This document shows, piece after piece, positions 1 through 64,000 of a DNA stretch of 64,000 bases. A model generated the notes under the pieces. That model was not told the origin of the DNA. It did no database searches and saw only the letters and a program-made list of their open reading frames with translations. Origin of the DNA: Ancylobacter moscoviensis. Its GTDB lineage: Bacteria > Pseudomonadota > Alphaproteobacteria > Rhizobiales > Xanthobacteraceae. Within the stretch, counting starts at the first letter, position 1. Each line of letters begins with the position of its first letter. The stretch is taken from assembly GCF_007559435.1 (NCBI RefSeq), contig NZ_VMBP01000004.1, positions 124,001-188,000 of the forward strand, in the 5' to 3' direction. The position numbers were made by a program, and so were the translations under genes.

Positions 1-2
1 CT

Positions 3-284
3 GCTCCAGCGGCGACGTCTACGCCGGCTCCGGCGGGCAACTATGTCGTTCAGATCGCGTCGGTCCGTTCGGAGGCGGAGGCCCAGTCGACCTGGCGCTC
101 GATGCAGTCGAAGTATCCCGGCATTCTCGGCAATCAGCCCTTTGCCGTCCGCCGCGCCGATCTCGGCGACCGTGGCGTCTATTATCGCGCCCAGGTAGGT
201 TCGTTCAGCTCTCGCGACGGTGCGGTGGCTCTCTGCGAGGCGCTGCGTGCGCAGGGCGGCGACTGCATGGTTCAGCGTAACTGA
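3..284 (+). CDS. SPOR-domain protein (3' end only)
   Basis: Only the C-terminal part of this gene is inside the window; the reading frame is open from base 3 and ends with TGA at 282-284. The visible 93 residues begin with an Ala/Pro/Thr-rich linker and then a SPOR fold: 'YVVQIASV' opens the domain, 'YYRAQVGSF' forms its central strand, and it closes with 'GGDCMVQRN'. SPOR domains bind denuded septal peptidoglycan and localise proteins to the division site. The N-terminal part, normally a membrane anchor, is outside. In related genomes this gene lies between argS and nagZ, which fits the downstream neighbour. The domain call is firm; the exact role is not known. Confidence 0.85.
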   Translation, partial: APAATSTPAPAGNYVVQIASVRSEAEAQSTWRSMQSKYPGILGNQPFAVRRADLGDRGVYYRAQVGSFSSRDGAVALCEALRAQGGDCMVQRN

Positions 285-303
285 TCCGGCGGCGTTTCCC
301 GAC

Positions 304-1332
304 ATGAGCCAGTCCACGGCGCCGCGCGCCTTCATTACCGGGTGCGCCGGCACCTTCTTCACGCCCGACGAGGTCGACTTCCTGCGGGAAGCCGCCCCTT
401 GGGGGCTGATCCTGTTCCGCCGCAATGTCGAGGCGCCGGCGCAGGTAGCCGCGCTGGTCAATGCCTTCCGCGCCATCGTCGGGCGCGAGGATGCGCCGGT
501 GCTGATCGATCAGGAAGGCGGGCGGGTGCAGCGCCTCGGGCCGCCGCACTGGCCGGTCTACCCGCCGGCGGAAGTGTTCGCCCGCCGCGCCGAGGCTGGC
601 GATCCGCAGGCTGCGGCGACCGCGGCGCGGCTCGGCGCGCGGCTGATGGCGACCGACCTCGCGGCCGTCGGCATCAATGTGGATTGCGTTCCCTGTGCCG
701 ATCTCCGCCTGCCGGAGGGCCATGGCATCATCGGCGACCGGGCCTATGGTTCGACGCCCGTGCAGGTCGCGGCGCTCGCCCGTGCGGCGGCGGAAGGGCT
801 GATGAGCGGTGGTGTCCTGCCGGTTCTCAAGCACATTCCCGGCCATGGCCGTGCGCGTGCCGACAGCCATGAGAGCCTGCCGGTCGTCGAGACGTCGCGG
901 GCGGAACTGGAGGCCACGGACTTCGAGCCGTTCCGCCTGCTGGCGGACCTGCCGCTCGGCATGACGGCGCATGTCGTCTACACGGCGATAGACCCGGACC
1001 GTCCGGCGACGACGTCGAAGCGCGTGATCGACGAGATCATCCGCGGCCATATCGGTTTCGATGGCGCGCTGATGAGCGACGATCTCTCCATGGGCGCCCT
1101 TGCCGGCTCGCTGGCCAGCCGGGCCGAGGCCTCCTTCGCCGCCGGCTGCGACCTCGCGCTTCACTGCAACGGCCGCATCGACGAGATGCGCGAAGTGGCG
1201 TCGCGCTCGCCGGTACTGGAGGGGGAGGCGGCACGACGCTGCGCTGCGGCCCTCGCGCGGATCGCGCCGGTCGAGGAAATGGTGCTGAGCGAGGCACGCG
1301 CGCGTTTTTCGGATATGATCGCGGCGTCCTGA
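304..1332 (+). CDS. nagZ: Beta-N-acetylhexosaminidase NagZ (GH3)
   Basis: A 342-residue glycoside hydrolase family 3 enzyme that removes N-acetylglucosamine from cytoplasmic muropeptides during peptidoglycan recycling. Diagnostic motifs are 'KHIPGHGRA' with D187-S188-H189 (the flexible His/Asp loop of NagZ) near residues 176-189, and 'SDDLSM' at about 258-263, which contains the family's catalytic aspartate; 'LIDQEGGRVQRL' near residue 70 is also typical. An in-frame upstream ATG at 220 lies inside the SPOR gene and would add 28 atypical residues, so ATG 304, twenty bases after the previous stop, is preferred, although its ribosome binding site is weak. The length matches the family. It probably shares a transcript with the SPOR gene and scpA. 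Confidence 0.93.
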   Translation: MSQSTAPRAFITGCAGTFFTPDEVDFLREAAPWGLILFRRNVEAPAQVAALVNAFRAIVGREDAPVLIDQEGGRVQRLGPPHWPVYPPAEVFARRAEAGDPQAAATAARLGARLMATDLAAVGINVDCVPCADLRLPEGHGIIGDRAYGSTPVQVAALARAAAEGLMSGGVLPVLKHIPGHGRARADSHESLPVVETSRAELEATDFEPFRLLADLPLGMTAHVVYTAIDPDRPATTSKRVIDEIIRGHIGFDGALMSDDLSMGALAGSLASRAEASFAAGCDLALHCNGRIDEMREVASRSPVLEGEAARRCAAALARIAPVEEMVLSEARARFSDMIAAS

Positions 1333-1351
1333 ACGCCAGCCGCGGTCTGCC

Positions 1352-2161
1352 ATGGTTCAAAGCCAGTTCTCGTTCGAAGCGGATGCCGTGCGCCAGGCGG
1401 GCGATCCCGCGCTGGTGGTCGACGTCGACGGCTTCGAAGGACCGCTGGACCTGCTGCTGGCGCTGGCGCGCACGCAGAAGGTGGACCTCTCGCGGATCTC
1501 CATCCTCGAACTTGCCGAGCAGTATCTGCACTTCGTCGACGAGGCGCGGCGCATAAGGCTGGAACTCGCCGCCGACTACCTGGTCATGGCGGCCTGGCTC
1601 GCCTATCTGAAATCGCGCCTGCTGTTGCCGGACCCTCCGAAGGAGGAGGGGCCGAGCGCTTCCGAACTCGCGGCTGATCTCGCCGAGCGGCTGCGCCGGC
1701 TGGAGCGCATCCGCGCCGCCGCCGCCCATCTCGCCACCCGCGACCGTATCGGCCACGAGGTCTTCCCGCGTGGCGCCCCGGAGCCGCTGGTGCCTTCCGG
1801 CCCGGTGGTCTACGAGGCGACGCTTTATGACCTGCTCGCCGCCTACGGTGCCCAGCGCCAGAAGATGGCGCTTTCCCATGTGCGCTTCGCCCCGCGCAAC
1901 GTCATCTCGCTGGCCGATGCGCGCGAGCGGCTGGAGCGGCTGATCGGCCGGCTGGCGCTGCACGGCGAGTGGGCGCGGCTCGACGGTTTTCTGCTGAACT
2001 GGATCGCCGATCCCAAGATGCGGGCGACGGCGCTCGCCTCGGGTTTCTCGGCGACGCTGGAGATGGTGCGCGAGGGCCTGATCGAGGTGCAGCAGGACGA
2101 CGCCTTCGCGCCGATCTGGATCCGCAGCCGGGGTGATGCCGGGCCGGAGGAGGGCGCATGA
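1352..2161 (+). CDS. scpA: Segregation and condensation protein A
   Basis: A 269-residue kleisin that bridges the heads of the SMC dimer and works with ScpB in chromosome compaction and segregation. The N-terminal motif 'FEGPLDLLLALARTQKVDL' (about residues 29-47) is the hallmark ScpA signature, followed by 'YLVMAAWLAYLKSRLLLP'; the C-terminal winged-helix part has 'IEVQQDDAFAPIWI'. The start ATG is 19 bases after nagZ. The stop codon overlaps the scpB start in an ATGA tetranucleotide, so the two subunits are probably translationally coupled. Confidence 0.95.
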   Translation: MVQSQFSFEADAVRQAGDPALVVDVDGFEGPLDLLLALARTQKVDLSRISILELAEQYLHFVDEARRIRLELAADYLVMAAWLAYLKSRLLLPDPPKEEGPSASELAADLAERLRRLERIRAAAAHLATRDRIGHEVFPRGAPEPLVPSGPVVYEATLYDLLAAYGAQRQKMALSHVRFAPRNVISLADARERLERLIGRLALHGEWARLDGFLLNWIADPKMRATALASGFSATLEMVREGLIEVQQDDAFAPIWIRSRGDAGPEEGA

Positions 2162-2907
2162 GCGCGGAGGCCGCCCGTTCCGTTCGCCCGGCAGATGAAG
2201 ATGTTGCGCAGGAGACCGCGTCTGCGGCGTCGCGCCCTGGGCGGGATCCGGCGCTGCGCCTGCTGGAAGCCATGCTGTTCGCCGCCGGCGAGCCGCTCGA
2301 CGAGGCGACCATCGCCGCGCGGCTGCCGGAAGGTGCGGATGTGCGCGGGCTGCTCGCCGATCTCTCCGCCGACTATGCCGACCGGGGGGTCAATCTCGTT
2401 CGCGTGGCCGGGAAGTGGATGCTGCGCACCGCGCCCGATCTCGGCTTCCTGCTGGCGCGCGACAAACCGGAGCCGCGCCGCCTGTCGCGCGCGGCGCTCG
2501 AGACGCTGGCGATCATCGCCTATCACCAGCCGGTGACGCGCGCGGAGATCGAGGAAATCCGTGGTGTCTCGACCAACAAGGGCACGCTCGACGTGCTCCT
2601 CGCGTCCGGCTGGATCCGGTTGCGCGGCCGCCGCCGCAGCCCCGGACGGCCGGTGACCTACGGGACGACGGAGACCTTTCTCGTTCACTACGGGCTGGAC
2701 ACCATCGGCGACTTGCCGGGCCTCGATGAACTGCGTGGCACCGGCCTGATTGACGCGCGGGTCTCCGCGGGCCTAACGGTGCCCTTGCCGAGCGACGATC
2801 CGGCGCTGAAGGACGATGAGGATCCGTTGGAGCCGGAATTCGACCTGTCCTTCGCGCCCGAGTCGGACGAGGGCGAAGAGTACGGGGGCGAGGACGAGGA
2901 GGGCTGA
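2158..2907 (+). CDS. scpB: Segregation and condensation protein B
   Basis: A 249-residue tandem winged-helix protein that dimerises and binds ScpA in the SMC-ScpAB complex. Diagnostic motifs are 'LRLLEAMLFAAGEPL' near residue 37, 'LSRAALETLAIIAYHQPVTRAEIEEIRG' in the second winged helix (about residues 110-140, partly conserved word for word in the family), and 'GRPVTYGTTETFLVHYGLD'. It carries an acidic C-terminal tail rich in Asp and Glu, common in alphaproteobacterial ScpB. It overlaps scpA by four bases and ends 36 bases before the ABC ATPase gene. Confidence 0.95.
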   Translation: MSAEAARSVRPADEDVAQETASAASRPGRDPALRLLEAMLFAAGEPLDEATIAARLPEGADVRGLLADLSADYADRGVNLVRVAGKWMLRTAPDLGFLLARDKPEPRRLSRAALETLAIIAYHQPVTRAEIEEIRGVSTNKGTLDVLLASGWIRLRGRRRSPGRPVTYGTTETFLVHYGLDTIGDLPGLDELRGTGLIDARVSAGLTVPLPSDDPALKDDEDPLEPEFDLSFAPESDEGEEYGGEDEEG

Positions 2908-2943
2908 CGCCTTCCAATCCTCGCCAGCGACAGGAGAACCCGC

Positions 2944-4023
2944 ATGTATCACGCGCTGGCCCGCACCCCGGTCTCCCTCGCCAGCCGCCTGACGCTCGAA
3001 GACGTGCGTCATGGCTATGACGAGGTGGAGGCCGTGCGCGGTGTCTCCCTCACCATCGAGCCGGGTGAGATCATCTGCCTGCTCGGTCAGTCCGGTTGCG
3101 GAAAGACCACGCTGCTGCGGCTGATCGCCGGTATTGAGCGCCCGTCGAGCGGGCGTATCCTGCTCGACAAGCAGGTGGTGGCCGGACCGGGCGTCTTCGT
3201 GCCGCCGGAGAAGCGCAATATCGGCCTCGTCTTCCAAGATTATGCGCTGTTTCCCCATCTCACCAACGTGCAGAACGTCGCCTTCGGCCTGCGGGCGCTG
3301 AAGCCGGCGGAGGCGCATGACGAGGCGGTCCGGGCGCTTCAGAGAGTGCGGCTGGAGGAGCACGCAGGCGACTATCCACATGCCCTTTCCGGCGGCGAGC
3401 AGCAGCGCGTCGCCCTGGCCCGCGCGCTCGTGCCACGCCCCGGCATTCTCCTTATGGACGAGCCGTTCTCCGGGCTCGACAGTCGGCTCCGGAGCAGTGT
3501 GCGCACCGAAACGCTCAAGGTGCTGCGCGACGCCCGCGCGACCTGCATCATCGTCACGCACGACCCCGAGGAAGCCATGCGACTGGGCGACCGTATCGCG
3601 CTGATGCGCAAGGGCGTGCTGGTTCAGGTGGGCACGCCGGATGAGCTCTACCTCCACCCGGTGGACCTCGACGTCGCCCGTTTCTTCTGTGAAACCAACG
3701 AGGTGGAGGGAGACGTCACCGGTGGCCAAGTCGTGACCCCGCTCGGGTCTTTCGCCGCACCCGGCCTCGCCGAGGGTACGCCGGCGGTTGCCGCCATCCG
3801 GCCGCAGGGGATCGAGCTCATGGCCCCCGGCTCGGGCGTGCCGGGTCGAATCGTCAATCACCGTTTTCTCGGTGAACTCGACCTCTACGAGGTGGCCGTG
3901 GCGGGGCTCGATCGTCCTTTGGTCGCAAGACGTCGCACCAAGGCGGGCCTATTGCGTGGGCATGACGTCGGAGTGAACATCGAGCCGGCGGAGGTCCTTG
4001 TCTTCGCCACGGGCCGGCCCTAG
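2944..4023 (+). CDS. ABC transporter ATP-binding protein, Fe3+/polyamine type
   Basis: A 359-residue ATPase with all standard elements: Walker A 'GQSGCGKTT' (about 48-56), signature 'LSGGEQQR' (about 148-155), Walker B 'ILLMDEP' (about 168-174) and switch His 206 in 'THDPEEA'. The C-terminal 90 residues form a TOBE-type domain ('[10 protein letters not shown]'), as in FbpC, PotA and related import ATPases of the CUT1/POT/FeT group. No permease or binding-protein gene is nearby, so its partners must be encoded elsewhere or it is an orphan. A good ribosome binding site (AGGAGA, 2931-2936) precedes the ATG. It sits between scpB and tatA, two genes normally adjacent or nearly so in Rhizobiales. 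The substrate cannot be told from sequence; iron(III), polyamine or thiamine are possibilities. Confidence 0.85.
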
Positions 4024-4090
4024 TGTCCGGGTTCAATTGCGATGCGCGGCCGCGAGGGGCCGGCGGCGTTTCGGACAGGGAGTTGGTGTT

Positions 4091-4315
4091 ATGGGTTCGT
4101 TGAGCATCTGGCATTGGATCATCGTGCTGGTGGTGGTGCTCCTCCTCTTCGGTCGCGGCAAGCTGTCCGAGCTGATGGGCGATGCCGCCAAGGGCATCAA
4201 GGCCTTCAAGAAGGGCATGGCCGACGACGAAGAGACGCCGGCGAAGCCGGCGGAGCCGGTGCGTTCGATCGAGCATCCGTCCAAGGTGGAAGCCGAGCAG
4301 ACCAAGGTCAGCTGA
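4091..4315 (+). CDS. tatA: Twin-arginine translocase subunit TatA
   Basis: A 74-residue protein that forms the size-variable conducting element of the Tat system for folded proteins in the inner membrane. The sequence shows a short periplasmic N-terminus, one transmembrane helix (residues about 7-20), the '[13 protein letters not shown]' hinge and amphipathic helix, and a charged tail. A longer frame starts at 3998, but ATG 4091 is preceded by AGGGAG (4077-4082) and gives the correct TatA N-terminus 'MGSLSIWHW'. It is followed by tatB and tatC in the same direction. Confidence 0.95.
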
Positions 4316-4375
4316 TTTCGGCCTGTCGGCCTCACGGATCGGGGAGGGCCGCGGATCGCGGCCCCGGCTTAACGC

Positions 4376-5224
4376 ATGTTTGATATCGGCTGGTCCGAGC
4401 TTCTGGTGATCGGCGTCGTCGCCCTCGTGGTGATCGGGCCGAAGGAATTGCCGCGCGTCCTGCGCACGGTCGGGCAGGGCGTCGCCAAGCTGCGGCGCAT
4501 GGCGGGCGAGTTCCAGGGCCAGTTCAACGAGGCGCTGCGCGAGGCGGAGCTGTCCGACCTCAAGGATAATGTCAGCGCGCTCAAGAACGATCTTTCCGGC
4601 CTCGCCACGGATGCGCGAAATTCCATCTCGAACGCGATTCCGACCAACCCCCTGCAGGATATCGAGACGGAGCTGAAGGCGCCGACCGGCAGCGTGGAAC
4701 GCGCCGATCTGCCAGCGGCAGGCACCGCGTCGGCATCGGATGCCGTGGCGGACCAGCTTCCGCCCCCGGGCGATCTGGAGCCGCACCCCTTCGAGACCAT
4801 CGAAGAGGAGGTGCGCACCGCTGCCGCTCAGCTGGAGCCGGCGAAGACCGAGCCGGTCAAGGCGGAAGCCGCCAAGAGCGAGCCCGCCGGGACCGAGGGC
4901 AAGACCGCGACCGCAAAGACGGAGCCGGCCGTCGCGCAGGCCGCGGCGGACGCTAAGCCGAAGCGTAGTCGGGTCGCCGCCAAGCCGGCGGCGAAAGTTG
5001 CGGCATCGGCCGAAGCGACGCCGAAGAAACCTGCCGTCCGGCGCGCGCCGCGCAAGAACGCTACCGTCGAGCCCGAAGTGTCGGCTGCCGTCGCTGATCT
5101 CGACGCGCCGGCACCCGCGCGCAAGCCGGCCTCGAAGCCCGAACCGAAGACGACCGGCAAGGTGGCGGCGAAGCCGCGCGCCAAGGCGAAGCCGGATACC
5201 GGCAATGAAGGGCCGGCCGCATGA
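4376..5224 (+). CDS. tatB: Twin-arginine translocase subunit TatB, long-tailed
   Basis: A 282-residue TatB. The N-terminus 'MFDIGWSELLVIGVVALVV' followed by 'IGPKELPRVLRTVG' is the TatB signature (membrane helix, Pro hinge, amphipathic helix). TatB binds TatC and helps to recognise twin-arginine signal peptides. The region beyond about residue 100 is a low-complexity Ala/Lys/Pro/Glu-rich tail of some 180 residues with many 'KPA' and 'KTEP' repeats, much longer than the E. coli protein (171 residues in total) and presumably disordered. The stop overlaps tatC in ATGA. Confidence 0.94.
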   Translation: MFDIGWSELLVIGVVALVVIGPKELPRVLRTVGQGVAKLRRMAGEFQGQFNEALREAELSDLKDNVSALKNDLSGLATDARNSISNAIPTNPLQDIETELKAPTGSVERADLPAAGTASASDAVADQLPPPGDLEPHPFETIEEEVRTAAAQLEPAKTEPVKAEAAKSEPAGTEGKTATAKTEPAVAQAAADAKPKRSRVAAKPAAKVAASAEATPKKPAVRRAPRKNATVEPEVSAAVADLDAPAPARKPASKPEPKTTGKVAAKPRAKAKPDTGNEGPAA

Positions 5225-6012
5225 GCCAGGATGACATCGACGCCTCCAAGGCTCCGCTGATCGAACACCTGATCGAGCTGCGCGCGCGGCTGATCAAGTC
5301 GCTGATCGCCTTCTTCATCGCCTTCATTGCCTGCTTCATGCTGGGCAAGTTCATCTACAACATCCTGCTCTGGCCCTATGAGTTTGCGGCCGGCGGGACG
5401 GAGCACGTGAAGCTCATTTACACGGCGCCGCAGGAATTCCTGTTCACGCAGATCAAGCTCGGCATGTTCGGGGCGGCGTTCATCTCCTTCCCCATCGTGG
5501 CGACGCAGATCTACATGTTCGTGGCGCCGGGCCTCTACAGCCACGAGCGTAACGCCTTCCGGCCCTATCTCATCGCGACGCCGGTGTGCTTCCTCATCGG
5601 GGCGGGCTTCGTCTATTTCGTCGCCATGCCGCTGGCGATGACCTACTTCCTCTCCATGCAGCAGATGGCGGGGCCGGGCTCGGCGGAAATCTCGATGCTG
5701 CCGCAGGTCAGCGAATATCTGTCGCTGATCATGACGCTGATCTTCGCCTTCGGCATCTGCTTCCAGTTGCCCGTCGTCCTGACCCTTCTGGCGCGGATCG
5801 GCATCGTCACCTCCGACCAGCTCAAGAAGTTCCGCCGCTACGCCATCGTCGGCGTGTTCGTCCTGGCGGCGGTGCTGACGCCGCCGGATGTGGTAAGCCA
5901 GTTCGCTCTGGCCATCCCGACCTTGCTTCTCTACGAGGTCTCGGTCTACCTCGTGCGCGTCATCGAGAAGAAGCGCTCGGCGGCAGAGGCGACGGAGAGT
6001 TCCGCCGCCTGA
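5221..6012 (+). CDS. tatC: Twin-arginine translocase subunit TatC
   Basis: A 263-residue polytopic membrane protein, the core receptor of the Tat translocase for RR signal peptides. Characteristic motifs are '[12 protein letters not shown]' near the N-terminus, the '[16 protein letters not shown]' segment, '[21 protein letters not shown]' split around residue 100, and 'ADV'-type '[19 protein letters not shown]' near the C-terminus. Six membrane helices can be drawn. It begins inside the tatB stop codon (ATGA overlap) and ends 28 bases before serS. Confidence 0.96.
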
Positions 6013-6040
6013 GGCGGATGGTTCTGAAGGACGGACTTCC

Positions 6041-7489
6041 ATGCACGACATCAAGTGGATCCGCGAGGAGCCGCGCGGTCTTGTCGACGCGCTGGTGCGG
6101 CGCGGCACGATCGAGGCCGAGGCGCAGGCGCTGGTCGATGGCCTGATCGCGCTCGACGAGCGCCGCCGGAGCGGCATCGGCAAGCTGGAAGAGCTACAGG
6201 CCCGTCGCAACGCCGCCTCCAAGGAGATCGGCGCCGCCAAGAAGGACGGCCAGAACGACCGCGCCGAGGCGCTGATGGCCGAGGTTGCCGCGCTCAAGAC
6301 CGACATTCCCGCGCTGGAAGAGGACGTGAAGGCGGCCGAGGCCGAGCTGTTCGAAAAGCTCGCCGCCATCCCGAACGCGCCGCTGGCCGAGGTTCCTTTC
6401 GGCAAGGACGAGCACGACAATGTCGAGTTCACGCGCTTCGGCGAGAAGCGCGCCTATGCCTTCACGCCGAAGCAGCATTTCGAGATCGGCGAGGCGCTCG
6501 GCCAGATGGATTTCGAAGCCGCGGCAAAGCTCTCCGGCGCCCGCTTCGTCGTCCTGAAGAACAGGCTGGCGCGGCTGGAGCGGGCCATCGGCCAGTTCTT
6601 CATCGACACGCACACGACCGAGCATGGCTACATGGAAGTGGCGCCGCCCGTGCTCGTGCGGGACGAGGCGATGTTCGGCACGGCTCAGCTTCCGAAGTTC
6701 CGGGAGGATCAGTTCGCTGCTGGGTACAAGTTATCAAACAAGGAATTGTATCGCGAGAATGACATTCAGGCCCGAAAGCTTGCTGCGCAGGAGCTAAAGA
6801 AGCTTGAGAGCGAAGTTACGCTTTTCGACTTGGTTGACGGAGATTTTTACGAAAAGGCTGTTGCTCTTATTCCCGAGCGAGCCAGCTTTTGGCTCATTCC
6901 TACGGCCGAGGTGCCGCTGACCAACCTCGTGGCCCAGTCTATCCTCTCCGAGGAAGAGCTGCCGCTGCGCTTCACCGCGCTCACACCCTGCTTCCGCGCC
7001 GAGGCGGGATCGGCGGGGCGCGATACGCGCGGGATGATCCGTCAGCACCAGTTCAACAAGGTGGAGATGGTCTCCATCACCACGCCCGAGAAGTCGCTGG
7101 AAGAGCAGGAGCGCATGCTCGCCTGCGCGCAGGCGGTGCTGAAGAAGCTCGACCTGCACCACCGGGTGGTGACGCTGTGCACCGGCGACATGGGCTTCGC
7201 CTCGGCCCGTACCTTCGACATCGAGGTGTGGCTGCCGGGGCAGGACGCCTATCGCGAGATTTCGTCGGTCTCGACCTGCTCCGATTTCCAGGCGCGCCGC
7301 ATGAACGCGCGCTACCGTCCGAAGGACGCGAAGTCCCCGCGCTTCGTCCACACGCTCAACGGTTCGGGCGTGGCGGTGGGGCGCGCCATGGTGGCGATCC
7401 TCGAGAACTACCAGAACGAGGACGGCTCGGTGACGGTGCCGGACGTGCTGGTGCCCTATATGGGCGGGCTGACGAAGATCGAGCGGTAG
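6041..7489 (+). CDS. serS: Seryl-tRNA synthetase with an in-frame insertion
   Basis: A class II aminoacyl-tRNA synthetase that charges tRNA-Ser (and tRNA-Sec where present). The N-terminal coiled-coil arm spans roughly residues 1-110; the catalytic core has '[12 protein letters not shown]' (the TxE serine-binding loop), motif 2 '[14 protein letters not shown]' and motif 3 '[14 protein letters not shown]'. The protein is 482 residues, about 55 longer than the usual 425-430. The excess is one block, about residues 226-283, between 'LPKFREDQF' and 'WLIPTAEV'. This block is AT-rich (about 47% GC by my count over 6721-6900) in an otherwise clearly GC-rich gene and uses codons such as TTA, TCA, CTA and GTT that are rare in its neighbours. 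All catalytic motifs are intact, so the enzyme is probably active. Confidence 0.93.
6716..6889 (+). other. AT-rich in-frame insertion within serS
   Basis: Segment of 174 bases encoding 58 residues between the conserved 'REDQF' and 'WLIPTAEV' of SerRS. Other SerRS proteins have a short linker here (about 14 residues in E. coli, somewhat longer in some Rhizobiales). The segment is predicted mostly helical and charged ('[16 protein letters not shown]'). Base composition and codon choice change abruptly at both edges. I found no clear target-site duplication and no long palindrome, so it does not look like a typical palindromic element. It may be a foreign peptide-coding insertion or a segment from a recombined allele. 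Confidence 0.7.
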
Positions 7490-7513
7490 AGCGAGAAGGG
7501 GACGGAACGGGCG

Positions 7514-8278
7514 ATGCGCATCCTGGTCACGAACGACGACGGCATCCATGCTCCGGGGCTCGACGCCTGCGCGCGGATCGCGCGCGCGCTGTCGGACGAT
7601 GTGTGGGTGGTGGCGCCCGAGTTCGATCAGTCGGGCGTGTCGCACTCTCTCTCGCTCTCCGATCCGCTGCGCCTGCGTCAGGTGGAGGAGCGGCGCTTCG
7701 CCGTGAAGGGGACACCGACTGACTGCGTGATCATGGCCGTCCGGCACATATTGAAGGACGCCAAGCCCGACCTCGTGCTCTCGGGCATCAATCGCGGCCA
7801 GAACGTCGCCGAGGATGTGGGCTATTCCGGCACCGTCGCCGGCGCCATGGAAGGCACGGTGCTCGGCATTCCTTCCATCGCGCTGTCGCAGGCCTATGGC
7901 CTCGAGACGCGGAAGGCGCCGCCCTATCACGTGGCGGAGCACTGGGGTCCGAAGGTCGTGCGCACGCTGCTGGACGAAGGGATTCCGGAGGGCATCCTCG
8001 TCAACGTGAACTTCCCCAACCGTCCCGTCGACGAGGTGAAGGGTATCGCGGTCACGGCGCAGGGGCGGCGCAATCAGGACCTGCTGCGCATCGACGAGCG
8101 GGCGGACGGACGCGGCAATCCCTATTTCTGGATCGCCTTCGAGAAACGCATCTTCGATACCGTGAACGGCTCGGACCTCCACGCGCTCGATCAAGGCTGC
8201 ATCTCGGTCACGCCGCTGCGGCTCGACATGACCGACGAGCCGATGATGACGCGGCTCGCGCAGCTATTCTCCCGCTGA
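7514..8278 (+). CDS. surE: 5'/3'-nucleotidase SurE
   Basis: A 254-residue divalent-metal-dependent nucleoside monophosphate phosphatase of the SurE family, which salvages nucleotides and helps in stress survival. The metal site is visible as D8-D9 in '[12 protein letters not shown]', S40 in 'FDQSGVSHS' and the Asn of 'SGINRGQN' near residue 95; 'GTPTDCV' is also conserved. The start is at 7514, after AAGGGGACGG. The gene is followed 38 bases later by pcm, and the surE-pcm-nlpD-like order is the same as in gammaproteobacteria. Confidence 0.96.
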
Positions 8279-8316
8279 TACCTCTGCGGTAAAAGCGACG
8301 GGGAGGAAGACGGCCC

Positions 8317-8973
8317 TTGACCGGACCCGACAAGGACGAAGCTGTCGAGCGCGCCGAGCTGCTGCTGGCGTTGCGCAAGCGCGGCATACGCGACCGGCCG
8401 GTCATGCGCGCCTTCGAGCAGGTGCCCCGCGAGCGTTTCGTCGAGCCGGTCTTCCGCAACCTCGCCTGGAACGACCAGGCGCTGCCGGTCGATTGCGGCC
8501 AGACCATCAGCCAGCCCACCGTGCTCGCGCTGATGACGACGGCGCTGGAACTCGAAGGCACGCATACCGTGCTCGAGATCGGGACCGGGACCGGGTACTA
8601 CGCGGCCATTCTCGGACACATCGCCGGCCATGTGGTCACGCTGGAGCGCTTCCGGACGCTGGCCGAGGCGGCGGCGCGGCGGATCGGATCGCTGGGCCTC
8701 GCCAATGTCGAGGTGTTCCTTGCCGATGGCAGGCTCGGCTATCGCGCCCGCGCGCCCTTCGACCGCATTGTGCTGGGCGCGGCTGTGGAAGAAGTGCCGT
8801 CCGCCCTGTTCGATCAGCTCGCTCCCAACGGCATCCTCGTCGCGCCCGTCGGCCCGCCGGAGGGGACGCAGGCGCTCATGCGCTACCGTCGCGGGCCGGA
8901 GGGGCTGGAGCAGCGCGAGCTCGGGTTGGTGCGCTTCGTCCCGATGCTGAGCGGCGTCGCGGCCGTGCTCTGA
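8317..8973 (+). CDS. pcm: Protein-L-isoaspartate O-methyltransferase
   Basis: A 218-residue SAM-dependent methyltransferase that repairs isoaspartyl residues in damaged proteins. The SAM-binding motif I 'LEIGTGTGYYAAIL' lies near residues 86-99; 'GQTISQPTVLALM' upstream is typical of the Pcm substrate site. The start is a TTG at 8317, supported by the strong ribosome binding site GGGAGGAAGA (8301-8310) and by the lack of an ATG before 'VMRAFEQVPRERFV'. It is probably co-transcribed with surE. Confidence 0.93.
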   Translation: MTGPDKDEAVERAELLLALRKRGIRDRPVMRAFEQVPRERFVEPVFRNLAWNDQALPVDCGQTISQPTVLALMTTALELEGTHTVLEIGTGTGYYAAILGHIAGHVVTLERFRTLAEAAARRIGSLGLANVEVFLADGRLGYRARAPFDRIVLGAAVEEVPSALFDQLAPNGILVAPVGPPEGTQALMRYRRGPEGLEQRELGLVRFVPMLSGVAAVL

Positions 8974-9009
8974 AGTCGCCGCGAATCCGTCATTTTTCCT
9001 GCTTTGATG

Positions 9010-9031
9010 CGTCGGACTTAAGCCGACGTTT
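9010..9031 (+). terminator. Weak hairpin between pcm and the NlpD-like gene
   Basis: Stem CGTCGG / CCGACG (9010-9015 and 9023-9028) with loop ACTTAAG, followed by only a short TTTA. It may be a weak terminator or attenuator in a 109-base gap, so the lipoprotein gene may have its own promoter, which I could not locate. Confidence 0.35.
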
Positions 9032-9082
9032 ACCTGTACGCCGCATTAATCATCCTCAAGTCTAGCGTTCGGGTGTGGTGCG

Positions 9083-10282
9083 ATGCGTAATCTTTTGTCG
9101 GCGTCCGGTTCCGGTCCACTGGTGCGGCTTTCCATCGTTGCCCTCGTTGCGAGCGGGGCAGCCGCCTGTAGCTCCGACGTGAGCCGCTTCAACGACCCCA
9201 ATGCCAATCCCTTTTCAGGTTCACCGGCCTATACGGGGTCAGTGGCGTCCGCTCCCACGGGGACGGTGCAGCGGGCGCCGATTTCCAGCCAGCCTGTCGC
9301 CGCTGCGTACCCCTCGACCTACGGTTCTTCGGCGCCCTACGGTACGCCGGCCGTCGCCACTGCGCCCTACGGCGCGCCGCGTGTGGCCAGCGCTGCGCCG
9401 ACCTACGCGCCGCCTTCCGCTTCGTCGAATTATGGCGGCACGCAGCCGCTCTATGGTTCCCAGCCGCAGGCTCTTGCCGCGCCGAAGCCCGCTCCGCAGG
9501 TTGCGGCTGCCGCGACGGGCGGTGGCTCGCATGTCGTCACCTCCGGCCAGACTCTGAGCTCGATCGCCCGCAATTACGGCCTCTCGCGCAGCGCTCTCGC
9601 CGCTGCCAATGGTCTCGATCCCAACGCGCAGGTGCAGATCGGCCGGAAGCTGACCATTCCGGGTGCCGGTTCCACGATGGTCGCCGCTGCCCCGAAGCCG
9701 ACGACGCCGGCGGCCGCTCCCGCGTTGACTCCCGTGGCCGCCAAGCCGGCCGCCACAACCCCCGTTGTCGCGGCTGCGCCGGCGGCCGCAGCCGCCAAAC
9801 CCGCTTCGGTCGCCGTCGCTCCGGCGGCGCAGGCCGAGAAGCCGCAGACCATCGCCGCCGTGAAGCCGTCCGAAACACCGGACGACGCGCGCTCGGACGG
9901 TGGCTCGCAGTTCCGCTGGCCGGTGCGTGGCCGCGTCATCTCCGGCTTCGGGCCGAAGCCCGGCGGGCAGCAGAATGAAGGCATCAACGTCTCGGTGCCG
10001 GAAGGCACCTCGGTCAAGGCGGCCGAGGATGGCGTCGTCGCCTATGCCGGAAGCGAGCTCAAGGGCTACGGTAACCTCGTACTGATCAAGCACTCGAACG
10101 GCTATGTCACCGCCTATGCACACAACAGCGCGCTGGACGTGAAGAAGGGCGACACGGTCAAGCGTGGTCAGGTGATCGCCAAGGCCGGCCAGACCGGCAG
10201 CGTCACCTCGCCCCAGCTGCATTTCGAGATCCGCAAGGGTTCGCAGCCGGTCGATCCGTCCCAGTACCTCGCCGGTCTCTGA
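9083..10282 (+). CDS. NlpD-like LysM/M23 lipoprotein, probably non-catalytic
   Basis: A 399-residue predicted outer-membrane lipoprotein. The signal peptide ends at 'GAAAC' with C29 as the lipidation residue. A LysM domain ('HVVTSGQTLSSIARNYGLS') lies near residues 151-195, after a Tyr/Pro/Ala-rich linker; an Ala/Pro linker follows, then a C-terminal M23 domain (about 280-397). Key metal ligands of active M23 peptidases are replaced: the HxxxD site reads 'NEGIN' and the HxH motif reads 'QLHFEIR'; only 'YAHN' is kept. E. coli NlpD is degenerate at the equivalent HxxxD position. The protein therefore probably activates a periplasmic amidase rather than cutting peptidoglycan itself. Position after surE-pcm supports the NlpD assignment; DipM-like is an alternative. 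Confidence 0.85.
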   Translation: MRNLLSASGSGPLVRLSIVALVASGAAACSSDVSRFNDPNANPFSGSPAYTGSVASAPTGTVQRAPISSQPVAAAYPSTYGSSAPYGTPAVATAPYGAPRVASAAPTYAPPSASSNYGGTQPLYGSQPQALAAPKPAPQVAAAATGGGSHVVTSGQTLSSIARNYGLSRSALAAANGLDPNAQVQIGRKLTIPGAGSTMVAAAPKPTTPAAAPALTPVAAKPAATTPVVAAAPAAAAAKPASVAVAPAAQAEKPQTIAAVKPSETPDDARSDGGSQFRWPVRGRVISGFGPKPGGQQNEGINVSVPEGTSVKAAEDGVVAYAGSELKGYGNLVLIKHSNGYVTAYAHNSALDVKKGDTVKRGQVIAKAGQTGSVTSPQLHFEIRKGSQPVDPSQYLAGL

Positions 10283-10302
10283 CCGTTCGATTTGCCTGAC
10301 AA

Positions 10303-10351
10303 GCAAGGCCCCTGACCGTCCAATCCGACCGTCAGGGGCCTTGCACGTTTT
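10303..10351 (+). terminator. Intrinsic terminator after the NlpD-like gene
   Basis: Perfect 14-bp stem GCAAGGCCCCTGAC / GTCAGGGGCCTTGC (10303-10316 and 10331-10344) with a 14-base loop and a trailing ACGTTTT. It separates the plus-strand block from the convergent DUF815 gene and may act in both directions. Confidence 0.8.
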
Positions 10352-10381
10352 ACCGGCGCGACTCTTGGACCTTGGCGCCGG

Positions 10382-11278
10382 TCAGCGCGGGGCGGCCGGC
10401 GGCTCGGACAACGAAACGCCCAGCCGCCCCGCGACATCCTGCACATATTGCCAGGCCGTACGGCCGGAACGCGCGCCGCGCGTGGTCGACCATTCCAGCG
10501 CTTCGCGACGCAGTGTTTCGGGATCGATCGGCACCTGGAAATGGGCGATGTAGCCTTCGACCATGGCGAGATATTCGTCCTGGCTGCATTTGTGGAAACC
10601 GAGCCACAGGCCGAAGCGGTCCGACAGGGACACCTTCTCCTCCACGGCCTCGCCCGGATTGATCGCGGTCGAGCGCTCGTTCTCGACCATCTCCCGCGCC
10701 AGTATGTGGCGACGGTTGGAGGTGGCGTAGAAAATGACGTTTTCCGGCCGTCCTTCGATGCCGCCTTCGAGAACCGCCTTGAGCGACTTGTAGGAGGTGT
10801 CGTCCGCGTCGAAGGAGAGATCGTCGCAGAAGATGACGAATCGGTACTGCGAGGCGCGTGTGAGGCTCATCAGCGCCGGCAGCGTCTCGATGTCCTCGCG
10901 GTGAATCTCGACGAGCTTGATCGGCAGCTTGCCCTCGCGGGCGATTTCCTCGTTCACCTCGGCGTGCGAGGCCTTCACCAACGAGCTCTTGCCCATGCCG
11001 CGCGCGCCCCAGAGCAGGGCATTGTTGGCCGGCAGGCCGCGGGCAAAGCGCAGCGTATTGTCGACCAGCATGTCGCGGGTACGGTCGATCCCCTTGAGGA
11101 GCCCCATGTCGACGCGGCTGACGCGTGGCACGGGCTCAAGCCGGCGCTCCTCGGCATGCCAGACGAAGGCATCGGCCTCGGTGAAATCGACGGTGGCGGC
11201 ACGCGTGGGCGCGATACGCTCCAGTGCTTCGGCGATGCGGGTCAGAACGGCGCCGAGATCGTCCGGTGTATGGGTCAT
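10382..11278 (-). CDS. DUF815-family AAA-type ATPase
   Basis: A 298-residue P-loop ATPase of the DUF815 family. Walker A is 'GARGMGKSS' and Walker B 'FVIFCDDLSFD'; a sensor-like 'IFYATSNRRHI' and the C-terminal 'RSGRTAWQYVQDV' are typical of the family. The function is not established. The frame is open to 11329, but ATG at 11278 is preceded by AAGGAG and gives the usual N-terminus 'MTHTPDDLGAVL'. It is a single gene on the minus strand between two plus-strand blocks and diverges from yajC. The same ATPase next to yajC-secDF is common in Rhizobiales. Confidence 0.88.
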   Translation of the reverse strand: MTHTPDDLGAVLTRIAEALERIAPTRAATVDFTEADAFVWHAEERRLEPVPRVSRVDMGLLKGIDRTRDMLVDNTLRFARGLPANNALLWGARGMGKSSLVKASHAEVNEEIAREGKLPIKLVEIHREDIETLPALMSLTRASQYRFVIFCDDLSFDADDTSYKSLKAVLEGGIEGRPENVIFYATSNRRHILAREMVENERSTAINPGEAVEEKVSLSDRFGLWLGFHKCSQDEYLAMVEGYIAHFQVPIDPETLRREALEWSTTRGARSGRTAWQYVQDVAGRLGVSLSEPPAAPR

Positions 11279-11300
11279 CGTGAGGCTCCTTGGCAGAGCC

Positions 11301-11329
11301 GGAATAGCCATCGCGAGACGCCGGCACAA
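11301..11329 (-). promoter_or_regulatory. Candidate promoter of the DUF815 gene
   Basis: On the minus strand, TTGTGC (11324-11329) and TATTCC (11301-11306) are separated by 17 bases. Match to the sigma-70 consensus is modest, and the leader would be short. Confidence 0.3.
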
Positions 11330-11391
11330 GCCTAACCGTAACGCGTGTTACTCCCTGTCGCAGACGTGACGCAGCGTCGAGCGGACGGCGT

Positions 11392-11419
11392 TTGCAATCG
11401 GCGGGCGCGTCAGTATAGT
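11392..11419 (+). promoter_or_regulatory. Candidate sigma-70 promoter of yajC-secDF
   Basis: TTGCAA (11392-11397), a 16-base spacer and TATAGT (11414-11419), about 57 bases before the yajC start. This is among the best sigma-70-like matches in the window. Confidence 0.6.
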
Positions 11420-11475
11420 CCGCGCCGCTTCGCCGGGCCTTTCGCCCGCCTTTGATCGACGGACAAGGAACCGAC

Positions 11476-11817
11476 ATGTTCATCACGCCCGCCTTTGCGC
11501 AGGGTGCCCCCGCTGCGGGTGGTACCGACATGCTGATGTCGCTGCTGCCCTTCGTGCTGATCTTCGTGATCATGTACTTCCTCATCCTGCGCCCGCAGCA
11601 GAAGAAGGTGAAGGCGCACCAGGAGATGGTGAAGAACGTCCGTCGCGGCGACACCGTGGTGACCTCCGGTGGAGTGATTGGCAAGGTTTCGCGGGTGATC
11701 GACGACAGCGAGATCGAGCTTCAGCTCGCCGAGGGCGTGAAGATCCGCCAGTTGCGCGGGATGATTTCCGAGGTTCGCTCGAAGGGCGAGCCTGCCAAGG
11801 AAGAAGCCGAGTCCTGA
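11476..11817 (+). CDS. yajC: Preprotein translocase subunit YajC
   Basis: A 113-residue single-span inner-membrane protein that associates with SecDF to support Sec translocation. It has a short N-terminus 'MFITPAFAQGAP', a membrane helix (about residues 19-40) ending in the diagnostic 'YFLILRPQQKKVKAHQEM', and the cytoplasmic 'GDTVVTSGGVIGKV' domain. The frame extends upstream to 11452, but ATG 11476 gives the family N-terminus and follows AAGGAACC. Operon with secD and secF. Confidence 0.95.
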   Translation: MFITPAFAQGAPAAGGTDMLMSLLPFVLIFVIMYFLILRPQQKKVKAHQEMVKNVRRGDTVVTSGGVIGKVSRVIDDSEIELQLAEGVKIRQLRGMISEVRSKGEPAKEEAES

Positions 11818-11865
11818 CGCTGACCTCTTGCGGCCGTCTCTCGGTAGGCGGCCGGAAGGAAAGAC

Positions 11866-13464
11866 ATGCTCCACTTCTCGAAATGGAAGGCCCTCGCGAT
11901 CGTGGCGTTCTCGGCCATCATCTGTCTGATGGTGGTGCCGAGCCTGCTGTCGCAGACGGCCTATGAACGCCTGCCCAGTTTCCTGCAGCGCAAGATCGTG
12001 CTTGGCCTCGATCTGCAGGGCGGCTCCTACATCGTCCTTCAGGTGGATGCTGCCGAGGTGCGCAAGGTGCGGCTCGAGCAGCTGCGCGACGATGCTCGCC
12101 GCGTGCTGCGCGATGCCAAGGTCGGCTATACCGGCCTGAACATCCAGGGCGATCAGGTGCAGGTACGCATCCGCGACGGTCAGGATGCGGACGCTGCCTA
12201 TACGCAGCTGCGTACGCTGGCGCAGCCGATCGGCGGCGCTATGTCCGCGACCGGGCAGCTCGACACCGACGTGACGCGGAACGGCAACCTGATCACCCTG
12301 TCGCCGACCGCGACGGGCGTTCAGGCGCGCACCATTCAGGCGGTGTCGCAATCCATCGAGATCATCCGCAAGCGTATCGACCAGCTCGGGACCACCGAGC
12401 CGTCGATCCAGCGCCAGGGTGCCGACCGCATCCAGGTTCAGGTCCCCGGTCTTCAGGATCCCTCGCGCCTCAAGGCACTGCTCGGCCAGACCGCCAAGCT
12501 GACCTTCCGTCTCGTCGACACCACGATGAGCGCACAGCAGGCGTTGCAGGGCCGTCCGCCGGCGGGCACGGAAGTGCTCTATTCGCAGAGCGAGCCGCCG
12601 GTCCCCTATCTCATCGAGCAGCGCGTGCTGGTGGCGGGTGAAGATCTCACCGACGCCCAGCCGAGCTTCGACCCCACCACCCGCGAACCGGTCGTCACCT
12701 TCCGCTTCAACACCAACGGCGCGCGCCGTTTCGCGGAAGCGACGCAGGCCAATGTCGGGCGGCCCTTCGCCATCGTGCTCGACAACAAGGTGATTTCAGC
12801 TCCGGTCATCCGTGAGCCGATCCTCGGCGGTTCGGGTCAGATCAGCGGCAGTTTCACGGTTCAGGAAGCGAACGATCTCGCCATCCTGCTGCGTGCCGGC
12901 GCGCTGCCGGTGCCGCTGCAGGTGGTCGAGGAACGTACCGTCGGTCCGGGCCTCGGCGCGGATTCGATCCGGGCGGGCCTCGTGGCGTCGATCGTCGGCG
13001 CCGCGGCCGTCGCCCTGTTCATGATCGCGACCTACGGCCTGTTCGGTATCATCGCGGTGCTTGCCGTGGCGGTGAACGTCGGCCTGATCTTCGGCGTGCT
13101 CGCCATGCTCGGGGCCACGCTCACCCTGCCGGGCATCGCCGGCGTGGTGCTCACCGTCGGCATCGCCGTGGACTCCAACGTGCTCATCTACGAGCGCATC
13201 CGTGAGGAAGCGCGGGCCGGGCGTTCGGCGATCTCGGCGATCGACGCCGGCTTCTCGCGCGCGCTGGCGACCATCCTCGATTCGAATATCACCACCTTCA
13301 TCGCGGCGGCGGTGCTGTTCTACATCGGCTCCGGCCCGGTGCGCGGCTTCGCCATCACCTTCGGCATCGGCATCATCACCACCGTGTTCACCGCCTTCAC
13401 GCTGACGCGGCTCATGGTGGCGATGTGGGTGCGCTGGCGCCGTCCCCAGCACGTGCCGATCTGA
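11866..13464 (+). CDS. secD: Protein translocase subunit SecD
   Basis: A 532-residue RND-type membrane protein that uses the proton motive force to finish export through SecYEG. It shows the N-terminal anchor, the 'LGLDLQGGSYIVLQVD' motif, the large periplasmic P1 region, and five further membrane helices at the C-terminus with 'GIAVDSNVLIYERIREE' (about residues 430-446). Strong ribosome binding site GGAAGGAAAG. Separate from secF (15-base gap), as in most alphaproteobacteria. Confidence 0.97.
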   Translation: MLHFSKWKALAIVAFSAIICLMVVPSLLSQTAYERLPSFLQRKIVLGLDLQGGSYIVLQVDAAEVRKVRLEQLRDDARRVLRDAKVGYTGLNIQGDQVQVRIRDGQDADAAYTQLRTLAQPIGGAMSATGQLDTDVTRNGNLITLSPTATGVQARTIQAVSQSIEIIRKRIDQLGTTEPSIQRQGADRIQVQVPGLQDPSRLKALLGQTAKLTFRLVDTTMSAQQALQGRPPAGTEVLYSQSEPPVPYLIEQRVLVAGEDLTDAQPSFDPTTREPVVTFRFNTNGARRFAEATQANVGRPFAIVLDNKVISAPVIREPILGGSGQISGSFTVQEANDLAILLRAGALPVPLQVVEERTVGPGLGADSIRAGLVASIVGAAAVALFMIATYGLFGIIAVLAVAVNVGLIFGVLAMLGATLTLPGIAGVVLTVGIAVDSNVLIYERIREEARAGRSAISAIDAGFSRALATILDSNITTFIAAAVLFYIGSGPVRGFAITFGIGIITTVFTAFTLTRLMVAMWVRWRRPQHVPI

Positions 13465-13479
13465 GAAAGGCGAGAGCCC

Positions 13480-14439
13480 ATGCGTCTGCTCCGCATCGTC
13501 CCGGACGACACCAATTTCGACTTCATGCGCTTCCGGCGCATCAGCTTCCCGATCTCGGCGCTGATGTCGATCGTGGCACTGGTCGCCTTCCTGACCCTCG
13601 GCCTGAACTTCGGCATCGACTTCAAGGGCGGCACGCTGCTTGAGGTTCGCTACCCGAACAACACGCTGAACATCGCCGATGTGCGCTCCAAGCTCGAGTC
13701 GCTTGAGCTCGGCGAGGTGCAGATCCAGGAGATCGGCACCGATGGCGAGGTGCTGATCCGCGTCGCCCAGCAGCCGGGCGGCGAAAGCGCCCAGCAGGCG
13801 GTCGTCGGCAAGGTGCGGGCCGCGCTCGGCGACGGCGTCGAATACCGCCGCGTCGAGGTGGTCGGTCCGCGCGTGTCGCAGGAACTGCTCAGCTACGGCA
13901 TCGTCGGGCTGATGCTCGCGGTGTTCGCGATTCTCATCTACCTGTGGTTCCGCTTCGAATGGCAGTTCGCGCTCGGTGCCTCGATCGCGAACTTCCACGA
14001 TATCGTGCTGACCATCGGCTTCATGGCGATCTTCCAGATCGACTTCGATCTGACGAGCGTCGCCGCGCTGCTGACCATCCTCGGCTATTCGCTGAACGAC
14101 ACGATCGTCATCTACGACCGCATCCGCGAGATGCTGCGTCGTTACAAGAAGATGCCGACGGACGAACTGCTCAACGCCTCCATCAACTCCACGCTGTCGC
14201 GTTCGGTCATCACCCACGTGACCGTCACGCTGGCGCTGCTGGCTCTCGTGCTCTTCGGGGGCCGGGCGATCCACAGCTTCTCGGTGACGATGATGTTCGG
14301 CGTGGTGCTGGTCGGCACCTACACCTCGATCTTCATCGCCTCGCCGCTGCTGATCTATCTCGGTGTGACCACACGCACGCTGGCCGAGAAGGCGGAGACG
14401 AAGGAGACCAATGCCAAGGCGGAGCGCGTCACGCCCTGA
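13480..14439 (+). CDS. secF: Protein translocase subunit SecF
   Basis: A 319-residue partner of SecD. Diagnostic segments are 'NFGIDFKGGTLLEV' in the N-terminus, six membrane helices, 'GYSLNDTIVIYDRIRE' and 'SINSTLSRSVITHVTV'. The start ATG follows GAAAGGCGAGAG. SecDF helps to pull substrates through the translocon. It is followed 44 bases later by the Mth938-like gene, a neighbourhood found across alphaproteobacteria. Confidence 0.97.
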   Translation: MRLLRIVPDDTNFDFMRFRRISFPISALMSIVALVAFLTLGLNFGIDFKGGTLLEVRYPNNTLNIADVRSKLESLELGEVQIQEIGTDGEVLIRVAQQPGGESAQQAVVGKVRAALGDGVEYRRVEVVGPRVSQELLSYGIVGLMLAVFAILIYLWFRFEWQFALGASIANFHDIVLTIGFMAIFQIDFDLTSVAALLTILGYSLNDTIVIYDRIREMLRRYKKMPTDELLNASINSTLSRSVITHVTVTLALLALVLFGGRAIHSFSVTMMFGVVLVGTYTSIFIASPLLIYLGVTTRTLAEKAETKETNAKAERVTP

Positions 14440-14483
14440 CCGGGATATCCCCGGCGGGGTGAGACCCATCTGACGGAAGGCCC

Positions 14484-14861
14484 ATGGCGACACCCGACGC
14501 CCATCTGCCGCGCCAGGTGCCGATCGATGGCTATGGCCGCTGGTCCTTCCATTTCGCCGGCATGGCGTCGGAAGGCTCCATTCTCGCCCTGCCGTCCGGC
14601 ATCCACGCCTGGGCAGCGCGTGTGCCGGCCGATGTCGACGCGGCGGCGCTCGCTCCCGTCATCGTGCAATCGGCAGGCATCGAGCTGCTGCTGATCGGCA
14701 CCGGGCCGGATCCCTGGCCAGTGCCCGATGCGTTGCGCTGGCGGTTGAGGGATGTCGGCATCTCGGTCGATGCCATGCCGACGCGTGCCGCCGCCTCCAC
14801 CTATAACGTGCTTCTGGCGGAAGGCCGCGCGGTTGCCGCCGCGCTGCTGGCGCTGCCATGA
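14484..14861 (+). CDS. Mth938/NDUFAF3-like protein (DUF498)
   Basis: A 125-residue protein of the Mth938 (DUF498) family, to which human complex I assembly factor NDUFAF3 belongs. Visible hallmarks are the 'SILALPSGIHAWA' strand region, 'IELLLIGTGPDPWPVP' and the C-terminal 'STYNVLLAEGRAVAAALL'. The ATG follows GGAAGG at good spacing. In alphaproteobacteria this gene typically follows secF, as here, which has been taken to suggest a membrane-assembly role. In bacteria the function has not been shown directly. A complete complex I operon is 7 kb downstream. Confidence 0.85.
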   Translation: MATPDAHLPRQVPIDGYGRWSFHFAGMASEGSILALPSGIHAWAARVPADVDAAALAPVIVQSAGIELLLIGTGPDPWPVPDALRWRLRDVGISVDAMPTRAAASTYNVLLAEGRAVAAALLALP

Positions 14862-14898
14862 GCGGGGCGATGCGCGTGTTCCCCTGGGAGCCCGGATC

Positions 14899-15771
14899 AT
14901 GAGCGGGCCGGGTGTGATTTCGGACGCCGACTATTGCGCGCGTCTCGTTCGTGAACTCGATCGCGACCGCTATGTCGCGGATCTGTTCGCGCCCGCCGGG
15001 CGGCGAGGGGCGCTGTTCGCGCTCCATGCCTTCAATGTCGAGGTGGCGCGGGTGCGTGAGGCGATCACCAATCCCATGGCCGGGGAGGTGAGGCTGCAAT
15101 GGTGGAGCGAGGCGCTGATCGGCGGGGCGCGCGGCGATGTCCGCGCCAACCCCGTCGCTGCGGCGCTGCTGGACGCCATCGAGACCTATCGCCTGCCGCG
15201 CGAGACCTTCTTCGCGCTTCTCGATGCGCGTATCTTCGATCTCTACGACGATCCGATGCCGACCGTGAACGATCTCGAAGGCTATGCCGGCGAGACCTCG
15301 TCGGCCCTCATCCGGCTGGCGACGCTGATTCTGTCGGGGGAGGCCGGCCGGGCCTCAGCAGAGGCTGCCGGCCATGCGGGTGTCGCCTATGCGGTGATGG
15401 GTCTGCTGCGCGCCTTTCCCATCCATGCGCGGCGTGGCCAGTGCTATGTGCCGCTGGACCTGCTCAAGAGGCACGGATTGACCCGCGAGGATGCCGTGTC
15501 CGGCCCGGCAAGCCCCGGACTGCGGGCCGCGCTGGCCGAGATGCGCGTGCTGGCCCGGCGCCATTACGAGGCGGCGATCGAGGCGCTTGGGGACGTCGAT
15601 GCCGTCGAGCTCCCCGCCTTCCTACCGCTGACGCTGGTTCCCGGCGATCTCGCCCGCATGGAGCGGCCGCACGACCCGTTCGTGGCCGTACCGGCTACAT
15701 CGGCCTTCAGCCGCCTGTGGCGGCTCTGGAGGGGTGCCCGCACGCTGCGCAAGGCGACCGAGGCGGACTAG
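14899..15771 (+). CDS. NDUFAF6-like squalene/phytoene synthase-fold protein
   Basis: A 290-residue protein of the squalene/phytoene synthase superfamily. The Asp-rich substrate-Mg2+ motifs of true synthases are absent: the first helix reads 'ALHAFNVEVARVREA' (about residues 41-55) and the second 'LLRAFPIHARRGQCYVP' (about 169-185), neither with DxxxD. This fits the subgroup of mitochondrial NDUFAF6 (C8orf38), a complex I assembly factor, rather than an isoprenoid enzyme. The frame extends upstream to 14752, but ATG 14899 gives the expected N-terminus. It follows the NDUFAF3-like gene by 37 bases. Automatic annotation would probably call it phytoene synthase. Confidence 0.8.
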   Translation: MSGPGVISDADYCARLVRELDRDRYVADLFAPAGRRGALFALHAFNVEVARVREAITNPMAGEVRLQWWSEALIGGARGDVRANPVAAALLDAIETYRLPRETFFALLDARIFDLYDDPMPTVNDLEGYAGETSSALIRLATLILSGEAGRASAEAAGHAGVAYAVMGLLRAFPIHARRGQCYVPLDLLKRHGLTREDAVSGPASPGLRAALAEMRVLARRHYEAAIEALGDVDAVELPAFLPLTLVPGDLARMERPHDPFVAVPATSAFSRLWRLWRGARTLRKATEAD

Positions 15772-15794
15772 ACACCGCCCCGGAGATGGCGCCG

Positions 15795-16643
15795 TCAGTT
15801 CGAGCGGTCCTTGGCGACCCGGTCGAACGCCTGCAGGCGCGCCACCAATTCCTCGAACTGGTTCAACGGCACCATATTCGGTCCGTCGGACGGCGCCTTG
15901 TCGGGATCGGGATGGGTCTCGACGAACACGCCGGCAATGCCGACCGCCACGGCGGCGCGCGCCAGCACCGGCACAAATTCGCGCTGCCCGCCCGACGAGG
16001 TGCCCTGACCGCCGGGCTGCTGCACCGAATGGGTGGCGTCGAAGATCACCGGAGCGCCGGTCGTCTCCGCCATGATCGGCAGGGCGCGCATGTCGGTGAC
16101 GAGCGTGTTGTAGCCGAAGGAGACGCCGCGCTCGGTGACGAGCACGTTCGGATTGCCGCTCTCGGTGAGCTTGGCGACGACGTTCTTCATGTCCCACGGC
16201 GCAAGGAACTGCCCCTTCTTCACGTTCACCGTGCGCCCCGTCGCGGCGGCGGCGATGAGAAGGTCGGTCTGCCGGCACAGGAAGGCCGGGATCTGGAGAA
16301 TGTCGACGACCTCGGCGACCGGTGCGCACTGGTCGTTCTCGTGCACGTCGGTCAGCACCGGCATGCCGTAGCGCTCGCGGATCTCGGCGAAGACGGGCAG
16401 GGCCGCCTCGAGCCCCATGCCGCGTGTGCCCTTGATCGAGGTGCGGTTCGCCTTGTCGAAGGAGGTCTTGAAGACGACGCCGATGCCGCGACGGGTGGCG
16501 ATCTCCTTGATCGCGGCCGCGCATTCCAGCGCATGGTCGCGGCTTTCCATCTGGCAGGGGCCGGCGATCAACGCCAGCGGCAGGTCGTTGCCGAAGCGCA
16601 CATCACCGATGGAAACGACGGAATTGGCGGTATGGCCGCTCAT
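15795..16643 (-). CDS. kdsA: 2-dehydro-3-deoxyphosphooctonate aldolase (KDO-8-P synthase)
   Basis: A 282-residue enzyme that condenses phosphoenolpyruvate with arabinose 5-phosphate to KDO-8-phosphate for the LPS inner core. Motifs include '[14 protein letters not shown]', '[12 protein letters not shown]', '[11 protein letters not shown]' and '[12 protein letters not shown]'. C30 in 'AGPC' is the metal ligand of the metal-dependent class II enzymes; E. coli has Asn there. It lies 31 bases downstream of kdsD on the same strand, so two consecutive steps of KDO synthesis form one operon. The stop codon converges with the NDUFAF6-like gene with only 23 bases between. Confidence 0.96.
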
Positions 16644-16674
16644 CGTGAGGTTCCTTGGAGAGGAAAGCGCGGCG

Positions 16675-17703
16675 TCAGACGACGCCGGCGCGCAGAATGT
16701 CGTGAATGTGGAGGATGCCGACCGGCGCGTCGTCCGCGACCGCGAAGACCACGGTGACGGGGACGGGGCGGCGGTTCATCTGGCCCAGAGCGGCGCTCGC
16801 CAGTGCGTCCGGCTGGACGACCAGCGGAGACCGCGTCATCACCGATTCGACCGGCTGCGCCAGAAGCTCGCCGCCCATATGCCGGCGCAGGTCGCCGTCC
16901 GTCACGATGCCGGCCAGCTTTCCCGCGCCGTCGACGACGCCACAGCAGCCGAAGCGCTTGCCGGTGATCTCGATTAGGACGTCGCTCATCGGCGTACCGA
17001 ATGTCACCAGCGGCATTTCGGGGCCTTGGTGCATGAGGTCGGAGACCTTCAGCAGCCGCGCGCCCAGCTTGCCGCCGGGATGAAAGACGCGGAAGTCCGA
17101 TGCCGAGAAGCCACGCCGCTCCAGCAGCGCCACCGCCAGAGCGTCGCCGATGGCGAGCTGCATGAGGGTGGAGGTGGTCGGCGCGAGGCCGTTCGGGCAG
17201 GCCTCTTCCACGCGCGGCAGCACCAGCACGGTATCGGCGGCGCGGCCGAGCGTGCTCTCCGTGTTCGAGGTGATGGCGAGCAGCGGCACGTCGAAACGCC
17301 GCGCGTAATGCACGACGTCGCCGAGTTCGGCGGTCTCGCCCGACCAGGAGATGGCCAGCAGCACGTCGTCCGGCGTCACCATGCCGAGGTCGCCATGGCT
17401 CGCTTCGGCGGCATGCAGGAACAGGGCGGGGGTGCCGGTGGAGGCGAGGGTAGCGGCGATCTTGCGGCCGATATGGCCGCTCTTGCCCATGCCGGTGACG
17501 ATGACGCGCCCGCGCGCGCCTTCGATGAGGCCGGTGGCGCGCTCGATGGCATCGCCGAGCTCGCCCTCGACCGTCGCGCTCAGCGCGGCGAGGCCCTTGG
17601 CTTCGATGGCGAGGGTACGCCGCACGCTCTCGCGCAAGGTTTCGTCCCGGCGGGGCGTGCCGGCGACGGGGGTGTTCTGCGACTGGGCCATGCCCAAGGC
17701 CAT
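16675..17703 (-). CDS. kdsD: Arabinose-5-phosphate isomerase (KpsF/GutQ/KdsD)
   Basis: A 342-residue enzyme converting ribulose 5-phosphate to arabinose 5-phosphate, the first step towards KDO. The N-terminal SIS domain shows '[20 protein letters not shown]' (split over about residues 65-84) and 'SWSGETAEL'; a tandem CBS pair follows ('[16 protein letters not shown]', '[12 protein letters not shown]'). The frame is open to 17847, but ATG 17703 is preceded by AAGGGAG, so that start is chosen; another ATG at 17691 has no ribosome binding site. It feeds kdsA immediately downstream. Confidence 0.93.
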
Positions 17704-17771
17704 ACTCCCTTGCTTGCGGCGTCCGTCCGCCGGAAAGCGGACGGCGCGCCGTCCAGGGCCACGCCTGCGCG

Positions 17772-17800
17772 TCAATAAGCGCCAATCGGCCGCGATGCAA
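17772..17800 (-). promoter_or_regulatory. Candidate promoter of kdsD-kdsA
   Basis: On the minus strand, TTGCAT (17795-17800), a 17-base spacer and TATTGA (17772-17777) lie about 70 bases before the kdsD start. Spacing is ideal, consensus match only moderate. Confidence 0.4.
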
Positions 17801-17891
17801 TGGAGGGCAGGGGAGACCGCGCCGGGAACCGCCCGTGGCGGGCGCACGTTGTGATGCCGCGAATGGTAGGGGCGGATGAGCGAGGCCGGTC

Positions 17892-18998
17892 ATGGAAATG
17901 AGGCCTAGCGCGGCGGAGGAGGCGGGCGCGCTGTGGAGCGAGCCGACCGAGAACCGCCGTGAGCGCCTGTGGCGCCGCCTTACCCAGACGGCCATCATCG
18001 CCGTCGCCATCGTCGTGCTCGCGGCGGCTCTGTTCGTGGCCCGCGCGGTGCTGATCCCCATCGTCGCGGCGGCCATCATCGGCAGCGTGATCGGCCCGGC
18101 CATCGAGGGGCTGGCGCGGCGTGGCATTCCCACCGCATTCGGCGCCGTCCTCATGGTTCTGGCCATCGTCGGGCTGTTCTACGCCATGGCGCTGGCGCTG
18201 GCGGGACCGCTGGCCGACTGGACGGCGCGGGCGCCGGAGATCGGCGCCATCCTGCAGGAACGATTCGCCGCGCTGAAGCCGAGCCTGCGGACTGTCGCGT
18301 CGATGATCGAATCGATTCAATCGATCGGCCGCGTCTCCGAGCCGCCCATGGCGGTCGAGATCGCCGACTCGCGCATGCTGGAGAGCATGGTCACGCTGGT
18401 CACGCCGGTGATCGGCGAGTTCATCCTGTTCCTCGGCTCGCTGCTGTTCTTCCTTGCCGGCCGGGTGCAGATCAAGCGACGGGTCGTGCAGGTGATGACA
18501 CCGCGTTCGACGCGGCTGACGGCGCTGCGCGTGTTCCGCGAGATCGAGGGGCGGCTGGGCGCCTATCTGGTGACGGCGACCTTCATCAATATCGGCCTCG
18601 GTATCGCGACGGGGCTGATGACGTGGCTGCTGGGCCTTCCCAATCCACTGCTGTGGGCCGTGCTCGCCGGGGTGCTGAACTACATCCCCTATGTCGGCCC
18701 GGCGGTGATGACGCTGGTTCTGGCCATGGCCGGCATCGTCACCTTTCCCGGCATCGTGCCGGCGCTTCTTCCCGCCGTGGCCTTTCTCGTCATCACCAGC
18801 ATCGAGGGACAGTTCCTCACGCCGTTGATCGTGGGACGCCGCGTCGCGCTCAATCCGTTCGCCGTTTTCCTGTCGATGGCGTTCTGGACGTGGCTGTGGG
18901 GACCGGCGGGCACCTTCCTTGCCGTGCCGCTGCTGATCGCGGCGATGGCGCTTGTGGATGGCGTGCTCGCAAAGCGGCGTCCGCAGCTGCCAGGCTGA
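17892..18998 (+). CDS. AI-2E family transporter (PerM-like)
   Basis: A 368-residue polytopic inner-membrane protein of the AI-2E (PerM/TqsA) family. The N-terminus is hydrophilic (about 30 residues), followed by two helices, a loop, further helices and the family hallmark 'VLAGVLNYIPYVGPAVM' with 'LTPLIVGRRVALNPFAVFLS' near the C-terminus. Substrates in this family vary (autoinducer-2 efflux, Na+/H+ exchange) and cannot be inferred here. It diverges from kdsD and precedes tRNA-Asp. Confidence 0.9.
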   Translation: MEMRPSAAEEAGALWSEPTENRRERLWRRLTQTAIIAVAIVVLAAALFVARAVLIPIVAAAIIGSVIGPAIEGLARRGIPTAFGAVLMVLAIVGLFYAMALALAGPLADWTARAPEIGAILQERFAALKPSLRTVASMIESIQSIGRVSEPPMAVEIADSRMLESMVTLVTPVIGEFILFLGSLLFFLAGRVQIKRRVVQVMTPRSTRLTALRVFREIEGRLGAYLVTATFINIGLGIATGLMTWLLGLPNPLLWAVLAGVLNYIPYVGPAVMTLVLAMAGIVTFPGIVPALLPAVAFLVITSIEGQFLTPLIVGRRVALNPFAVFLSMAFWTWLWGPAGTFLAVPLLIAAMALVDGVLAKRRPQLPG

Positions 18999-19029
18999 CA
19001 CTATTCGTGGGAAGGCTGCCCGCACCCGC

Positions 19030-19058
19030 TTGACACCCGCTGGGGCCTGCCTTAACAC
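19030..19058 (+). promoter_or_regulatory. Candidate promoter of tRNA-Asp
   Basis: A perfect -35 box TTGACA (19030-19035) followed after 17 bases by TAACAC (19053-19058). The mature tRNA begins about 40 bases downstream. The -10 box is a weak match. Confidence 0.5.
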
Positions 19059-19098
19059 CCGCCGCACTCGACGAGCGGTCCAGCACGGACCCGTCGTT

Positions 19099-19175
<77 letters not shown>

Positions 19176-19208
19176 CTCACATCAACAAGCCCACATCGAT
19201 CGAGCAGG

Positions 19209-19247
19209 CGCGAAGAGACATCTGGTCTGGCTTCGCGACACTATTTT
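19209..19247 (+). terminator. Candidate terminator of tRNA-Asp
   Basis: Stem CGCGAAG / CTTCGCG (19209-19215 and 19231-19237) extended by AGAC/GTCT after a two-base bulge, loop ATCTG, followed by ACACTATTTT. Located 34 bases after the tRNA. Confidence 0.55.
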
Positions 19248-19364
19248 CTTCCTGCATCCCGGTCGGTCTGGCGCGGTGCGCGTCGGTAAGGCGCGTGCGA
19301 ATTGCGAAGACCATCCCGCCGGATGGGCGCATATCCGCCGCACCGCTTTTTCGGAGCTTCAGCC

Positions 19365-19589
19365 ATGTCCGTTTTCAACATCACGCTCGAGCGTACCGTC
19401 ACGACGCGTGAAACCGGTCAGGTCACTGTGGATGCCGCCGATCTCGGTGAGGCGGAACGCATTGCGCGCAGCCAGGTGCGCAACGGCACCGCGCTCGACG
19501 TCGACTGGCAGTCCGACATTTCCGACGCCAGCCGCGTCGTCGTCGTGGATGTCGAGGAAGTCGACGGCGCCGGGGAGTGGGCGGCCTGA
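19365..19589 (+). CDS. Small conserved-looking protein of unknown function
   Basis: A 74-residue soluble acidic protein. ATG 19365 follows GGAG (19353-19356); the frame continues upstream to 19302 but without a ribosome binding site. The pattern of beta-rich N-terminus ('FNITLERTVTT'), 'GQVTVDAADLGEAERIARSQ' and a late 'RVVVVDVEEVD' strand recalls small DpnD/PcfM-like proteins, in which an alternating Val/Glu strand precedes an 'EAL..IA' helix; this similarity is by eye only. It lies between tRNA-Asp and a convergent transporter gene. Confidence 0.65.
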   Translation: MSVFNITLERTVTTRETGQVTVDAADLGEAERIARSQVRNGTALDVDWQSDISDASRVVVVDVEEVDGAGEWAA

Positions 19590-19623
19590 ACGCCGGCTCT
19601 CTCCAAGGGCGCCTCCTATCGCC

Positions 19624-21285
19624 TCAGGCCGGACCTTCGGCCACGCGGCTCGCCAGCAGGGTGCCGCTGCGTTCGAGGATGGGGTAGGCGGCCGCCGCCA
19701 CGATGTGGCTGTTGATCTGCTTCATGTCGCGCAGCAGGTCGAGATAGAGCGCGCTCGCCTGCGCGGTGATCAGCGAGCTGGTGCGCAGGCGCTCGAAATG
19801 CCGTTGCGTCGCGTTCGCCTCCGCATCGCGAAAGACCACCTTCTCATCGGCCAGCAGGCGCGCGGCGCGCGGATCCTCGGTCATGAAGAGCGAGGCGGCG
19901 GTGCGCAGATTGGCGATCAGGCGATCCATGAGCGTGATGAGTTCATCCTGCTGTGCCCGCTGAAGAGCCAGTCCACGCTTCAACCGCTTCGCGGCGTGGG
20001 GAAGCAACTGGCGATCGATCACGTCGCCCGCCTGTTCAAGATTCATCGCGAAGGCGAGAATCTCGTTCATGCGCCGATGGTCGTGGGGTCCGAGTTCATC
20101 CGGATCGATCGACGTCAGGTAGGACTTGATGGCCAGATTCAGTCGATCGAGCACATCGTCCCCACGACGCGTTTCGGCCATCTGGCGGCGGTCGCCGCTC
20201 TGCAACCCTTCGCGGGCACCGGACAACATCGTCTCCAGCGCGTCGGCCAGCCGCAGCGTCTCGCGTGCCGCGCCGCCCAGCGCCACGATGGGCGTTTCAC
20301 GGGCCGCCGGGTCGAGATAGCGCGGGCGCGAGGGGTCGTCCGCCGCCGCCTGATCCGGCAGCAAGCGGCACAGCAGCCGCGACAGAGGCCCGAGGATTGG
20401 AAAGAACAGCGCGGCGGTCGCCACGTTGAACAGCGTGTGGAAATAGGCGACCGCCAACGCGTCGTCGGGCTGCAGCGTCACCATGAAGCGGCCGATCGGC
20501 TGCAGGGCGGCGAGGGCGATCACGATTCCCGCCAGACGGGTGATCAGGTTGCCGAGGGGCACGCGCCTGGCGGCCGGATCGGCGCCGGAGGCCCCTTCCA
20601 GAAGCGGATTGATCGCGGTGCCGAGATTGGCGCCGAGCACCAGCGCGAAGGCGGAATTCGGCGGCACGACCCCATTCGCCGCCAGCGACATGATCAGCAG
20701 CACCACCGCAACGCTGGAGTGCGCTGCCCATGTAAGGCCGGCGCCGATCAGCACGGCGAGCAGGGGGAGGGTGGAGATGCTGCCCAGAAGGATGCGCAGG
20801 CTCGGCGCGTCCTCGTAATCCTGAAGGAGGTCGAGCAACTGGTGCAGGGCGAGAAGCATCAGGCCGAGGCCGATCATCACGCGGCCGAGATCGTGGGTCT
20901 GCGAAGAGGAATCGCGCCGGAACATCAGCACGCCAACGAGGACGAGCGCCGGGGCGAGCGCCGCGATGTCGAGGGAGAACACCTGCACGATCAGCGTTGT
21001 GCCGACATTCGCACCCAGCATGGCTGCCAGTGCCGGAACGAGGTCGACGAGCCCCTCGGCCGCGAAGCCCGTCACCATCAGCCCGGTCGCGGTGCTGCTC
21101 TGCAGAAGGGTCGTGACGCCGAAGCCGGCCAGGAACGCCCGGAAGCGGTCGCCCATCGCATGGCCGAGGATCGATTTGAGTCGCGGACCAAAGGCGCGCT
21201 GCACGCCGGTCTGCACCATATGGGTGCCCCAGAGCAGCAGTGCGATGAAGCCGGCGAGGTCGACGAGCGTGGCGGGAAAGGTCAT
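19624..21285 (-). CDS. Na/Pi cotransporter family protein with PhoU-like domain
   Basis: A 553-residue protein. The first ~300 residues form two inverted NaPi-II repeats, with the signature 'LLQSSTATGLM' in the first and 'AHSSVAVVLLIM' in the second, plus 'GANVGTT' and 'GANLGTAINP'. The remaining C-terminal ~220 residues are helical and PhoU-like ('MNEILAFAMNLEQAGDVIDR'). This architecture matches YjbB/NptA-type proteins, which transport phosphate, often outward. The gene stands alone on the minus strand, converging with the 74-residue gene; no pho box was recognised. Confidence 0.88.
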   Translation of the reverse strand: MTFPATLVDLAGFIALLLWGTHMVQTGVQRAFGPRLKSILGHAMGDRFRAFLAGFGVTTLLQSSTATGLMVTGFAAEGLVDLVPALAAMLGANVGTTLIVQVFSLDIAALAPALVLVGVLMFRRDSSSQTHDLGRVMIGLGLMLLALHQLLDLLQDYEDAPSLRILLGSISTLPLLAVLIGAGLTWAAHSSVAVVLLIMSLAANGVVPPNSAFALVLGANLGTAINPLLEGASGADPAARRVPLGNLITRLAGIVIALAALQPIGRFMVTLQPDDALAVAYFHTLFNVATAALFFPILGPLSRLLCRLLPDQAAADDPSRPRYLDPAARETPIVALGGAARETLRLADALETMLSGAREGLQSGDRRQMAETRRGDDVLDRLNLAIKSYLTSIDPDELGPHDHRRMNEILAFAMNLEQAGDVIDRQLLPHAAKRLKRGLALQRAQQDELITLMDRLIANLRTAASLFMTEDPRAARLLADEKVVFRDAEANATQRHFERLRTSSLITAQASALYLDLLRDMKQINSHIVAAAAYPILERSGTLLASRVAEGPA

Positions 21286-21804
21286 GCGCGACGTGCCTCC
21301 GGGACGTCTCGAGCCAGCACCCTGCTATTCTTGAACGAATGTCACTTTCGCGCCGGCATGCGGCTTTGTCGATCCTGCCGCAACGTCAGTCGGGTGCGGG
21401 TGAACCAGTTCGGGCGGCTCGCAGGATCTCGTCGAATGGCTTGTGAGCCGCCGGCGGCGGATGGGCGTTCAGCTTCCGAAGGCCGGGCCTGCCCGCCGAT
21501 CACGATACCGTCACGATCGTTCAGCTAGCGTCGCCGCGGAAAAATTTCTGATCGACGCCGTGCGAAAGCCGCGCGCCAAATCCCCTTTCCCGCCCATATT
21601 TTGCGCGCGCAGGCAGGCCGATGCGCCGCGCAGCGGCAATGTTCGCGTGCAGGCTGTGAATCTTGTATGCCAGACCTGCGCGATTGGCTGCGGATGCCCT
21701 TGCCTCAGTCAGGGCGGTGAGATAAGCCTGCCGCGTGCTTTGAATATTTCGCAACTGCGATAGGCACGACCGATGACCTACGCTGGCCGGGGAGGATCCC
21801 ATCC
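21286..21804 (+). other. Intergenic region upstream of the nuo operon
   Basis: A 519-base gap between two divergent genes. It should hold the promoters of the Na/Pi transporter (-) and of nuoA (+). Open frames on both strands here have Arg/Pro-rich compositions typical of non-coding GC-rich DNA and no good ribosome binding site. Composition is more AT-rich after about 21590. Possible nuo promoter boxes (TTGCCT at 21700, GATAAG at 21721) have only a 15-base spacer and are not convincing. The nuoA ribosome binding site GGGGAGGA is clear at about 21789. Confidence 0.6.
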
Positions 21805-22170
21805 ATGAGCAGTCTGCTTCAGGATTATCTGCCCGTTGTCATCTTCATCGGCGTCTCGGCGGTGATCGGCATCGCCCTGCTGGTGGCGCCGTTTCTGGTC
21901 GCCTTCAGCCGCCCGGATCCGGAGAAGATGTCGGCCTATGAATGTGGCTTCAATGCGTTCGACGACGCGCGCATGAAGTTCGACGTCCGCTTCTATCTGG
22001 TCTCCATCCTCTTCATCATCTTCGACCTCGAAGTGGCGTTCCTGTTCCCGTGGGCCATCACCTTCGGGGAGCTCGGCAGCTTCGGCTTCTGGTCGATGAT
22101 GGTGTTCCTCGGCGTGCTGACCGTCGGTTTCGTCTATGAGTGGAAGAAGGGAGCGCTCGAATGGGATTGA
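21805..22170 (+). CDS. nuoA: NADH-quinone oxidoreductase subunit A
   Basis: A 121-residue membrane subunit of complex I with three helices. Diagnostic motifs are '[20 protein letters not shown]', with the loop Cys that is part of the quinone-site region, and '[25 protein letters not shown]' (written here as the family block at about residues 59-83, key residues D61, F64, D75, E77). First gene of the nuoA-N operon. Its stop lies inside the nuoB start region (10-base overlap). Confidence 0.96.
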
Positions 22171-22739
22171 GCGCAAATAGCCCTCTCGTCGCCCCGGCGG
22201 CCAAGGGAATCATCGACCCCAATACCGGCAGGCCGATCGGTGCGACCGATCCGTTCTTTGTCGAGGTCAATGCGGAGCTCGCCGACAAGGGCTTCCTCGT
22301 CACCGCGACGGACGAGCTCATCAACTGGGCGCGCACCGGCTCGCTGATGTGGATGACCTTCGGCCTGGCGTGCTGCGCGGTCGAGATGATGCAGACCTCG
22401 ATGCCGCGTTATGACGTGGAGAGGTTCGGCTTCGCTCCGCGCGCGTCCCCGCGCCAGTCGGACGTGATGATCGTCGCCGGCACGCTGACCAACAAGATGG
22501 CGCCCGCGCTCCGCAAGGTCTACGACCAGATGCCGGAGCCGCGTTACGTGATCTCCATGGGCAGCTGCGCCAATGGCGGCGGCTACTACCACTACTCCTA
22601 TTCGGTCGTGCGCGGCTGCGACCGCATCGTGCCGGTGGATATCTATGTTCCGGGCTGCCCGCCCACGGCAGAGGCCCTGCTGTACGGCGTGCTGCTGCTG
22701 CAGAAGAAGATCCGCCGCACGGGCACGATCGAGCGCTGA
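22161..22739 (+). CDS. nuoB: NADH-quinone oxidoreductase subunit B
   Basis: A 192-residue peripheral subunit carrying iron-sulfur cluster N2, the last electron carrier before quinone. The four Cys ligands are visible: C71-C72 in '[10 protein letters not shown]', C136 in '[11 protein letters not shown]' and C166 in '[11 protein letters not shown]'. ATG 22161 (10-base overlap with nuoA) is chosen over an upstream in-frame ATG at 22140 because it lies nearer the expected N-terminus, although a short Ala-rich N-terminal extension remains. Confidence 0.96.
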
Positions 22740-22753
22740 GGGTTCGAGGCGAA

Positions 22754-23368
22754 ATGGACGAGACGCTGAAAGAGCTGGGCGCGCATGTTCAGGAAGCCCT
22801 TCCCGATGCCGTCGGGGAGGTGATCGTCGCTTATGGCGAGCTCACCCTCGTTGCGTCCGCGGCCGAGGTGTTGAAGGTTCTCGCTTTCCTGCGCGATGAT
22901 CCGTCCTGCCGCTTCGTCAGCTTCATCGATGTCTGCGGCGTGGACTGGCCGAAGCGCGAGAAGCGTTTCGACGTCGTGTACCATCTGCTGTCCCCGACCC
23001 TGAACGCGCGCATCCGCGTGCGTGTCGAGACCGACGAGACGACGCCCGTTCCCTCCGCGACCGCCGTCTTCCCGGGCGCGTTCTGGTTCGAGCGCGAAGC
23101 CTACGACATGTACGGCATCCTGTTCTCGGGCCATCCCGAGCTGCGGCGCCTGCTGACCGATTACGGCTTTGACGGCTATCCGCTGCGCAAGGACTTCCCG
23201 ACCACCGGCTTCGTCGAGGTGCGTTACGACGACGAGCGCAAGCGTGTGGTCTACGAGCCGGTGAAACTCGCCCAGGAGTTCCGCAACTTCGACTTCCTGT
23301 CGCCGTGGGAGGGGCCCGAATACGTGCTCCCGGGTGACGAGAAGGCAACCGCCCCGAAGGCGGGCTGA
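22754..23368 (+). CDS. nuoC: NADH-quinone oxidoreductase subunit C
   Basis: A 204-residue peripheral-arm subunit, separate from NuoD as in most alphaproteobacteria. Signature '[19 protein letters not shown]' (about residues 112-130) and '[20 protein letters not shown]', the latter being the classic 30-kDa subunit pattern. It helps to form the quinone chamber with NuoB and NuoD. Confidence 0.96.
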
Positions 23369-23383
23369 GGTGAGGTCCGAGCG

Positions 23384-24583
23384 ATGAACGCACCCGGCAA
23401 GATCGACCCGAACGTCCGCAACTTCCAGATCAACTTCGGACCGCAACATCCTGCAGCGCATGGTGTTTTGCGCCTCGTTCTGGAGCTGGACGGTGAAATC
23501 ATCGAGCGGGTCGATCCGCATATCGGCCTGCTCCACCGCGGCACGGAGAAGCTGCTCGAGACCAAGACCTATCTGCAGGCCATGCCCTATTTCGATCGGC
23601 TCGACTACGTCGCGCCGATGAACCAGGAGCATGCCTTCTGCATGGCGGTGGAGCGGCTGCTCGGCATCGAGGTGCCGAAGCGCGGCCAGCTGATCCGCGT
23701 GCTCTATTCCGAGATCGGCCGCATCCTCTCCCACATGCTCAACGTGACCACGCAGGCGATGGACGTCGGCGCGCTCACCCCGCCGCTGTGGGGCTTCGAG
23801 GAACGCGAGAAGCTGATGGTCTTCTACGAGCGCGCCTCCGGTTCGCGCATGCACGCGGCCTATTTCCGCCCCGGCGGCGTGCATCAGGACCTGCCGCAGA
23901 AGCTCGTCGAGGACATTCGCGATTTCATCCCGCACTTCCTGAAGGTCTGCGACGATCTCGAAGGTCTGCTCACCGACAACCGCATCTTCAAGCAGCGCAA
24001 CGTCGACATCGGCATCGTGAGCCTTGAGGACGCCTTCGCCTGGGGCTTCTCGGGCGTGATGGTGCGCGGCTCGGGCGCTGCGTGGGACCTGCGCAAGTCG
24101 CAGCCCTACGAGTGCTACGACGAGATGGAATTCGACATTCCCGTCGGCAAGAACTGCGACAACTACGATCGCTACTGTATCCGCATGGAGGAGATGCGGC
24201 AGTCGGCGTACATCATGCGCCAGTGCTGCGAGCGTCTCCTCAAGGAGGCCGGCCCGGTCTCGGCCGTCGACAACAAGGTCGTTCCGCCCAAGCGTGGCGA
24301 GATGAAGCGCTCGATGGAAGCGCTGATCCATCATTTCAAGCTCTACACGGAAGGCTTCCACGTTCCCGCCGGCGAGGTCTATGCCGCAGTGGAGGCGCCC
24401 AAGGGCGAGTTCGGCGTCTATCTCGTCGCCGACGGCACCAACAAACCCTATCGCTGCAAGATCCGCGCGCCCGGCTTCGCGCATCTCCAGGCGATGGATT
24501 TCCTTTGCCGCGGCTACATGCTCGCGGACGTGTCGGCGATCCTCGGGTCGCTCGACATCGTGTTCGGTGAAGTGGACCGCTGA
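23384..24583 (+). CDS. nuoD: NADH-quinone oxidoreductase subunit D
   Basis: A 399-residue 49-kDa-type subunit related to the large subunit of NiFe hydrogenases. It supplies the quinone-binding pocket with NuoB: '[13 protein letters not shown]' (quinone-site His) near residue 19, '[12 protein letters not shown]', '[15 protein letters not shown]', and the C-terminal '[14 protein letters not shown]'. The length matches exactly. Confidence 0.97.
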
Positions 24584-24621
24584 GCCGGGTTCGGCCAGCG
24601 GTTCGATCGGAAGGGTACGGC

Positions 24622-25491
24622 ATGTCTGTCCGTAGGCTTGCGCCAAAAGAGGTTCAGCCCGAGAGCTTCGCGTTCACGGCCGAGAATCTTGTTTGGGCCG
24701 AGAAGACCATCGCGAAGTATCCCGCCGGCCGGCAGGCCAGCGCGGTCATTCCGCTGTTGATGCGCGCGCAGGAGCAGGCGGGCGGCTGGGTCTCGGAGCC
24801 GGCGATGCGCTATGTCGGCGACATGCTCGGCATGGCGCCGATCCGCGTCTACGAGATCGCCACCTTCTACACCCAGTTCCAGCTTCAGCCGGTCGGCAGG
24901 AAAGCGCACATTCAGGTCTGCGGCACCACGCCGTGCATGCTGAAGGGCGCCGGCGACCTGATGAAGGTCTGCAAGCGGCGCATCAACGCCGAGCCGTTCC
25001 ATCTCTCCGAGAACGGCGATTTCTCGTGGGAAGAGGTGGAGTGCGCCGGCACCTGCACCAACGCGCCGATGATCCAGGTCTGGAAGGATGTCTACGAGGA
25101 CCTGACGTCCGAAGACCTGGACAAGATCCTCGATGCGTTCGAGCGCGGCGAGAAGCCGACGTCGGGCCCGCAGAACGGCCGTATTACCTCGGCTCCGGTC
25201 ACGGGGCTGCGCGTGCTGACCTCGCCGGAGCTCTATGACGGCTCGATGGTCGGGCAGGGCGCCGGCCTTGCGCTTGCCCGCGAGGCGATTGCTGCTCGTG
25301 CCAATGGCGAGACGGCCCCTCCGGCTCCGCCGCCGGCCGCCGCTGCGGCGGCTCCGCCGGCGCCGCCCAAGAGCGATCCGGCTCCGGCCGCGCCGCCGCC
25401 GGCCAAGGCGGTCGAGGCTGCCGGCAGTGCTGACAGCGAGAAGCCCGCCAAGCCCGTGGCTCCGCCGCCGGGCGAGAAGGCGTCGGATTGA
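24622..25491 (+). CDS. nuoE: NADH-quinone oxidoreductase subunit E, with long tail
   Basis: A 289-residue 24-kDa-type subunit that holds the [2Fe-2S] cluster N1a. Cys ligands occur in 'VCGTTPCML' and '[12 protein letters not shown]'. The conserved thioredoxin-like part ends near residue 190; the remaining ~100 residues include a segment '[12 protein letters not shown]' and a low-complexity Ala/Pro/Lys tail. E. coli NuoE is 166 residues. Tails of this type are common in Rhizobiales but of unknown role. Confidence 0.95.
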
Positions 25492-25501
25492 GGAGCGAAC
25501 C

Positions 25502-26809
25502 ATGCTTGCTGACAAGGATCGCATCTTCACCAACATCTACGGCCACCACGACTGGGGGCTGCAGGGCGCGCTGAAGCGCGGCTCGTGGGATGGTACCAAG
25601 ACCATTCTCGACGCCGGCCGCGACTGGATCATCGAGCACATGAAGGCCTCGGGCCTGCGCGGGCGCGGTGGCGCCGGCTTCCCGACCGGCCTCAAGTGGT
25701 CGTTCATGCCCAAGAACAATGACGGGCGGCCGCACTATCTCGTCGTCAACGCCGACGAGTCGGAGCCCGGCACCTGCAAGGATCGCGAGATCCTGCGCCA
25801 CGACCCCCATCATCTGGTCGAAGGCTGCCTGATCGCCGGCTTCGCCATGGGTGCCCACGCCGCCTACATCTATGTTCGCGGCGAGTTCATCCATGAGCGT
25901 GAGCGCCTGCAGGCGGCGGTCGATCAGGCCTATGAGGCGCGCCTGATCGGCAAGAACAACGTTAACGGCTGGGACTTCGACGTCTACGTCCACCACGGCG
26001 CTGGCGCCTATATCTGCGGCGAGGAGACGGCGCTGCTGGAGAGCCTGGAAGGCAAGAAGGGCCAGCCGCGCCTGAAGCCGCCGTTCCCGGCCAATGTGGG
26101 CCTCTATGGCTGCCCGACGACGGTGAACAACGTCGAGTCCATCGCTGTCGCGCCGACCATCCTGCGGCGCGGCGCGGCGTGGTTCTCGTCCATCGGTCGG
26201 CCGAACAATGTCGGCACCAAGCTCTATGGCATCTCCGGCCATGTGAACACGCCCTGCGTCGTCGAAGACGCGATGGGCATCCCGTTCAAGGAGCTGATCG
26301 AGAAGCATGGCGGCGGCGTACGCGGCGGCTGGGACAACCTGCTCGCCATCATCCCCGGCGGCGCGTCCTGCCCGATCGTCCCGGCGGACCAGTGCGAAGA
26401 CCTGATCATGGACTTCGATGGCTGCCGCGCCGTGAAGTCCAGCTTCGGCACCGCCGGCGTGCTGGTGATGGACAAGTCCACGGACGTGGTGAAGGCGATC
26501 TCCCGCATCTCCTATTTCTTCCGGCACGAGAGCTGCGGCCAGTGCACGCCCTGCCGCGAGGGCACGGGCTGGATGTGGCGCGTGCTCGACCGCATGGTCG
26601 AGGGGCGCGCGCAGAAGCGCGAGATCGACCTGCTGCTCCAGGTCACGACGCAGGTCGAGGGCCACACCATCTGCGCGCTCGGCGACGCGGCGGCGTGGCC
26701 GGTGCAGGGCCTGATCCGGCATTTCCGCGGCGAGATCGAGCGTCGGATCGACCAGTACGCGGCGAACCCGCATTCCGATCCGGTCCCGGTGCCGGTCGCG
26801 GCGGAGTGA
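25502..26809 (+). CDS. nuoF: NADH-quinone oxidoreductase subunit F
   Basis: A 435-residue 51-kDa-type subunit carrying FMN, the NADH site and cluster N3. Motifs are '[13 protein letters not shown]' (FMN/NADH), '[20 protein letters not shown]' and the cluster ligands in '[15 protein letters not shown]' with a distant Cys in '[12 protein letters not shown]'. The frame is open from 25235, but ATG 25502 follows GAGGAGCG and gives the standard N-terminus '[11 protein letters not shown]'. Confidence 0.97.
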
Positions 26810-26818
26810 GAAAGCATC

Positions 26819-28897
26819 ATGGCCAAGATCATCGTCGACGACATCGAGCTTGATGTTCCGCCGGAATACACGCTCCTCCAGGCCTGCGAGGCGGCCGGCG
26901 CGGAGATTCCGCGCTTCTGCTTCCATGAGCGCCTGTCGATCGCCGGCAACTGCCGCATGTGCCTCGTCGAGGTGAAGGGCGGTCCGCCCAAGCCGACGGC
27001 GAGCTGCGCCATGAACGTGCGCGATCTGCGCCCCGGCCCGAATGGCGAGCCGCCCGTGGTGCTCACCAAGAGCCCCATGGTGAAGAAGGCGCGCGAAGGG
27101 GTGATGGAGTTCCTGCTCATCAACCACCCGTTGGACTGCCCGATCTGCGACCAGGGCGGCGAGTGCGACCTGCAGGACCAGGCCATGGCCTATGGCGTGG
27201 ACACGTCCCGCTATGCCGAGAACAAGCGCGCGGTCGAGGACAAGTATATCGGCCCGCTCATCAAGACCTCCATGACGCGGTGCATCCAGTGCACCCGCTG
27301 CGTGCGCTTCACCACGGAAGTGGCGGGCGTCGCCGAGCTCGGCGCCATCGGGCGCGGCGAGGACATGGAGATCACCACCTATCTCGAGGCGGCGCTCTCC
27401 TCGGAGCTGCAGGGCAACGTCGCCGACCTCTGCCCGGTCGGCGCGCTTACCCAGCGGCCTTATGCCTTCCACGCCCGTCCGTGGGAACTGGTGAAGACCG
27501 AGTCCGTCGATGTGATGGATGCCGTCGGCTCCAACATTCGCGTCGATACGCGCGGTCGCGAGGTCATGCGCGTCCTTCCGCGGCTCAACGAGGACGTGAA
27601 CGAGGAGTGGATCTCCGACAAGACCCGCTACATCTGGGACGGTCTGAAGACGCAGCGTCTCGACCGCGCCTATGTGCGGGTTGGCGGCAAGTTGAAGCCT
27701 GCGAGCTGGCCGGAGGCTTTCGCCGCCATCGCCGAGAAGGTGAAGGGTGTTCCCGGCAACCGCATCGGCGGCCTGGTCGGCGACCTCGCCTCGGTGGAGG
27801 AGACCTTCGCCCTCAAGTCGCTGCTGACGGCGCTGGGATCGGCGAACATCGACTGCCGGCAGGACGGCACCAAGCTCGACCCGTCGCTCGGTCGCGCCAG
27901 CTACCTGTTCAACGCCGGCATCGCCGGCATCGAGCAGGCGGACGCGCTGCTGATCATCGGTTCCGATCCGCGCCGTGAGGCGAGCGTGCTCAACTCCCGG
28001 ATCCGCAAGCGCTGGCTGCAGGGCAATTTCCCGATCGGCCTGATCGGCGAGCATGTCGACCTGACCTATCCCTATGACTATCTCGGCGCCGGTTCCGACA
28101 CGCTGGTCGATCTCGTGGGCAGCGGCACTTTCGCGGAAACGCTGAAGAACGCCCAGCATCCGCTGATCCTGATCGGGCAGGGCGCTCTTTCGCGTCCCGA
28201 CGGTGCCGCCGTGCTGGCGCTCGCCGCGCGGCTGGCCGTGGCGGTCGGCGCCGTCAAGGATGGCTGGAACGGCTTCTCCGTGCTGCACACCGCGGCTTCG
28301 CGGGTCGGCGCGCTCGATCTCGGCGCCGTGCCGGGTGAGGGCGATCTCGACGCCGTGGCGATGACCAATCCGGGTGGCGTTGACGTCCTGTTCGCACTCG
28401 GCGCCGACGAGATCGACATCGCTCCGGGCGCCTTCGTGGTCTACATTGGCACGCATGGCGACCGCGGCGCGCACCGCGCCGACGTCATCCTGCCGGGGGC
28501 GGCCTATACCGAGAAGTCCGGCACCTATGTGAACACGGAAGGGCGGGCGCAGCTCGCCAACCGTGCCGCCTTCCCGCCGGGCGAGGCCCGCGAGGACTGG
28601 GCGGTGCTGCGCGCTCTCTCGGACGTCATCGGCAAGCGGCTGCCCTTCGACAGCCTTTCCGAGCTCAGGGCGGCGCTCTACAAGGGGCATCCGCATCTGG
28701 CCCGTATCGAGCACGTCGTGCCGGCCGATCCGGCGGCGGTGCTCGCGCTTGCCAATGCCGGCGGTACGCCGGCGAGCGCGCCGTTCAAGGCAGCCGTCAC
28801 CGAGTTCTATCTCACCAACCCGATCGCCCGCGCGTCCGCCGTGATGGCCGAATGCTCCGCGCTCGCCCATAGCCGCCTTGCGGCGGCGGCCGAGTGA
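26819..28897 (+). CDS. nuoG: NADH-quinone oxidoreductase subunit G
   Basis: A 692-residue 75-kDa-type subunit. The N-terminal ~220 residues contain the ligands of clusters N1b ('[15 protein letters not shown]'), N4 and N5 ('[14 protein letters not shown]', '[10 protein letters not shown]', 'LCPVGAL'). The rest is a molybdopterin-oxidoreductase-like domain that has lost its cofactor. The extra N7 cluster Cys of E. coli-type NuoG was not seen. Starts 9 bases after nuoF. Confidence 0.96.
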
Positions 28898-28910
28898 GGG
28901 GAGAGAGCAC

Positions 28911-29945
28911 ATGACCGAAACGACCTGGTTCGACACGCTGCTTCAGGTGCTCATCATCGTCGCCCAGAGCCTCGCGCTGCTGGTCGGGCTGCTGATCATC
29001 GTCGCCTATGTGCTGCTGGCCGACCGCAAGATCTGGGCGGCGGTGCAGCTGCGCCGCGGCCCCAACGTGGTCGGGCCGTTCGGCCTGTTCCAGTCTTTCG
29101 CGGACCTGATCAAGTTCGTGCTCAAGGAGCCGGTCATCCCAGACGGCTCGAACAAGGGCGTGTTTCTGCTGGCGCCCTTCGTCACCTGCCTGCTGGCGCT
29201 CGCCGCCTGGGCGGTGGTGCCGATCGATGCCGGCTGGGTGGTCGCGGACATCAATGTCGGTGTGCTCTACATCTTCGCGATCTCGTCGCTGGGTGTGTAC
29301 GGCACCATCATGGCCGGCTGGGCGTCGAACTCGAAGTATCCCTTCCTGTCGGCGCTGCGCGCGGCGGCGCAGATGGTATCCTACGAGGTCTCCATCGGCT
29401 TCGTCATCGTCACCGTGCTGCTCTGCGCTGGCTCGCTGAACCTCTCAGCCATCGTCGAGGCCCAGAATACCCAGTGGGGCCTGCTCGGCTGGTACTGGCT
29501 GCCGCTGTTCCCGATGTTCGTGATCTTCTTCATCTCGGCGCTTGCCGAGACGAACCGCCCGCCCTTCGATCTGGGCGAAGCGGAGTCCGAGCTCGTGGCC
29601 GGCTTCATGGTGGAATATGGCTCCACCCCGTACATGATGTTCATGCTCGGCGAGTACGTGGCGATCATGACCATGTGCGCGCTGATGGCCATCCTGTTCA
29701 TGGGCGGATGGCTGCCGCCGGTGCCGGTAGCGCCCTTTACCTGGGTGCCGGGCATCGTCTGGTTCCTGCTCAAGGTTCTGCTGGTCTTCTTCATGTTCGC
29801 CATGGTGAAGGCAATGGTTCCCCGCTACCGCTACGATCAGCTCATGCGCCTCGGCTGGAAGGTGTTCCTGCCGATCTCGCTGGCGATGGTTGTGATCGTG
29901 GCCAGCGTGCTGCACTTCACCGGCCTGGCGGCCGGGGGAGGCTGA
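28911..29945 (+). CDS. nuoH: NADH-quinone oxidoreductase subunit H
   Basis: A 344-residue membrane subunit with eight helices that joins the quinone cavity to the proton pumps. Typical blocks are '[21 protein letters not shown]' (residues about 38-58, given by key residues R41, R52-G53-P54), '[20 protein letters not shown]', and '[20 protein letters not shown]'. ATG 28911 follows GGGGAGAGAGC; an upstream ATG at 28878 lies in nuoG. Confidence 0.97.
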
Positions 29946-29946
29946 G

Positions 29947-30207
29947 ATGGAAGGCGCGCTCGCGGCTCTTACCGAGGCATCCGCCATCGGTTGGGTCGGG
30001 GCGCTCGCCGGCGCGCTGTTTGGTGCGTTCGAATGGTTCATTCTGCCACGGGTCGTCGAAACGTCGATCCGCGGTTCCCGGGAGGCCCGGAAGCTGAGCG
30101 CTGATCAGCTCGAGGGCGTGATTTCATGGTGGAAGACCGTTATTCGGGTCTTCGCCGTTTCGATGCCGCTGGTGGGCTTCGGCCTCGCCGCGGCCTTGGC
30201 CGACTGA
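29947..30207 (+). CDS. Unrecognised two-helix membrane protein within the nuo operon
   Basis: An 86-residue predicted membrane protein placed exactly between nuoH and nuoI: it starts 1 base after the nuoH stop and ends 10 bases before nuoI. Two hydrophobic segments are visible (about residues 13-33, '[18 protein letters not shown]', and about 65-84, '[17 protein letters not shown]'), separated by a charged loop '[15 protein letters not shown]'. It matches none of the fourteen Nuo subunits. Position and tight spacing imply co-expression with complex I, so it could be an accessory subunit or assembly helper. This is an inference from context alone. Codon use looks like that of the neighbours. 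Confidence 0.75.
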
Positions 30208-30217
30208 GGAGAGCGTC

Positions 30218-30706
30218 ATGAGGTTGGATCTGGCCGCACGCCAGTTGCTGCTCACCGAGTTCGTCTCGGCGTTCTTCCTGGCTATGCGCTATTTCTTCAA
30301 GCCGAAGGCGACGCTGAACTACCCCTTCGAAAAGGGGCCGGTGTCGCCGCGCTTCCGTGGCGAGCATGCACTGCGGCGCTACCCGAATGGCGAGGAACGC
30401 TGCATCGCCTGCAAGCTGTGCGAGGCGATCTGCCCGGCGCAGGCCATCACCATCGAGGCTGGCCCGCGCCGTAACGACGGCACCCGCCGCACGACGCGTT
30501 ACGACATCGACATGGTGAAGTGCATCTATTGCGGCTTCTGCCAGGAAGCCTGCCCGGTGGACGCCATCGTCGAGGGGCCGAACTTCGAGTTCGCCACCGA
30601 GACGCGCGAGGAACTCTATTACGACAAGGCCAAGCTGCTCGCGAACGGCGACCGCTGGGAGCGCGAGATCGCGCGCAACATGGCGCTGGACGCGCCGTAC
30701 CGTTGA
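30218..30706 (+). CDS. nuoI: NADH-quinone oxidoreductase subunit I
   Basis: A 162-residue 8Fe ferredoxin-like subunit carrying clusters N6a and N6b. Both Cys blocks are present: '[16 protein letters not shown]' (about residues 62-77) and '[16 protein letters not shown]' (about 101-116). Ribosome binding site GAGGAG at the end of the preceding small gene. It is followed by an unusually long intra-operon gap (121 bases) before nuoJ. Confidence 0.97.
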
Positions 30707-30827
30707 GCGCGCAGGGGATTGGGCAAGGGGTCGTGTACGTGAAGACCGTAACGATACGAGCCGCTAAGGCTCTTCGCGCCGCCGCCGTCGGGAAGACGCG
30801 CGCGGTGATGACTGGGGAGTGCCGGGC

Positions 30828-31430
30828 ATGAGCCTCGCCGCGCTGTTCTTCTATCTCTTTGCCGGGGTGGCCGTCGCCTCGGCCTTCATGGTCATCGCCT
30901 CGCGGAACCCGGTTCACTCGGTCCTGTTCCTGATCCTGACCTTCGTGAACGCCTCCGGCCTGTTCATCCTGATCGGCGCCGAATACATCGCGATGCTGCT
31001 GATCGTCGTCTATGTCGGCGCGGTCGCGGTGCTGTTCCTGTTCGTGGTGATGATGCTCGACGTCGATTTCGTCGAACTCCGCCAGGGCTTCCTGCAGTAC
31101 CTGCCGGTCGGCGCTCTGGTCGGCCTCGTCTTCTTCGCCGAACTGGTGCTGGTGGTCGGCTCGTGGACCTTCGGCGAGGGCGTGACCGGCGCGGTCGCGG
31201 CCTCTTCGGACGTGTCGAACGCGGTGCAGATCGGCCGGGTGCTCTACACGGACTACGTCTACTTCTTCCAGGCGGCCGGCCTCGTCCTGCTGGTCGCCAT
31301 GATCGGCGCCATCGTGCTGACGCTTCGACACAAGGAGAACGTCAAGCGCCAGAGCATCCCGGTCCAGAACGCGCGCACCAAGGCGATGGCGATCGACGTC
31401 GTCAAGGTGCCTTCCGGCAAGGGGCTCTGA
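30828..31430 (+). CDS. nuoJ: NADH-quinone oxidoreductase subunit J
   Basis: A 200-residue membrane subunit with five helices. Conserved stretch 'SRNPVHSVLFLILTFVNASGLF' (key residues N30, P31, S34) and 'YVGAVAVLFLFVVMML' are typical of ND6/NuoJ. ATG 30828 with GGGGAG eight bases upstream is preferred to the in-frame GTG at 30819. Confidence 0.95.
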   Translation: MSLAALFFYLFAGVAVASAFMVIASRNPVHSVLFLILTFVNASGLFILIGAEYIAMLLIVVYVGAVAVLFLFVVMMLDVDFVELRQGFLQYLPVGALVGLVFFAELVLVVGSWTFGEGVTGAVAASSDVSNAVQIGRVLYTDYVYFFQAAGLVLLVAMIGAIVLTLRHKENVKRQSIPVQNARTKAMAIDVVKVPSGKGL

Positions 31431-31433
31431 GCC

Positions 31434-31742
31434 ATGGCGATCGGCCTTCCGCACTATCTGACCGTCGCGGCCATCCTGTTCACGCTCGGCACGCTCGGCA
31501 TCTTCCTCAACCGGAAGAACGTCATCGTCATTCTGATGTCGGTCGAGCTCATCCTGCTGGCGGTGAATATCAACCTCGTCGCCTTCTCGGTCTTCCTCGG
31601 CAACATCACCGGGCAGGTCTTCGCGCTGTTCGTGCTGACGGTCGCCGCCGCCGAGGCCGCCATCGGTCTCGCCATCCTCGTGGTGTTCTACCGCAACCGC
31701 GGTTCGATCGCCGTCGAGGACATCAACACCATGAAGGGCTGA
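31434..31742 (+). CDS. nuoK: NADH-quinone oxidoreductase subunit K
   Basis: A 102-residue ND4L-type subunit with three membrane helices. The buried glutamates of the proton path are in '[18 protein letters not shown]' (E near residue 36) and '[15 protein letters not shown]' (E near residue 72). Starts 3 bases after nuoJ. Confidence 0.97.
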
Positions 31743-31752
31743 GCGGGCATTC

Positions 31753-33684
31753 ATGTACCAGGCGATTGTCTTCCTCCCCCTCGTCGGCTTCCTCATCGCC
31801 GGCCTGTTCGGCCGGCTGATCGGCGCGCGCGCCTCGGAACTGGTCACGACCGGGCTTCTCTTCGTCTCCGCCTTCTTCGCGTGGATCGTCTTCTTCCAGA
31901 CCGGCTTCGGTGGCCAGGACGGAACGGTCGAGCTGTTCACCTGGATGGCGTCCGGTGGGCTCGACGTGCGCTGGGCGATCCGTGTGGACACGCTCACCTC
32001 GGTGATGCTGATCCTCGTGACCAGCGTCTCCTCGCTCGTGCACCTCTATTCGATGGGGTACATGCACGAGGACCCCAGCCGCCCGCGCTTCTTCGCCTAT
32101 CTCTCGCTCTTCACCTTCGCCATGCTGATGCTGGTGACGAGCGACAATCTGGTGCAGATGTTCTTCGGCTGGGAAGGCGTCGGCCTCGCCTCCTACCTGC
32201 TGATCGGCTTCTGGTACGACAAGCCGTCGGCCTGCGCGGCGGCGATGAAGGCCTTCATCGTCAACCGCGTCGGCGACTTCGGCTTCATCCTCGGCATCGC
32301 CGCGGTGTTCATGATGACCGGCTCGATCTCGTTCGAGCAGATCTTCGCCTCGGCGCCCTCGCTGCTCGACAAGAACATCCTGTTCCTCGGCTATGAGTGG
32401 CATGCGCCGACCATCATCTGCCTGCTGCTCTTCGTGGGCGCCATGGGCAAGTCGGCCCAGCTCGGCCTCCACACCTGGCTGCCGGACGCGATGGAAGGCC
32501 CGACCCCGGTGTCGGCACTGATCCACGCCGCGACCATGGTCACTGCCGGCGTGTTCATGGTGGCGCGCCTGTCGCCATTGTTCGAGCTGTCGCAGACGGC
32601 GCTCAACGTCGTGCTGTTCGTCGGCGCCTCGACCGCCTTCTTCGCCGCGACCATCGGCTGCGTGCAGAACGACATCAAGCGCGTCATCGCCTATTCGACC
32701 TGCTCGCAGCTCGGCTACATGTTCGTCGCGCTCGGCACCGGCGCCTACTCGGTCGGCATCTTCCACCTGCTGACGCACGGCTTCTTCAAGGCGCTTCTGT
32801 TCCTTGCCGCCGGTTCCGTCATCCACGCGATGCACCATGAGCAGGACATGCGGCACATGGGCGGCCTGTGGCGGAAGATCCCGTTCACCTATGCCACCAT
32901 GATGATCGGTGGTCTGGCGCTGACGGGCTTCCCCTTCACGGCCGGCTATTTCTCGAAGGACGCGATCATCGAGACCGCCTTCGTGAGCCACAGCCCGTTC
33001 GCCACCTATGCCTGGGTGCTGACGGTGGCTGCCGCGGCGCTGACCGCCTTCTACACCTGGCGGCAGATGTTCATGACCTTCCACGGCGAGACCCGTGCGG
33101 ACCATCACACTTACGACCACGCGCATGAATCGCCGCTGGTCATGCTGATCCCGCTCGGCCTGCTTTCGCTCGGGGCGATCTTCGCGGGCATGATCCTGTA
33201 CCCCTATTTCGTGGGGCAGGACGTGGATCATTTCTTCCGCGAGTCGATCTTCATGGGGCCGGAGAACAAGATCCTCGAGGAGATGCACCACATCCCCGGC
33301 TGGGCGAAGTGGGCGCCGACGGTGATGATGGCGCTCGGCTTCATCGTCGCCTACTGGATGTACATCGCCAACACGGCCGTGCCGAAGGCGATCGCCAAGC
33401 AGAACGACGTGCTGTACCGCTTCCTGCTCAACAAGTGGTACTTCGACGAGATCTACGACTTCCTCTTCGTTCGCCCGACAATGTGGCTCGGCAACTTCCT
33501 GTGGAAGCAGGGTGATGTGCGCGTCATCGACGGCTACGGACCGAACGGCGTCTCGGCCCGGGTGGTCGATGTGACGAACAGGGTGGTCCGGCTGCAGACC
33601 GGCTATCTCTACCACTATGCGTTCGTGATGCTGGTTGGCGTCGCGGCCCTCATCACCTGGTTCATGTTCGGGGGCTCGCACTGA
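31753..33684 (+). CDS. nuoL: NADH-quinone oxidoreductase subunit L
   Basis: A 643-residue antiporter-like proton-pumping subunit with the long C-terminal lateral helix. Motifs '[18 protein letters not shown]' (Glu of the pump), '[38 protein letters not shown]' (abbreviated to key residues K234-type Lys, W and H), and 'GYFSKDAII'. Its stop codon shares one base with the nuoM start (TGATG). Confidence 0.97.
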
Positions 33685-35198
33685 TGTACGACTGGCCCAT
33701 CCTTTCCGTCGTCACCTTCCTGCCGCTCGTCGGCGCGCTGCTCATCGTCCTGATGATCCGCGGCGACGACGAGGTGGCGCAGCGCAACGCCCGCTGGGTC
33801 GCGCTGTGGGCGACCCTCGTCACCTTCGTCATCTCGCTGCTGCTGCTCTTCGGGTTCGACCCGTCGAGTCACGAATTCCAGTTCCTCGAGCAGAAGCCCT
33901 GGCTCGGCGACGTCGCGACCTATCGCATGGGCGTCGACGGCATCTCGATGCCCTTCGTGCTGCTCACCACGCTGCTGATGCCGATGTGCATCCTGGCGAG
34001 CTGGGAGTCGATCCATGTGCGCGTCAAGGAGTACATGATCTGCTTCCTGGTGCTCGAGACGCTGATGATCGGCACCTTCGCGGCTCTCGACTTGCTGCAG
34101 TTCTACATCTTTTTCGAAGGCGGCCTGATCCCGATGTTCCTCATCATCGGCATCTGGGGCGGCAAGCGGCGCATCTACGCCACCTTCAAGTTCTTCCTCT
34201 ACACGCTCGCCGGCTCCGTGCTCATGATGCTCGCCATCATGGCCATGTACTGGCAGGCGGGCACGACCGACATCACGGCGCTGCTGAAGTTCGATTTCCC
34301 GGCCGGCATGCAGTACTGGCTGTGGCTCGCCTTCTTCGCCTCCTTCGCGGTGAAGATGCCGATGTGGCCGGTGCACACCTGGCTTCCCGACGCGCATGTC
34401 GAGGCGCCGACAGCCGGTTCGGTCATCCTGGCGGGCATCCTTTTGAAGATGGGCGGCTACGGCTTCCTGCGTTTCAGCCTGCCCATGTTCCCGGAGGCGT
34501 CGGCCTATTTCGCGCCCTTCGTCTTCACGCTCTCGGTGATCGCGATCGTCTACACGTCGCTGGTCGCCCTGATGCAGGAGGACATCAAGAAGCTGATCGC
34601 CTACTCGTCCATCGCCCATATGGGCTACGTGACGATGGGCATCTTCACCCTGACCCAGGAGGGCATCCAGGGCGCGGTGTTCCAGATGGTCAGCCACGGC
34701 TTCGTGTCGGGCGCGCTGTTCCTGTGTGTCGGTGTCATCTATGACCGCATGCACACCCGCGAGATCGCGGCCTATGGCGGCATCGTGCATCGCATGCCGA
34801 TCTACGCGACGGTGTTCATGGTGTTCACTATGGCGAATGTCGGCTTGCCGGGCACCTCGGGCTTCATCGGCGAATTCCTCACCATCATCGCCACCTTTGG
34901 GCGGAACAGCTGGGTGGCGCTCTTTGCCGCCACCGGCGTGATCCTGTCGGCCTCCTACGCGCTGTGGCTCTACCGCCGGGTGATCTTCGGGGCGCTGGAA
35001 AAGGACAGCCTGAAGGGGCTGCTCGACCTCAACGGCCGCGAGATGGCCTCGCTCATCCCGCTGCTGTTGCTCACCCTCCTCTTCGGTATCTGGCCGCAGC
35101 CGATCCTTGACGCCTGCAACGCCGCGGTGGGCGCGATCGTCGCGCGCGCCGACGTGGCGACCGAAGCCGTCAAGGCCGCCGCGCTGGTGCTGCCTTGA
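33684..35198 (+). CDS. nuoM: NADH-quinone oxidoreductase subunit M
   Basis: A 504-residue antiporter-like subunit (ND4 type) with about 14 membrane helices. Visible family blocks are '[18 protein letters not shown]', '[20 protein letters not shown]' and '[11 protein letters not shown]'. It follows nuoL with a one-base overlap and is followed 34 bases later by nuoN. Confidence 0.97.
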
Positions 35199-35232
35199 TC
35201 CGCCCCCTGATGACCTTCGCGGAGCCTGTTCG

Positions 35233-36660
35233 ATGACCTTCACCCTTGCCGCGCTCGGCCCCGCGCTGCCCGAACTGTTGCTGGCCGTTTCCGCCATCCT
35301 GCTGCTGCTGTTCGGCGCCATCGTCGGCCCGAAGTCGACGGATACCGTGAACGGCCTCACGCTCGCGGCGCTGTTCGCGGCGCTGGTGCTGGTCATTCTC
35401 GGCCCGTCGCAGGCGACGCTGTTCGGCGGAGCGTTCCAGGTCGACGAATATGGGCGCTTCCTGAAGGTCCTCGCCCTGCTGGGTGCCGGCGGCACGCTTG
35501 CCATGTCGGTCGACTGGCTGAAGGTGGAGAAGCAGAGCCGCTTCGAGTTCGCCATCCTCGTGCTGCTGTCGACGCTCGGCATGATGATGCTGATCTCGGC
35601 CGGCGACCTAATCGCGCTCTATATGGGCCTCGAGCTGATGAGCCTCGCGCTCTACGTGATCGCCGCCAACAACCGCGATTCCGTGCGCTCGACCGAGGCC
35701 GGCCTGAAGTACTTCGTGCTCGGCGCGCTTTCCTCGGGCATGTTCCTCTATGGCGCGTCGCTGATCTATGGCTTCACCGGCTCGGTGAACTTCGCCCGCA
35801 TCGCTGAGGCCGCCCGCGAGCCTTCGCTCGGCCTTATCTTCGGCATCGTGTTCACCTTTGCTGGCCTGTGCTTCAAGGTTTCGGCCGTGCCGTTCCACAT
35901 GTGGACGCCGGACGTCTATGAGGGTGCGCCGGCGCCGGTGACGGCGTTCTTCGCGGCGGCCCCGAAGGTCGCGGCCATGGCGGTGTTCGTGCGCTTCGCC
36001 ATCGAGGCGCTTCCGAACGTCGTGCACCAGTGGCAGCAGATCATCGTCTTCGTCTCCATCGCCTCGATGGCGCTTGGCTCCTTCGCCGCCATCGGCCAGC
36101 GAAACCTCAAGCGCCTCATGGCCTATTCATCGATCGGCCACATGGGGTACGCGCTGGTCGGCCTCGCCGCCGGCACGGAGCAGGGCGTGCGCGGCGTGCT
36201 GGTCTACATGACCATCTACATGGCGATGACGCTGGGTACCTTCGCCTGCATCCTGTCGATGCGCCGCAAGGACGGCGTGGTCGAGAACTACGACGAGCTC
36301 GCGGGTCTCGCCCGCACCAGCCCGGTCAAGGCGTTCTTCCTGGCGGCGCTGATGTTCTCGCTCGCCGGTATCCCGCCGCTCGCCGGCTTCCTCGCGAAGT
36401 ACTACGTCTTCCTCGCCGCAATCGAGGCGGGGCTGTACACGCTTGCCGTCATCGGCGTGCTCACCAGCGTGGTCGGCGCCTTCTACTACCTGCGTATCGT
36501 CAAGGTGATGTACTTCGACGAGCCGGCGCCGGCCTTCGAGCCGATGCCGTCGGAGTTGCGCGCGGTGCTCGCCGTCTCGGGCCTGTTCACCGTGCTGCTC
36601 TTCGTCTATCCGGCGCCGCTGCTGGCGGCGGCGGGCGCAGCCGCGCGGGCGCTCTTCTGA
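35233..36660 (+). CDS. nuoN: NADH-quinone oxidoreductase subunit N
   Basis: A 475-residue antiporter-like subunit (ND2 type), last of the nuo operon. Motifs '[13 protein letters not shown]', '[19 protein letters not shown]' and '[12 protein letters not shown]'. The frame is open from 35107 inside nuoM, but ATG 35233 gives the correct N-terminus '[18 protein letters not shown]'. birA follows after 2 bases. Confidence 0.96.
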
Positions 36661-36662
36661 GA

Positions 36663-37418
36663 ATGACGCATCCGCCGGGCGCAACGCCGGTCATCCGCTT
36701 CGATACGGTCGGCTCCACCAATGCCGAGGCGCTGGCCGCGATCGGCGGACCGGCGCCTTGCTGGTTCGTCGCGGAGCGGCAGACTGGCGGCCGTGGCCGC
36801 CGTGGCCGGCCTTGGACGTCGGAGCCGGGCAACCTCTATGCATCGCTGCTGCTGGTCGATGCCGGGCCGGCGGCGCGCCAGCCCGAGCTGTGCTTCGTGG
36901 CGGCGCTGGCGCTCTATGACGCGGTTCGGGCCGTCACCGGCATCGATCCGCTGCGCATCGGCCTGAAATGGCCGAACGACGTGATGATCGACGGCGCCAA
37001 GCTGGCCGGCATCCTGCTGGAAGGCACCGCGCTGCCGGGCGGCCGCATGGCGACTGTCATCGGCTTCGGCGTCAATTGCGCCCATCATCCGGCCGACACG
37101 CCCTACGGCGCCATCGATCTTTCCGGCGCGGGCTATCCGACTGAACCTCCGGCCATGCTTGCCGCGCTCGACGCCGCCATGCGCCACCGTCTCGCCGAAT
37201 GGGCGCGCGGGGAGGGGTTCGCCGATATCCGCGAGGCCTGGCTGATGCGGGCGTCAGGGGTTGGCAAGCCGGTGACCGTGCGCCTCGGCGAGCGGCAGTC
37301 GGAAGGGATCTTTGAGGCGCTCGACTTTTCGGGTGCTATGGTGTTGCGCCGCCCCGACGGGGTGCGCGAGACGATCAGCGCCGGCGACGTTTTCCCGTCG
37401 CCGCGCGCGTCAGTGTGA
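36663..37418 (+). CDS. birA: Biotin--[acetyl-CoA-carboxylase] ligase
   Basis: A 251-residue enzyme that biotinylates the carrier domain of acetyl-CoA carboxylase and similar enzymes. The catalytic motif 'GRGRRGRPWTSEPGNLYAS' (about residues 41-59) and 'LKWPNDVMIDGAKLAGIL' are conserved. It lacks the N-terminal helix-turn-helix of E. coli BirA, so it is a class I ligase without repressor function. ATG 36663 lies just after the nuoN stop, so it is probably the next gene on the nuo transcript. The stop overlaps the rnj start region. Confidence 0.94.
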   Translation: MTHPPGATPVIRFDTVGSTNAEALAAIGGPAPCWFVAERQTGGRGRRGRPWTSEPGNLYASLLLVDAGPAARQPELCFVAALALYDAVRAVTGIDPLRIGLKWPNDVMIDGAKLAGILLEGTALPGGRMATVIGFGVNCAHHPADTPYGAIDLSGAGYPTEPPAMLAALDAAMRHRLAEWARGEGFADIREAWLMRASGVGKPVTVRLGERQSEGIFEALDFSGAMVLRRPDGVRETISAGDVFPSPRASV

Positions 37419-37429
37419 AAGGGAGTCGC

Positions 37430-39118
37430 GTGAGCAAATGGCCGGACGAGCTGGTCTTCGCCCCCCTCGGTGGGGTTGGCGAAATCGGCATGAACCTCGG
37501 GCTCTACGGTTTCGGCCCGCGCAACCGGCGCAAATGGCTCGCGGTCGATCTCGGCATTTCCTTCGCGCCGCCCGAGGTGCCGGGGATCGACCTGATCATG
37601 CCGGACGTGTCCTTCCTCGAGGATCAGGTGGATGCCGGCAATCTGGTCGGGCTGGTGATTACCCACGGCCACGAGGATCACATCGGCGCCCTCGTCGATC
37701 TGTGGCCGCGGCTTGGATGCACGGTCTACACCACCCCCTTCACGCACGCGCTGGCGGAAGTGCGCCGGCTGGGCGAGCCGGGCGCCCCGAAGATTCCCTT
37801 CCATGTCGTTCCGACCGGGGGGCGGGTGCGGATCGACCCGTTTGACGTGGAGTTCCTCCCCGTCGCCCATTCCATCCCCGACAGCCACGCCCTCGCCATC
37901 CGCACGCCGCTCGGCCTCGTCGTGCACACGGGCGACTGGAAGATCGACCCGACACCGGTCGTCGGCAACGTCACCGATCCGGCTCGCTTCTCCGCGCTCG
38001 GCGACGAGGGCGTGCGCGCGGTCGTGTGCGATTCCACCAACGCAATCCGCGACGGCATCTCGCCTTCCGAGGTGGATGTGCAGGGCGTGCTGGCGGAGCT
38101 GATCGCCGCCGCGCCGCATCGCGTGGCGGTGACGACCTTCGCCTCCAATGTCGCGCGCATCCGCTCCATCGCCGAGGCGGCGATGAAGACGGGCAGGGAA
38201 GTGGTACTGGTCGGTCGCGCCATGGAGCGTGTGGTTTCGGTGGCGCGCGAGCAGCATATGCTCGATGGACTGCCGCCCTTCCGCCCGGCCGACGCCTATG
38301 GCTTCCTGCCGCGCGACAAGGTGGTGGCGATCCTCACCGGTAGCCAGGGCGAGCCGCGCGCGGCTCTCGCCCGCATTGCCGATGACGACCATCCCGAGAT
38401 CGCACTGTCGCCGGGCGATCAGGTCATCTTCTCGTCGCGCACCATTCCCGGCAATGAGCGTCCGGTGAACCGCATCATCAATGCGCTGGTGCTGCAGGGC
38501 GTGAAGGTCATCACCGACCGCGACGCGCTGGTGCATGTCTCCGGTCATCCGCGCCGGGGCGAACTGGAGCAGATGTATCAGTGGCTGCGTCCGCAGGTCT
38601 CGGTGCCGGTGCATGGCGAGCCGCTGCATCTGGCCGAGCACGCCGATCTCGCTCGCCGCATGGGGGCCCGCGAGGTCGTTCGTCTGGTCGATGGAGACGT
38701 GGTGCGCCTCGTCAGCGCCGATCCGTCGCTCGGTGCCGAGGTGATCGAGGAACTGCCCGCCGGGCGTCTTTACAAGGACGGGCAGGTGCTCATTGGCGCG
38801 GATGATCCCGCCGTTGCCGAGCGCCGCCGCCTGTCCTTCTCGGGGCTGGTGTCGGTTGCCGTCGCCATGTCCGCCAAGGGCGAGGTGGTGGGCGATCCGA
38901 TGATCGACCTCTCCGGCCTGCCGCGCCACGGCATTGGCGGCAAGCCGCTCGACGACGTGGTGGAGGAAGCCGTCCTCGATTGCCTCGACGGACTGCCCAA
39001 GCCGCGCCGGCGCGACCCCGACGCCGTGGCGGAGTCGGTCACGCGGGCGGTCCGCGGATCGGTGAACGCCGCCTGGGGCAAGAAGCCGCTCTGCCATGTG
39101 CTGGTGATCACGGTATGA
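37430..39118 (+). CDS. rnj: Ribonuclease J
   Basis: A 562-residue metallo-beta-lactamase/beta-CASP ribonuclease with 5'-exonuclease and endonuclease activity in RNA maturation and decay. The metal-binding motif 'THGHEDHIGAL' contains H79, H81, D83 and H84; 'HTGDWKID' and 'TGSQGEPRAAL' are also conserved, with a C-terminal domain ending 'HVLVITV'. A GTG start at 37430 behind AAGGGAG is chosen over GTG 37415, which lies in birA. The nuoN-birA-rnj order is usual for Rhizobiales. Confidence 0.93.
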   Translation: MSKWPDELVFAPLGGVGEIGMNLGLYGFGPRNRRKWLAVDLGISFAPPEVPGIDLIMPDVSFLEDQVDAGNLVGLVITHGHEDHIGALVDLWPRLGCTVYTTPFTHALAEVRRLGEPGAPKIPFHVVPTGGRVRIDPFDVEFLPVAHSIPDSHALAIRTPLGLVVHTGDWKIDPTPVVGNVTDPARFSALGDEGVRAVVCDSTNAIRDGISPSEVDVQGVLAELIAAAPHRVAVTTFASNVARIRSIAEAAMKTGREVVLVGRAMERVVSVAREQHMLDGLPPFRPADAYGFLPRDKVVAILTGSQGEPRAALARIADDDHPEIALSPGDQVIFSSRTIPGNERPVNRIINALVLQGVKVITDRDALVHVSGHPRRGELEQMYQWLRPQVSVPVHGEPLHLAEHADLARRMGAREVVRLVDGDVVRLVSADPSLGAEVIEELPAGRLYKDGQVLIGADDPAVAERRRLSFSGLVSVAVAMSAKGEVVGDPMIDLSGLPRHGIGGKPLDDVVEEAVLDCLDGLPKPRRRDPDAVAESVTRAVRGSVNAAWGKKPLCHVLVITV

Positions 39119-39275
39119 AGGACGCGCCCGGCGCCGCCTGCCGCGAAAGTTGAATGCCTTTCTCACGGGGAACGTGATCCAAGGGGCGGCATTGAGCGGC
39201 GGCATTCGTGCCGCCCGCATACGGTCTCCGGGAGGCGGCATGCTCCTCGGATGCCCATGAGGGGAGCGTATTCGC

Positions 39276-39680
39276 ATGATCGGTCGTCTCAACCATGTCG
39301 CCATCGCCGTGCCGGATCTTGATGCGGCCATCGCCATTTATCGTGACACGCTCGATGCCGAGGTGTCGGAGGTGGTGCCGCAGCCCGAGCATGGCGTGAA
39401 CACGGTCTTCGTCGTCCTTCCGAACACCAAGGTCGAACTGCTCGGCGTACTGGGCGCGGACTCGCCGATCGCCAAATTCCTGGAACGCAATCCCGAAGGC
39501 GGCATCCACCACATCTGCTACGAGGTGGAAGATATCCGCGCCGCTCGCGACCGCCTTCTCGCCGCCGGCGCGCGCGTGCTGGGCTCGGGCGAGCCGCGCA
39601 TCGGGGCGCACGGCAAGCCGGTGCTGTTCCTCCACCCGAAGGATTTCCTCGGCACTCTGGTCGAACTCGAGCAGGCCTGA
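39276..39680 (+). CDS. mce: Methylmalonyl-CoA epimerase
   Basis: A 134-residue VOC-fold enzyme that interconverts the epimers of methylmalonyl-CoA in propionate metabolism. Metal-binding residues are seen as H7 in 'GRLNHVAIAVPDLD', the His of 'GGIHHICYEV' and the Glu of 'LVELEQA'. Starts after GGGGAGCG. It is followed closely by the DUF1467 gene, as in many alphaproteobacteria. Confidence 0.93.
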   Translation: MIGRLNHVAIAVPDLDAAIAIYRDTLDAEVSEVVPQPEHGVNTVFVVLPNTKVELLGVLGADSPIAKFLERNPEGGIHHICYEVEDIRAARDRLLAAGARVLGSGEPRIGAHGKPVLFLHPKDFLGTLVELEQA

Positions 39681-39689
39681 CGCACTCCC

Positions 39690-39956
39690 ATGGGCATCAC
39701 CACCTACATCGCGATCTACTTCATCGTCTGGTGGACGGTGATCTTCACCATCCTGCCCTTCGGCGTGCGCTCCCAGCATGAGGACGGTGTGGTCGAGGAT
39801 GGAACCGAGCCGGGCGCGCCCCAGCGTCCGCTGCTGCTGCGCAAGGCGCTGGTGACGACGGTGGTGGCGGCCGTGATCGTCGGGCTGTTCGCGTGGTCGG
39901 TCGAAACCGGCCGGCTCACGCTCGACATGTTCCCGCTGCCGATCAAACTTTACTGA
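39690..39956 (+). CDS. DUF1467 family small membrane protein
   Basis: An 88-residue two-helix membrane protein of the DUF1467 family, restricted mainly to alphaproteobacteria. Family features are 'YFIVWWTVIFTILPFGVRSQ' (residues about 11-30, key W14-W15, P23, G25) and a second helix about residues 53-72, with the 'LLLRKALVTT' turn. Function unknown. It starts 9 bases after mce. Confidence 0.88.
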   Translation: MGITTYIAIYFIVWWTVIFTILPFGVRSQHEDGVVEDGTEPGAPQRPLLLRKALVTTVVAAVIVGLFAWSVETGRLTLDMFPLPIKLY

Positions 39957-40020
39957 AATGGCCGCGCCGGTCTGACCCCGCGCCGGTCTGACCCAAGGTC
40001 AAAAACAAGGCTGTAGAGGT

Positions 40021-40049
40021 AAAAAAAGAGGCGGGACTCAAGGTCCCGC
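40021..40049 (-). terminator. Strong intrinsic terminator, minus-strand orientation
   Basis: Stem GGCGGGAC / GTCCCGCC (40029-40036 and 40042-40049), five-base loop; on the minus strand it is followed by TC and six T's (40026-40021). On the plus strand the following sequence (CGCTTGTTT) is much less T-rich, so it may serve the mce-DUF1467 transcript weakly, but its best orientation is minus, where no protein gene precedes it. Confidence 0.75.
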
Positions 40050-40186
40050 CCGCTTGTTTGGCCGCCCGCACCTGATTCCGTGCCGTTTCGGCATCTGTCA
40101 GGGGGCTTTCTTAGCCGTTATTCCTCCCGAGACCTGGACCGATCATCACGCTCCGAGAAGCGATCAGCGGACCTCTTTCTAGAGGC
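40021..40186 (-). ncRNA. Candidate structured small RNA (about 165 nt)
   Basis: Minus-strand unit with promoter-like boxes ATGACA (40215-40220) and TCTAAG (40193-40198) separated by 16 bases, followed by hairpins GGCCTCT/AGAGGTC (40170-40187), GGCT/AGCC (40104-40116) and TGCCG/CGGCA (40081-40093), and ending at the intrinsic terminator 40021-40049. In the first hairpin one pair is G-U on the minus strand but would be A-C on the plus strand, which favours minus-strand transcription. It does not show the SRP, tmRNA or RNase P signatures I looked for. Ends are approximate and the identity unknown. Confidence 0.45.
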
Positions 40187-40192
40187 CGGCAC

Positions 40193-40220
40193 CTTAGAGC
40201 AAAAAATGCGGCCTTGTCAT
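40193..40220 (-). promoter_or_regulatory. Candidate promoter of the minus-strand small RNA
   Basis: Minus-strand ATGACA (40215-40220) and TCTAAG (40193-40198), 16-base spacer; five of six and four of six consensus matches. It would start transcription near 40186. Confidence 0.4.
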
Positions 40221-40406
40221 CCTTGCGTCGCAATAGAACGATGGTGCGATGCAATAGAATTAGGCTGCGTTCCGTGGCCGAAGCCTGAAGTTCAGGCAGA
40301 GGCGGGCGGGGGCGGTGCGCAAGGGCTTGTGTTTTTCTGACCGATCCGGTTTCACTCCGCCATCCTTGCCGCGCGCCGCCGGCAGACGAATCGTGAGTTT
40401 CCGCTG

Positions 40407-41729
40407 ATGCGCCTTTCCCGCTACTTCCTTCCCATCCTCCGCGAAGTCCCGAAGGAAGCGGAAATCGTTTCGCACCGCCTCATGCTGCGCGCCGGCATGA
40501 TCCGTCAGGAGAGCGCCGGCATCTATGCCTGGCTGCCGCTGGGCAAGCGCGTTCTGGACAAGATCTGCAACGTCATCCGCGAGGAGCAGAACCGTTCGGG
40601 CGCCATCGAGATCATGATGCCGACCATCCAGTCGGCCGACCTCTGGCGCGAGAGCGGGCGTTACGACGACTACGGCAAGGAGATGCTGCGCATCAAGGAC
40701 CGGCACGAGCGCGACATGCTCTACGGGCCGACCAATGAGGAGATGCTCACCGAGATCGTCCGCGCCTATGTGAAGTCCTACAAGGACCTGCCGCTGAACC
40801 TCTACCATATCCAGTGGAAGTTCCGCGACGAGGTGCGCCCGCGCTTCGGCGTCATGCGCTCGCGCGAGTTCCTGATGAAGGACGCTTATTCGATCGACCT
40901 CGATTTCGAGAACGCGGTCATCGCCTACAACCGCATGTTCGTCGCCTATCTGCGCACCTTTGCGCGCCTTGGCCTCAAGGCGATCCCGATGGTCGCCGAC
41001 ACCGGCCCCATCGGCGGCAACCACAGCCACGAATTCATCATCCTCGCCTCCACCGGCGAGAGCCAGGTGTTCTGCCATTCCGACTATCTCGAAATGGACA
41101 CGCCCGGCAGCGATGTCGACTTCCAGGACCCGTCGTCTCTGCAAACCATCGTGAACCGCTGGACCAGCCTTTATGCGGCCACGGAAGAGAAGCATGACGA
41201 GGCGGCGTTCGCGGCGATTCCGGACGGTCAGCGTCTGTCCGCGCGCGGCATCGAGGTCGGTCACATCTTCTATTTCGGCACCAAATATTCCGAGCCCATG
41301 AACGCCACCGTCGCCGGCCCGGACGGCGTGGAGCGGCCCGTCCACATGGGCTCCTACGGCATCGGCCCCTCGCGTCTCGCCGCGGCCATCATCGAGGCCT
41401 CGCACGACGAGAACGGCATCATCTGGCCGGAGGCCATCGCGCCGTTCCGCGTTGGTCTGCTGAACCTCAAGGTGGGCGATGCGGCGACCGACGCGGCCTG
41501 CGACGCGATCTATGCCGAGCTGGTCTCGCGCAATATCGACGTGCTCTACGACGACACGGACGAGCGTCCCGGCTCGAAGTTCGCCACGGCCGACCTCATC
41601 GGCCTGCCCTGGCAGATCATCGTCGGGCCGAAGGGCCTGGCGAACGGCATGGTGGAACTGAAGCGTCGGGCGGATGGCTCGCGCGAAACGCTGCCGATCA
41701 CGGCAGCGCTGGCGCGGATCATCGGCTGA
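40407..41729 (+). CDS. proS: Prolyl-tRNA synthetase, short form
   Basis: A 440-residue class II synthetase that charges tRNA-Pro. Motif 2 '[24 protein letters not shown]' (key residues R, F, R, E, D), motif 3 '[14 protein letters not shown]' and a C-terminal anticodon-binding domain are present. Typical bacterial ProRS (about 570 residues) has a ~180-residue editing insert between motifs 2 and 3; here it is absent, as in other alphaproteobacteria. Editing of Ala-tRNA-Pro must then rely on a separate ProXp-type enzyme. The start at 40407 has no strong ribosome binding site but gives the usual N-terminus '[11 protein letters not shown]'. Confidence 0.95.
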
Positions 41730-41774
41730 ACGCAGGCAGCGATCTCGACAGGCGGGGCGCACGGCGGAGCAGGC

Positions 41775-43094
41775 ATGGCGGCACGGAGCGAAGCGCGTCG
41801 GGTGAAGGAAGCACAGGCGCGCCCCGACGAGGAGCCGACCGGCTCGCGGCCGTTCAGCGCGTTCGAATGGATGCTGTCGCTGCGCTATCTCAGGGCGCGG
41901 CGCAAGGAAGGCTTCATCTCGGTCATCGCCGGGTTCTCCTTCCTCGGCATCATGCTGGGCGTCGCTACGCTCATCATCGTCATGGCGGTGATGAACGGCT
42001 TCCGCACCGAACTCCTGTCGAAGATCCTCGGCCTCAACGGCCACATGCTGGTGCAGCCGATCGACGGGCCGCTGACGGATTACGACGCGGTCGCCAAGCG
42101 CATCGCCGGCGTGCCGGGCGTCAAGTTCGCGGTGCCGCTGGTCGAGGGGCAGGCTCTGGCCTCCTCCGCCTACGGGGCCGGCGGCGTGCTGGTGCGCGGT
42201 CTCTCGGAGGCGAACCTGCGCGCGCTCCCCGCCATCGGAGCGAACATCCGCACCGGCACGCTGGAAGGCTTCGACAGTGGCACGGGGATCGCCATCGGCA
42301 AGCGCCTTGCCGACCAGCTCTCGCTGCAGGCGGGTGACAACCTCACCCTCGTCGCGCCGCGCGGGGCGGTGACACCGATGGGCACGACGCCGCGCATCAA
42401 GGTTTACAAGATCGCGGCGGTGTTCGAGATCGGCATGTCGGAATACGACAGCGCCTTCGTCTTCATGCCGCTGGCGGAGAGTCAGGCCTATTTCAACAAG
42501 GATGGCGACGTCACCGCCATCGAGGTCTACATCGACAAGCCGGACGACGTGGAACGCTACCGCTCCGCCGTGCAGGCGGCAGCCGAGCGGCCGATCTACA
42601 TCGTCGACTGGCGCCAGCGGAACGCCACCTTCTTCAACGCGCTGCAGGTCGAGCGGAACGTGATGTTCCTCATCCTGACGCTGATCGTGGTGGTCGCGGC
42701 CTTCAATATCGTCTCCGGCCTCAACATGCTGGTGAAGGATAAGGGGCGCGATATCGGCATCCTGCGCACCATGGGTGCGACGCGCGGGGCGATCATGCGG
42801 GTCTTCCTCGTCACCGGCGCCGCCATCGGCGTCGTTGGCACCATCGCCGGCTTCCTGCTCGGGCTGGTGGTGTGCCTGAACGTGGAGGAAATCCGCCAGT
42901 TCATTTCCTGGCTCACCGCAACCGAGCTCTTCTCGCCCGAGCTCTATTATCTCAGCCGCCTGCCCGCCGAGATGAACGCCGGCGAGACCGCGACCGTCGT
43001 GCTGACCGCGCTCGTCCTGTCCTTCCTCGCTCCGCTCTACCCCTCGTGGCGCGCCGCGCGCCTCGATCCGGTGGAAGCGCTACGCTACGAATAG
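41775..43094 (+). CDS. lolC: Lipoprotein-releasing system permease LolC/E
   Basis: A 439-residue membrane component of the LolCDE ABC transporter, which extracts mature lipoproteins from the inner membrane for transfer to LolA. Layout: cytoplasmic N-terminus, helix 1 (about residues 50-72, '[20 protein letters not shown]'), a large periplasmic domain, and three C-terminal helices ('[27 protein letters not shown]' region). As only one permease gene is next to lolD, it probably forms a homodimer, common outside gammaproteobacteria. Confidence 0.93.
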
Positions 43095-43104
43095 GGGACC
43101 GGTC

Positions 43105-43797
43105 GTGTCCGCATCGCCGCAGACCGTACTCCGGCTGGAACAGATCGAACGCCGCTACATGCAGGGCGAAGGTACGCTCGACATTCTGCGCGGCGCCGAT
43201 TTCACCGTTATGGAAGGCCAGTCGGTGGCACTCGTGGCGCCGTCCGGCACGGGCAAGTCCACGCTCCTCCACGTCGCCGGTCTGCTGGAGCATCAGGATG
43301 CCGGGGAGGTCTATATCGGCGGCAAGGCGACGGCAGGCCTGCCGGATGCCGAGCGTACCCGTATCCGACGGGTCGACGTCGGCTTCGTCTACCAGTTCCA
43401 TCACCTCCTGCCGGAATTCTCTGCGCAGGAAAACGTGATGCTGCCCCAGATGATCCGGGGTCTGTCGAAGCGCGAGGCGGCGGTGCGCGCGAAGGAACTG
43501 CTCGGCTATCTCGGCCTCGGCAAGAGGCTCGATCACCGGCCGGGCGAACTGTCGGGCGGCGAGCAGCAGCGTGTCGCCATTGCGCGTGCCGTGGCCAATG
43601 CCCCGCGCGTGCTATTGGCGGACGAGCCGACGGGAAATCTCGATCCGCACACGGCCGACCATGTCTTTCATGCCCTGTCCCAGCTTGTCGAGGCGACCGG
43701 CCTCGCGGCGGTGATCGCGACCCACAATCTCGAGCTCGCGGGGCGCATGCACCGTCGCGTGACGCTGCAGGACGGGCAAGTCGTGGAATTGCCATAG
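43105..43797 (+). CDS. lolD: Lipoprotein-releasing system ATPase LolD
   Basis: A 230-residue ABC ATPase energising lipoprotein release. Walker A 'APSGTGKST' (about residues 46-54), signature 'LSGGEQQR', Walker B '[12 protein letters not shown]', and 'ATHNLELA'. The GTG start at 43105 follows AGGGGACC. It lies 10 bases after lolC. Confidence 0.95.
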
Positions 43798-43877
43798 ACC
43801 TTGCCGTCGTCGCTCCTGTTCGGCGGTAATCTCATGCTATTCTCACCCGCAGCGCCGTAGCGCTCCGGAGTGTCGCC

Positions 43878-44336
43878 ATGCTGGACCGTCTTCTCCAGTA
43901 CGATCACATGACATTGCTGGCGGGCGCCGTCGCGGGTGCGGTTGCCCTCATCATCCTGCTGCGCTGGGTCGGCCAGCGCGTCGTCGTGCCGAAAACGCGT
44001 CTGGCGCTCGTGGGCGACGGCTCCTTCGACTACGACATTGCCGGAACGGACGGCCATCAGCCCGTCCTCGCCCGCATCGCCGGCCGGACGCCATCGTCTC
44101 TGGGTGAGGAATGCATCGCCGAACTCCTGACGGCTGTCACCAAAGCTGGCGAGGTCGAGGCGATCGTCGTCCATGTCGAAGGCGCCCGCGTGGGAGAGAT
44201 CCCGGCACGCGACCTTCTTCATTTTCACGCGGCGGCGAAAGGGCGGCCGGCGCGTTGCGAGGCGGTGGTGCTGCGCGGCCATGCAGAAGATCTGCGGGTC
44301 CGGCTCGATGTCGCGTGGCCTCCGCGGCTGAGCTAG
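43878..44336 (+). CDS. Unknown membrane-anchored protein with HIRAN-like cassette
   Basis: A 152-residue protein with an N-terminal membrane helix (about residues 13-29, 'LLAGAVAGAVALIILL') and a soluble C-terminal part. The segment 'EAIVVHVEGARVGEIPARDLLHFH' (about residues 93-116; key V, G100-R102-type turn, VG, P) followed by 'RCEAVVLRG' resembles, by eye, the 'V.VdG..VGyL.r..A' cassette of HIRAN-like domains. Ribosome binding site CGGAG is 9 bases upstream. It lies 80 bases after lolD in the same direction and before dnaE. I do not recognise the family with confidence. A minus-strand frame covers the same bases but looks like a shadow. Confidence 0.6.
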   Translation: MLDRLLQYDHMTLLAGAVAGAVALIILLRWVGQRVVVPKTRLALVGDGSFDYDIAGTDGHQPVLARIAGRTPSSLGEECIAELLTAVTKAGEVEAIVVHVEGARVGEIPARDLLHFHAAAKGRPARCEAVVLRGHAEDLRVRLDVAWPPRLS

Positions 44337-44678
44337 CCGGACTGTCCGTTTTCCTTTCTGCTCGCGGGAATCGGCGTGCCGCCGGGCACCGCCGTTTGCC
44401 ATTTGTCAACCATAGACTGGAACGAAAGAGGAACATGGCTTGATTGTGGGGGTTGCGGGAGTCATGTTCTCTGTATGTTCCATGGAGGTCGACATGATCC
44501 GCATCCTCGTTCAGGAAGTTGCCGCGCTCACATCCATCGGGCTGTTCGTTGCCATGATCGGCATCTGGGCAGGGGTCATCACCGGCGTCTGAGGACAGCG
44601 GGGAGGACAGCCCCGCATGGGTGGACGCGGCGCCGTCGCATGCTCACCATCTAGACGGCGAGTCGCGGGAGGAAAGAA
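44337..44678 (+). other. Intergenic region before dnaE
   Basis: A 342-base gap containing a small open frame at 44494-44592 (listed separately). Possible promoter boxes TTGCGG (44453) and TATGTT (44474) are 15 bases apart and lie just before that small gene. The dnaE ribosome binding site GGGAGGAAAG is at 44668-44677. Frame 44376-44654 gives a His/Arg-rich product that I do not consider real. Confidence 0.5.
44494..44592 (+). CDS. Membrane microprotein of 32 residues
   Basis: A short frame with start ATG 44494, a near-perfect Shine-Dalgarno GGAGG (44484-44488) at five-base spacing, and stop TGA at 44590-44592. The product begins 'MIRILVQEVAALTSIG' and continues with a hydrophobic helix 'LFVAMIGIWAGVI' to 'TGV', a plausible single-span membrane peptide. 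It is followed 86 bases later by dnaE in the same direction. No known family was recognised. Translation is likely given the ribosome binding site, but is unproven. Confidence 0.6.
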   Translation: MIRILVQEVAALTSIGLFVAMIGIWAGVITGV

Positions 44679-47600
44679 ATGGCTGAGGCTGATGTCGGGT
44701 TCGTTCATCTGCATGTCCATTCCGCCTTCTCGCTGCTCGAAGGGGCGCTGACCATCGGCAAGCTGGCCGAGCTCGCCAAGAAGGATCGGCAGCCTGCCAT
44801 CGCGCTCACCGACACGGGCAATCTGTTCGGTGCGCTGGAATTCTCCGAGAAGATGGCCGGAAGCGGCATCCAGCCGATACTCGGCTGCTCGCTCGCGGTG
44901 GACGTGCCCGGCCCCGCGCCACGTGGCCCAGCAGGGCAGGAGCGCCCGCGCATCGCTCTGCTCGCCGCCAGTGAGCAGGGGTGGAAGAATCTGATGGAGC
45001 TCGTCTCGCGCTCCTATCTCGACACCGCCTCGGACGGCGCTCCCCACATCAAGCTCGATTGGCTGCAGGGCTTTTCCGACGGCCTGATCGTTCTTACCGG
45101 CGGTCCCGCGGGTCCCGTGGACCGTGCGCTCGCCGCGGGTAGTGCGGATCTTGCCGAGCAGAGGCTGGTCGCGCTTTCCGAGCTGTTCGGCGACCGGCTC
45201 TATGTCGAAGTCCAGCGCCATGGCGTTGCCGACGAGCGCAAGGTCGAGCCGGCACTGATCGAACTCGCCTACCGGCTCGAGCTGCCGCTCGTGGCGACCA
45301 ATGAGCCGTTCTTCGCGGCGCAGGAAGACTACGAGGCCCATGACGCGCTGATCTGCATCGCGGAGGGGCGGCTGGTGGCCGAACCCGACCGCCGCCAGCT
45401 CACCCCTGAGCACCGGTTCCGCACCAGGGCCGAGATGACGGCGCTGTTCGCAGACCTGCCCGAGGCGCTCGCCAACACCGTCGAGATCGCGCGGCGTTGC
45501 GCCTACCGTCCGCGCACGGTCAAGCCGATCCTGCCGCGCTTCACCATGGAGCGCGACGAGGCGGAGGAACTGCGGGTACAGGCGGAGGAGGGGCTCCGGC
45601 GGCGACTGGCGATCCACGGCCCGGCGCATGGGCTGGCGGAAAAGGACTACGAGGATCGCCTCGCCTTCGAGCTCGGCATCATCGAGAAGATGAAGTTTCC
45701 CGGCTACTTCCTTATCGTGTCGGACTTCATCAAATGGGCGAAGGCACAGGGCATTCCGGTGGGGCCGGGCCGTGGATCGGGTGCCGGCTCGCTGGTCGCC
45801 TATTCGCTCACCATCACCGATCTGGATCCGCTGCGCTTCGGCCTGCTGTTCGAGCGCTTCCTGAATCCCGAGCGCGTGTCCATGCCGGACTTCGATATCG
45901 ACTTCTGCCAGGAGCGTCGCGACGAGGTTATTCGGTATGTGCAACAGCGCTACGGTCGCGATCAGGTAGCGCAGATCATCACCTTCGGTACGTTGCAGGC
46001 GCGCGGCGTGCTGCGCGACGTCGGCCGCGTGCTGGAGATGCCCTACGGGCAGGTCGACAAACTCTGCAAGCTGGTGCCGCAGAATCCGGCCAACCCGGTG
46101 ACGCTGAAGCAGGCGATCGGCGACGAGCCGCGCTTGCAGGCGGAAAGTGAAGCAAACCCCGTCGTGAAGCGGGCTTTCGACATTGCTACCAAGCTCGAAG
46201 GCCTGAACCGCCACGCCTCGACCCATGCGGCGGGCATCGTGATCGGCGACCGGCCGCTGGCCAAGCTCGTGCCGCTCTACCGCGATCCGCGCTCCGACAT
46301 GCCGGTCACGCAGTACAACATGAAATGGGTCGAGCAGGCCGGTCTGGTGAAGTTCGACTTCCTCGGCCTGAAGACTCTCACCGTGTTGCAAACGGCGGTG
46401 CGTCTGGTTGCACAGCGTGGCATCCAGCTCGACCTGTCGACTATCCCACTGGGCGACGAGAAGACCTACGCCATGCTGACGCGGGGCGAGACGGTCGGCG
46501 TGTTCCAGGTGGAAAGCGCGGGCATGCGCCGCGCCCTCGTCGACATGAAACCGGACCGGCTGGAGGACATCATCGCGCTCGTCGCGCTCTACCGTCCGGG
46601 CCCGATGGCCAACATTCCGGTGTATTGCGCGGTGAAGAACGGCCAGGAGAAGGCGGCCTATGCCCATCCCGCGCTGGAAGCGAGCCTGAAGGAAACTTAC
46701 GGCGTCATCATCTACCAGGAACAGGTGATGCAGATCGCGCAGACGCTGTCCGGCTATTCGCTGGGCGAGGCGGATCTGCTGCGGCGCGCCATGGGCAAGA
46801 AGATCCGCGCCGAGATGGACAAGCAGCGTGAGCGCTTCGTCACCGGCGCGGTGGAGCGCGGCGTGCCCAAGGCCAAGGCGTCGGAAATCTTCGACCTGCT
46901 CGCCAAGTTCGCCGACTACGGCTTCAACAAGAGCCATGCCGCCGCCTATGCGCTGGTCTCGTACCAGACCGCCTATATGAAGGCGAACTACGCCACGGAA
47001 TTCCTTGCCGCGTCGATGACGCTCGACATGGGCAACACCGACAAGCTGGCGGAATTCCGCCAGGAATCGCAGCGGCTCGGCATCGAGGTGGTGCCGCCCT
47101 CGGTCAACCACTCCGGCCGGGAGTTCGCGGTGAAGGACGGGCGCATCCTCTACGCGCTCGCCGCCATCAAGGGCGTGGGCGTGCATGCGGTGGACGCCAT
47201 CGTCGAGGCGCGGGGCGACCGGCCCTTCGCCAGCCTTTCGGACTTCGCCTCGCGCATCAACGCCAAAGCGCTGAACAAGCGCACCATGGAGAGCCTCGTC
47301 AACGCCGGGGCCTTCGATGCGCTGGAGCCGAACCGCGCCCGCGCGACGGCGGCGATCGAACCGATTCTCGCCCATGCCGCTTCGGTGGGGGCGGAGGTGG
47401 CTTCCGGTCAATGGAACATGTTCGGCGGGCCCGCGCAGGCGACGGAGCTGCCGATACCCAACACCGCGCCGTGGCTGCCGGCCGAGAAGCTGCAGCGCGA
47501 ATATGATTCCATCGGCTTCTTCCTCACCGGCCACCCGCTCGACGACTACGGCAAGGCGCTGGAGCGGCTGCGCGTGCAGCGCTGGACCGATTTCACCCGC

Positions 47601-48113
47601 TCGGTGCGTGCCGGCTCCATCGCCGGGCGCCTCGCCGCGACCGTGGTGAGCCGGCAGGAGAGGCGCACCAAGACCGGCAACAAGATGGGCATCGTCGGCC
47701 TGTCCGATCCTTCCGGGCAGTTCGAGGCGGTGCTGTTCTCCGAGACGCTGGCGCAGTTCCGCGAGCTTCTGGAGCCCGGCAAGGCGCTGCTTCTGCAGGT
47801 CTCGGCGGAGCTGCAGGGCGAGGATGTGCGCGCCCGCATCCAGACGGCCGAACCGCTCGACCAGGCGGCCTCGAAGATGCAGAAGAGCATGCGTATCTTC
47901 TTGCGCTCGCCCGATCCGCTGGAAAGCGTCGCCTCGCGCCTCGGCTCTCTCGCCAGCGGACGCGGGGACGGGGAGGTGGCGCTGGTACTGCTGCTCGGCG
48001 AACAGGGCGCAACGGAGGTGGAAGTGAAGCTTCCCGGCCGCTACAGCCTGTCGCCCCAGATCGCCGGGGCCCTCAAGGCGGTTCCCGGCGTGGTCGCCGT
48101 CGAGGCGCATTGA
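44679..48113 (+). CDS. dnaE: DNA polymerase III subunit alpha
   Basis: A 1144-residue C-family replicative polymerase. The N-terminal PHP domain shows 'FVHLHVHSAFSLLEGA'; the palm carries the catalytic aspartates in 'MPDFDIDFCQERRDEV' (about residues 404-419) and 'GPGRGSGAGSLVAY' upstream; 'NKSHAAAYALVSYQTAYMKA' lies in the finger region; an OB-fold ('IVGLSDPSGQFEAVLF') is near the C-terminus. This is the DnaE1-type length. Strong ribosome binding site. A 1216-residue frame exists on the opposite strand but is a GC-codon shadow. Confidence 0.97.
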   Translation: MAEADVGFVHLHVHSAFSLLEGALTIGKLAELAKKDRQPAIALTDTGNLFGALEFSEKMAGSGIQPILGCSLAVDVPGPAPRGPAGQERPRIALLAASEQGWKNLMELVSRSYLDTASDGAPHIKLDWLQGFSDGLIVLTGGPAGPVDRALAAGSADLAEQRLVALSELFGDRLYVEVQRHGVADERKVEPALIELAYRLELPLVATNEPFFAAQEDYEAHDALICIAEGRLVAEPDRRQLTPEHRFRTRAEMTALFADLPEALANTVEIARRCAYRPRTVKPILPRFTMERDEAEELRVQAEEGLRRRLAIHGPAHGLAEKDYEDRLAFELGIIEKMKFPGYFLIVSDFIKWAKAQGIPVGPGRGSGAGSLVAYSLTITDLDPLRFGLLFERFLNPERVSMPDFDIDFCQERRDEVIRYVQQRYGRDQVAQIITFGTLQARGVLRDVGRVLEMPYGQVDKLCKLVPQNPANPVTLKQAIGDEPRLQAESEANPVVKRAFDIATKLEGLNRHASTHAAGIVIGDRPLAKLVPLYRDPRSDMPVTQYNMKWVEQAGLVKFDFLGLKTLTVLQTAVRLVAQRGIQLDLSTIPLGDEKTYAMLTRGETVGVFQVESAGMRRALVDMKPDRLEDIIALVALYRPGPMANIPVYCAVKNGQEKAAYAHPALEASLKETYGVIIYQEQVMQIAQTLSGYSLGEADLLRRAMGKKIRAEMDKQRERFVTGAVERGVPKAKASEIFDLLAKFADYGFNKSHAAAYALVSYQTAYMKANYATEFLAASMTLDMGNTDKLAEFRQESQRLGIEVVPPSVNHSGREFAVKDGRILYALAAIKGVGVHAVDAIVEARGDRPFASLSDFASRINAKALNKRTMESLVNAGAFDALEPNRARATAAIEPILAHAASVGAEVASGQWNMFGGPAQATELPIPNTAPWLPAEKLQREYDSIGFFLTGHPLDDYGKALERLRVQRWTDFTRSVRAGSIAGRLAATVVSRQERRTKTGNKMGIVGLSDPSGQFEAVLFSETLAQFRELLEPGKALLLQVSAELQGEDVRARIQTAEPLDQAASKMQKSMRIFLRSPDPLESVASRLGSLASGRGDGEVALVLLLGEQGATEVEVKLPGRYSLSPQIAGALKAVPGVVAVEAH

Positions 48114-48166
48114 GCGGATGAAGGGGTAGGTCCGGCGCGTTGCCCGGCGGTAGAGCCACACGGCGC

Positions 48167-48195
48167 TTGCGTGTCGGGGTGTGGTCCCTTATAAG
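48167..48195 (+). promoter_or_regulatory. Candidate sigma-70 promoter of rpsB
   Basis: TTGCGT (48167-48172), 17-base spacer, TATAAG (48190-48195). It lies about 145 bases before the rpsB start, leaving a GC-rich leader of about 135 bases that could carry autoregulation by S2. Confidence 0.6.
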
Positions 48196-48339
48196 CCGCG
48201 CCATTCCGCACGCGGACTCGCGGCCGGGCTCCCATTGTCGTGACTTGTGACGGTGGGTGCCTATCGGTCGCTCCGGTGCCGTAGCCGAATCCCTCGGCAC
48301 GGCCATGTCCGCGGAGGCTCAACCGGACGAGAGACGACA

Positions 48340-49338
48340 ATGGCGCTTCCTGAATTCTCCATGCGCCAGCTCCTGGAAGCTGGCGTGCACTTCGGGCATC
48401 AGTCCCACCGCTGGAACCCGAAGATGGCTCCCTTCATCTTCGGCACCCGCAACAACATCCACATCATCGACCTGGCCCAGACCGTGCCGGCGCTGCATCG
48501 CGCGCTGCAGGCGGTGTCCGACACCGTGGCCCGCGGCGGCCGCGTGCTGTTCGTCGGCACCAAGCGTCAGGCGGCGGATGCCGTGGCCGATGCGGCCAAG
48601 CGTTCGGCCCAGTACTACGTCAACTCCCGCTGGCTCGGCGGCATGCTGACGAACTGGAAGACCATTTCCCATTCGATCGCCCGCCTGAAGAAGCTGGAAG
48701 AGCTTCTGAATGCCGGCGAGGGCGTCGGCTACACCAAGAAGGAGCGCCTGACGCTCCAGCGCGAGAAGGAGAAGCTCGATCGCGCCCTTGGCGGTATCCG
48801 CGACATGGGCGGTATCCCGGACCTGCTGTTCGTGATCGACACCAACAAGGAAGACCTGGCCGTCGCCGAAGCGCGTCGCCTCGGCATTCCGGTCGCGGCG
48901 ATCCTCGACACCAACTGCGATCCGGACGGCATTGCTTTCCCGGTGCCGGGCAATGACGACGCCGGCCGCGCGATCAACCTCTATTGCGACCTGATCGCCC
49001 GTGCCGCCATCGACGGCATCGGCCGCGCCCAGGGCGATCTCGGCATCGACATCGGCGCCGCCGATGCGCCGCTCGTCGAGGATCTGCCGGCCGAGACCGT
49101 CTGGTCGGGCTTCGAGCCGCTCTCCGGCCCGCGCGGCATTGCCGACGACCTGAAGAAGCTGACCGGCGTGTCGCCGGCGATCGAGAAGAAGCTGACCGAT
49201 CTCGGCATCTTCCACTATTCGCAGATCGCTGGCCTGAATGCCGACGACGCTCACCGTCTCGGTGAGGAAGTCGGTCTTCCGGGCCGTGTCGACGGCTGGA
49301 TCGCGCAGGCCAAGGAGCTGACCGCCGAGGTCGAGTGA
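48340..49338 (+). CDS. rpsB: 30S ribosomal protein S2 with C-terminal HhH-like tail
   Basis: A 332-residue S2. The core has '[22 protein letters not shown]' (key residues G15, H17-F18-G19-H20), 'GGMLTNWKT' and '[18 protein letters not shown]'. E. coli S2 is 241 residues; the extra ~80 residues here end in '[22 protein letters not shown]' (split at about residue 270-290, with the [10 protein letters not shown] turn) and '[19 protein letters not shown]', a helix-hairpin-helix-like domain found at the end of S2 and L21 in some alphaproteobacteria. The start is at 48340; the open frame extends upstream to 48247 without a ribosome binding site. tsf follows. Confidence 0.95.
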
Positions 49339-49406
49339 CCACGGCGCCGGTTTCGCAACGGCGTCACATGCGGGCGCCAAACGTTTGGGCGTCAGCCTTT
49401 GCATTG

Positions 49407-49440
49407 CACGGCCGGCCCGGAATTCCTCCGGCCGGCCGTG
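49407..49440 (+). other. Strong hairpin in the rpsB-tsf gap
   Basis: Perfect 11-bp stem CACGGCCGGCC / GGCCGGCCGTG (49407-49417 and 49430-49440) around a 12-base loop, not followed by a T tract. It may be an attenuator, RNA-processing site or stabiliser setting the S2 to EF-Ts ratio. Confidence 0.55.
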
Positions 49441-49476
49441 TCGTCGATTGATACAGAGATCGTTGAGGAACGGAAC

Positions 49477-50400
49477 ATGGCCAACATCACCGCGGGCATG
49501 GTGAAGGAGCTGCGCGACAAGACCGGCGCCGGCATGATGGACTGCAAGGCCGCGCTGAACGAGGTCGAGGGTGACATCGAGGCCGCCATCGACTGGCTGC
49601 GCAAGAAGGGCCTTGCCAAGGCCGCCAAGAAGGCCGGCCGCGTCGCGGCCGAGGGTCTGATCGGCGCCGCCGTCGACGGCGGCAAGGGCGTCGTCGTCGA
49701 GGTGAACTCCGAGACCGACTTCGTGGCCCGCAACGAGCAGTTCCAGCAGCTGGTGCGCGGCATTGCCACCGTCGCGCTGACCGCTGGCGCCGATATCGAG
49801 GCGATCAAGGCCTCGACCTTCCCGGGCGGCGGCAAGGTCGAGGAGGTCCTCTCCTCCGCGGTTGCCACCATCGGCGAGCACATGACGCTGCGCCGCGCTG
49901 CCGCGCTCGAAGTCTCGCCGGGCGTCGTCGGCTCCTATGTCCACGGCTCGGTGGGCGAGGGCCTCGGCAAGATCGGCGTGCTGGTCGCGCTCGAATCCGC
50001 CGGCAAGCCGGATGAGCTGGCCGCCCTCGGTCGCCAGATCGCCATGCACGTCGCCGCCGCCAACCCGCAGGCGCTCGACGCCGCCGGCATCGACCCTGAG
50101 GTCGTCGCCCGCGAGCGTGGCGTGCTGTTTGAGAAGGCCAAGGCCTCCGGCAAGCCGGACAACGTGGTCGAGAAGATCGTCGAAAGCGGCCTGAAGACCT
50201 TCTACAAGGAAGTCACGCTGCTTGAGCAGCCCTTCATCCACGAGCCGTCCAAGACGGTCGCCCAGGCGGTGAAGGAGAGCGAGGGCAAGGTCGGCGCGCC
50301 GATCAAGCTCGTTGCTTTCGTGCGCTTTGGCCTCGGTGAGGGCGTCGAGAAGCAGGAGAGCGACTTCGCCGCCGAAGTCGCCGCCGCGGCCGGCGTTTGA
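49477..50400 (+). CDS. tsf: Elongation factor Ts
   Basis: A 307-residue nucleotide exchange factor for EF-Tu. The signature '[19 protein letters not shown]' near residue 9 and 'SETDFVARN' near residue 75 are conserved. ATG 49477 follows TTGAGGAACG; the frame is open from 49399 but without support. Cotranscribed with rpsB and followed by a terminator. Confidence 0.97.
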
Positions 50401-50423
50401 GACCTATCTTGCGTTGATAACGT

Positions 50424-50459
50424 CACGCCGGGCCGCCCAAGGGCTGTCCGGCGTGTTTT
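50424..50459 (+). terminator. Intrinsic terminator after tsf
   Basis: Stem CACGCCGG / CCGGCGTG (50424-50431 and 50448-50455) with a 16-base partly pairable loop, directly followed by TTTT. Separates rpsB-tsf from pyrH. Confidence 0.75.
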
Positions 50460-50503
50460 ACTGTGCGCGCCGCTCGCGAGTCGCGCCAAGCCAGAGGTGC
50501 CTC

Positions 50504-51238
50504 ATGTCGACCCCGCCAGACCGCAATGAACTCGCTTATGGGCGTGTCCTGGTGAAGGTTTCCGGCGAGGCGTTGATGGGGAGCGAGGCATTCGGCCTGC
50601 ACTGGCCGACCATCGAGGGCATCGCGCAGGATCTCGTCGAGGCCCATTCCACGGGCGCCGAGATCGCCGTGGTGGTGGGTGGCGGCAATATCCTGCGCGG
50701 CGCCAGCGTGGCGGGGCAGGGGCTCGATCGCGCCACCGCCGACCATATGGGCATGCTGGCCACCGTGATGAACGCGCTGGCACTGGAGAAGGCCGTCGAG
50801 CAGGCCGGCAGCCCGGCGCGCACGCTTTCCGCCATTCCCATGCCGACCATCTGCGAGCCCTATGCCCGCCAGACGGCTTCGCGCCACCTGTCGCGCGGGC
50901 GCATCGTGCTGCTGGCGGGCGGTACCGGAAATCCGTATTTCACGACTGATACCGGCGCCGTCTTGCGCGCCGCCGAGCTGGAATGCGACGCGGTGATGAA
51001 GGCGACCAATGTCGATGGCGTCTACACCGCCGATCCCAAGCGCGATCCCTCCGCGCGCCGCTACGACCGGCTTACCCACGACGAGGCGCTGGCAAAGGAT
51101 CTGAAGGTGATGGACGCCGCAGCCTTCGCCCTCGCGCGCGAGGCGAAGCTGCCGATCATCGTCTTTTCCATCCGCGAGCCCGGTGCGATCGCGGCGGCCA
51201 TTCGCGGCCAGGGGCGGGCGACGACGGTGGCGCCGTAG
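50504..51238 (+). CDS. pyrH: Uridylate kinase
   Basis: A 244-residue hexameric UMP kinase of the amino-acid kinase fold, phosphorylating UMP to UDP. Motifs are '[12 protein letters not shown]', '[11 protein letters not shown]', '[12 protein letters not shown]' and '[13 protein letters not shown]'. Start ATG 50504 after AGAGG; the frame is open upstream into tsf. Followed by frr. Confidence 0.96.
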
Positions 51239-51271
51239 CGCCCCCTCGAGATGCCGGGTGCCGCGTACCGC

Positions 51272-51300
51272 TTGCCACGCGCGCCGTTAGGTTGGATATA
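51272..51300 (+). promoter_or_regulatory. Possible promoter of frr
   Basis: TTGCCA (51272-51277), 17-base spacer, GATATA (51295-51300), about 57 bases before the frr start. The -10 match is weak. Confidence 0.3.
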
Positions 51301-51356
51301 GCCGCCAACCGGGAGCGGTCGGTCGCGTGCCGGACAGATAAGAGAAGAGGTTCGAC

Positions 51357-51920
51357 ATGAGCAGTGATCCGATCGACATCGCCGATCTGAAGCGGCGCAT
51401 GCAGGGCGCCATCGGGGTCCTGAAGCAGGAACTGTCGGGCCTGCGCACCGGCCGTGCGTCGGCCAGCCTTCTGGAGCCGATCCAGGTCGACGCCTATGGC
51501 AGCCACATGCCGCTCAACCAGGTCGCCTCGGTGAACGTACCCGAGCCGCGCCTGCTGTCGGTGCAGGTCTGGGATCGCGGCATGGTCGCGGCGGTCGAGA
51601 AGGCGATCCGTGAATCCAATCTCGGCCTCAACCCGCAGACCGAAGGCCAGGTGCTGCGCGTGCGCATTCCCGAGCTCACGCAGGAGCGCCGCCAGGAACT
51701 GGTCAAGGTTGCCCACAAATACGCCGAGGCGGCCCGCGTCTCGGTGCGCCATGTGCGCCGCGACGGCCTCGATTCGCTGAAGAAGGCGGAGAAGGACGGC
51801 GAGATGAGCTCGGACGATCTCGATCGTCTGGCCGATCAGGTGCAGAAGGCGACGGATCAGTCCATCACCGAGGTCGATCAGGTCCTGGCCGCCAAGGAAA
51901 AGGAAATCCTGGCGGTCTGA
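51357..51920 (+). CDS. frr: Ribosome recycling factor
   Basis: A 187-residue factor that splits post-termination ribosomes with EF-G. Conserved blocks are '[14 protein letters not shown]', '[13 protein letters not shown]', and '[14 protein letters not shown]' (by spacing), plus '[18 protein letters not shown]'. Start ATG after AGAGG. Confidence 0.97.
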
Positions 51921-51964
51921 CGTTCAGGTCCCGAGACGGGGGCCAGGTCCCGAAGGGGGGCTCC

Positions 51965-52747
51965 GTGAACCTTGCGAGGCTCGGCGTGCCGTCAGGGGCC
52001 GCCATCGAGACGGATACGCGGCAGGCGGCGACGGTCGGCGTGCCGCGTCACGTCGCGATCATCATGGACGGCAATGGCCGCTGGGCGAAGAGTCATGGCC
52101 TGCCCCGCTTCGAAGGTCATCGCCGGGGCGCCGAGGCGGTGCGGCGCAGCGTCACCGCTGCGCACGAGCTCGGAATCGAGGCGCTGACGCTCTACAGCTT
52201 CTCCAGTGAGAACTGGTCGCGTCCCGAGACGGAGATCGGCGAGCTGATGGGGCTGCTCAAGCGCTTCATCCGCTCCGACCTCCGGGACCTTCACGCCAAG
52301 AATGTGCGCCTGCGGATCATCGGGGAGGGGCACCCGACCGATTCCGAGGTGCAGGCGCTGCTCGACGAGGCGCAGGAACTGACCCACAGCAACACCGGGG
52401 TCAAGCTGACGGTCGCCTTCAACTACGGCTCGCGGAACGAGATCGCGCGTGCCGCGCAACAGCTGGCCCGACAGGTCGCCGACGGCGTGCTGCGCCCGGA
52501 GGACATTACTCCGGAGCGTTTCTCCGATGCGCTCGACACCGCCGGCCTGCCGCCGCTCGATCTGGTGATCCGCACCAGCGGTGAGCAGCGGCTGTCGAAT
52601 TTCCTGCTTTGGCAGGCCGCTTATGCCGAGCTGGTGTTCCTGCCCGTGTTCTGGCCGGATTTCGACCGGGACTGGATGGAGCGGGCGCTGGTCGAATATG
52701 GGCGGCGCGAGCGCCGCTTCGGCGGCGTCGAGGCGAGCGGAAGCTGA
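51965..52747 (+). CDS. uppS: Undecaprenyl diphosphate synthase
   Basis: A 260-residue cis-prenyltransferase making the C55 lipid carrier for peptidoglycan and LPS. The '[11 protein letters not shown]' P-loop holds catalytic D35; '[10 protein letters not shown]', 'FSSENWSRP' and '[18 protein letters not shown]' are conserved. The GTG at 51965, behind a G-rich GAAGGGGGG stretch, is the likely start; about 25 residues of extension precede the core. Confidence 0.95.
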
Positions 52748-52751
52748 GCCG

Positions 52752-53573
52752 TTGCGGATCGGGGCCGATTTCCTGCCGCGCGCCTGCTCGGCCCTCGTGC
52801 TGGCGCCGATCGTGCTGCTGGTCGCCGGCTGGGGCGGGTGGGCCTTCGGCATTCTCGCCACGCTCGCGGCCCTGATCATCCTCTGGGAATGGCTGCGCAT
52901 GATCGCGGCGAAGCCCAACACCGTTCTGCTCGCGATCGGCGGCGCGGCTCTCGTCGTGGCGATGCTGATGCTGGCCATCCGTCCGCCGCATATGGCCATG
53001 GCCATCGTCATTCTCGGCGCGGTCGCGACGGCGCTGGCCGCCCGTGGCGGGCGCGAGAAGCGGCTTTGGGCGCCGTTCGGCCTCGTCTATGCCGGGGCTC
53101 TGGCACTGCCGGCGGTGATCCTGCGGGGGGACGCCACCTTCGGGCTGATCAGCCTGATCTGGCTGCTGGCCGTCGTCTGGTCCACTGATATCGCCGCCTA
53201 TTTCTGCGGCCGCCTCATCGGCGGCCCGAAACTCTGGCCGCGGGTCAGCCCGAACAAGACATGGTCAGGCGCCATCGGCGGCACGCTCTTCGGCATGGTG
53301 GCGGGGATGGTGACGCTGTATGCCGCCGGCGTTCATTCAATCCTGCTCGCGGCGCCGGTGGCGCTTCTCGCCAGCGTGGCGAGCCAGGGGGGCGACCTGT
53401 TCGAATCGTCCATGAAGCGTCGCTTCGGCGTGAAGGATTCGAGCGCTCTGATTCCCGGCCATGGCGGGCTGATGGACCGGCTCGACGGCTTCATTGCCGC
53501 GGCGGCCCTCGCGCTGCTCATCGGCCTGCTGCGCGATCCCGACGCTCCGGCCCGCGGGCTGCTGCTATGGTGA
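52752..53573 (+). CDS. cdsA: Phosphatidate cytidylyltransferase
   Basis: A 273-residue polytopic enzyme forming CDP-diacylglycerol for phospholipid synthesis. The C-terminal family signature is complete: '[20 protein letters not shown]' followed by 'LMDRLDGF'. No ATG is suitably placed; TTG 52752, four bases after the uppS stop with GGAAG upstream, is chosen, giving the N-terminus (M)RIGADFLPR. dxr, which commonly follows cdsA in related genomes, is absent; rseP comes next. Confidence 0.92.
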
Positions 53574-53719
53574 GCTGCCGCTTCCCGACACATGACTGCG
53601 ACGCTATCACCCGACCCCCGCTATCTTGCGCGAGCGCCTGCGCTTAGCCCAAGTTCGCCTTAAAGCCGCCCTATGGATCACGGGTCGCGCATCCGGCGCG
53701 CCTCTCTAGGAATTCGCTG

Positions 53720-54865
53720 ATGGAAATTCTCGCCTCGATGGGAGGCAATGCGAGCTGGCTTCTGGGCTATCTCGTGCCGTTCCTTTTCGTGCTCACGATC
53801 GTCGTCTTCTTCCATGAGCTGGGCCACTTCTGGGTGGCGCGGCGCGCGGGGGTGAAGGTGGTGGCCTTCTCCATCGGCTTCGGCCCGGAGATCGTCGGCT
53901 TCAACGACCGGCACGGTACGCGCTGGCGTCTTTCGGCGATTCCCCTCGGCGGCTACGTCAAGTTCCTGGGCGACGATAACGCGGCGAGCACGCCCGATCG
54001 CGGCGCGCTCGACAGCATGAGCGAGGAGGACCGCCGCGGCAGCTTCTTCCACAAGCCTGTCGGCGCCCGGGCCGCCATCGTCGCCGCCGGCCCCATCGCC
54101 AATTTCATCCTGGCCATCGTCATCTTCGCAGGGCTGTTCATGACGGTCGGCCGGCAGGTGACGACGCCGCAGGTCGATGCGGTGCAGGCGGGAAGCGCCG
54201 CCGAGCGGGCGGGTTTCCAGCCCAACGACCTGATTCTGACGATCGACGGCACGCCCATCGATTCTTTCGGTGATATGCAGCGCATCGTCAGCACCAAGGC
54301 CGACCAGAAGCTGGCGATCGAGGTGGAGCGCGGCGGCCAGCGTCTGACGCTGGAGGCCACGCCGGATCGCCGCGAGATCACCGACAGCTTCGGCAATGTC
54401 CAGCGCATCGGCGTGCTCGGCATCTCGCGCAACACGGCGGGCGGTCAGGTCAAGACGGAACGATTCGGTCCCGTCGAGGCCGTCGGCATGGCGACGAAGG
54501 AGGTGTGGTTCATCGTCGATCGCACCTTCAGCTATCTCGGCGGCGTGGTGACGGGGCGCGAATCCGCCGACCAGCTCGGCGGCCCGATCCGCATTGCCCA
54601 GGTCTCGGGGCAGGTCGCCACTTTCGGCTTCGCCGCGCTGCTGCAGCTCGCCGCCGTCCTGTCGGTCTCGATCGGACTTCTTAACCTCTTTCCGGTACCC
54701 CTCCTTGACGGGGGGCACCTGCTTTTCTACGCCATAGAAGCGCTGCGCGGACGTCCGCTCAGCGAGCGGGCGCAGGAGGTCGGATTCCGCATCGGTCTGG
54801 CGCTCGTCTTGATGCTGATGTTGTTTGCGACGTGGAACGATATTCTCAGTATATCAAAATCTTGA
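53720..54865 (+). CDS. rseP: RIP metalloprotease RseP
   Basis: A 381-residue site-2 protease that cleaves transmembrane segments such as anti-sigma factors and cleared signal peptides. The zinc motif is 'HELGH' at residues 32-36; the third ligand is in 'LFPVPLLDGGHLL' near residue 315. One PDZ domain ('VQAGSAAERAGFQPNDLI') lies in between. Four membrane helices. Upstream gap to cdsA is 146 bases, without a recognised promoter. Confidence 0.95.
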   Translation: MEILASMGGNASWLLGYLVPFLFVLTIVVFFHELGHFWVARRAGVKVVAFSIGFGPEIVGFNDRHGTRWRLSAIPLGGYVKFLGDDNAASTPDRGALDSMSEEDRRGSFFHKPVGARAAIVAAGPIANFILAIVIFAGLFMTVGRQVTTPQVDAVQAGSAAERAGFQPNDLILTIDGTPIDSFGDMQRIVSTKADQKLAIEVERGGQRLTLEATPDRREITDSFGNVQRIGVLGISRNTAGGQVKTERFGPVEAVGMATKEVWFIVDRTFSYLGGVVTGRESADQLGGPIRIAQVSGQVATFGFAALLQLAAVLSVSIGLLNLFPVPLLDGGHLLFYAIEALRGRPLSERAQEVGFRIGLALVLMLMLFATWNDILSISKS

Positions 54866-54874
54866 GCCGGATTC

Positions 54875-54904
54875 GGGCGGCGTTGCCGACAGGCCACGCC
54901 GCCC
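54875..54904 (+). other. Hairpin downstream of rseP
   Basis: Nine-bp stem GGGCGGCGT / ACGCCGCCC (54875-54883 and 54896-54904), 12-base loop, no T tract on the plus strand. Possibly a Rho-independent-like pause or mRNA stabiliser between rseP and bamA. Confidence 0.4.
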
Positions 54905-54934
54905 GGAAAAGGCGTTGATGACGGCCCGTTCGGT

Positions 54935-54962
54935 TTGCAGCTTCTAGAAAAGTCTGTATCAA
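54935..54962 (+). promoter_or_regulatory. Candidate promoter of bamA
   Basis: TTGCAG (54935-54940), 16-base spacer, TATCAA (54957-54962), about 90 bases before the bamA start in a locally AT-richer stretch. It would allow bamA expression independent of rseP. Confidence 0.5.
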
Positions 54963-55049
54963 CGGGATGCAGGGTGAGGATCGCCCGTTTGTGCGCCATG
55001 GTGCGTGCCGGCGGGCCGATCCCAGAACAACGGTAAGGTTGCGCACCAA

Positions 55050-57482
55050 ATGGCTCGTTTCCGGTTCGTGAGTAAAATGGCCTCGGTCGTCGGTGTTGTT
55101 GCGCTGATGGCTGTGGCGGGGGTCGCCGGATCCGCCGTCGTGCCGGGTGCCGCAATGGCGCAATCGGCCAGCTCCATCATCGTCGAGGGCAATCGCCGCG
55201 TCGATGCGGACACCATCCGTTCCTATTTCCAGTCCAAGCCCGGTGAGCCGCTTACCGCGTCCCGCATCGACGAGGGGCTGAAGTCGCTCTACGCGACCGG
55301 CCTGTTCTCCGACGTCAATATCAGCCATCGCGGCGGCCGCCTCGTCGTGTCTGTGTCCGAGAACGAGGTGATCAACCGCGTCGCCTTCGAGGGCAACAAG
55401 AAGGTCAAGGACGACCAGCTTTCGATGGAAGTGCAGTCGAAGGCGCGCAGCCCGCTGTCGCGGACCACGGTCCAGGCCGACACGCAGCGCATCATTGACG
55501 TCTATCATCGCGCCGGCCGGTATGATGTGCGGGTCGAGCCCAAGACCATCGAGCGTGGCCAGGGTCGCGTCGATCTCGTCTTTGAGATCAAGGAGGGCGA
55601 CAAGCTCGGCGTCGCGGAGATTCGCTTCGTCGGCAACAAGGCCTTTTCGGCCTACAAGCTCCGGGACGAGATCAGCACCACGGAGAGCAACTGGCTCTCC
55701 TGGCTGAAGAACACCGACATCTATGACGTCGATCGCATCAATACCGACCAGGAGCTGCTGCGCCGCTTCTACCTGAAGAACGGCTATGCGGATTTCCGCA
55801 TCGTGTCGGTGACGGCCGATCTCGACCGCGCGCGTGATGGCTTCATCGTCACCTATGTCGTCGAGGAAGGCCCGCAGTACCGGGTCGGTACCGTCGATGT
55901 CGTCTCCGGCGTGAAGGACGTCGATGCGTCCCGCCTTCGGTCGGCTCTGCGCGTGTCGCCCGGTCAGGTCTACAATGCCGAGCTGGTCGAGAAGTCGGTC
56001 GAGAACGCCACTATCGAAGTGTCGAAGAGCGGCTACGCCTTCGCGCAGGTTCGTCCGCGTGGCGACCGCAATGTCGAAAACCGCACCATCTCGCTGATCT
56101 TCTCGGTTGAGGAAGGCCCGCGCGTCTACATCGAGCGCATCGAGATCCGTGGCAACACCCGTACCCGCGACTGGGTCATCCGCCGCGAGTTCGATCTCGC
56201 CGAGGGCGACGCCTATAATCGCGTGCTGGTCGACCGTGCCGAGCGTCGCCTGCGCAACCTCGGCTACTTCAAGGACGTCAAGATCAGCAACGAGCCCGGC
56301 ACGGCGCCGGATCGCATCGTCCTGGTCGTGACCGTCGAGGATCAGCCGACGGGTGAGTTCTCGGTTTCGGGCGGTTATTCGAGCGCTGACGGCTTCATCG
56401 GCGAAGTGGCGATCTCGGAGAAGAACTTCCTCGGTCGCGGTCAGTATGTCCGTCTCGCCGGCCAGCTCGGTGAGAACGTGCAGGGCATCGACTTCAGCTT
56501 CACCGAGCCCTACTTCCTCGACTACCGCGTGGCGGCCGGCTTCGACCTCTTCTGGAAGGAGACCAGCGCGACCGACTACAGCCCGTACGACACGGAGACC
56601 GCGGGCGGCGTGCTGCGCGTGGCTCTGCCGCTCACCGACGAGCTGACCCTCGGCCTGCGCTACACGCTGTCGCAGAAGGAAATCACCATCGACTGGGCCG
56701 AGGAGTACCTGGACAACGTCTCCTGGGCGTTGCGTGAGGTGAACGGTGAGTCTGCGATCACCTCGTCGGTCGGCTATACGCTGACCTACAACATGCTCGA
56801 CAATAACCGCGAGCCGACAAACGGTTATCTGCTCGAGCTGAAGCAGGATCTGGCCGGTCTCGGCGGTGACGTGAACTTCATCCGTTCGACCTTCGACGCG
56901 CGGTGGTACCTGCCCGTCACCGGCGACTTCGTCCTGCTGCTGCGCGGTCAGGCCGGTAACATCTCGTCCTGGGGCGGCGAGGACCTGCGCATCCTCGACA
57001 ACTTCTTCAAGGGCCCGGATCTGGTTCGCGGCTTCGCCCCCAACGGCATCGGCCCGCGCGACCTTGCCTCCGGCTATTTCGGGCAGGACATGGATGCGCT
57101 CGGCGGTACGCTCTACTGGGGCACCACGGCCGAAATCCAGTTCCCGCTCTCCTTCCTGCCGAAGGACTTCGGCCTGAAGGCCGCGGTGTTTGCGGATGCT
57201 GGTTCGCTGTGGGACTATCAGGGCAACACGACCTTCCCGAATATTGAAGGCTGGAACCTGCCGGCGAATTATGTGAACTGCAGTGCCATCTCGGGCTCTA
57301 AGACCAAGGGCTACGCCAATGTCTGCGTGGCCGATAGCGACGAGATCCGCTCCTCGGTCGGCGTCAGCCTGATCTGGAGCTCGCCCTTCGGTCCGCTGCG
57401 CTTCGACTACGCCTGGGCGCTGACCAAGGAGTGGTACGACGACATCCAGGAGTTCCGCTTCAGCGGCGGTACGCGCTTCTGA
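55050..57482 (+). CDS. bamA: Outer membrane protein assembly factor BamA
   Basis: An 810-residue Omp85 protein, the core of the BAM complex inserting beta-barrels. Signal peptide ends around 'AMAQS' (about residue 37). Five POTRA domains follow ('IIVEGNRRVDADTIRSYF' is POTRA1), then a 16-stranded barrel with the 'DLVRGFAPNGIGPRD' loop (VRGF lid-lock motif) and a C-terminal beta-signal ending in Phe ('FRFSGGTRF'). ATG 55050 is chosen; 55077 (shorter signal peptide) is an alternative and the frame also opens at 55005. Confidence 0.96.
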   Translation: MARFRFVSKMASVVGVVALMAVAGVAGSAVVPGAAMAQSASSIIVEGNRRVDADTIRSYFQSKPGEPLTASRIDEGLKSLYATGLFSDVNISHRGGRLVVSVSENEVINRVAFEGNKKVKDDQLSMEVQSKARSPLSRTTVQADTQRIIDVYHRAGRYDVRVEPKTIERGQGRVDLVFEIKEGDKLGVAEIRFVGNKAFSAYKLRDEISTTESNWLSWLKNTDIYDVDRINTDQELLRRFYLKNGYADFRIVSVTADLDRARDGFIVTYVVEEGPQYRVGTVDVVSGVKDVDASRLRSALRVSPGQVYNAELVEKSVENATIEVSKSGYAFAQVRPRGDRNVENRTISLIFSVEEGPRVYIERIEIRGNTRTRDWVIRREFDLAEGDAYNRVLVDRAERRLRNLGYFKDVKISNEPGTAPDRIVLVVTVEDQPTGEFSVSGGYSSADGFIGEVAISEKNFLGRGQYVRLAGQLGENVQGIDFSFTEPYFLDYRVAAGFDLFWKETSATDYSPYDTETAGGVLRVALPLTDELTLGLRYTLSQKEITIDWAEEYLDNVSWALREVNGESAITSSVGYTLTYNMLDNNREPTNGYLLELKQDLAGLGGDVNFIRSTFDARWYLPVTGDFVLLLRGQAGNISSWGGEDLRILDNFFKGPDLVRGFAPNGIGPRDLASGYFGQDMDALGGTLYWGTTAEIQFPLSFLPKDFGLKAAVFADAGSLWDYQGNTTFPNIEGWNLPANYVNCSAISGSKTKGYANVCVADSDEIRSSVGVSLIWSSPFGPLRFDYAWALTKEWYDDIQEFRFSGGTRF

Positions 57483-57510
57483 TAAGCTGCCTCACGTCAT
57501 GGTCTGCACG

Positions 57511-57543
57511 GCGGTCCGGTCACCCGGACCGCTTGTGCGTTTT
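57511..57543 (+). terminator. Intrinsic terminator or attenuator after bamA
   Basis: Perfect stem GCGGTCCGG / CCGGACCGC (57511-57519 and 57524-57532), four-base loop, followed seven bases later by TTTT. Likely lowers read-through from bamA into the lpx genes. Confidence 0.6.
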
Positions 57544-57572
57544 GCAAACAGGTTGACGGCCGGCAGGCGGCG

Positions 57573-58640
57573 ATGAGCGATCCTTTCTTCCATCCGGCGC
57601 CGACGCCGCTCACCCTCGACGAGGTCTGCCAGCTCGTCGGGGCGACAGCAGGCGAGGGCGTTGATCTCTCCCGGCGGATCGCCAATGTGGCGTCGCTGGA
57701 GGAAGCCGGAGTCTCGGACCTCGCCTTCATGGACGGGGCGCGCCATGTCGCGGAGCTCACACGCACCCGCGCCGGCGCCTGCTTCATTACCGAGCGCTTT
57801 GCCTCTCATGTCCCGGCCGGCACAGTGGCGTTGCGCGTCGCCAGGCCCTATGCGGCTTTCGTCGCCGTGGCCCGCCATCTCCACGAGCCGAGCCTGCGGC
57901 CGGGATCGGCCTTCGGCCAGGCCGGTGTCGCGGCCGGCGCGATGGTGCATCCGCAGGCCCGGCTGGAAGCCGACGTCACGGTCGATCCCGGCGCTGTGGT
58001 GGGGCCGGGCGCGGAGATCGGGGCGGGGAGTGTCATCGCCTCCGGCGCGGTCGTGGGCCCCGGCGTGCGCATCGGCCGGAACTGTTCCATCGGCGCCGGG
58101 GTAAGCCTGCAGCACGCGCTGCTGGGCGACCGGGTGATCGTGCATCCGGGCGCCCGCATCGGGCAGGACGGATTCGGCTATCTCGGCAGCGCCAAGGGCC
58201 ATGCCAAGGTGCCGCAGATCGGGCGCGTCGTCCTGCAGGACGACGTGGAGATCGGCGCCGGCACGGCGATCGACCGTGGCGGGCTGCGCGACACGGTGAT
58301 CGGCGAAGGCACCAAGATCGACAATCTCGTCCAGATCGCGCACAACGTCGTCATCGGGCGCCATTGCGTCATCGTCTCCCAGACCGGCATCGCCGGTAGC
58401 GCGACGCTCGGCGATTTCGTCATGCTGGGCGGACAGGTCGGCGTGATCGGTCATATCAGGATCGGCGACGGTGCCCGCATCGCGGCGTCGAGCAATGTGA
58501 AGGATGACGTGCCGCCGGGCGTGGAATGGGGTGGTTCGCCTGCCAAGCCCATGCGCGAGTGGTTCCGCGAGGTCATGGCCGTTCAGCGCCTGGCGCGCGG
58601 CGACCGGCCGGCCGCCGGCGGCCGACAGGAGGGGCAGTGA
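57573..58640 (+). CDS. lpxD: UDP-3-O-(3-hydroxyacyl)glucosamine N-acyltransferase
   Basis: A 355-residue left-handed beta-helix acyltransferase, third step of lipid A synthesis. After an N-terminal uridine-binding domain, hexapeptide repeats run from about residue 110 ('[20 protein letters not shown]'); the catalytic His is in '[13 protein letters not shown]'. The stop overlaps the fabZ GTG start. Confidence 0.96.
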
Positions 58641-59134
58641 AGGGAATGGACGTGCAGGCTGAAGCCACGAAGGAAACCGCCGCGCTCGGATCCGCCGACA
58701 TACTGCGTATTCTGGCGGCGTTGCCGCATCGCTACCCCTTCCTCATGGTCGACAAGATCGTCGGCATCGAGGGGGACAAGAAGGCGATCGGCATCAAGAA
58801 CGTTTCGGCCAACGAGCCGCATTTCCAGGGGCATTTCCCGGAGAACCCGGTGATGCCGGGCGTGCTCATCCTCGAAGGCATGGCGCAGACGGCGGGAACG
58901 ATCTGTCTGCTGGAGCGGCAGGAAGACGGGCCGCCGTCTCTCGTCTATTTCATGACCATCGACAAGGCGAAGTTCCGCCGTCCGGTCGTTCCGGGCGATG
59001 TGCTGGAGTACCACATGACGCAGATGACGAAGCGCCGCAACATGTGGTGGTTCCGCGGCGAAGCGAAGGTCGACGGCCAGATCGTGGCCGAGGCCGAGGT
59101 TGGCGCCATGATCGCCCGCGGGGCAGCGAAATGA
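58637..59134 (+). CDS. fabZ: 3-hydroxyacyl-[acyl-carrier-protein] dehydratase FabZ
   Basis: A 165-residue hot-dog enzyme of fatty-acid elongation, supplying the pathway that competes with LpxA/LpxD for 3-hydroxyacyl-ACP. The active-site His is in '[13 protein letters not shown]' and the Glu in '[14 protein letters not shown]'. GTG 58637, overlapping the lpxD stop (GTGA) and following AGGAGGGG, is chosen; ATG 58646 is an alternative. Confidence 0.94.
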
Positions 59135-59964
59135 CGTCATCCTCCGTTCGGATCGACCCGACGGCCCGCGTCGAGGATGGCGCGACGCTTGGCGAGGGCG
59201 TCGAGATCGGCCCGTTCTGCACGGTCGGCGCGCATGTCGTGCTCGGGGCCGGCGTGCGGCTGATTTCGCATGTCGCCGTGGCCGGCCGCACCACCATCGG
59301 CGAAGGAACGGTCGTCTATCCGTTCGCCTCGCTCGGCTTTCCCCCGCAGTCCTATCATTACAAGGGCGAGCCGAGCCGCCTCAGCATCGGCCGCAACTGC
59401 GTGATCCGCGAACATGTGACGATGAATATCGGCACCGAGGGCGGCCATATGGAGACGGTGGTCGGCGAGGGCGGCATGTTCATGGTCGGCAGCCATATCG
59501 CGCATGACTGCGTGGTGGGCGCCCGTGCCGTGTTCGCCAACAACGCGACGCTTGCCGGCCACGTGACGGTCGGCGAGAACGTCTTCATCGGCGGCCTTTC
59601 CGCCGTGCACCAGTTCGTACGGATCGGCGACCAGTGCATCGTGGGCGGCATGTGCGGCCTTCGCCATGACCTCATCCCCTTCGGGGCGATGGTGGAGGGG
59701 CGCCCGGGGCTGGGCGGGCTCAACATCATCGGGCTGAAGCGGCGCGGCTTTACGCGCCCGCAGATCCATGCGCTCCGCGCCGCCTATCGCGAGCTGTTCT
59801 ATAGCGGGGGCACGCTGGCCGAGCGCACGGATCGCGTGGCGGAGCATTTTGCCGACGAAGCCCATGTGATGCACGTCGTCGACTTCGTCCGCAGCGCCGG
59901 CAAGCGGCGCCTGACCGTGCCCATCGACGCGGCCGACCATGTCGTCGAGCCTGAAGCGGCCTGA
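59131..59964 (+). CDS. lpxA: Acyl-ACP--UDP-N-acetylglucosamine O-acyltransferase
   Basis: A 277-residue left-handed beta-helix enzyme, first step of lipid A synthesis. Hexapeptide repeats start at '[20 protein letters not shown]'; the catalytic His is in '[14 protein letters not shown]'. C-terminal helical domain with '[12 protein letters not shown]'. Overlaps fabZ by ATGA and lpxI by 26 bases. Confidence 0.97.
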
Positions 59965-60859
59965 GCCGACACCACCCCACGTGCTGCCGGATGGAGCGGC
60001 GGCGCCCGCCGGCGCGCCGCTGGCCATCATCTGTGGTGGCGGCGCGTTTCCGCTGGCGGTCGCAGAGGCGGCCCGGCGTGCGGGGCGAGAGGTGGTTTTG
60101 TTTCCCGTGCGCGGCTTTGCGGATGCGTCCGTGGAGGCGTGGCCGCATGTATGGATCCACATCGGTCGCTTCGGCAGGCTCAAGAGCGAGATGCGGCGTC
60201 TCGGTTGCCGGGATGTGGTGTTCATCGGCAATGTGCTGCGCCCGCGCATCCGCGACATCCGCTTCGACTGGACCACGCTGACGCTGCTGCCGCAGGTGTT
60301 CCGCATGTTGCGCGGCGGTGACGACCACCTGCTGACCAGCCTCGGGCGCCTGTTTGAGGAAGCGGGCTTCCGTCTGGTCGGGGCGCACGAGATTGCGCCG
60401 GAGATCCTCATCCCGGCGGGGCAACTCGGCTCTCTCGCCCCTGCCGCCGAGCAGATGGAGGACATCGCACTCGGTCGCCGGGCGCTCGCCGTCACCGGGC
60501 CGCTGGACATTGGCCAAGGGCTGGTGGTGATGAACCGGCATGTGGTCGCCGTGGAAGCGGCGGAGGGCACGGATCTCATGCTCGCGCGCGTGGCGGAACT
60601 GCGCACCAATGGCCGCATCAAGGCGCCACCGCGGTGTGGCGTACTGGTGAAGCGGCCGAAAGTTGGGCAGGACAAGCGGCTCGATCTGCCCTCCCTCGGC
60701 GTGCGCACGGTGGAGGGCGCGGCGCGGGCGGGGCTTGCCGGTATCGCCGTCGAAGCCGGTGGCGTCATCGTCGCCGATGTAGAGGCGCTGGTGCGCGCGG
60801 CCGACAGGGCCGGTATCTTCATCTACGCCTTCGAGCGCGACGGGGCAGGCGAGGCATGA
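59939..60859 (+). CDS. lpxI: UDP-2,3-diacylglucosamine diphosphatase LpxI
   Basis: A 306-residue LpxI (formerly DUF1009), which hydrolyses UDP-2,3-diacylglucosamine to lipid X. It replaces LpxH in alphaproteobacteria and attacks the alpha-phosphate. Motifs 'LAIICGGGAFPLAVAEAA' (near residue 28), 'WIHIGRFGRLKSEM' and 'DKRLDLPSLGVRTVEGAA' (near residue 244) are typical. Overlaps lpxA and lpxB (ATGA). Confidence 0.95.
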   Translation: MSSSLKRPEPTPPHVLPDGAAAPAGAPLAIICGGGAFPLAVAEAARRAGREVVLFPVRGFADASVEAWPHVWIHIGRFGRLKSEMRRLGCRDVVFIGNVLRPRIRDIRFDWTTLTLLPQVFRMLRGGDDHLLTSLGRLFEEAGFRLVGAHEIAPEILIPAGQLGSLAPAAEQMEDIALGRRALAVTGPLDIGQGLVVMNRHVVAVEAAEGTDLMLARVAELRTNGRIKAPPRCGVLVKRPKVGQDKRLDLPSLGVRTVEGAARAGLAGIAVEAGGVIVADVEALVRAADRAGIFIYAFERDGAGEA

Positions 60860-62037
60860 CCACGGACAAGCCGCTGGATGTCTTCATCGTGGCCGGCGAG
60901 GAATCGGGCGACGCGCTGGCCGCCGGCCTCATGGCGGAGCTGAAGGCGTTGCACCCGGGTGAGGTGCGTTTTCGCGGCGTCGGTGGCGCGCGCATGCAGG
61001 CACAGGGGCTCGCCAGCCTCTTTCCCATGGAAGACATCACCGCCATGGGCTTCGCGCAGGTGATCGGCGGCCTGCCGCGTATCCTGCGCCGCATGCGCGA
61101 GACGGCGGAAGCCATCGTCGCGACGCCGCCGGACGTTCTCGTGATGGTCGACGCGCCGGACTTCACCCACCGCGTCGCGCACAAGGTCCGCGCCCGGTTG
61201 CCGAAACTGCCGATCGTGAAATACGTCGCCCCGACCGTGTGGGTCTGGCGGCCCGGTCGCGCGAAGGCGATGGCTCCGGACTTCGACCGGGTGCTGGCTC
61301 TGCTGCCCTTCGAGCCAGAGGCGATGCACGCGCTTGGCGGACCACCGACCACCTATGTCGGCCATCCGCTGCTCGGCGAGCTGGAGCGTTTGCGACCGAA
61401 TGCGGAGGAGGCTGCGCGCCGGGCAGCCAAGCCGCCGGTTCTGCTGGTGCTTCCGGGAAGCCGGCGTGCCGAGCTCGCGCGGCTCGGCGCCACCTTCGGC
61501 GAGGTGCTGGGGCTGCTGCGCTCCCATGTTCCTGCCTTCGAACTGGTGCTGCCTACTCTTCCGCGTCGCCGGCAACAGGTCGAGGAAATGGTCGCGGCCT
61601 GGCCGGTGAAGCCGCGCATCGTCGTCAACGAGAACGAGAAGCTGGCGGCGTTCCGCAGCGCCCGGGCGGCGCTCGCCGCGTCCGGCACGGTGACGCTGGA
61701 GCTGGCGCTGGCCGGCATACCGACGGTCGCCGCCTATCGCGTGCCGTGGCTGGAGGGGCGCATCGCGCCGTACATCATCAAGGTGAAGACGGCCATCTTG
61801 CCGAATCTGATCCTCGGCGAGCCGGCGGTGCCGGAATATCTGCAATGGTACATCGATCCGCCCGCCATGGCGGCGCAACTCGCTCGGCTGATCGAAGGAG
61901 GCGATGAGCGGGAATCCCAACTCGCCGCCTTCAAACGGCTCGACGCCATGCTGGGCGAGGGAGGCGAACCGCCGAGCCGGCGCGCCGCCCGGACGGTGCT
62001 CGAGACGCTTGGCCTTTCCTTTCGCCCCGTAGCCTGA
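60856..62037 (+). CDS. lpxB: Lipid-A-disaccharide synthase
   Basis: A 393-residue glycosyltransferase (GT19) joining lipid X to UDP-diacylglucosamine. Family motifs are 'VFIVAGEESGDALAAGLM', 'DAPDFTHRVAHKVR', 'VAPTVWVWRPGRAKAM' and 'ASGTVTLELALAGIPTV'. Last gene of the block, followed by a terminator. Confidence 0.96.
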   Translation: MTTDKPLDVFIVAGEESGDALAAGLMAELKALHPGEVRFRGVGGARMQAQGLASLFPMEDITAMGFAQVIGGLPRILRRMRETAEAIVATPPDVLVMVDAPDFTHRVAHKVRARLPKLPIVKYVAPTVWVWRPGRAKAMAPDFDRVLALLPFEPEAMHALGGPPTTYVGHPLLGELERLRPNAEEAARRAAKPPVLLVLPGSRRAELARLGATFGEVLGLLRSHVPAFELVLPTLPRRRQQVEEMVAAWPVKPRIVVNENEKLAAFRSARAALAASGTVTLELALAGIPTVAAYRVPWLEGRIAPYIIKVKTAILPNLILGEPAVPEYLQWYIDPPAMAAQLARLIEGGDERESQLAAFKRLDAMLGEGGEPPSRRAARTVLETLGLSFRPVA

Positions 62038-62094
62038 GGTGCCGGCCGGCATGGACGGGTCGGCAGGCGCGGAAAGCCACCTGACCTCAAATGA

Positions 62095-62130
62095 AAAACC
62101 CCGCCTTCCAGGATTGGAAGGCGGGGTTTT
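62095..62130. terminator. Bidirectional intrinsic terminator between lpxB and gltA
   Basis: A 16-bp stem AAAACCCCGCCTTCCA / TGGAAGGCGGGGTTTT (62095-62110 and 62115-62130) with a GGAT loop; A- and T-tracts on either side make it work on both strands. Confidence 0.9.
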
Positions 62131-62163
62131 CGTTTCAGAAACCGGCGCTTGTCCGGGAAAGGC

Positions 62164-63474
<1,311 letters not shown>

Positions 63475-63596
63475 GCGGGGTCTCCCTAAACCTGTGGAAC
63501 CGGTTAAACGGATCGCGTCTTTGCGGGTGCCGCGCCGTGCCTTTCGGCAAGATGCGCCTGAGACGGGGGCTGGTCTCGCTGCGGCCCGATAGGCAA

Positions 63597-63625
63597 GTCG
63601 TAGCGGTTTCACCCCTCCCTCGCAA
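63597..63625 (-). promoter_or_regulatory. Candidate promoter of gltA
   Basis: Minus-strand TTGCGA (63620-63625), 17-base spacer, TACGAC (63597-63602), leaving a leader of about 115 bases. Ideal spacing, partial consensus match. Confidence 0.4.
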
Positions 63626-63713
63626 GCGCAGCGAAAACGGTGCCGCAATGCGGCGGACAGGGGCTGCGAAAGTCGGTTTCACCTTCGCAGTCGCATCATG
63701 CTAGACGGACCCT

Positions 63714-64000
63714 TCACGCCGTCGCGGCGGCCCCCGTCTGGTCGGCGATGCGGGCGAGCGACTCCTCCCGGCCGAGCACGGCGAGCACGTCGAAAATGCC
63801 CGGCGAGGTGGCCTTTCCGGTCATCGCCGCGCGCAACGGCTGGGCGAGGGCACCGAGCTTTACTCCCTTCTCCTCGGCAACGACGCGCACGGCCGCTTCG
63901 GTCTCGGCGGCGTTCCATTCGGCCACGGTGGCGAGCTTTTCGGCGGCGGCGGCCAGCAGACGACGGGCATCGTCGGTCAGCAGAGCGCGGGCCTTTTCCT
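63714..64000 (-). CDS. gltX: Glutamyl-tRNA synthetase (3' end only)
   Basis: C-terminal ~94 residues of a gene running off the window end; the frame is open to 64000 on the minus strand and stops at 63714-63716. The visible helical part, with '[19 protein letters not shown]' and '[18 protein letters not shown]', is the anticodon-binding end of bacterial GluRS. The catalytic part is outside. gltX upstream of gltA is a common alphaproteobacterial order. Confidence 0.88.

What the first reader, a model, noticed from the sequence alone, without database searches (positions are those of the whole stretch)
6716..6889. AT-rich, rare-codon in-frame insertion inside serS
A block of about 58 codons separates conserved SerRS motifs 'REDQF' and 'WLIPTAEV', where other enzymes have a short linker. 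By my count GC over 6721-6900 is about 47%, while the neighbouring serS sequence is far more GC-rich, and codons such as TTA, TCA, CTA, GTT and ATT cluster only here. The frame is kept and all catalytic motifs are intact. It sits just before the TxE serine-binding loop, so it could affect substrate binding, regulation or antibiotic resistance. An essential gene that has tolerated a recent foreign peptide insertion is unusual.
Basis: partly seen in the sequence, partly recalled or inferred. Interest (0 to 1): 0.7.

Follow-up and report, generated by a model that had tools for sequence, protein, structure and literature searches.

The report
Swappable mini-domain inside seryl-tRNA synthetase
An essential protein-making enzyme of alphaproteobacteria carries, at one fixed spot before its serine-binding motif, a small extra domain that is often unrelated even between close species, as if it were repeatedly swapped, which hints at a hidden conflict around a core enzyme.

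Summary
In detail: serS (window 6041-7489) carries an open 54-codon block (6719-6880), GC 0.469 against 0.668 for the rest of the gene.

It is not a one-off. Of 30 species of the genus, 23 carry an insert of 29-91 aa at this point and 7 none; the 23 fall into 17 clusters. Among 216 distinct serS genes, 106 inserts of 20 aa or more form 82 clusters, 68 of them singletons. Species with 97% identical SerRS cores can carry unrelated inserts. The two largest insert groups are scattered on the core tree as at random. Where shared-insert pairs could be measured, dN/dS is 0.03-0.25 (8 of 17 pairs). AlphaFold predicts three helices for this insert and for another cluster's. ThrRS in the same 30 genomes has nothing like it. 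In a phylum sample only Alphaproteobacteria split at this site (6 of 38; 0 of 104 others). Codons private to this strain suggest recent co-import.

Best mechanism (inferred): diversifying selection by an antagonist that binds SerRS. Rivals: embedded immunity domain; swapping without selection. Nine literature searches found no report.

The parts
6041..7489 (+). serS, seryl-tRNA synthetase, 482 aa
6719..6880 (+). the variable insert, residues 227-280; GC 0.469; predicted helices at residues 233-252, 261-266 and 269-276
6659..6718 (+). conserved left flank (20 codons); codons -10 (CTT), -12 (GCT) and -20 (CGG) are shared with 0 of 29 congeners
6881..6940 (+). right flank (20 codons), conserved WLIPTAEV from codon +4; codons +6 (ATT), +7 (CCT), +8 (ACG) and +20 (TCT) are shared with 0 of 29 congeners; 29 of 29 others read ATC CCC at +6 and +7

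Best explanation
The block is one allele of a very diverse set of small domains that occupy a single insertion-tolerant loop of alphaproteobacterial SerRS, between the REDQF segment and the WLIPTAEV (TxE) motif. Shown: it is in frame and open; unrelated domains stand at the same point in close relatives; the two largest insert types are scattered independently of the core gene; shared inserts are under purifying selection where measurable; the two that were modelled are predicted to fold. Inferred: domains are replaced by recombination within the conserved flanks, sometimes carrying a few dozen flanking bases, as probably happened recently in this strain. Inferred, and least certain: replacement is driven by rare-allele advantage, because the domain alters or covers a surface near the active site that some antagonist (a phage protein, or a protein or peptide made by competitors) must recognise, so that a strain with an uncommon domain escapes.
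For: Same site, different insert: 23 of 30 congeners in 17 clusters, 7 without; 82 clusters among 106 inserts. Of 14 pairs with core identity of 95% or more and both inserts of 20 aa or more, 2 share a cluster; L005/L030 are 97.7% identical in the core with unrelated inserts of 55 and 29 aa; L026/L029 97.4% with 91 aa against none. Insert groups F4 (10 genes) and F1 (9 genes) need 10 and 9 changes on the core tree, shuffled means 9.8 and 8.9. dN/dS 0.03-0.25 in the 8 of 17 shared-insert pairs that are not saturated. Globular composition. Predicted helices with block pLDDT 91-95 at residues 241-270 and 86-96 at residues 231-260 of L218. Controls: ThrRS uniform in 30 of 30 congeners; of 13 mechanically picked neighbouring ORFs none has an internal low-conservation run with more than 46 residues, against 92 in serS. 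The F4 profile hit 5 of 297 genomes of the order, all five in serS, in five GTDB families. Flanks: lowered GC3 near the insert in insert-bearing genes; codons private to the window.
Against: No antagonist, partner or phenotype was identified. Purifying selection could merely mean that a bad fold would harm SerRS. Flank co-import is not general: within the genus the right flank reads ATC CCC in 29 of 29 others whatever the insert, and on the right side AT-ward synonymous codons at positions 5-10 are no commoner in insert-bearing than insertless genes (0.035 against 0.071). Whether strains of one species differ, which rare-allele advantage predicts, could not be tested. Seven of 30 congeners do without an insert.
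Confidence: 0.4

Rival explanations
1. Swapping without antagonists: the loop tolerates almost any small folded peptide, and ordinary recombination plus occasional capture of foreign ORF fragments replaces it; selection only removes inserts that harm SerRS.
For: Human SerRS has Insertion II (G254-N261), near the active site and said to matter little for aminoacylation (passages of PMC10817482); by residue numbers it is in this loop. The inserts scanned have no clear known relatives. The tree pattern equals random placement.
Against: ThrRS in the same 30 genomes and 13 neighbouring ORFs show nothing like it; 0 of 104 non-alphaproteobacterial genomes with a usable serS match split at this site, though the loop exists there too; one insert type recurs in several families only inside serS; turnover is fast relative to the core.
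Confidence: 0.27
2. Embedded immunity or antitoxin: each insert is an antitoxin-like domain against a particular toxin, kept safe by being part of an essential gene.
For: Best weak library hits include Pfam VbhA antitoxin (3 of 106 at E<=0.01, all related, best 1.3e-4) and NCBIfam Tsi2 anti-toxin (1 of 106, 3.1e-4). Size, helical make-up and diversity resemble immunity proteins (recalled, not tested).
Against: Both hits are far under the families' cut-offs (22.4 of 25.9 bits; 21.1 of 70 bits) and partial; other hits of like strength are to unrelated families (cwf21, HAAS, rve_2, Mua, PRK06062, ESAT6_2, DrmC), so the level is near chance for 106 scans per library. No toxin partner was sought systematically.
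Confidence: 0.15
3. Lineage-specific moonlighting or regulation: each insert docks SerRS to a local partner or tunes its activity.
For: Site before the TxE motif; other SerRSs have partner-binding additions (PMC10817482, passages).
Against: A conserved partner would not explain 17 clusters in 23 congeners or insertless sister species with 97% identical cores.
Confidence: 0.1

Closest known systems
Eukaryote-specific Insertion II of cytosolic SerRS (human G254-N261)
   Same: By residue numbers the same loop before the TxE strand, near the active site.
   Different: Described as a short feature of higher-eukaryote SerRS; not a pool of unrelated domains that differ between sister species.
Lineage-specific insertion domains of aminoacyl-tRNA synthetases (editing and idiosyncratic domains; recalled)
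   Same: An extra domain inside an aaRS catalytic domain.
   Different: Those are homologous within a lineage; here 106 inserts form 82 clusters at one site.
Loci that recombine under diversifying selection, such as HsdS target-recognition domains, polymorphic-toxin cassettes, fungal het genes (recalled; het-gene papers seen only as listing and abstract starts)
   Same: Many unrelated alleles at one point, decoupled from flanking phylogeny.
   Different: Those are accessory recognition genes; this is a single-copy translation enzyme with no known recognition role.
Inteins and Rickettsia palindromic elements (recalled)
   Same: In-frame insertions in essential genes.
   Different: Inserts of 93 aa or less are shorter than known inteins; sequences are mutually unrelated rather than one repeat family.

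Membership tests
Bacterial-type SerRS (serS) | N-terminal coiled-coil tRNA-binding domain and class II core domain | tested here: met
   PF02403 at 1-114 and PF00587 at 280-457; model with long helices 25-68 and 72-108 and mean pLDDT 90.3
Bacterial-type SerRS (serS) | Aminoacylation activity with the insert in place | not testable with these tools
   conserved motif residues present; no assay
Intein | Intein homology, with length above about 130 aa (recalled) | tested here: not met
   inserts 21-93 aa; no intein family among Pfam matches at E<=0.01 for 106 inserts
Repeat-type in-frame element (Rickettsia palindromic element-like) | Multiple similar copies in the genome | tested here: not met
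   the window's insert matches only serS in its own genome; no inverted repeat at the site
Silent-cassette gene conversion system | Further copies of the conserved border motif in the genome | tested here: not met
   the exact [12 protein letters not shown] pattern occurs once in 29 of 30 congeners and not at all in G025, whose W is G; cassettes without that motif are not excluded
VbhA antitoxin | Match above the Pfam cut-off covering the inhibitory helix | tested here: not met
   best 22.4 bits against 25.9, profile positions 23-47 of 47 only, in group F4 and not in the window's insert
Tsi2 immunity protein | Match above the NCBIfam cut-off | tested here: not met
   21.1 bits against 70, one insert (L206)
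Locus under diversifying (balancing) selection | Alleles shared across species and decoupled from flanking phylogeny | tested here: met
   groups F4 and F1 placed as at random on the core tree; both groups span several genera
Locus under diversifying (balancing) selection | Several alleles within one population or species | not testable with these tools
   collections hold one genome per species

The most novel reading that the evidence does not exclude
SerRS of Alphaproteobacteria is the polymorphic recognition locus of an undescribed conflict system: an essential translation enzyme whose swappable, MHC-like domain decides whether phages or competitors can seize or poison it, with hundreds of allelic domain families in circulation (Chao1 estimate 313 from a biased sample).
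Probability: 0.35. Interest if true: 0.92.

Novelty: categorically new. Interest (0 to 1): 0.8.

Why it matters
Aminoacyl-tRNA synthetases are textbook conserved genes. A single-copy one whose loop is filled by mutually unrelated folded domains, exchanged on the scale of sister species, would be an unfamiliar kind of genetic polymorphism. If antagonists drive it, SerRS becomes a marker for finding phage or bacterial weapons that act on translation. If not, the site is a natural showcase for how new folded domains enter an essential enzyme, and a ready-made insertion point for protein engineering. Either way the question can be tested by swapping domains in laboratory strains.

Tried and rejected
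Rejected: assembly artefact (comparable inserts in 106 of 216 distinct serS genes); untranslated or spliced element (open frame throughout, purifying selection); old family-specific linker (congeners differ); copy of a repeat or plasmid or phage gene: the window's insert matched itself and one weak place (E 0.04, not in serS) in 397 genomes of the order, and nothing in plasmids or phages at E<=1.

Led nowhere: Pfam, NCBIfam, PADLOC and PHROGs scans of 106 inserts gave only weak hits. PDB searches with groups F4 and F1 and with the window's insert had best E-values 0.028, 0.22 and 1. The F1 profile found only 2 weak places outside serS in 297 genomes and no serS, so it says little. Viral contigs gave 17 serS-like places; in the 16 with both halves read the link was 14 aa or shorter. 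Plasmid-borne serS: the 40 of 100 records listed had no long insert by match length. Foldseek searches could not be run. Nine literature searches listed nothing on this.

Results against my reading: the right flank is not generally co-imported in the genus; presence of an insert does follow the tree to a degree (41 changes, shuffled mean 72.9); cluster representatives share slightly more remote similarity than shuffles (28 pairs against 12.3 at score 35 or more), so some clusters are probably distant relatives. Synonymous differences in the insert exceed those of the N part in 16 of 17 pairs, which fits older alleles but also weaker codon bias. Group F1 in the tree test was widened by eye beyond its BLAST cluster (L021, L196, L237).

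Full report
Observation. serS lies at window 6041-7489, after tatB- and tatC-like ORFs and before surE- and pcm-like ORFs (gene names by recall of their sequences, not searched), and is a normal SerRS by Pfam. Between REDQF and WLIPTAEV it carries residues 227-280 (6719-6880), GC 0.469 against 0.668 for the rest of the gene.

Same site, other inserts. I compared serS in 30 genomes of the genus. Seven have a 2-residue link; 23 have inserts of 29-91 aa in 17 clusters. With further loci taken from a family search (the best-ranked part of a capped list, fetched) and from named genomes (best 80 of more than 585), I had 250 loci and 216 distinct genes: 106 inserts of 20 aa or more, 36 of 3-19 aa, 74 of 2 or fewer. 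These shares are not prevalences, because the loci were taken in order of similarity. The 106 inserts form 82 BLAST clusters, 68 of them singletons. Mean GC is 0.536 against 0.650 in the core, lower in 90 of 106.

Turnover. Of 29 pairs with core identity of 95% or more, 14 have two inserts of 20 aa or more and 2 of those 14 share a cluster; at 90-95% it is 2 of 39. The core tree (FastTree, 219 genes, insert left out; no clade test was run) places F4's 10 genes with 10 changes and F1's 9 with 9, as shuffled labels do. Presence of an insert changes 41 times against 72.9 in shuffles, so presence is partly inherited while type is not.

Selection. Of 17 pairs with shared inserts, 8 give a finite insert dN/dS, 0.03-0.25; 9 are saturated at synonymous sites. 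Inserts are globular in make-up, acidic and poor in cysteine (6 of 5800 residues; 0.1% against 1.2% in the core). Many start like A-T-R-x-L-S/T-x-E and end in L or F before W, as expected of a helical domain on a beta hairpin (inference).

Structure. AlphaFold puts helices at residues 233-252, 261-266 and 269-276 of the window's insert (block pLDDT 76, 93, 95, 91 and 70 from 231 to 280) although only one other row of the alignment had a possibly related insert. L218, from another insert cluster, has helices at 228-236, 241-248 and 254-264 (pLDDT 86, 96 and 93 over 231-260). By residue numbers the site is that of human Insertion II.

Mechanism of exchange. GC3 in the 15 codons beside the insert, relative to distant codons, falls by 0.159 and 0.111 in 101 insert-bearing genes against 0.023 and 0.022 in 76 with 8 aa or fewer (P 1.8e-11 and 9.8e-9; relatedness not corrected). 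In the window, codons -10, -12, -20, +6, +7, +8 and +20 are each shared with none of 29 congeners. In 20-kb comparisons the first 60 nt on either side differ by 0.17 and 0.18 in 202 pairs with different inserts, 0.13 and 0.12 in 5 with the same, 0.06 and 0.08 in 3 without. Against a general rule: 29 of 29 other congeners read ATC CCC after the W, and right-flank codons in the genus show no clear AT shift. So borders are usually within a few codons of the insert, and the window looks like a recent import with some flank. The border motif is single-copy in 29 of 30 congeners, so I see no silent cassettes.

Specificity. ThrRS: 30 of 30 congeners have one full-length match of 1701-1713 bp. Thirteen other ORFs near serS, picked mechanically and some of them probably antisense, have internal low-conservation runs of at most 46 residues (the LysM-type ORF 9083-10282); one ORF, 14752-15771, has a run of up to 88 at its end, with 15 orthologues and an uncertain frame. 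serS has one internal run of 3-92 residues.

Distribution. In 150 genomes of the phylum, serS is split by a long insert in 6, all among the 38 Alphaproteobacteria; of 112 others, 104 have a usable match and none is split, 8 have a weak, partial or no match. The F4 profile hit 5 of 297 genomes of the order, all in serS, in five GTDB families; one of them is a profile member.

Reading. The pattern (many unrelated, folded, purified domains at one point of one essential gene, decoupled from the rest of the gene) looks like loci under diversifying selection. An SerRS-binding antagonist is the simplest driver I can name. It is inferred; no partner was found. Papers: I saw passages of PMC10817482 and PMC11580382; all others only as search listings with abstract starts.

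Noticed in passing
G032: L038 and L039: This genome has two serS genes, one with a 93-aa insert and one without; its contamination estimate is 6, so the second may not belong to it.
   Followed up: no
G051 (L022 and contig C28): A second, distant SerRS-like ORF (44% identical, frame of 612 aa) beside the normal serS.
   Followed up: no
L144:1-100: A mistaken 33-aa query matched 38 of 142 genomes of the class, some with a stop inside; it is not serS and was not identified.
   Followed up: no
window 4376-5224 and 9083-10282: The tatB-like ORF and the LysM-type ORF have variable low-complexity stretches (up to 30 and 46 residues) among congeners.
   Followed up: no
106 inserts, all loci: Inserts are strongly depleted of cysteine, 6 of 5800 residues against 1.2% in the SerRS core; unexplained.
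   Followed up: no
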